A stretch of DNA of 23,265 nt from a virus. Below the pieces are notes generated by a model. That model was given only the letters and a program-made list of their open reading frames with translations. It ran no database searches and had not been told where the DNA came from. Position 1 is the first letter of the stretch, and the number at the start of each line of letters is the position of its first letter. Positions 1 to 23,265 of the stretch are shown here, piece after piece. The DNA lies in the IMG/VR virus record IMGVR_UViG_3300022200_001048, positions 1-23,265 of that record. One strand, written 5' to 3'. Both the position numbers and the translations under genes were made by a program.

Positions 1-179
1 TGTCTAAGAACTTCATCCAAGGCATCGCAATGCAGGCCAGTAACTTCCAAGGCTCTGCACTAGAGTCACTGGTCATCGGCACTGACAGTCTGGTTAAGGA
101 ACTAGCTGCTCCGGCACCTGCTCCTGTAGCTGCTGATCCACTGGCTACTAGCGATCCACTCGCAGCACTGGGTCTGTAA
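1..179 (+). CDS. C-terminal end of an unidentified protein (5' truncated by window edge)
   Basis: An open frame runs from the window edge (first full codon at base 3) to a TAA at 177-179, giving the last 58 residues of a protein. The TAA shares a base with the ATG of the exonuclease gene (TAATG), so the two are translationally linked. The visible part starts moderately polar (SKNFIQGIAMQ) and ends in a low-complexity Ala/Pro linker (APAPAPVAADP) and a short DPLAALGL tail, as in a flexible C-terminus. In T7-like phages this position lies between DNA polymerase and exonuclease, and a DNA-binding or replication accessory role is possible. No diagnostic motif is visible, so no function is assigned. 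Confidence 0.7.
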   Translation, partial: SKNFIQGIAMQASNFQGSALESLVIGTDSLVKELAAPAPAPVAADPLATSDPLAALGL

Positions 180-1087
180 TGGACTTAGGTAACATAGCGT
201 TACCCGATCAAGTGGGGGAGGATATCTATCCTTCCCCTGTACCGGGCAGAGTAGCGCACATCGACGCTGACTTCATGTGTTATCAAGTATCAGCCGAGAC
301 CCGTGACGAGTTGGATGGCTTGAAGCCACGCAAGTCGTTTGACGATATGAAATACAATGCCCAGCGCGGCCTTGAGCACCTCATGCGGATCACTGGCTCC
401 ACGAGCTATGTAGCTCACATCACACCATCAGGTTCTGACAAGGGCAACCGCGACCACCTAGCCCTTACCAAGCAGTACCAAGGTAATCGTAAGGATAAGG
501 CCAAGCCTGAGTACCTCAATGACATCAGAGCATTCATTGGTGAGGAGTTGCCCAGCTCAATCCACCTGCACCAAGAGGCCGACGATGGAATGGCACAGGC
601 TAACTACAACGCTGAGGATCGTAACCTCAGTGTGATCGTGTCTAAGGACAAAGACCTCCGTATGGCACCGGGACTTCACTGGGACTTCGATGACGAGTGC
701 ATCGTAGACGTAGATGATCCTTTCGGTTCCATCTGGGTTGACCGCACTAAGAAGTCAGCTAAGGTTCTAGGCTGGGGTACTAAGTTCTTCTGGGCACAGT
801 TGCTTATGGGAGATACAGCAGACAACATCGCTGGCTTACCTCTGGACCCTGACGGTAAGAAGATCGGCCCTATAGCCGCCTACAACTACCTAGAGGACTG
901 CACAAGCGACTGGCAGTGCTTCTTGGTTATGAAGTACCTCTGGGGCAATAGCCCGCATGAGTGGACTGATTACCGAGACGGCAGCCCTAGCTTCTGGCAG
1001 AAGAACATGGTCAGTGATATGCAACTACTCTGGATGCGCCGCAAGCCAGATCAAACAGACGTAATAGATTGGTTAGGATCAATATGA
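179..1087 (+). CDS. 5'-3' exonuclease (T7 gp6-like, FEN/PIN-type fold)
   Basis: This 302-residue protein matches the length of T7 gp6 (300 residues). Acidic metal-binding positions typical of phage flap/5' nucleases are visible in order: D29 and D31 in AHIDADF, E133-x-D135-D136 in QEADD, D157 and D159 in SKDKDL, and D212/D215 in MGDTADNIAGLP. The last block is the helix-hairpin-helix entry typical of the family. In T7 the enzyme removes RNA primers, degrades host DNA to feed phage dNTP pools and takes part in recombination and concatemer processing; the same cytoplasmic role is inferred here. The ATG overlaps the upstream TAA, and the stop overlaps the next start (ATGA), placing it at the head of a tightly coupled nucleotide-metabolism block. 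Confidence 0.9.
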   Translation: MDLGNIALPDQVGEDIYPSPVPGRVAHIDADFMCYQVSAETRDELDGLKPRKSFDDMKYNAQRGLEHLMRITGSTSYVAHITPSGSDKGNRDHLALTKQYQGNRKDKAKPEYLNDIRAFIGEELPSSIHLHQEADDGMAQANYNAEDRNLSVIVSKDKDLRMAPGLHWDFDDECIVDVDDPFGSIWVDRTKKSAKVLGWGTKFFWAQLLMGDTADNIAGLPLDPDGKKIGPIAAYNYLEDCTSDWQCFLVMKYLWGNSPHEWTDYRDGSPSFWQKNMVSDMQLLWMRRKPDQTDVIDWLGSI

Positions 1088-1389
1088 ACTACAGCTTATG
1101 GGTTGAAAATAAGATCATGACATCAGGCGATGATCGCTTGGTTGAAAACACCCTCGGTCTCGTTGGAGAGGCCGGGGAAGTGGCGGAAAAGGTTAAGAAG
1201 CTCATTCGTGATAAATCGAGGTTCTCTAAAGACGAGATCATTAAAGAGCTAGGTGATGTAGTATTCTACGTCACAGCACTGGCTAACTACTACGGTAGTG
1301 ATCTACAAGCAGTTATTGATATGAATATTGAAAAGCTAGATGGCCGCGAGTCACGAGGCACATTACATGGAAGTGGTGACAATCGATGA
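1084..1389 (+). CDS. MazG-like nucleotide pyrophosphohydrolase
   Basis: The 101-residue protein carries the all-alpha NTP pyrophosphohydrolase signature E-x2-E, then E-x2-D: E29/E32 in GLVGEAGEVAEK and E55/D58 in IKELGDVVFYVTALA. These would bind Mg2+ and hydrolyse NTPs or dNTPs to NMP and PPi. The C-terminal NIEKL..R..RGT..GSGDNR stretch is typical of short phage and bacterial MazG-like proteins. I chose the ATG at 1084, which overlaps the exonuclease stop as ATGA; a TTG at 1069 would add five residues but has no better ribosome site. Phage MazG proteins have been proposed to tune (p)ppGpp or to clean the dNTP pool; sitting directly upstream of RNR and ThyX, a dNTP-pool role is the simpler inference. 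Confidence 0.88.
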   Translation: MNYSLWVENKIMTSGDDRLVENTLGLVGEAGEVAEKVKKLIRDKSRFSKDEIIKELGDVVFYVTALANYYGSDLQAVIDMNIEKLDGRESRGTLHGSGDNR

Positions 1390-3143
1390 AGAACTCAGAA
1401 GTAAACACATACGGCCCTAAGATCGGCATCTCAGAAGAAATCCACGCCATGAAATACCGCTCTAAGGGCGAAGACTTCAAGGCAAGCCAGACACGAGTAG
1501 CAGAAGCACTACGTGATGGCCCTGAGCACTTCGAGGCATTCCGCAACATCCTATACGACATGCGCTTCCTAGCAGCAGGTCGAGTACAGGCAGCTATGGG
1601 CGCACCACGACGGGTGACGCCCTATAACTGTTTCGTATCTCTGAAGATCGAAGACTCTATGGACGGTATCATGAATGCAGCACGAGAAGCTGCTAAGACG
1701 ATGCAGCTAGGTGGGGGCATCGGTTATGACTTCAGTACACTCCGTCCGAAGGGTGCTCTAATTAAGGGCTTAGACAGCCGCTCCAGCGGTCCTATGAGCT
1801 TCATGGGTATCTTTGACGCAGTATGCAAGACAATCGCTTCAGCAGGTCACAGACGAGGCGCTCAGATGGGCGTCCTGCGTGTTGACCATCCAGACATCGC
1901 TGAGTTCATTAAGGTCAAGAACAATACCACTACGCTCACACAGTTCAACCTCTCAGTAGGCGTTACTGATGCATTCATGACGGCTGTTAAAGACGGCACT
2001 GATTTCGATCTAGTATTCGAAGGTCGTGTGTATGATACGATTGATGCACGAGCACTCTGGGATGACATCCTGCGTTCCACATGGGATTGGGCTGAACCGG
2101 GTATTCTCTTCATGGATCGTATCAACAAGAAGAACAACCTCTGGTACTGTGAGACTATCGCAGCTACGAACCCATGCGGTGAGCAGCCTCTGCCCCCGAA
2201 CGGTGCGTGTCTCCTTGGCTCATTCAACTGCGTGAAGTACATCGCTACACATCATACTGGTGAACGTCACTTCAACTACCAGATGTTTAAAGAAGATATC
2301 CCACACGTAGTACGAGCTATGGATAACGTAGTTGATCGTGCTGTGTTCCCACTGCCTTCACAAGAGCTAGAAGCTAAGTCCAAGCGACGTATGGGTCTGG
2401 GTCTGACTGGTGTAGCTAACGCTATTGAGGCTCTAGGCCATGAGTACGGCTCTTCTGCCTTCCTAGAGGTACTCGAAGAGATCATGACAGTGCTACGTGA
2501 CACATGCTACGAAGCATCCGTTGCACTCGCTATTGAGAAGGGTGCCTTCCCATTGTATGACGAGCGTCTCCTTGAGAGCGAGTTCGCTCTTACACTACCA
2601 GATGAGATCAGAGAACTGATCCGCCGCTACGGTCTGCGTAACAGCCACTTGCTGTCCATCGCACCTACAGGGACTATCAGCCTCAGCGCCGACAACGTAT
2701 CATCCGGTATCGAACCAGTGTTCTCCTACGGCTTTGATCGTACCATCCAGACATTCGATGGTCCTATCATTGAGCGCGTAGATGACTACGGTTATCGTGA
2801 ATGGGGTGTAGAGGGTGCTAAAGCTGATGACCTACCAGTCATGGCTCACGTAGCTGTTCTGAACCTAGCATCCAAGTATGTTGACTCAGCCTGCTCTAAG
2901 ACCTGTAACGTCGGTTCTGATGTGACATGGGAAGAGTTCAAGGACGTCTACATGGCAGCATATGATGGCGGCTCCTCCGGTTGTACTACATTCCGGGTGG
3001 CAGGTAAGCGCTATGGTATCTTCAATGCTTCAGCCTCTGAGGATGTAGCAGTAGAGGAAGTACCGGAAGAGAACAACGACTTCGTTGAAGAGGGTGCAGC
3101 CTGCTTCTATGATCCAGCAACAGGGAAGAAGACTTGTGAATGA
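1386..3143 (+). CDS. nrdJ: Adenosylcobalamin-dependent (class II) ribonucleotide reductase
   Basis: The 585-residue protein reduces ribonucleotides to deoxyribonucleotides. The catalytic block TNPCGEQPLPPNGACLLGS places N262, C264 (thiyl radical) and E266 in the RNR order, with C275 eleven residues on. C82 (TPYNCFV) and C275 fit the reducible active-site pair. The phosphate-binding loop APTGTIS lies at 426-432. The C-terminus has the redox pair C573 and C584 (ACFYDPATGKKTCE), as in class II enzymes. No NrdB-type radical subunit is encoded nearby and the class III glycyl-radical tail is absent, so cobalamin dependence is inferred. There is no N-terminal ATP-cone; the protein starts close to the catalytic barrel, suggesting no dATP shut-off. 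Start and stop both overlap neighbours (ATGA). Confidence 0.94.
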   Translation: MKNSEVNTYGPKIGISEEIHAMKYRSKGEDFKASQTRVAEALRDGPEHFEAFRNILYDMRFLAAGRVQAAMGAPRRVTPYNCFVSLKIEDSMDGIMNAAREAAKTMQLGGGIGYDFSTLRPKGALIKGLDSRSSGPMSFMGIFDAVCKTIASAGHRRGAQMGVLRVDHPDIAEFIKVKNNTTTLTQFNLSVGVTDAFMTAVKDGTDFDLVFEGRVYDTIDARALWDDILRSTWDWAEPGILFMDRINKKNNLWYCETIAATNPCGEQPLPPNGACLLGSFNCVKYIATHHTGERHFNYQMFKEDIPHVVRAMDNVVDRAVFPLPSQELEAKSKRRMGLGLTGVANAIEALGHEYGSSAFLEVLEEIMTVLRDTCYEASVALAIEKGAFPLYDERLLESEFALTLPDEIRELIRRYGLRNSHLLSIAPTGTISLSADNVSSGIEPVFSYGFDRTIQTFDGPIIERVDDYGYREWGVEGAKADDLPVMAHVAVLNLASKYVDSACSKTCNVGSDVTWEEFKDVYMAAYDGGSSGCTTFRVAGKRYGIFNASASEDVAVEEVPEENNDFVEEGAACFYDPATGKKTCE

Positions 3144-3769
3144 TTAAAGCAACCTACTTAAAGCATATGGGTGAAGACATGGACGTAGCTGACGCTGCGC
3201 GAGTGTCCTTCGCCAAGAAAGCAGAGGGTTACTCAGACGAGGGAAACCACAAGCTGATTAACTTCTTAGCACGGGAGGGGCATATCGCCCCTTTCGGCCA
3301 CTGCTACCTGCGCTTCCATATCAAGGCACCTATCTTTGTAGCACGTCAACTCGTTAAGCATAAGTTCATGAGGATGTCAGAAGTGTCCCGTAGATACGTC
3401 AAAAGTGACCCTGAGTTCTATACCCCAACGGTGTGGAGGGCAGCGGCTGATGACGTTAAGCAAGGCTCAGTTGGTGAAGCTAAGTCGCAGTACTTCCCTA
3501 CATCCTATCTAGCCCAGACACAGGACGAGGCTACCCAGCGCTACCGCAAGATGATTAATCAGGGCATCTGTGCTGAACAGGCTAGGATGATCCTTCCAGT
3601 GAACGTCTACACTGAATGGTGGTGGAGCGGATCATTGGATGCCTTCGCTGATATGTGTAACCTGCGCTGTAAGCCAGACACACAATACGAGACACGGTTG
3701 GTAGCTGATGAGATCAGTGCTGAGGTGCGGAAGTTGTTCCCAGTAGCATGGAGTGCACTATGCGGCTAA
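3140..3769 (+). CDS. thyX: Flavin-dependent thymidylate synthase ThyX, divergent signature
   Basis: This 209-residue protein would convert dUMP to dTMP using FAD, NAD(P)H and methylene-tetrahydrofolate. Recognition rests on FGHCYLRFHIKAPIFVARQ leading into the signature region at 73-86 (KHKFMRMSEVSRRY), followed by EQARMILP (146-153) and NLRCKPDTQYETR near the C-terminus. The usual motif is RHRxxSxNExSxRY; here both outer Arg are Lys, the first Ser is Arg and the Asn is Ser, while His, Glu, the later Ser, Arg and Tyr remain. Length is normal for the family. Its ATG overlaps the nrdJ stop, and its end overlaps the nuclease gene, so RNR and ThyX are made together and supply dTTP for phage replication. 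Confidence 0.9.
   Translation: MIKATYLKHMGEDMDVADAARVSFAKKAEGYSDEGNHKLINFLAREGHIAPFGHCYLRFHIKAPIFVARQLVKHKFMRMSEVSRRYVKSDPEFYTPTVWRAAADDVKQGSVGEAKSQYFPTSYLAQTQDEATQRYRKMINQGICAEQARMILPVNVYTEWWWSGSLDAFADMCNLRCKPDTQYETRLVADEISAEVRKLFPVAWSALCG
3750..3762 (+). promoter_or_regulatory. Ribosome binding site that decides the endonuclease VII start
   Basis: GGAG at 3750-3753 lies 6 bases before the ATG at 3760. An earlier in-frame ATG at 3748 overlaps this GGAG itself and has no clear ribosome site, so 3760 is the better start. The site lies inside the last codons of thyX. Confidence 0.6.
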
Positions 3770-4140
3770 AGACCTCACAGATAGCACCTGTACGTGCTAA
3801 ACTACTAAAAGCACAGGAGTACAAGTGTCCCCTGTGCGGCAAGAGTATGAAAGGCGGGCAGAAGAAGCCAGCCTTAGATCACGACCACGCTACCGGATAC
3901 ATCCGCGACGTGTTGTGTTTGAACTGTAATGGAATGGAGGGTAAGGTGTTTAACCTAGCTCGACGTTGTGGTGCAGGTAATGAATTAGAGTGGATCACTA
4001 ACTGGTTAGCATACCAGCAGCGGCACACTCAACCACAGCACGGTGGATTATTCCACCCTACGCACAAGACCGATGAAGAGAAGCGAATAGCTACGAACGC
4101 AAAGGCCCGGAAGAAGAGGGCTGCAATCAAAAAGGGATAA
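3760..4140 (+). CDS. Recombination endonuclease VII-like Holliday-junction nuclease
   Basis: From the ATG at 3760 this is a 126-residue basic protein. It has the treble-clef/beta-beta-alpha-metal layout of T4 endonuclease VII: zinc ligands C23 and C26 (YKCPLCGK) and C53 and C56 (LCLNCN), with the catalytic LDHDHATG at 39-46 and the N57/E60 pair (CNGMEG). The family cleaves branched DNA and prepares replicative DNA for packaging, as T7 gp3 does with an unrelated fold. The C-terminal 25 residues are very Lys/Arg/Ala-rich and may bind DNA. It overlaps thyX by 10 bases and ends 2 bases before the RNA polymerase ATG. The same nuclease-RNAP adjacency occurs in phiKMV-like phages as I recall them. 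Confidence 0.9.
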   Translation: MRLKTSQIAPVRAKLLKAQEYKCPLCGKSMKGGQKKPALDHDHATGYIRDVLCLNCNGMEGKVFNLARRCGAGNELEWITNWLAYQQRHTQPQHGGLFHPTHKTDEEKRIATNAKARKKRAAIKKG

Positions 4141-4142
4141 GC

Positions 4143-6584
4143 ATGGCAACGATTCAAGATCAGTTAGACTTCGAAGAAAAGATGATCTACCAAGGTGTAG
4201 ACCGCTTCCGCAAGCAGCAGGAGGAGGCAGCTACATCACGCGGCTCCGAGACCTCTGCTGGAAGCACATTGCTTCGCAGCTACGTCTTGACGATCTCAGA
4301 CCATATCTCACTATACCTCGACGGTAAGCACCCAGAGGGTCGTCGTCGTAACCGTGTAGCTAAACTCGTAGAGACCGTAAACGTCGATAAGATCGCATTG
4401 CTATCCCTGCGTGCTATCATCAACGCCTTCTACACACAGGCTACTACACTGACCTCAGTTTGCACACAGATCGGTCGCCGTTGTGAGGATGAACTACGGT
4501 TCATGCACTTCGAGACTGAGTTCAAGGAATACTACGACAGCCTGATCCGCGACTTCCAGCGTAAGAACGTCACGAGCTACGAGCACCGTCGCCGTGTACT
4601 TCGTGCTAAGGGCGACGATCAGGGCCAGCAGTGGGCAGATTGGACAGAGAACCAGCACTTCGAAGTAGGTTCTTTGATCGTTAGTCTACTGATGGAAGTA
4701 TGTGACCTCGTAGAGCGCGAAGACAGTAAAGACAAGCGAGGACGTATCTCAGTACGTGTTGTTCCAACACAAGGTTGTATCGAGTGGATCGCCCGCCACA
4801 ATGAGGCTGTAGAGATCATGTCCCCTGATCGTATGCCTTGCCTTATCCCACCGGCGGATTGGGTGTCATACACAGATGGCGGCTTCTACAGCCCACGTCT
4901 GCGTCAGCGTACACCGCTCATCAAGGCTAACTACGCTGAAGGCAACCGTGCAGCGGTTTACGAAGCTGCTGACATGCCGGGTGTGTTCTCTGCTATCAAC
5001 TCCATGCAGAAGACAGCATGGCGCGTCAACACCCGTGTACACGATGTCATGAAGGAAGTATGGGCCAAGAACCTAGAGTGCGGTATGCCACGCTCTGAGC
5101 CTCTTGAGTTTCCGGACTGCCCACTACCTGCTGGTGTTGATAAGTCTGAGTTGCCGGAAGGCTCCCCGCTTCTAGAGTCATTCAATGACTGGAAGTCAGA
5201 GACTCGTGAACTACACACAGCAGAGCGCGAACGCCGCGCTAAGAACCTAGCGCTACTCCGCACTATGCGCCTCACAACAGAGATGCGCGTTCATGATATG
5301 TTCTTTTACGTTTATCAGTGTGATTTTCGGGGACGGGTTTACGCCACAGCTTCTGGACTTAACCCACAGGGTACAGACCAATCCAAGGGACTCATTGAGT
5401 TCGCTAATGGTAAGGCTTTAGGCACCACAGGTTACAAATGGTTCATGATTAACGCAGCCAATAAGTACGGCTACGATAAGGTGTCATACGACGAGCGCGT
5501 AGCATGGGTAGAGGACAACGCAGCTAAGTGGCTTGCTGTTGCTGCTGATCCAATCAGCAACCGCGCTGTATGGACTGAAGCAGACAAGCCTTGGCAGTTC
5601 CTAGCGTGGTGCTTTGAGTTCTGTGACATGCTTGGTATGGATGACCACCGAGACTTCGTATCACACCTCCCAGTGGGCCTTGACGGCTCCTGTAACGGCC
5701 TACAGCACTTCTCTGCTATGCTTCGTGACTCAGTAGGCGGTGCAGCAGTTAATCTCATCCCCTCACACAAACCAGCCGACATCTACCAGTCAGTTGCAAA
5801 CGTGTGCTACAGTAAGCTCAAGACCAGTGACGACCCAGCAGCACAGAATTGGGTATGGATGTGCGGTGACTCTATGCCACGCAGCCTGTCTAAGTCCCCA
5901 GTGATGACCCTGCCATACGGTTCTACCCAGAACTCATGCACAGGTAGTGTCTACAAGTGGCTCAACGAGAAGGCAGAGCGCAGCTTCCCAGCTAACACAG
6001 CGTTCCGTCACAGCATCGCCCTGTCACCTATCCTCTGGGAGAGTATCGGTGAAGTAGTTATCGCAGCTCGTGCAGCTATGGACTGGATTCAAGACTGCTC
6101 ATCCATCATCTCTAAGTCAGGTAACGACATCCGGTACACAAGCCCACTAGGTTTCCCTGTTATCCAACGCCGTATGAAGTACGAGACCAAGCAGATCGAA
6201 ACACAGATCGGTGGACGCCTTCGTCTTCGCCTCGCTACCTTCACAGATGACATCGACTCACGTAAGCAGCGTCAGGGTTCATCCCCTAACCTCGTTCACC
6301 ACGTAGATGCTTGCCACATGATGATGACTATCAATGCAGCAGCCGAGCACGGTATCACTGACTTCGCTATGATCCACGACGACTTCGGCACACACGCTTG
6401 TGATGCAGAGGTACTACAGACAGCCATCCGTACTACCTTCGTTGCTCTACACTCAGAGCAAGACATCCTCGCAGACTTCAAGCAGGTACACGAAGAGCGT
6501 TGCGGTATTACCCTTCCAGACCTGCCAGAGACAGGTGATCTAGACATCAACGCAGTCCTCGAAAGCCCTTATTTCTTTGGGTGA
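4143..6584 (+). CDS. T7-type single-subunit DNA-directed RNA polymerase
   Basis: The 813-residue protein would transcribe the virion genes from phage promoters. Aligned by eye to T7 RNAP (883 residues): FRGRVYATASGLNPQG (395-410) is the conserved palm entry; VGLDGSCNGLQHFSAMLRD holds catalytic D514 (T7 D537); MPRSLSKSPVMTLPYGS holds R580, K584 and Y592 (T7 R627, K631, Y639); and FAMIHDDFGT holds H745 and D746 (T7 H811, D812). The C-terminus ESPYFFG matches the T7 ESDFAFA foot. The promoter specificity loop is about 11 residues shorter than in T7 (see findings). The ATG has AGGGA 5-9 bases upstream. Lying after the DNA-metabolism genes implies that those genes rely on host RNA polymerase and that this enzyme acts in the late phase. 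Confidence 0.97.
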   Translation: MATIQDQLDFEEKMIYQGVDRFRKQQEEAATSRGSETSAGSTLLRSYVLTISDHISLYLDGKHPEGRRRNRVAKLVETVNVDKIALLSLRAIINAFYTQATTLTSVCTQIGRRCEDELRFMHFETEFKEYYDSLIRDFQRKNVTSYEHRRRVLRAKGDDQGQQWADWTENQHFEVGSLIVSLLMEVCDLVEREDSKDKRGRISVRVVPTQGCIEWIARHNEAVEIMSPDRMPCLIPPADWVSYTDGGFYSPRLRQRTPLIKANYAEGNRAAVYEAADMPGVFSAINSMQKTAWRVNTRVHDVMKEVWAKNLECGMPRSEPLEFPDCPLPAGVDKSELPEGSPLLESFNDWKSETRELHTAERERRAKNLALLRTMRLTTEMRVHDMFFYVYQCDFRGRVYATASGLNPQGTDQSKGLIEFANGKALGTTGYKWFMINAANKYGYDKVSYDERVAWVEDNAAKWLAVAADPISNRAVWTEADKPWQFLAWCFEFCDMLGMDDHRDFVSHLPVGLDGSCNGLQHFSAMLRDSVGGAAVNLIPSHKPADIYQSVANVCYSKLKTSDDPAAQNWVWMCGDSMPRSLSKSPVMTLPYGSTQNSCTGSVYKWLNEKAERSFPANTAFRHSIALSPILWESIGEVVIAARAAMDWIQDCSSIISKSGNDIRYTSPLGFPVIQRRMKYETKQIETQIGGRLRLRLATFTDDIDSRKQRQGSSPNLVHHVDACHMMMTINAAAEHGITDFAMIHDDFGTHACDAEVLQTAIRTTFVALHSEQDILADFKQVHEERCGITLPDLPETGDLDINAVLESPYFFG

Positions 6585-6589
6585 TACTC

Positions 6590-6611
6590 TTAACCCCTCT
6601 CTCAAGAGAAA
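6590..6611 (+). promoter_or_regulatory. Candidate phage RNA polymerase promoter (phi6.5-like position)
   Basis: This 22-base stretch matches the one at 21961-21982 at 19 of 22 positions, sharing TTAAC, CCTC, CT and AAGAGAAA in the same register. It resembles the T3 consensus around -10 to -1 (CCTCACTAAA); here it reads CCTCTCTCAA, followed by GAGAAA with a predicted start at G6606. It lies 5 bases after the RNA polymerase stop and before all virion genes, where T7 has its phi6.5 promoter. No start-site data exist, so it is a prediction. Confidence 0.65.
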
Positions 6612-6626
6612 TTAACTTGAGGGAGG
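6596..6626 (+). promoter_or_regulatory. Hairpin pairing the promoter core with the next ribosome binding site
   Basis: The arms CCTCTCTCAAG (6596-6606) and CTTGAGGGAGG (6616-6626) pair over 11 base pairs with one G-U wobble and a 9-base A/T-rich loop. The right arm contains the GGGAGG ribosome site of the gene at 6632. The left arm lies upstream of or at the predicted start G6606, so it would be absent from transcripts begun at this promoter and present in read-through transcripts. No T-run follows, so this is unlikely to be a terminator. Confidence 0.55.
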
Positions 6627-6631
6627 ATCAG

Positions 6632-6769
6632 ATGTATGCACATTTAGATCAAGATGAACAACTCCTTCTAGCTATACAATTCCACCTAAGTAATACTGCA
6701 ATACCAAAAGAGTTGCAGGAACTACTAGGACCAGACCTCATTAATGATGTACTGAGAGTTGATAGTTAG
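6632..6769 (+). CDS. Small hypothetical protein, 45 residues
   Basis: I do not recognise this protein. It is acidic and mostly helical-looking: MYAHLDQDEQLLLAIQFHL is followed by a Pro-broken helix (IPKELQELLGPDLINDVL). It has no membrane segment or cysteine. The start is the ATG at 6632, preceded at 5 bases by GGGAGG. A GTG at 6581 would extend it by 17 residues, but that start overlaps the RNA polymerase end and has no comparable ribosome site. It is the first gene after the candidate promoter at 6590, a position T7 fills with small genes such as 6.5 and 6.7, though no similarity is claimed. Confidence 0.7.
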   Translation: MYAHLDQDEQLLLAIQFHLSNTAIPKELQELLGPDLINDVLRVDS

Positions 6770-6788
6770 GAGATCATAGGAGAGAGAT

Positions 6789-6959
6789 ATGATTACTACT
6801 TCAACAGCACATCTATCAGAAGCAGTACGTGAGGGTCTACGAGCATTGCTCAAGAACCGTGTACTCGAAAAGAAAGACACTCCATTTGATATGGGTTACG
6901 AGAAATGCAAGGATGATATCCGCACTGCTATCGAAACCTATACCGGAGGCCCATTATGA
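6789..6959 (+). CDS. Small hypothetical protein, 56 residues
   Basis: An ATG at 6789, preceded by AGGAG at 6778-6782 with 6-base spacing, opens a frame of 56 codons that ends at TGA 6957-6959. The stop overlaps the acetyltransferase ATG as ATGA, the pattern used throughout this genome, which supports it as a real gene despite its length. The product starts MITTSTAHLSEAVREGLRAL, continues with a basic patch (LKNRVLEKKD) and ends TAIETYTGGPL. It appears helical, has one cysteine and no membrane segment. I do not recognise it and assign no function. Confidence 0.72.
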   Translation: MITTSTAHLSEAVREGLRALLKNRVLEKKDTPFDMGYEKCKDDIRTAIETYTGGPL

Positions 6960-7393
6960 TCCGTGAAGCAACACATGATGATATACCTGCACTAATTGAG
7001 TGCGCTAATAACTTCCATGCAGAATGCCCAGATGAGTACACCTACAACCAAGAGCGTGTAGAACTCATGCTAGATGCCTGCATGTCTAATCCAGATAACG
7101 TCATCTTTGTGATAGATGTAGATGGTTTAGTTGTTGGTGGTATCATCGGTGTACTCACAGAGCTATGGATGTCTACAGACCTAGTGGCTACTGAGTTAGG
7201 TTGGTTTGTAAACAAAGATTACAGAGGCCGAGAGGCTCTTAAATTACTCCGGTCTTATGAAGACTGGGCAGAGAGTAAAGGCGCTGTCTTAATAACAGTA
7301 GCTGACATACACGGTGTGACTGATCTAGCTCCACTGTATGAGAGACGAGGTTATCGTAAAACCGAAACAACTTATTCAAAAAGGGGCCACTGA
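6956..7393 (+). CDS. GNAT-family N-acetyltransferase
   Basis: This 145-residue protein has the GNAT layout: an N-terminal MIREATHDDIPALIECANNF start, a central beta pair (VIFVIDVDGLVVGGIIGVL), the acetyl-CoA motif region ELGWFVNKDYRGREALKLLRSYEDWA (80-105), and the C-terminal beta-hairpin ending LYERRGYRKTET. It would transfer an acetyl group to an unknown amine substrate. The pyrophosphate loop usually reads Q/R-x-x-G-x-G/A; here it is RGREAL, lacking the usual second glycine, so CoA binding may be altered. It lies between the RNA polymerase and the portal gene, so it should be expressed with late genes. Its start overlaps the preceding stop. Modification of a host or virion protein is possible, but nothing identifies a target. 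Confidence 0.85.
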   Translation: MIREATHDDIPALIECANNFHAECPDEYTYNQERVELMLDACMSNPDNVIFVIDVDGLVVGGIIGVLTELWMSTDLVATELGWFVNKDYRGREALKLLRSYEDWAESKGAVLITVADIHGVTDLAPLYERRGYRKTETTYSKRGH

Positions 7394-7394
7394 T

Positions 7395-7916
7395 ATGGCA
7401 GCAATCTCCACAATCATAGCAGGGGTCAGCGCAGCGGCTGGTTTAGGCGCAGCAGCCGCAGCTAACAAAAACGCACGGGCTACATCCGCAGCAGCTAAGA
7501 AACAAGCAGAGACCGCAGCCGCTAATGCTAAGAAGCAAGAGGAAGCGCAGGCTGCTGCAATGGCGGAGCAGCGTGCTCAAGTAGATGCACAACGTCAAGC
7601 AGACCAGAAGATCGCAGACGATATGCTGTCCGCTGAACGTGCAACACGTCTGGCGGCTGAGAAGAGCGCACGAGAGGCTGCTCAAAGGGCAGAGGCTATT
7701 AACATCCAAGCTGGTGTAACTGCTAAGGAGAAATCTGATCTAGCAGCACAAGCAGCAGGTGGAAACAAAGCTACTGTTGTTCTAGGCTCTTCACAGCTAA
7801 AGGATACAGCCCTGACAGCAGCCAACAAAACTAACGTATCTTCTAAGAAGAAGAAGAAGCAGACATCTGGTGTTGGCGGGTTGATGAACAAATCATATAA
7901 TGTTGGAGGTCTCTAA
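7395..7916 (+). CDS. Ala/Lys-rich probable virion accessory protein (T7 gp6.7/gp7.3 position)
   Basis: From the ATG at 7395 (AAGGGG 8 bases upstream; the acetyltransferase stop is 1 base before) this is a 173-residue protein. Residues 3-22 are hydrophobic and small (AISTIIAGVSAAAGLGAAAAA), suiting a membrane-active or signal-like segment. Residues 25-105 are a long Ala/Lys/Glu/Gln helix, probably coiled coil. The C-terminus holds SSKKKKKQ and ends NKSYNVGGL. It stops on the portal start (TAATG). In T7 the genes directly before the portal (6.7, 7.3) encode small virion proteins linked to tail assembly and adsorption; position, Lys-rich stretch and glycine-ended tail fit that class. No sequence homology is claimed, and low complexity makes false resemblance likely. 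Confidence 0.6.
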   Translation: MAAISTIIAGVSAAAGLGAAAAANKNARATSAAAKKQAETAAANAKKQEEAQAAAMAEQRAQVDAQRQADQKIADDMLSAERATRLAAEKSAREAAQRAEAINIQAGVTAKEKSDLAAQAAGGNKATVVLGSSQLKDTALTAANKTNVSSKKKKKQTSGVGGLMNKSYNVGGL

Positions 7917-9475
7917 TGGAAGCCCCGCATCGTATTAGTAACATCTGGGCAACGATGGACACCGACAAAGGTGATCTAATTGAACGCTCAGAAGCATACG
8001 CACGGTGGACTGTACCTGCTATCATGCCCCCAGAGGGTATGGAAGGGCAGGAGCAGACTAAAGGTAACGTACCAACAGGTGCACGTTTAGTCAACCACCT
8101 AGCCAACCGTATCGTAGAAGTCCTGTATCCAATCAGCCGACCTTTCTTTACAGTAGCACTAACACCGGAAGCTAAACTTGAGATCGAGCAAGAACTCGGT
8201 GAAGAGCAGTCCGGTAAGATGCAAGAGGCTGTGCGTGATGCCACCTCTCGTTTAGAAGACGTGGCTATTCGTAAGCTGAAGCTCACAGAGTACCGCCCTG
8301 TTGCTATCCTTGCAGCCAAGCACCTCATCGTCACTGGTAACGCACTCCTGCGTCGTATGCCTAGCGGCAAGCGCGTATTGTATCCTGTTAACCGCTATGG
8401 TGTCCGTCGTGACATCCTTGGTATGGAACGGGAAGTGGTTCTCTCAGAGAAGAAGCGTTTCAGCACCTTCGATGAAGCTATGAAAGCACACATCCGCGAA
8501 GTCCATCCTAAAGTAAAGGACGAGGACGACATGGAGTTGTTCACTCTTTACGAGAAGCAAGGCAAGCGTTGGAAGATCACACAGGAAGCTGATGGTGTTC
8601 CTCTGAAGACAGAGACCTACCTAAATGCAGCAGACTATGACCTTCTGGTCCTAGACTGGTCACTGCATCCCGGCGAACATTACGGTCGTGGTCTTGTAGA
8701 AGACTACGCATCTACGTTCCACAACATCGACGTATGTACTGAAGCCCTACTTGACCTCACAGCAATCACTGCTGACATCAAGTTCTTTGTACGTCCCGGT
8801 AGCCCATTGTCTATGGACCTAGCCGCGCTGAATGCTGCCCCTCGTGGTACATACTGGCCCGGTAATGCCGACGACATCAGCGTCCCTGAGATGCGTGCTC
8901 GTGGTGACTTAGGTACAATCAATGAACTCATTGGTAAGTGGGAAGGCGAACTCGCACAGGCATTCCTTATGTCTAACGTGCGTGATGCAGAGCGCGTCAC
9001 AGCAGCGGAAATCCGTATGCTTGCTAACGAACTCGAAAGCGCTTTCGGTGGTCTGTACTCACAACTCGCACAAAGCTGGCAACAGCGTGAGGCTGAGTAC
9101 GCTATCAGTCAGGTAGACTTCGCATCAGAGATCGGTAAAGACAGCGCTGCATTTGAAGTGCTCGTCACAACAGGTCTTGAGTCCCTGTCCCGTGAAGGTC
9201 AGATCGACAACCTACGCATGGCTATTGGAGACCTTCAGATGATGGAGGCTGTTCCAGAAGACATCAGAGGTGCGATGAACCCATTGCGTTTCGCTAAGTT
9301 TGTATTCACTAACCGCTCAGTTGACCTCAATGCCTTCCTTAATACACCGGAAGAGATGCAGGCTAACCAAGAAGCAGCTATGGCCGAAGCAGGTCGTATG
9401 CAGTCTCAGCAAGGTGAAGCTAATGTCGCAGAACATGCTGGTAAAGCAGCAGTAGACGCACAACAACCAAAGTAA
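7916..9475 (+). CDS. Head-tail connector (portal) protein, T7 gp8-like
   Basis: The 519-residue protein is close in size to T7 gp8 (536). The N-terminal RSEAYARWTVPAIMPP (24-39) and TGARLVNHLANRIVEVLYPISRPFF (54-78) match the conserved entry of podovirus portals, where a GA..VN.LA block is followed by P..RPFF. RVTAAEIRMLANELESAFGGLYSQLAQ is the long helix late in the family. The protein would form the dodecameric ring at one capsid vertex through which DNA is packed and ejected. The C-terminus is Gln/Ala/Glu-rich and disordered-looking. The ATG overlaps the upstream TAA and is preceded by GGAGG at 6 bases. The scaffold gene starts 12 bases after the stop. Confidence 0.95.
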   Translation: MEAPHRISNIWATMDTDKGDLIERSEAYARWTVPAIMPPEGMEGQEQTKGNVPTGARLVNHLANRIVEVLYPISRPFFTVALTPEAKLEIEQELGEEQSGKMQEAVRDATSRLEDVAIRKLKLTEYRPVAILAAKHLIVTGNALLRRMPSGKRVLYPVNRYGVRRDILGMEREVVLSEKKRFSTFDEAMKAHIREVHPKVKDEDDMELFTLYEKQGKRWKITQEADGVPLKTETYLNAADYDLLVLDWSLHPGEHYGRGLVEDYASTFHNIDVCTEALLDLTAITADIKFFVRPGSPLSMDLAALNAAPRGTYWPGNADDISVPEMRARGDLGTINELIGKWEGELAQAFLMSNVRDAERVTAAEIRMLANELESAFGGLYSQLAQSWQQREAEYAISQVDFASEIGKDSAAFEVLVTTGLESLSREGQIDNLRMAIGDLQMMEAVPEDIRGAMNPLRFAKFVFTNRSVDLNAFLNTPEEMQANQEAAMAEAGRMQSQQGEANVAEHAGKAAVDAQQPK

Positions 9476-9490
9476 GGAGAGAACACTTTG
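9474..9490 (+). promoter_or_regulatory. Strong ribosome binding site supporting a TTG start
   Basis: AAGGAGAG at 9474-9481 lies 6 bases before TTG 9488-9490. No in-frame ATG occurs until deep inside the scaffold gene, so the TTG is the most likely start. The same AAGGAGAG core precedes the genes at 15096, 18479 and 23116, which all use ATG. Confidence 0.7.
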
Positions 9491-10312
9491 TCAGAAGAAC
9501 CAATTAACCTCGACATCAACCCACCAGACTCGTCTCTTAATGCAGCAGGTAATGTACCTACTGCGGAGACGACTGCACCCCCTGTCGAAGAAGCGCCCGT
9601 CGAAGCACCTGTTAAAGAAGCAGTTGGAGAGGCACCAGTAGAGGCACCAGAAGCTGCGGAAGCAGCAGAGGAGCCAGTTACTGATGAGAAAGACGAGCCG
9701 CTTGATGCGGACGTCTGGGGCGACTCAGGTTCAGATGTGGGCAATAGCGTACTAGGTATGCTACAGAACTCTGGTGTATCTACAGACGATGCTAAGGCAT
9801 TGATGTATGATGCAATCCAAGCAGGGGACGTGACCTTGATTGATAAGGCAGCACTTGCCGCTAAAGTCGGTAAGCACGCTGCTGAGATCATTCTCACAGG
9901 CACGAAGTCCTTCATTGCAGAGAACAACGCTAAGAACGAAGTTGCAGTTAAAGTAGTCCATGAAGCCGCAGGCGGCAAGGACAACTGGGACAAGGCAGCT
10001 AAGTGGGCGTCAAGTAATATCCCGGAGGCGGACCTCGCTGAGTACCGCCCTATGATTGATAAAGGTGGAGCATCCGCACGATTCGCGGTATCTGAAATCC
10101 TAGCGGCTTATAATAAAGCCCCTGCGAACTCAAGCATCACCCCAGAAACACCCCGTGTTGAGGCTACCTCAACATCTCCCCCGGCCCGTACAGCCATGTC
10201 TCGTGCAGAGTATGTCGCCGCTCTTGATAAGGCACATCGTAAAGGTGCGTCTAATAAAGAGATCGCGACCATCCAAGCAGCCCGGATTCTCGGGCGCAAA
10301 CAAGGCCTATAA
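9488..10312 (+). CDS. Capsid assembly scaffolding protein, T7 gp9-like
   Basis: The 274-residue acidic protein lies between portal and capsid genes, the invariant place of the T7 scaffold (307 residues). The first 85 residues are low complexity, rich in Pro, Glu, Ala and Val (EEAPVEAPVKEAVGEAPVEA), followed by a helical centre and a basic C-terminal helix (SRAEYVAALDKAHRKGASNK, then ending GRKQGL) typical of the scaffold tail that binds the coat protein. It would guide procapsid assembly and leave before maturation. It uses a TTG start supported by a strong ribosome site; an initiator with lower efficiency could keep scaffold below coat protein levels. Family assignment rests on position, size and composition more than on motifs. 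Confidence 0.88.
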   Translation: MSEEPINLDINPPDSSLNAAGNVPTAETTAPPVEEAPVEAPVKEAVGEAPVEAPEAAEAAEEPVTDEKDEPLDADVWGDSGSDVGNSVLGMLQNSGVSTDDAKALMYDAIQAGDVTLIDKAALAAKVGKHAAEIILTGTKSFIAENNAKNEVAVKVVHEAAGGKDNWDKAAKWASSNIPEADLAEYRPMIDKGGASARFAVSEILAAYNKAPANSSITPETPRVEATSTSPPARTAMSRAEYVAALDKAHRKGASNKEIATIQAARILGRKQGL

Positions 10313-10333
10313 GCCACTTAAAGGAGATACCTC

Positions 10334-11308
10334 ATGTCAGGTGTAAACATCCCAACCGACTCAACTCACCTATCCGATCAGGCAATTGCCGATATGATCG
10401 AACAGTATGGTGGATTCGTGGACTCACAGTTCGCTAAGAAATCCATGATGCGCAACTTCGTTAACGTCAAATCCGTCAAGGGTACAGACACCATTCTTAA
10501 CCGTCGCGTAGGCAAGACTTCCTTGACTACTTTGACTGCTGGTGTACGTCCTGCCGCAACTGCAACTGCGTTCGGTTCCACATCGCTGACCATCGACACT
10601 GTAGTCATGGCCCGTGACAACCGCTCCATGCTCAATGAGTTCCAGATCGACTTCAATGCTCGTAAAGAACTCGGCATGGATCACGGTAAAGAACTCGGTA
10701 AGCTCTTCGATGAATCCCTGCTGATCGCAGGCATCAAAGGTGCTGCTGCTTCTGCCCCTGCTGGTTTGAACGGCGCTTTCGGTGCTGGTACAACTGCAAC
10801 TCTGGGTGCTATCGGTGACGAGCTTGACCCAACTGCACTCTACATTGCGCTTGAAAAAGGCGTTGTTGCTATGCAGACAGCGGACATGGACACAGATGAG
10901 TGTGTATGGTTCGTGACTCCAACTCAGTACGCTGTTCTGTTGAACAACGACAAGCTGGTGAATCAGGACTACTCCACTGAGAACGGCGACTTCGCTAACG
11001 GTAAGTTCAAGACTGTAATGGGTGTTCCTGTTGTAGCTACTAACCGCTTGCCAACCGCAGCGATCACTGGTCACCCTCTGTCCACCGCAGCTAACTCTAA
11101 CTTCTACGATGTATCTGCTGCCGAAGCACGTACAGAAGCTCTGTTGCTGCACCCATCCGCTCTGATGGTTGGTGAAACCATTCCGTTGACTTCTGATGTC
11201 TACTTCAGCAAGATCGAACGCCAGTGGTTCATCGACTCGTTGATGGCTTACGGTGCTAACTTCAACCGCCCAGATGGTTGCTACGCAATTCAGTCTATCA
11301 TCGCCTAA
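10334..11308 (+). CDS. Major capsid protein, T7 gp10-like
   Basis: The 324-residue protein (T7 10A is 345) forms the HK97-fold icosahedral shell. Recognisable parts include the N-terminal FAKKSMMRNFVNVKSVKGTD, the KTSLTTLTAGVRP stretch, MARDNRSMLNEFQIDF, and DTDECVWFVTPTQYAVLLNN leading to GVPVVATNRLP, typical of T7-like coats. The ribosome site AAAGGAG sits 8 bases before the ATG. Leucine codon choice differs from neighbours: of 27 leucines only one is CTA and none TTA, whereas the next gene uses CTA for 5 of 19, as expected for the most highly expressed gene. A strong terminator follows 6 bases after the stop, the same arrangement as T7 Tphi. I see no evidence for a frameshifted longer form. 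Confidence 0.96.
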   Translation: MSGVNIPTDSTHLSDQAIADMIEQYGGFVDSQFAKKSMMRNFVNVKSVKGTDTILNRRVGKTSLTTLTAGVRPAATATAFGSTSLTIDTVVMARDNRSMLNEFQIDFNARKELGMDHGKELGKLFDESLLIAGIKGAAASAPAGLNGAFGAGTTATLGAIGDELDPTALYIALEKGVVAMQTADMDTDECVWFVTPTQYAVLLNNDKLVNQDYSTENGDFANGKFKTVMGVPVVATNRLPTAAITGHPLSTAANSNFYDVSAAEARTEALLLHPSALMVGETIPLTSDVYFSKIERQWFIDSLMAYGANFNRPDGCYAIQSIIA

Positions 11309-11314
11309 CTAATC

Positions 11315-11346
11315 AGCCCTCTCCTTAATTGGAGGGGGCTTTTTTT
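11315..11346 (+). terminator. Strong intrinsic terminator after the capsid gene (Tphi-like)
   Basis: AGCCCTCTCC (11315-11324) pairs with GGAGGGGGCT (11331-11340) over 10 base pairs with one G-U, a TTAATT loop, and seven T residues (11340-11346). In T7 the class III terminator Tphi holds the same place after gene 10 and lets only part of the polymerases pass, keeping coat mRNA in excess over tail mRNA. The same role is inferred here. Confidence 0.93.
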
Positions 11347-11354
11347 CATTTGTT

Positions 11355-11385
11355 GAGTGGCTGTCGTCTCTCCCGATGGCTACTC
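11355..11385 (+). other. Second RNA stem-loop after the capsid terminator, possible processing site
   Basis: GAGTGGCTGTCG (11355-11366) can pair with CGATGGCTACTC (11374-11385) over 12 base pairs as RNA, with a 7-base loop TCTCTCC. Three of the pairs are G-U and would be A-C mismatches in the opposite strand's RNA, so the structure suits only + strand transcripts. No T-run follows. It sits in the 116-base gap between capsid and tail tubular A and could be an RNase III cleavage or mRNA-stabilising element at the 5' end of read-through tail mRNA. Confidence 0.5.
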
Positions 11386-11424
11386 TACTAATGAAACACC
11401 CACCCTTAACTAGAGAGGCTTACC

Positions 11425-12012
11425 ATGACCACACGTCTGGACCTGATTAACAGTATGCTGGCGACCACTGGCACGGCAAGACTCGCTGCTGCTGATGTAA
11501 CACACCCTAACTATATCACCGCTGACCTCATCTTGAATGATGTGCTAGAAGAGTTCTCTTCTAAACCCTTGTGGTTTAACACCACCTACCGTACACTCAC
11601 ACCTAACGTAGATGGTAAGATCGTTGTGCCTAGTAACGCACTCACATGCGATCCTGCTGATGCGTCTAAGGACTATGCAATCCGCGGGCAGTACCTATTC
11701 GATAACGGTAACTACACCTTTGACATCGGAGAGCCAGTTGCTTGTGTAATCGTAGCAGAGCTAGAGCTAACAGACATGCCACCTATCGCTCTCCAGTTCG
11801 TTCGTGCTAAAGCACGTCTGATGTACTACGTGGATCAGGATGGTAGCGGCAACAAGCTACAGATGTATGCACAGAATGTGGTTGAGAAAGAACTCGAACT
11901 CATTACATTGAATATGAAGAACACAGACGCTAACTTCTTCGCTGGCAAAGGCTACGCGAACTTCGCTACACGTCGTGCTTCAACAGCTAATCCTATAACC
12001 CGTATCATCTAA
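11425..12012 (+). CDS. Tail tubular protein A, T7 gp11-like (gatekeeper)
   Basis: The 195-residue protein matches T7 gp11 in size (196) and in its N-terminal pattern: LINSMLATTGTARLAA, then ADLILNDVLEEFSSKPLWFNT, equivalent to the T7 ..NDILASIGE.. and ILN...Q..GWTFN segments. TDMPPIALQFVRAKARLMYY near 115-134 corresponds to the T7 DEMPECFRYWIVTKASRQF segment. It would form a dodecameric ring beneath the portal, to which the tail nozzle and fibres attach. It is preceded by GAGAGG 6 bases before the ATG and follows the terminator/stem region, so it is the first gene transcribed by polymerases that pass the terminator. Confidence 0.93.
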   Translation: MTTRLDLINSMLATTGTARLAAADVTHPNYITADLILNDVLEEFSSKPLWFNTTYRTLTPNVDGKIVVPSNALTCDPADASKDYAIRGQYLFDNGNYTFDIGEPVACVIVAELELTDMPPIALQFVRAKARLMYYVDQDGSGNKLQMYAQNVVEKELELITLNMKNTDANFFAGKGYANFATRRASTANPITRII

Positions 12013-12021
12013 GGAGACATC

Positions 12022-14451
12022 ATGTCAGTATCCGGTACACTCGGCTCACTCCTACAGGGTGTGAGCCAGCAACCTGCTCACATCCGAAATGATGGACAGG
12101 TTACTGAACAAATCAACATGGTGTCTGACGTTGTGCGTGGACTAACATCCCGCCCTGCGTCTGACCTACAGGCATACAACACATCATCCGCTACTGATCT
12201 GACCTTCCGTAACATCGTTATTGATGGGGATCGGTTCCAAGTGGGCTTCAAAGCAGGTTCTTTGGAAATCCTAGATGCATCTGGTACAGCCCTGACGTTC
12301 ACACCGGACGCTGGTACACTAGATTACGTCGGCACTAACATGGAAATATACGTCTATGATGAGATTCCGTACTTACTGAACCGTGATAAAGTCACAGCGA
12401 TGGATGCGTCAACGACAGCAGCACTTGCTGAAGTCAAGCAAGACGAAGGCTATATCGTATGTTTCGGTGGACAGTTCAGTCACACTTATACAGCCAGTCT
12501 AGAGTACACAGATGGTACTGTAGCTACTGGTACATACGTGGCACCTGATGGTACAACCGCTGGGGATGCAGCAAAGTCTGCTGCTGATTACATAGCGAAC
12601 CAAGTAAAACTATCACTAGCTGCCAGCCCTAACCTAAAAGTTGGTACTGTTATATCAGTAGTGGACTCAGTTATTCGTGTAACAGGTGCTCCTGATCTAA
12701 AGCTAACTGTATCAGATGGCTCTAATGGTCTCGTAATGCGTGCTCAGACTAACACAGCTAAGAGCATTGTAGACCTCACGCCACTGGCGGTACACGGTAC
12801 TCTCGTGCGTATCGTAGGTATCAAAGGGGATGAAGATGACTTCTGGATGCGTTTCCAGATCGAAGGTAAAGCAGTAGGTGCTGGGTTTGGATCAGAAGGT
12901 ATATGGCAAGAGTGGTTTAATCCAGACGAAGAATCTAGATTTGATCTCACAACTATGCCTCATATTCTGACACGTACAGGTACAACTACGTTTACTCTGT
13001 CACAAGGTGAGTGGTTAGGCAGACGTGTTGGTGACTCACTGACATCACCTGTTCCTGACTTCGTTGGTAACACTATCCGGGACATCAACGGCTTCCAATC
13101 AAGACTTACATTCATTGCAGGTCCACACGTAGCTATGTCTCGCACCGACCAACCACGAGACTTCTTTAAGAAATCAGCTACAGCAGAACTCGACTCTGAC
13201 CCGATCAGTATCGTATCTACAGCAGAGCGGGAGTTCGAGTTAGAATGGATCGTACCGTTTGACCGTGACTTGATTATCTTTGCAGACTACAGCCAGTTCC
13301 TTATAACAGGTTCCATAGCCCTCACACCGTCTAATGCCTCCTTGGTACAGACAACGAACTTTGAGATGGGCAAGGGCGCACGCCCTGCATCAACTGGGCG
13401 CACATTGCTGTTCCCATTTGAGCAGGGTAGTTTCGCTGGGGTAAAGGAATTCTTCTCTGAGGCAGCAGTAGACGCTTCAGATGCTGTGTCTATCACACAG
13501 GTACAAGATGAGTACATGGGCGGTAAGGTAACAGCCCTAACGGCTAGTACCAACTTCTCCTTTGTTATCGTACAGACTGATGATGTAACTACCCAGAACG
13601 TCCTGTTCGTGCATCAATACTACTGGCAGGATCAAACAAAGGCGCAAGCATCGTGGTCTAAGTGGGTACTCCCTTATGCTGTTCGTAACGTGTTCTTCTC
13701 CGGCTCTGCGGTTAATGTTCTTATGTATGACTCAGTTCTGGGTTATGTCCAGACTAGTATGAACCTAGACATCCCAGACAACGCAGAGACAGGCTACCCT
13801 GTTAAGCTAGACATTCTGGATAACTACACCGTAGCTACTGTATCAGGCGACTATGTACTCCCAGACTATGTTGTAACAGATTACGTTGAGACAGGCACAG
13901 CGGAAGCAGCTAAGACGTACTTAGACTTACCTTGGGGTACTGCTCTCCTAGTACAAGGCACTGGTTGTGCTGTACCGGGGCAGGCGATCTCCTCTGTGAA
14001 TATCACTGATCTAGGTAACGGCTATTGGCGTTATCTCGTATCTAATATAACAGCACCTAACGGTGCTACTGTTCTAGCAGGTCTTGCTTTTGAATCGCTA
14101 GTTAAACCAACTATGCCTTTCATCCGCGATAAAGAGAATCGTGCAATTAAGAACACTAAGCTGGTTGTAACTGAGTTCGTAGTTTACTTCGATGAGTCCG
14201 GTTATATGGATTCTAAGATGACCTCACGATACCGTGCAGATGATGCATTGTTCAGTAACCAAGAGATCGTAACGGCGTTTGACCCAGACGACCCAGACGG
14301 TATTGGTATCCGCTCTGGTGAGTTCGTCATACCTTGGGGTGAACGAAGTGACTGGTCAGAACTAACTGTATCCTCATCAGACGTGCGGCCCATGACAATC
14401 CTAGAGGTTGAGTGGGTAGGCCAAATCTTAACTCGTGGAAGGAGACTCTAA
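12022..14451 (+). CDS. Tail tubular protein B, T7 gp12-like (nozzle)
   Basis: The 809-residue protein is near T7 gp12 (794). The N-terminus LGSLLQGVSQQPAHIRNDGQ, with N and GLTSRP following, matches the highly conserved start of the family (GGISQQPD.LR...Q...N......GL..RP). The middle is beta-rich, as expected for the beta-propeller nozzle. It would form the hexameric end of the tail tube. AAGGAGAC ends 6 bases upstream of the ATG, and the TAA overlaps the next ATG (TAATG). The C-terminus ILEVEWVGQILTRGRRL ends basic. Nothing unusual is seen in length or frame. Confidence 0.95.
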   Translation: MSVSGTLGSLLQGVSQQPAHIRNDGQVTEQINMVSDVVRGLTSRPASDLQAYNTSSATDLTFRNIVIDGDRFQVGFKAGSLEILDASGTALTFTPDAGTLDYVGTNMEIYVYDEIPYLLNRDKVTAMDASTTAALAEVKQDEGYIVCFGGQFSHTYTASLEYTDGTVATGTYVAPDGTTAGDAAKSAADYIANQVKLSLAASPNLKVGTVISVVDSVIRVTGAPDLKLTVSDGSNGLVMRAQTNTAKSIVDLTPLAVHGTLVRIVGIKGDEDDFWMRFQIEGKAVGAGFGSEGIWQEWFNPDEESRFDLTTMPHILTRTGTTTFTLSQGEWLGRRVGDSLTSPVPDFVGNTIRDINGFQSRLTFIAGPHVAMSRTDQPRDFFKKSATAELDSDPISIVSTAEREFELEWIVPFDRDLIIFADYSQFLITGSIALTPSNASLVQTTNFEMGKGARPASTGRTLLFPFEQGSFAGVKEFFSEAAVDASDAVSITQVQDEYMGGKVTALTASTNFSFVIVQTDDVTTQNVLFVHQYYWQDQTKAQASWSKWVLPYAVRNVFFSGSAVNVLMYDSVLGYVQTSMNLDIPDNAETGYPVKLDILDNYTVATVSGDYVLPDYVVTDYVETGTAEAAKTYLDLPWGTALLVQGTGCAVPGQAISSVNITDLGNGYWRYLVSNITAPNGATVLAGLAFESLVKPTMPFIRDKENRAIKNTKLVVTEFVVYFDESGYMDSKMTSRYRADDALFSNQEIVTAFDPDDPDGIGIRSGEFVIPWGERSDWSELTVSSSDVRPMTILEVEWVGQILTRGRRL

Positions 14452-15077
14452 TGGCAGGCTCAAACTTTAGTATGCTAGCTGGCATGGGTGTCCAGATTAT
14501 GGGAGCAGCGACTGAGTACAATACTATGAAGGCCCAGACTGCTATAAATGCATCTAAGAATGACATAGCAGAAACTGAGAACCGAATGCAGAAAGCCGCT
14601 CAGGCTCATAGGAATACTATGAACCTGATGAGCGGCGCTCTACGTCAGAACTCTGTAACGCAGCGACAAGTGCAGACACAGGATCAAGGTGTCCGTCTAT
14701 CGCAGGCCATCCAAACACAGTCTATGCAAGACCAAGGCTCGGCAGCAGTTAGTGCTGCCGCAGCAGGTGTAGCAGGTGGTAGCGTCAAAGCAACTATGCT
14801 TGGACTACGCCGATCTGCACTCAATGCACATGATGCACGACAGCGTAACTCTGACTCTGCTATCCTAGCACTGGAAGAGGATCGTAAGAACATCAACCTA
14901 GCTACGCTTATGGGCGAGGACATCTCAATCCTTCCAGATCACGTAGCAGATGTCCTACCTGCACCAAGCGCTGCATCCGCACTACTCGGATTAGCTTCAG
15001 GTCTAGTTAATACTTACGACGCTAACCAACCCGCAGGTAGTAGAACTACTGACACTTGGGCCGCTTGGCTCAAATAA
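14451..15077 (+). CDS. Internal virion (ejection) protein, T7 gp14-like
   Basis: From ATG 14451 (GGAAGGAGAC upstream; overlaps the gp12-like stop) this is a 208-residue protein, close to T7 gp14 (196). It has a short hydrophobic N-terminus (SNFSMLAGMGVQIMGAA), a Gln/Asn/Met-rich helical centre, an Ala/Gly-rich segment (SAAVSAAAAGVAGGSVKATM) and a second hydrophobic patch near residue 185 (SALLGLASGLV). T7 gp14 leaves the capsid first and forms a pore in the outer membrane; the same is inferred. Its place between the nozzle and the two large core proteins is the standard order. An earlier in-frame ATG at 14412 lies inside the nozzle gene and lacks a ribosome site. Confidence 0.9.
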   Translation: MAGSNFSMLAGMGVQIMGAATEYNTMKAQTAINASKNDIAETENRMQKAAQAHRNTMNLMSGALRQNSVTQRQVQTQDQGVRLSQAIQTQSMQDQGSAAVSAAAAGVAGGSVKATMLGLRRSALNAHDARQRNSDSAILALEEDRKNINLATLMGEDISILPDHVADVLPAPSAASALLGLASGLVNTYDANQPAGSRTTDTWAAWLK

Positions 15078-15095
15078 ACAACAAAGGAGAGCATT

Positions 15096-18000
15096 ATGGC
15101 TCAAGGAATAGAGCGCCGTGTCGGCGTAGCTGATAGCCTAGCTGGTGCGGCTGAAGTCGTACCCGTAGTTAGTAATGCTGCTCCGTTGTCAGCACCACAA
15201 GTACAAGTACACAGTCAGAACTACAGTGACTCAGCAGCTCAGTATGGGATTCAACGATCCGCTGGGGTAGCTAACTCACTGAACAAATGGGCTAGTAGCA
15301 AGATTCAAGAGGTCGCTAATACTCGGAATGAAGCTGCTATACTCGACGGGCAGATGGCTTACCAGCAGGGTAAGACTATGGATGCAGTAGAGATGGAGGG
15401 TGACAAGTGGTCACTCTCTGGCTACCGCGTTATGCACGCACAGACGCTATCACAGACCATGCTTACAACACAGCAGGAAATGATCCGTCAGTCACAGTAC
15501 GAGCAAGACCCAGATGCGTTCCGTGCACAATACGTGGCTCGTATGGAAGCACAGATCAAAGGGCTAGACCCACAGACCGCACGTATGGTTCGTGAGACTA
15601 TGTCAGAGCAGATGCCTACTCTAGTAGCAGAGCATACATCAGCGCATCTCGGATACCAAGAGCGTGAAGCATACAAGTCACTGGTTACATCAGTAGACGC
15701 ATTGTCGAAGGATTCATCAGCCTTTGCTTCATTGCTCGTCAATGCCGCTGGCGGTGAAGGTAGCCCGTCCTCTGGTCTATCCTCAGACCGCCGTATGGCG
15801 GCTGTAGTGGATGGTGTAGGCGCTGCGTTCGAGAACATGAACCCTATCGCGTATCAGCAGCTAAAGCAGTCTGGTCTCCTTGAGTCCATGTCGGCACCTC
15901 AGAGGCAGGCTATGCGTGCAGCACAGCAGGCTTATGAGAACCGTGTACGCACTACTTATGATGCAGAGCACACAGAGGCATTGAGCAACTGGCAACGCCG
16001 TATTGAGGCAGGTGATCTGGAACCAGCAGAAGCAGCGGAAGCTCTTGCTGCTATCTGGGGTAAACGTGATGTCACTATGTCAGCAGCAGAAGGCGGCGCT
16101 GCGTACAGTGGCGCTGTTACTGCTCAAGACCATGGTGATCGCGCTAAGGTAACTAACATCGCTACAGCTACTGTACGCGGTGATTGGGATTCTGTCGCAC
16201 GTCAGACACAAGACATCGTGATGCAGTTCGAGAGCGGTGGTAATCTAGACGCTGTTGGCCCCCTAATCGAAGGTGGTGCTAACAAAGGCGACAGAGCACA
16301 AGGCGGTATGCAGGTCATGCCTAAGACGCTGGATGATCCCGGATTCGGTATCAGACCGTCTAACGGTACACGAGAAGACAGTCTTCGTGTGGGTCGTGAT
16401 TACTGGGCTATGAACGTCGCACGCTACCAAGGTAATATCGAAGCAGCAGCTATCGGCTACAACGCTGGTCCCGGAAACGCGGACAAGTGGATTGCTGCTG
16501 GTGGTGGTGAAGCAGGTTATGCTGCTTTGGAAGCTGCTGGTGTACGCGTCTCTGAGACACGCCCTTACGCTGAAGGTATCGCAAAAGAAGCTAACGGCGA
16601 TGCACTGCATTATTCTACAGCAGAACAGCTCACTATGGCAGAAGCTGAACTCAGGTCTGCACAGACCATGCGTACAGCCCTTCTCAAGTCGAATGAAGAT
16701 GCACGTATTGTAGCCTCTACAATCCAGCACAACGATGATATGTCTGCCCTAGACGACGCGCTTGCGAACGGTGGTATCTCACCCTCCGCCTATAGGGCAG
16801 CCGCAGCAGACTCCCGTACGGGTTTAGGACTCGTGCAGACTGTAGCTCAAGGTAATCACATCAACACGCAGATAACTGCTGCTGCTGAGGCCGCTGCTAC
16901 AGAGGCAACAGCAGGACGTCTTGCTGTGGTTAAAGTACAGCAGGCTTCTGCGCATGATGTATTAACCCGTACTCTAGAGACACCGGGTATTACTGTTGAA
17001 CAAGCTCAGGCAGCTACAGCAGCATTCACCGAAGAAGTCGCTGATCTTTACAGCGCTGCTGGTTTTAACCTAGCTGAGACAGACTCGGAACAGACGCTTA
17101 AAGGCGCACTGACACAACTGCGTAAAGCAGAGTCGGATATCGCTGAGTACAAAGCAGACGGTAATGTCATCGCTAGAGCGCGGGCTACAGGAACCGTAGA
17201 TCAGTTACCAGCTAAACTACGTGAGCGCTTTGATCGTGAGTCGCAGGCTGAAGTAGAGAAGACTCTTTCTGATGGGGTGGCTAATGGTTCTATTGATGAC
17301 AGTCAAGTCATTGGTCTGCACAGCGCAGCTATGGAAGCTAGTGCAGTAGAGGCAGGTACAGTAACCAAAGACGTGCAAGCTGTGTCTACACTAGCCATGC
17401 GTAATATGATCGGCCCTGATGGTAGACCTACAGACGCTGCTATCCAGACAGTCCTTAAATACGGGCGTCTGCTTGATGGGAGTGCTAAGGCTGCTAACTC
17501 TATGTTCACAACACCTGAGTCCATTAACACTATGGCTGCTGTGTTTGAGGCTGCGTCAGGTAATCTAACTAGCCCACAGCTAGTTGGTGATGCTATCATG
17601 GCAGCGGTCAATGATCGTGAGTTAACCCTCGGCTTGAACTCAGTACAGACACCTGCTAATCAGGATCGTATTGCTAAAGAGATAACGAACTCTGTTGACG
17701 CTTGGGCTAAAGGCGAAGACATCGGCGTACTGCAAGGTATGTTCTCCAGCAATACAGATGTGAGTCAGGCTTGGCTACAGACTAACGTAGAGCAAGACCT
17801 AGCGGGTGCTCAAGCAGGTCGCGAACAACTCACAGGAGCCGTTACAGAAGAGGTTAATCGTCTCCTCAAAGAAGACCCTGCGATGGCTACTCATGTCGCT
17901 ATACAGAGGGCTACAGCGGAGGTACTAGATCGTACCGCTGTCGTAGGCGGCTCTATGCAGATCATGGACCCCGGCTTCAATATGCTCGACCAGATGTTCG

Positions 18001-18425
18001 GTGAATCTGCTGGTGATATGGCTCGTCCGGGTATTGAAGGCGAGGTCATTACATCGTATCTAGCGGGTATGATTGAATCAGGTGAGTTATCAGAAGAGTT
18101 CGGTAGTCTATCAGCGTGGGAAGTAGTTCCCGGTGCTGGAGCAGTTCTCGGTGTAGGTGCATTCCTTGAGAGTGCAATCGAGCAGGTTCCTCTCGTTAGA
18201 GGGCTGACTGATGGGATACTAGCGCAGCGTGCGTTTAAGCCTATGGATGCTATCTCAGTTGCTAACCGGGGTGTGCGTCCGTACATCCTAGAGACTGATG
18301 GTGGATCAGGTGCAGCAGTTCGTGTACTACTTCCTGATGGAACATACAGTGAGCGTATTGCTATCCCATACGAAGAGGCTGGTGCGCAGTACAGAACGAA
18401 GTACCTGCAATCACTAACTAAGTAA
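15096..18425 (+). CDS. Internal core protein, gp15 position, with embedded lytic transglycosylase domain
   Basis: The 1109-residue protein occupies the T7 gp15 slot (747 residues) but is about 360 residues longer. Residues 370-475 form a soluble lytic transglycosylase domain: catalytic E379 in MQFESGGN, GGMQVMP (403-409), RVGRDYWAMNVARYQGN, then AIGYNAGPGNADKW. It would cut murein locally during DNA ejection. The flanks are long Ala/Gln/Glu-rich helices suited to the internal core. In T7 this enzyme domain is at the N-terminus of gp16; its location here, in the preceding protein, recalls phiKMV, where the muralytic domain is also in the gp15-position protein (from memory). AAAGGAGAG lies 5 bases before the ATG. 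A GC-rich hairpin follows the stop. Confidence 0.9.
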   Translation: MAQGIERRVGVADSLAGAAEVVPVVSNAAPLSAPQVQVHSQNYSDSAAQYGIQRSAGVANSLNKWASSKIQEVANTRNEAAILDGQMAYQQGKTMDAVEMEGDKWSLSGYRVMHAQTLSQTMLTTQQEMIRQSQYEQDPDAFRAQYVARMEAQIKGLDPQTARMVRETMSEQMPTLVAEHTSAHLGYQEREAYKSLVTSVDALSKDSSAFASLLVNAAGGEGSPSSGLSSDRRMAAVVDGVGAAFENMNPIAYQQLKQSGLLESMSAPQRQAMRAAQQAYENRVRTTYDAEHTEALSNWQRRIEAGDLEPAEAAEALAAIWGKRDVTMSAAEGGAAYSGAVTAQDHGDRAKVTNIATATVRGDWDSVARQTQDIVMQFESGGNLDAVGPLIEGGANKGDRAQGGMQVMPKTLDDPGFGIRPSNGTREDSLRVGRDYWAMNVARYQGNIEAAAIGYNAGPGNADKWIAAGGGEAGYAALEAAGVRVSETRPYAEGIAKEANGDALHYSTAEQLTMAEAELRSAQTMRTALLKSNEDARIVASTIQHNDDMSALDDALANGGISPSAYRAAAADSRTGLGLVQTVAQGNHINTQITAAAEAAATEATAGRLAVVKVQQASAHDVLTRTLETPGITVEQAQAATAAFTEEVADLYSAAGFNLAETDSEQTLKGALTQLRKAESDIAEYKADGNVIARARATGTVDQLPAKLRERFDRESQAEVEKTLSDGVANGSIDDSQVIGLHSAAMEASAVEAGTVTKDVQAVSTLAMRNMIGPDGRPTDAAIQTVLKYGRLLDGSAKAANSMFTTPESINTMAAVFEAASGNLTSPQLVGDAIMAAVNDRELTLGLNSVQTPANQDRIAKEITNSVDAWAKGEDIGVLQGMFSSNTDVSQAWLQTNVEQDLAGAQAGREQLTGAVTEEVNRLLKEDPAMATHVAIQRATAEVLDRTAVVGGSMQIMDPGFNMLDQMFGESAGDMARPGIEGEVITSYLAGMIESGELSEEFGSLSAWEVVPGAGAVLGVGAFLESAIEQVPLVRGLTDGILAQRAFKPMDAISVANRGVRPYILETDGGSGAAVRVLLPDGTYSERIAIPYEEAGAQYRTKYLQSLTK

Positions 18426-18431
18426 CAACTA

Positions 18432-18457
18432 CCCACCTCGGCATAAGTCGGGGTGGG
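18432..18457 (+). terminator. GC-rich hairpin between the two core-protein genes, weak terminator or stabiliser
   Basis: CCCACCTCGGC (18432-18442) pairs with GTCGGGGTGGG (18447-18457) over 11 base pairs with two G-U pairs and an ATAA loop. It is followed only by ATTTCATT, so termination would be weak. It lies 6 bases after the upstream stop and may protect the 3' end or attenuate expression of the next gene. Confidence 0.55.
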
Positions 18458-18478
18458 ATTTCATTAAAGGAGAGCCGC

Positions 18479-21400
18479 ATGGCTGATGACATCTTTGACA
18501 AGCACTTTGCGGCTAACCAAGTAGAAAAAGAACGCAGTGTATTCCAGACTTCAGCAGAGATGCGGGAGTCATTGCGCCTATCAAGACAACGTAATGGACT
18601 AGAAGAATTAGCGGCTGGATTCCGCGAGACTGCCGCTGCTGGTATCGGACGCCGTATGGGAGACGAAGGCACAGCAGCAGCAGAGGCCTTCACCGCAGAG
18701 AATCCAGATCAAACAGGACAGCTCACATCGCTGGGCCGTCCACAGAATAACCCCGGTCAAGTCCGTGCAGCCCTCGGTGGTGCCTTTAAAGGACTCTTCG
18801 GTGGATCAACAGGTACAGACAAGCAGCGCGAGTCATACGTCAAGTCTGATAATGTAGAGGCACTGATTGAAGGCATCCCACGGGATTACCACAATGACAT
18901 CATGGCAGCGGATACACTAGAGGGCGCACAGCGTGCTCGTGCTCGTATCTTAGCAGACATGGATCGCCGGCAAACAACAGTGGATCAGTTCGACGGAAGC
19001 GTCACGCAATTGGCGGGTCAGTTACTTGATGTAGACGCTCCTCTGTTGTTCCTCTCAGGGGGCATGTACGGGGCAGCTAAGACCGCTCGTGTGGTATCAG
19101 CAGTAACTAAGAGTGAACGCGCTGTAGCAGCCGCTCAGGGCGTCGTAGGCGGTGCTCAGGCAGGCTTGCTCGTTGGTGCATATGATGCACACATCAGAGA
19201 GACGGCAGGCGAAGGTGAACTCATTGCATCTATCCTTGGTGGTGCAGCGTTCGGTGGCCTCCTAGCAGGTGCAGTAGGCAGAGACCTACGTGGCCCGTTA
19301 GAGGCAGCAGAGAACGATTACATACGCCGTGTAGCAGAAGATGATCCAACACTAGCAGCTACTAATGAAACAGTATATGGACCTCTACCAGAGCGCCCAC
19401 TCGGTACTGATGGTGTAGATGACTTCAATAAACCCACAGGTGACAGCACAGTTGGTGCTGCACAGATTGGTGGGCAGGGTCGTGTAGAGCGTGATATAAC
19501 TGACCCTCTGGGCCTTATAACACCGGGAGAGCGCGACATCATCGACAACGCGGATGTCATTAACTACGAGAGTGGTTTTTATGATCGGCGGCTCGAAGAT
19601 GCAGGTAAGTTCTGGACTAAGCTATCCACTGGTAAATGGACTGCCGCAGTAGGTGCAGGCTTCCAATCTAAACTATACAACTCTAACTCCGCAGTTCTTA
19701 ACTGGATGGGTCATACTGTATTCGAGAGTTCTAGCGGCTTGAACCGTGGACGTGCTACAGCCTCTGCTATGATGGAGAACTACTCTAAGCGTATTCAGAC
19801 ACAACTCCTACCAGTACAACAGGCTGCTCACGACTGGGCACAGCGTAATGGCAAGGGCGCTCTAGGTACTAAGTACGGTATCTCTAACGAGGGTAAGGCT
19901 GAGTTCAATCGTGAGGTAATGCTAGAACGCAATTCTCGTAATCACGGACGGACGAGTTATAGTGATGATGCTGATGTAAGATTAGCATCGGATGCTTACG
20001 ACAACGCAGCACGTGACTCACTTGCTATTGGTAAAGGCCGTGATGGGGAACACTCCATCAAAGGTCTGGAAGATGTCGCAGATAACCCACACTACACTCC
20101 ACAGATATGGAGTGGACGCAAGATCACTGACCTCATAAGCAGAGGTATTGTTACTCGTGATAATCTTGTAGTATCTCTAGCTGAGTCGTATCGCCAAGCA
20201 GGCATGGCAGCAGGTAAGGACGCAGACGCAATCGCTGATGCTGTTATCCGTCGTGTAGAACTCAGGGACGCTGATATCGACACAAGTGTATTCTCACTAC
20301 TCCAAGGCGACGGTAGGGCATTCCTCCGTGACAGTCTTGAGATGGCTGGTGTACGCGGTCCAGAGCAAGAAGCTATTATGACACGTCTAGCAGGCGCAGC
20401 AGAGAACCGTGGTAAACCGGGGTTCGCTAAGAGCCGCAACGACGTAGATATGCAATCCCCTATTATGACAGAGGACGGCTCTCAGCTCATGATTGTTGAT
20501 CTATTGAGTAATGATCTAGCAGGCGACTGGCAGCGATACACTCGTGGTATGGCTGGTTCAGCAGCATTGGCTCGTCAGGGTATCACAAGCAAGGCTGCTC
20601 GTGCAGAGGCAATCAGCGCTGCTCAAGCAGAGCAACGTGCGCTGGGCGAAGAGGTAACAGCTACCGCAGAACTAGAGGCTATGTTTACTCACTTCGATTC
20701 TGGTGCAGTAAAAGGCTGGTCCGGTATGGACCCACGTAAGGCTCCTGAATCTCAGGGTATGCTCCCAGTGATGATGAAGCGTATGACTAACCTAGCGTGG
20801 CTCGGTAAGATGGGCCTCACACAGCTAGGCGAGACTGCTGCTATCATGGCACAGAATGGCGTGGGTAACTGGATGAAGCGTGGGGTTATGAATAACCTCA
20901 ATGCAGAACTAAAGGCAGGTAACAAAGAGTTACTTGATGACTTGGCGTATATGACAGGTGAGATCGGACAGGATCATAAGCTCTTTGCAGAGCACTTGAG
21001 TCTAGATGAACTCAGCGATCTCGACACTGGTACTCTGATGTCTAAGTTAGACAAGAATCTATCCACAGCTTCATACGTCCAAGGCTTCACCAGTTTCTTT
21101 AACAGTGTACGTGGGTGGCAGCAGAAGACCGCTGCACTTGGTGTATCTGATAAGGTATTCCGTATCCTACGTGACTCTTTGGAGTCGGGTGAGAAGTTAT
21201 CAGATGGTGTGTCGGCTCGTATGTGGGCCGATCTAGGACTAGACGGTGAGGCTCTTACACGGCTAGAGAATCTCATCACTGACGGTACTATTGAGTTCAG
21301 TCCAGACGGTTACGTTAATCGTCTACATGCAGACAAGTGGGATGGCGAGTTAGCTGATATGTTCGGTGCTTCCATCACACGTAACCTCAACCAAGTTGTT

Positions 21401-21934
21401 CAGAAGTCTATGGCTGGTGAGCAGGATGCGTGGATGCATACGGGCTGGGGTTCGGTACTGAGTCACCTCAAGACCTTCCCGCTACAGGCTACTCAGAAGC
21501 AGATGGTACGTCACTTCCGTCATAACGATCCGCAGGCTTACGCAGCCTTGGGTATGGGACTAGCCACAGCAGGCGTTGCTTCTATGATCCGTGCTGGTAT
21601 TGATGGTAAGGCAGGAGAGATGTCTGTAGAAGATCACGCTAAACGTGCGTTCGCCTACAGCAACATGACTGGCTTTATCCCTATGGCTTATGATCCTCTG
21701 ATGACTATGATGGGTCTTGACGACAAGCGGTTCAACCAATTCGGTAGACACGCTGAAGTCATGCCTCCTATTCTGTCATTCACGAACGATGCTATTCGCT
21801 TACCGGGTGCATTAGGTGCTGCCTTTGCTGGTACAGCAGATGGATCAGACAAGAAGGCTATGCGGGTTATTCCATTCTCCAGTACAGTCCTAGTAGGTAA
21901 CATGCTCAACGGCGTAGCAGAACGAAACAAGTAA
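18479..21934 (+). CDS. Large internal virion (ejection) protein, T7 gp16-like but lacking a transglycosylase
   Basis: The 1151-residue protein follows the gp15-position gene and precedes the tail fibre, the T7 gp16 position (1318 residues). No transglycosylase motif is present at its N-terminus; the length equals gp16 minus roughly that domain. Two small-residue hydrophobic stretches (about 181-205 and 219-268, SILGGAAFGGLLAGAVG) could insert into the inner membrane. Near residues 985-1015 the segment GSVLSHLKTFPLQATQKQMV followed by RHFR, then a hydrophobic AALGMGLATAGVASM, resembles the conserved C-terminal part of gp16-type proteins. It would form the periplasmic/inner-membrane conduit for DNA entry. 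AAAGGAGAG lies 6 bases before the ATG. Confidence 0.9.
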   Translation: MADDIFDKHFAANQVEKERSVFQTSAEMRESLRLSRQRNGLEELAAGFRETAAAGIGRRMGDEGTAAAEAFTAENPDQTGQLTSLGRPQNNPGQVRAALGGAFKGLFGGSTGTDKQRESYVKSDNVEALIEGIPRDYHNDIMAADTLEGAQRARARILADMDRRQTTVDQFDGSVTQLAGQLLDVDAPLLFLSGGMYGAAKTARVVSAVTKSERAVAAAQGVVGGAQAGLLVGAYDAHIRETAGEGELIASILGGAAFGGLLAGAVGRDLRGPLEAAENDYIRRVAEDDPTLAATNETVYGPLPERPLGTDGVDDFNKPTGDSTVGAAQIGGQGRVERDITDPLGLITPGERDIIDNADVINYESGFYDRRLEDAGKFWTKLSTGKWTAAVGAGFQSKLYNSNSAVLNWMGHTVFESSSGLNRGRATASAMMENYSKRIQTQLLPVQQAAHDWAQRNGKGALGTKYGISNEGKAEFNREVMLERNSRNHGRTSYSDDADVRLASDAYDNAARDSLAIGKGRDGEHSIKGLEDVADNPHYTPQIWSGRKITDLISRGIVTRDNLVVSLAESYRQAGMAAGKDADAIADAVIRRVELRDADIDTSVFSLLQGDGRAFLRDSLEMAGVRGPEQEAIMTRLAGAAENRGKPGFAKSRNDVDMQSPIMTEDGSQLMIVDLLSNDLAGDWQRYTRGMAGSAALARQGITSKAARAEAISAAQAEQRALGEEVTATAELEAMFTHFDSGAVKGWSGMDPRKAPESQGMLPVMMKRMTNLAWLGKMGLTQLGETAAIMAQNGVGNWMKRGVMNNLNAELKAGNKELLDDLAYMTGEIGQDHKLFAEHLSLDELSDLDTGTLMSKLDKNLSTASYVQGFTSFFNSVRGWQQKTAALGVSDKVFRILRDSLESGEKLSDGVSARMWADLGLDGEALTRLENLITDGTIEFSPDGYVNRLHADKWDGELADMFGASITRNLNQVVQKSMAGEQDAWMHTGWGSVLSHLKTFPLQATQKQMVRHFRHNDPQAYAALGMGLATAGVASMIRAGIDGKAGEMSVEDHAKRAFAYSNMTGFIPMAYDPLMTMMGLDDKRFNQFGRHAEVMPPILSFTNDAIRLPGALGAAFAGTADGSDKKAMRVIPFSSTVLVGNMLNGVAERNK

Positions 21935-21937
21935 CAC

Positions 21938-21962
21938 AAGGGGGCGGCTTATGTCGCCCCTT
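21938..21962 (+). terminator. Hairpin directly abutting the fibre-gene promoter
   Basis: AAGGGGGCGGC (21938-21948) pairs with GTCGCCCCTT (21953-21962), ten base pairs with one bulged G and one G-U, and loop TTAT. The right arm ends inside the first bases of the candidate promoter. No T-run follows beyond TT, so it is a weak terminator or mRNA 3'-end stabiliser rather than a full stop. Confidence 0.6.
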
Positions 21963-21982
21963 AACACCTCACTAAAGAGAAA
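21961..21982 (+). promoter_or_regulatory. Candidate phage RNA polymerase promoter, T3-like (phi17-like position)
   Basis: CCTCACTAAAGAGAAA at 21967-21982 reproduces the T3 promoter -10 to -1 bases (CCTCACTAAA) exactly and continues with a purine start (predicted +1 at G21977). The preceding TTAACA also parallels the T3 AATTAACC block with a one-base shift. It shares 19 of 22 bases with 6590-6611. T7 has promoter phi17 at the same place, before the tail fibre gene. The transcript leader would be 27 bases before the ATG at 22004. Confidence 0.72.
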
Positions 21983-22003
21983 CCTCAAACGAAGGATACC
22001 GTA

Positions 22004-22804
22004 ATGGCATTATCCACCAATACATACACCTATACAGGTGGAGCACAGACCTTCGCGGTGAACTTCGCTTTAGGTTTTATTCAACGCTCAGACGTAAACG
22101 TGCGTGTAAACAACGCAGTGGACGGATCAGGCGATCCTGCTTATGCTTCAATCGAATGGATTGATGACTCAGCAGTAATTGTTTTAGATGTACTAACAAT
22201 CGGCGATACCGTAGAGGTACTACGTACTGTTAGTAAATCAGAACTCAAGGTCAACTTTACGTTAGGTGCAGACATCACGCCGTCTAACCTAGACCTAAGC
22301 GCCCTACAGGGACTCATGGTTTATCAGGAGCTAGTGGATGGTCGCGTAGAAGGCACAGAAAGCCCTCTGATCGCAGCAGACCGCGCAGAGGCAGGTGCTC
22401 TTGCATCAGAGGCTTCAGCAGCAAAAGCAGCAGCAGATGCAGTCCTTACGGCAGCAGACGTAGTTACGTCAGCAGCGTCTACAGCAGCAGCAGCGGCATC
22501 CGCAGCAGCAGCCCTTGTATCAGAGAACGCAGTAGCAGCAGACCTCGTACTGACTAATGCAGACGCAGCAGCGACAGCAGCAGATCGCGTACAGACTGGT
22601 CTAGACGTAGCGTCTACGGCTGCTAATCTCACACAGACTAATCAAGACACCATCGACACAGCCGCTGATGTAGTCGCAGCAAACGCTAGTGCTGTCGCCG
22701 CTGCCCTCAGCGAGACCAACGCCGGTGTATCAGAAACAAACGCCGCTGCATCCGCAGCTTCCGCAGTTAATGCTGCAATCATATATGCAATCGCACTGGG
22801 GTAA
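22004..22804 (+). CDS. Short tail fibre anchor (T7 gp17 N-terminal domain plus coiled coil)
   Basis: Residues 1 to about 120 match the T7-type tail fibre N-terminal domain that joins the fibre to the tail: TNTYTYTGGAQTFAVNFALG, DVNVRVNN, then DTVEVLRTVSKSELKVNF and DLDLSALQGLMVYQELVDG-like features near 97-113. Residues 124-256 are an Ala-rich coiled coil with exact heptad spacing (separate entry). The protein ends at residue 266 with a hydrophobic AIIYAIALG and has no receptor-binding part; T7 gp17 is 553 residues. It therefore looks like an adaptor on which other proteins, probably encoded just downstream, assemble. AAGGA lies 7 bases before the ATG, and a dedicated candidate promoter precedes the gene. 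Confidence 0.9.
   Translation: MALSTNTYTYTGGAQTFAVNFALGFIQRSDVNVRVNNAVDGSGDPAYASIEWIDDSAVIVLDVLTIGDTVEVLRTVSKSELKVNFTLGADITPSNLDLSALQGLMVYQELVDGRVEGTESPLIAADRAEAGALASEASAAKAAADAVLTAADVVTSAASTAAAAASAAAALVSENAVAADLVLTNADAAATAADRVQTGLDVASTAANLTQTNQDTIDTAADVVAANASAVAAALSETNAGVSETNAAASAASAVNAAIIYAIALG
22415..22771 (+). repeat. Seventeen-step heptad coiled-coil repeat in the fibre anchor
   Basis: Residues 138, 145, 152 and so on to 250 fall exactly 7 apart, 17 positions in a row, and each is Asp, Ser or Asn. The intervening six are mostly Ala with Val, Leu or Thr, for example DAVLTAA, DVVTSAA, DLVLTNA, DAAATAA, DRVQTGL, DVASTAA. At DNA level this is rich in GCAGCA runs but codons vary, so selection acts on the protein. 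A trimeric fibre shaft is likely. Confidence 0.85.
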
Positions 22805-22807
22805 ATC

Positions 22808-23116
22808 ATGGCTTTTAATAACTACACATCTAGTGCCGTTGGCACATCACCTGTGACAGTACACACTGTAGCTACAGGACAAGAGGCCGTTGTAATCGGT
22901 CTGAACCTAGCGAACATCACAGCGAGTCAAATCAATGTGGACGTTCAACTCGCTGGTGTCTACTTAATCAAGGGCGCAGCTATCCCCGCAGGGTCTGCAC
23001 TGAGCGCTCTGGATGGCAAGATCATCCTTGAGGTCACAGACACCTGTATCATCACAAGCAACACCGCAGCTAGCTGTGACGTGATCTTGTCGGTACTTGA
23101 ACAAGGAGAGAGCTAA
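22808..23116 (+). CDS. Small beta-rich putative tail/virion protein, 102 residues
   Basis: The protein (MAFNNYTSSAVGTSPVTVHT onwards) has alternating short hydrophobic and polar stretches: QEAVVIGLNLANITASQINVDVQLAGVYLIKG, then GSALSALDGKIILEVTDTCIITSNTAASCDVILSV in outline, ending LEQGES. That suggests a small beta-sandwich. Similar small proteins beginning MAFNNYTS with a VIGL..AN core are, to my recollection, common beside fibre genes of marine phages, but I cannot confirm this here. It lies 3 bases after the fibre anchor and overlaps the next start (TAATG), so all three are co-translated. A role as a fibre-tip or decoration component is inferred from context only. Confidence 0.75.
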   Translation: MAFNNYTSSAVGTSPVTVHTVATGQEAVVIGLNLANITASQINVDVQLAGVYLIKGAAIPAGSALSALDGKIILEVTDTCIITSNTAASCDVILSVLEQGES

Positions 23117-23265
23117 TGGCTGGTTATATCGGTTCTAAAGCGGTCAACCTCAGTACCACTGGGGCTGATATCAATGGTAATGCTAACGTAGACGGTACAC
23201 TTGATGTCACTGGTGCAACTACCGTAACTGGTGCCTTTACCTCACTAGGCATCGACGACAACGCT
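23116..23265 (+). CDS. N-terminus of a putative distal tail fibre protein (3' truncated by window edge)
   Basis: The ATG at 23116 overlaps the upstream stop and has AAGGAGAG ending 5 bases before it. The 50 residues seen begin MAGYIGSKAVNLSTTGADIN and continue with a Thr/Gly/Val/Asp pattern (NVDGTLDVTGATTVTGAF) like the beta-strand repeats at the head of many marine-phage fibre and spike proteins. Because the preceding anchor protein lacks a receptor-binding part, this gene is a candidate for the distal fibre. The rest lies outside the window. Confidence 0.72.
   Translation, partial: MAGYIGSKAVNLSTTGADINGNANVDGTLDVTGATTVTGAFTSLGIDDNA

Follow-up and report, generated by a model that had tools for sequence, protein, structure and literature searches.

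The 45-aa gene directly downstream of the RNA polymerase (RNAP) gene in a T7-like phage is likely controlled by a cis-acting translation switch that is gated by the transcription start site (TSS). A read-through transcript from the RNAP gene would carry both arms of a hairpin, so that the arm preceding the TSS would pair with the Shine-Dalgarno sequence (SD) and shut translation of the 45-aa gene. Once made, the phage RNAP would start at G6606 and give an RNA without the left arm, leaving the SD open for translation of the 45-aa protein. Support at the level of sequence comes from the overlap of promoter, hairpin and SD, from the coevolution of pre-TSS segment and SD, from the restriction of the pairing to the promoter following RNAP and from its tolerance of G-U pairs. 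Long transcripts presumably occur during infection, the predicted hairpin would block binding of the 30S subunit, and the purpose of the arrangement may be to hold back a small protein that is late or harmful.

The analyzed DNA, here called the window, is a phage fragment of 23,265 bases (Table 1). It encodes a phrog_414 single-subunit RNAP, a phrog_449 head-tail adaptor as well as scaffold, major head and tail proteins, which places it in the Autographiviridae (T7-like phages). Genes for an exonuclease, a MazG-like protein, ribonucleotide reductase, thymidylate synthase and endonuclease VII precede RNAP; small genes, an acetyltransferase, the head-tail adaptor, scaffold, major head and tail proteins follow it. 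A DNA-level search of a phage collection with the window returned one short unrelated match. Between the RNAP stop codon (6582–6584) and the 45-aa gene there are 47 bases, and this gap houses the promoter, the 11-bp hairpin and the SD. No intrinsic terminator (G+C stem plus T-run) was found on the + strand between 4000 and 7000, and comparison with Rfam families gave chance-level matches only, none above the gathering score. A strong terminator-like hairpin with a T-run is present 3' of the major head gene at 11308–11350.

Table 1. Location of the features discussed in the text, in window coordinates unless stated otherwise.
Feature	Position	Strand	Basis or remark
T7-like phage fragment (window), IMG/VR record IMGVR_UViG_3300022200_001048	1–23,265		23,265 bases
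Gene for the phage's single-subunit RNAP (813 aa), origin of read-through transcripts	4143..6584	+	ORF; phrog_414, E 3.4e-267
T3-like phage promoter, TSS G6606, TTAACCCCTCTCTCAAGAG	6590..6608	+	relatives-only PWM 19.5, second best in window; sister at 21961
Hairpin left arm CCTCTCTCAAG, promoter -10 to +1	6596..6606	+	in read-through RNA only, except +1
Hairpin loop AGAAATTAA	6607..6615	+	sequence
Hairpin right arm CTTGAGGGAGG, includes SD	6616..6626	+	sequence, folding
Shine-Dalgarno sequence GGGAGG	6621..6626	+	duplex with anti-SD -11.4 kcal/mol
Second small hairpin across start codon, in long and short transcripts alike	6626..6650	+	folding
45-aa gene, distant member of PHROG 14866 (function unknown)	6632..6769	+	ORF; profile-profile match
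Sister phage promoter, TSS 21977, TTAACACCTCACTAAAGAG, before tail-fibre-like gene; without SD hairpin (control)	21961..21979	+	PWM 21.6; ddG 0.0
Atu_ph03 (L209) promoters, Atu_ph03 coordinates	159, 11891, 17361, 21179, 33330, 40516	one strand	motif; none annotated

The hairpin was found exactly where the original prediction had placed it, with 11 bp and with the GGGAGG ribosome site of the gene starting at 6632 inside its right arm. Ten of the 11 pairs are Watson-Crick, the eleventh, U6600-G6622, being a wobble in RNA. The TSS is the final base of the left arm, and the ATG of the 45-aa gene lies 3' of the SD. All structure energies given here are predictions. The 79-nt RNA beginning at the RNAP stop codon is predicted to fold with the hairpin closed at -21.5 kcal/mol, compared to -13.6 kcal/mol for shuffled RNA (z -2.9; 1 of 200 shuffles as good), and RNA begun at 6606 folds at -8.1 kcal/mol with the 11-bp hairpin absent. 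The predicted cost of opening the region from SD to AUG is 16.8 kcal/mol in the read-through RNA versus 6.5 kcal/mol in RNA from 6606, and the predicted probability of an unpaired SD is 0.02 in the long versus 0.58 in the short RNA.

The candidate promoter starting at G6606 within the left arm was borne out by a PWM derived from post-RNAP sites of relatives, with the window and its 96% relative excluded. In the window this PWM ranked TSS 21977 first (21.6), followed by TSS 6606 (19.5) and a third site at 13.8; the best score in reversed sequence was 13.6. Recurrence of the promoter sequence at 6606 and 21961 was expected 0.00 times by chance. The promoter resembles the T3 promoter. By sequence it is genuine, and its motif suggests that 6606 is used as start; no mapped start sites were found for the clade of the window. 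In the Agrobacterium phage Atu_ph03 six near-identical promoters (TTATCCTTCGTATAAGGAATAA) are located on one strand (scores 38–41, next site 9), the predicted start of the post-RNAP promoter being the GG of AAGGAAAATA at about 17377–17378. A tRNA-like 3' end (GGTTCAAATCCTGCCTTGGGACACCA) lies between promoter and small gene in L102, where ARAGORN finds no tRNA.

Post-RNAP regions of relatives were gathered from viral contigs and annotated phages, with loci labelled by L-numbers. In these regions the TSS was picked by eye from the promoter motif, and start codons were assigned from small-protein homology. The comparison excluded relatives whose first gene is of another kind (ParMal1, ParKuw1, L117 type), and also L098, whose promoter is ambiguous; L162 has a tandem pair of promoter-like repeats and was entered with the second of them. 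The 96% relative (arms CCCCUC-U-CUCAAG/CUUGAGGAGGGG) keeps promoter and pairing in spite of altered arms, as does the 85% relative (CUCCCUUAAGA/UUUUGAGGGGG), the latter via G-U pairs. Loss of pairing in close relatives that keep the promoter, which the original prediction had named as evidence against itself, was thus not observed. Arms quite unlike those of the window were found in L003 (ACCUCCGUA/UACAGGAGGU), L173 (GCACUUCCUUA/UAAGGAAGUGC), L183 (GGUAUCCCAGUGU/ACACUGGGAUACC), RHph_Y1_20 (CCGGACCCUUUUAG/CUGAAAGGGUUCGG), Atu_ph03 (GGCCUCCGGUUAU/AUAAUUGGAGGCC) and Oiolarie (UUGCCUGACC/GGUCAGGCAA). Judged by RNAP match, RHph_TM34 is closely related to RHph_Y1_20. Even where the leader is long (80 nt in L183, 77 nt in L011) the partner of the SD is still located immediately 5' of the TSS. 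The location of the left arm varies among phages between the promoter core, the region upstream of the promoter and the RNAP 3' end, and the SD region is still reached. The covariation of the arms which the original prediction had proposed to check is therefore present: pairing between the pre-TSS segment and the SD is preserved with changed sequence over a broad set of Autographiviridae. Together with the predicted folding this comparison supports the claim that read-through RNA hides the SD and RNA from 6606 frees it.

Some post-RNAP regions showed other arrangements. In L087, L022, L023, L085 and L205 a stem encloses the promoter and holds the promoter's pyrimidine tract in its loop, from where pseudoknot pairing with the SD further downstream would be possible. 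Loci of the Paracoccus-phage type (L078, L079, L032, L051, L057) carry a long structured leader after the RNAP stop, with a common GTTCTCTCCC...GGTATCTGT element and a different first gene.

Pyrimidine-rich promoters and purine-rich SDs might be complementary by chance and pair without selection. Non-cognate promoters indeed pair somewhat, with a mean duplex energy of -10.8 kcal/mol and a median non-cognate ddG of 5.0 for the SD of the window. Cognate pairing was compared with permutations in which pre-TSS segments were swapped among RNAP clusters, so that the composition of promoter and SD was kept and cognate pairing broken. Treating clusters as independent, and with much of the left arm coinciding with promoter sequence that is under its own constraint, duplex energy over 32 RNAP clusters was -15.3 for cognate versus -10.8 kcal/mol for swapped pairs (z -9.6), and the opening-cost gain over 38 clusters was 7.9 versus 2.4 kcal/mol (z 14.6); none of 200,000 permutations was as good in either comparison. 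The z value was -8.0 without any TSS call and -9.1 with non-coding sequence only. Between sister promoters that share the motif and their own SDs there is no such pairing: ddG in Atu_ph03 is 17.0 kcal/mol at the post-RNAP promoter and -1.3 to 1.3 at four others (five of the six promoters tested), and in the window 10.3 kcal/mol at the 6606 promoter and 0.0 at the 21977 promoter. When the bases of the sister were placed in the 6606 promoter core, ddG fell from 10.3 to 5.7 kcal/mol. Among 268 other genes at the same loci the median gain was 0.3 kcal/mol with 1.1% above 8, versus 7.5 kcal/mol with 50% above 8 for the target gene (p 5e-12). We consider an origin of the pairing by chance very improbable.

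An inverted repeat acting at the DNA level, as a promoter-sited operator to which a repressor or activator binds, would be in keeping with a dyad that spans the TSS, but this reading is extremely improbable. Nearly every relative has its own half-site sequence, yet the two halves stay complementary, and although the six Atu_ph03 promoters have a common core, the repeat occurs at just one of the five tested. Non-Watson-Crick positions in cognate stems were mostly G-U and not C-A (23 and 6), compared to 282 G-U and 211 C-A positions when stems were non-cognate (Fisher p 0.02; G-U was scored as an ordinary mismatch when stems were defined). A G-U in the mRNA corresponds to a C-A in the opposite strand, so the mRNA, and not double-stranded DNA, appears to be what is under selection; the G·U tolerance of the arms points the same way.

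The gain reached at least 5 kcal/mol in 24 of the 38 clusters and stayed below 2 kcal/mol in eight (L165, L030, L087, L007, L082, L022, L164, L029), the 73% and 68% relatives among them. L165 retains a perfect 7-bp stem (CUCCGCU/AGCGGAG) despite its low gain, and in L087 the stem is present with the SD outside it. A clear version is absent in several relatives (L022, the L169 group, L030, L164 and others), and about a third of the clusters are without a clear switch. The strong form is found on either side of the RNAP tree's midpoint root and needs 12 changes, below all 500 shuffles (mean 17.4). On this tree the predicted switch groups by descent but has been lost or regained repeatedly. It is common in the group, not universal, and the view that it is peculiar to this phage has to be given up.

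Translational coupling offers a different account of the same region: ribosomes ending the RNAP gene might open up the left arm, or they might start again at GTG 6581, which overlaps the RNAP stop. The frame in the window is open from GTG 6581 to 6632, and the left arm is located in the RNAP 3' end in L100, L104, L163 and L199. However, the left arm of the window starts 12 nt past the RNAP stop, and a TSS between the arms would be superfluous for coupling. Only 10 of the 39 loci examined have this frame open as far back as the RNAP stop, the 96% relative not being one of them, and reinitiation at GTG 6581 was dismissed as a conserved trait. A coupling to translation of the RNAP gene is the less likely reading, and by itself quite unlikely.

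The hairpin might also be an RNase III site, cut in read-through RNA so that the RNAP mRNA is separated from the late mRNA, with the SD pairing as a by-product or second layer. T7 uses RNase III sites at the gene 1/1.1 junction, and the hairpin follows the RNAP gene at the position of R1.1 in T7, after gene 1. Long stems are found in some relatives (L162, L053). The 11-bp stem of the window is short for RNase III when compared with the long imperfect duplex of R1.1-type sites. Moreover, the arm goes together with the SD, which is reached in several phages even with the left arm elsewhere, and T7 gene 1.1 itself gains just 2.4–2.9 kcal/mol. As the sole explanation RNase III cleavage is unlikely; processing could act in addition to the start-site-gated switch.

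For that switch, transcript origin and not polymerase identity would decide whether the ribosome site is open or closed, and the original statement that the 45-residue protein is made only from phage-RNAP transcripts was too strong. Phage promoters are located about 2.3–2.5 kb upstream of the RNAP gene in L022 (3462 and 3503) and L084 (1697), where the RNAP gene itself may be transcribed by the phage RNAP. Because of these upstream promoters the phage polymerase can also yield long closed transcripts. The small protein is probably made solely from the right kind of transcript, in this phage and in many relatives.

The relatives have a common gene order in which one small-protein family occupies the slot after RNAP. 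PHROG 14866 is the first post-RNAP gene in Atu_ph03, Palo, NMeng1 and Alfirin, and the small protein of Atu_ph03 matches phrog_14866 with E 4e-33. For the 45-aa protein no match was obtained by hmmscan against PHROG 14866, by tblastn among phages or in Pfam, so that gene position and profile comparison were the sole routes to a family link. The 45-aa gene and PHROG 14866 genes share the same genomic position, and a profile of close relatives (window type) matched a profile of PHROG 14866 members (Atu_ph03 type) with a probability of 97% over 33 columns. In several rhizobial and related phages (L080 at about 4530; L199, L200, L202 and L205 after RNAP) the PHROG 14866-type gene has no ATG, GTG or TTG where expected; homology and SD spacing indicate an ATC or ATT start codon, missed by annotators.

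Control of translation by a late promoter within a hairpin is known from T4 gene e, whose long transcripts give about 100-fold less lysozyme, and also from soc, 49 and I-TevI (PMC3014915); the parallel drawn in the original prediction is correct. In T4 gene e as in the window the SD is hidden in the long RNA, which in T4 is an early transcript, here by predicted pairing, a promoter by the ribosome site gives RNA without the 5' arm, here with a PWM-placed TSS between the arms, and the structure is conserved in relatives. T4 gene e uses the host RNAP with the gp55 sigma factor and encodes lysozyme, whereas here a promoter of a single-subunit T7-like RNAP guards a PHROG 14866-type small protein directly after RNAP. 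The two have no sequence kinship and are linked by analogy only, with experiments existing for T4 alone.

Another comparable system is the T7 junction of gene 1, phi1.1A/phi1.1B, R1.1 and gene 1.1, where phage promoters right after the RNAP gene are likewise followed by a very small gene; unlike here, the SD of gene 1.1 is not hidden by pre-promoter sequence, which gives the low predicted gain noted above. LUZ100, an Autographiviridae phage with ONT-cappable-seq TSS data, has a phage promoter (phi2) mapped just behind RNAP and ahead of a small gene, but the promoter motif differs and no SD-sequestering arm was seen by eye. The words 'UTR' and 'secondary structure' are absent from the text of the LUZ100 transcriptome paper. 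For T7-like phages, our search of the non-subscription literature turned up no description of a switch of this kind. The logic of T4 gene e is known; as far as this search shows, the phage group, the gene and the polymerase type are new, and the comparative support drawn from the genomes is unusually strong.

It seems moderately probable that start-site-gated switches recur on the PHROG 14866-type gene after RNAP in much of the Autographiviridae, with pairing maintained as the sequence changes and the left arm built anew from different segments, because an early small protein would be harmful or spoil the early-to-late transition. The early-to-late change of T7-like phages is usually explained by promoter choice alone. 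If the switch operates as proposed, a translational lock tied to the transcript start would be a new layer of control, kept in many lineages by changes that preserve pairing. It makes a definite prediction for the culturable phages Atu_ph03, RHph_Y1_20 and RHph_TM33, and T7-type expression systems could take from it a compact, naturally occurring design that avoids leaky translation of read-through RNA. PHROG 14866, an unstudied family of small proteins, would be singled out as a product that the phage must not make too early.
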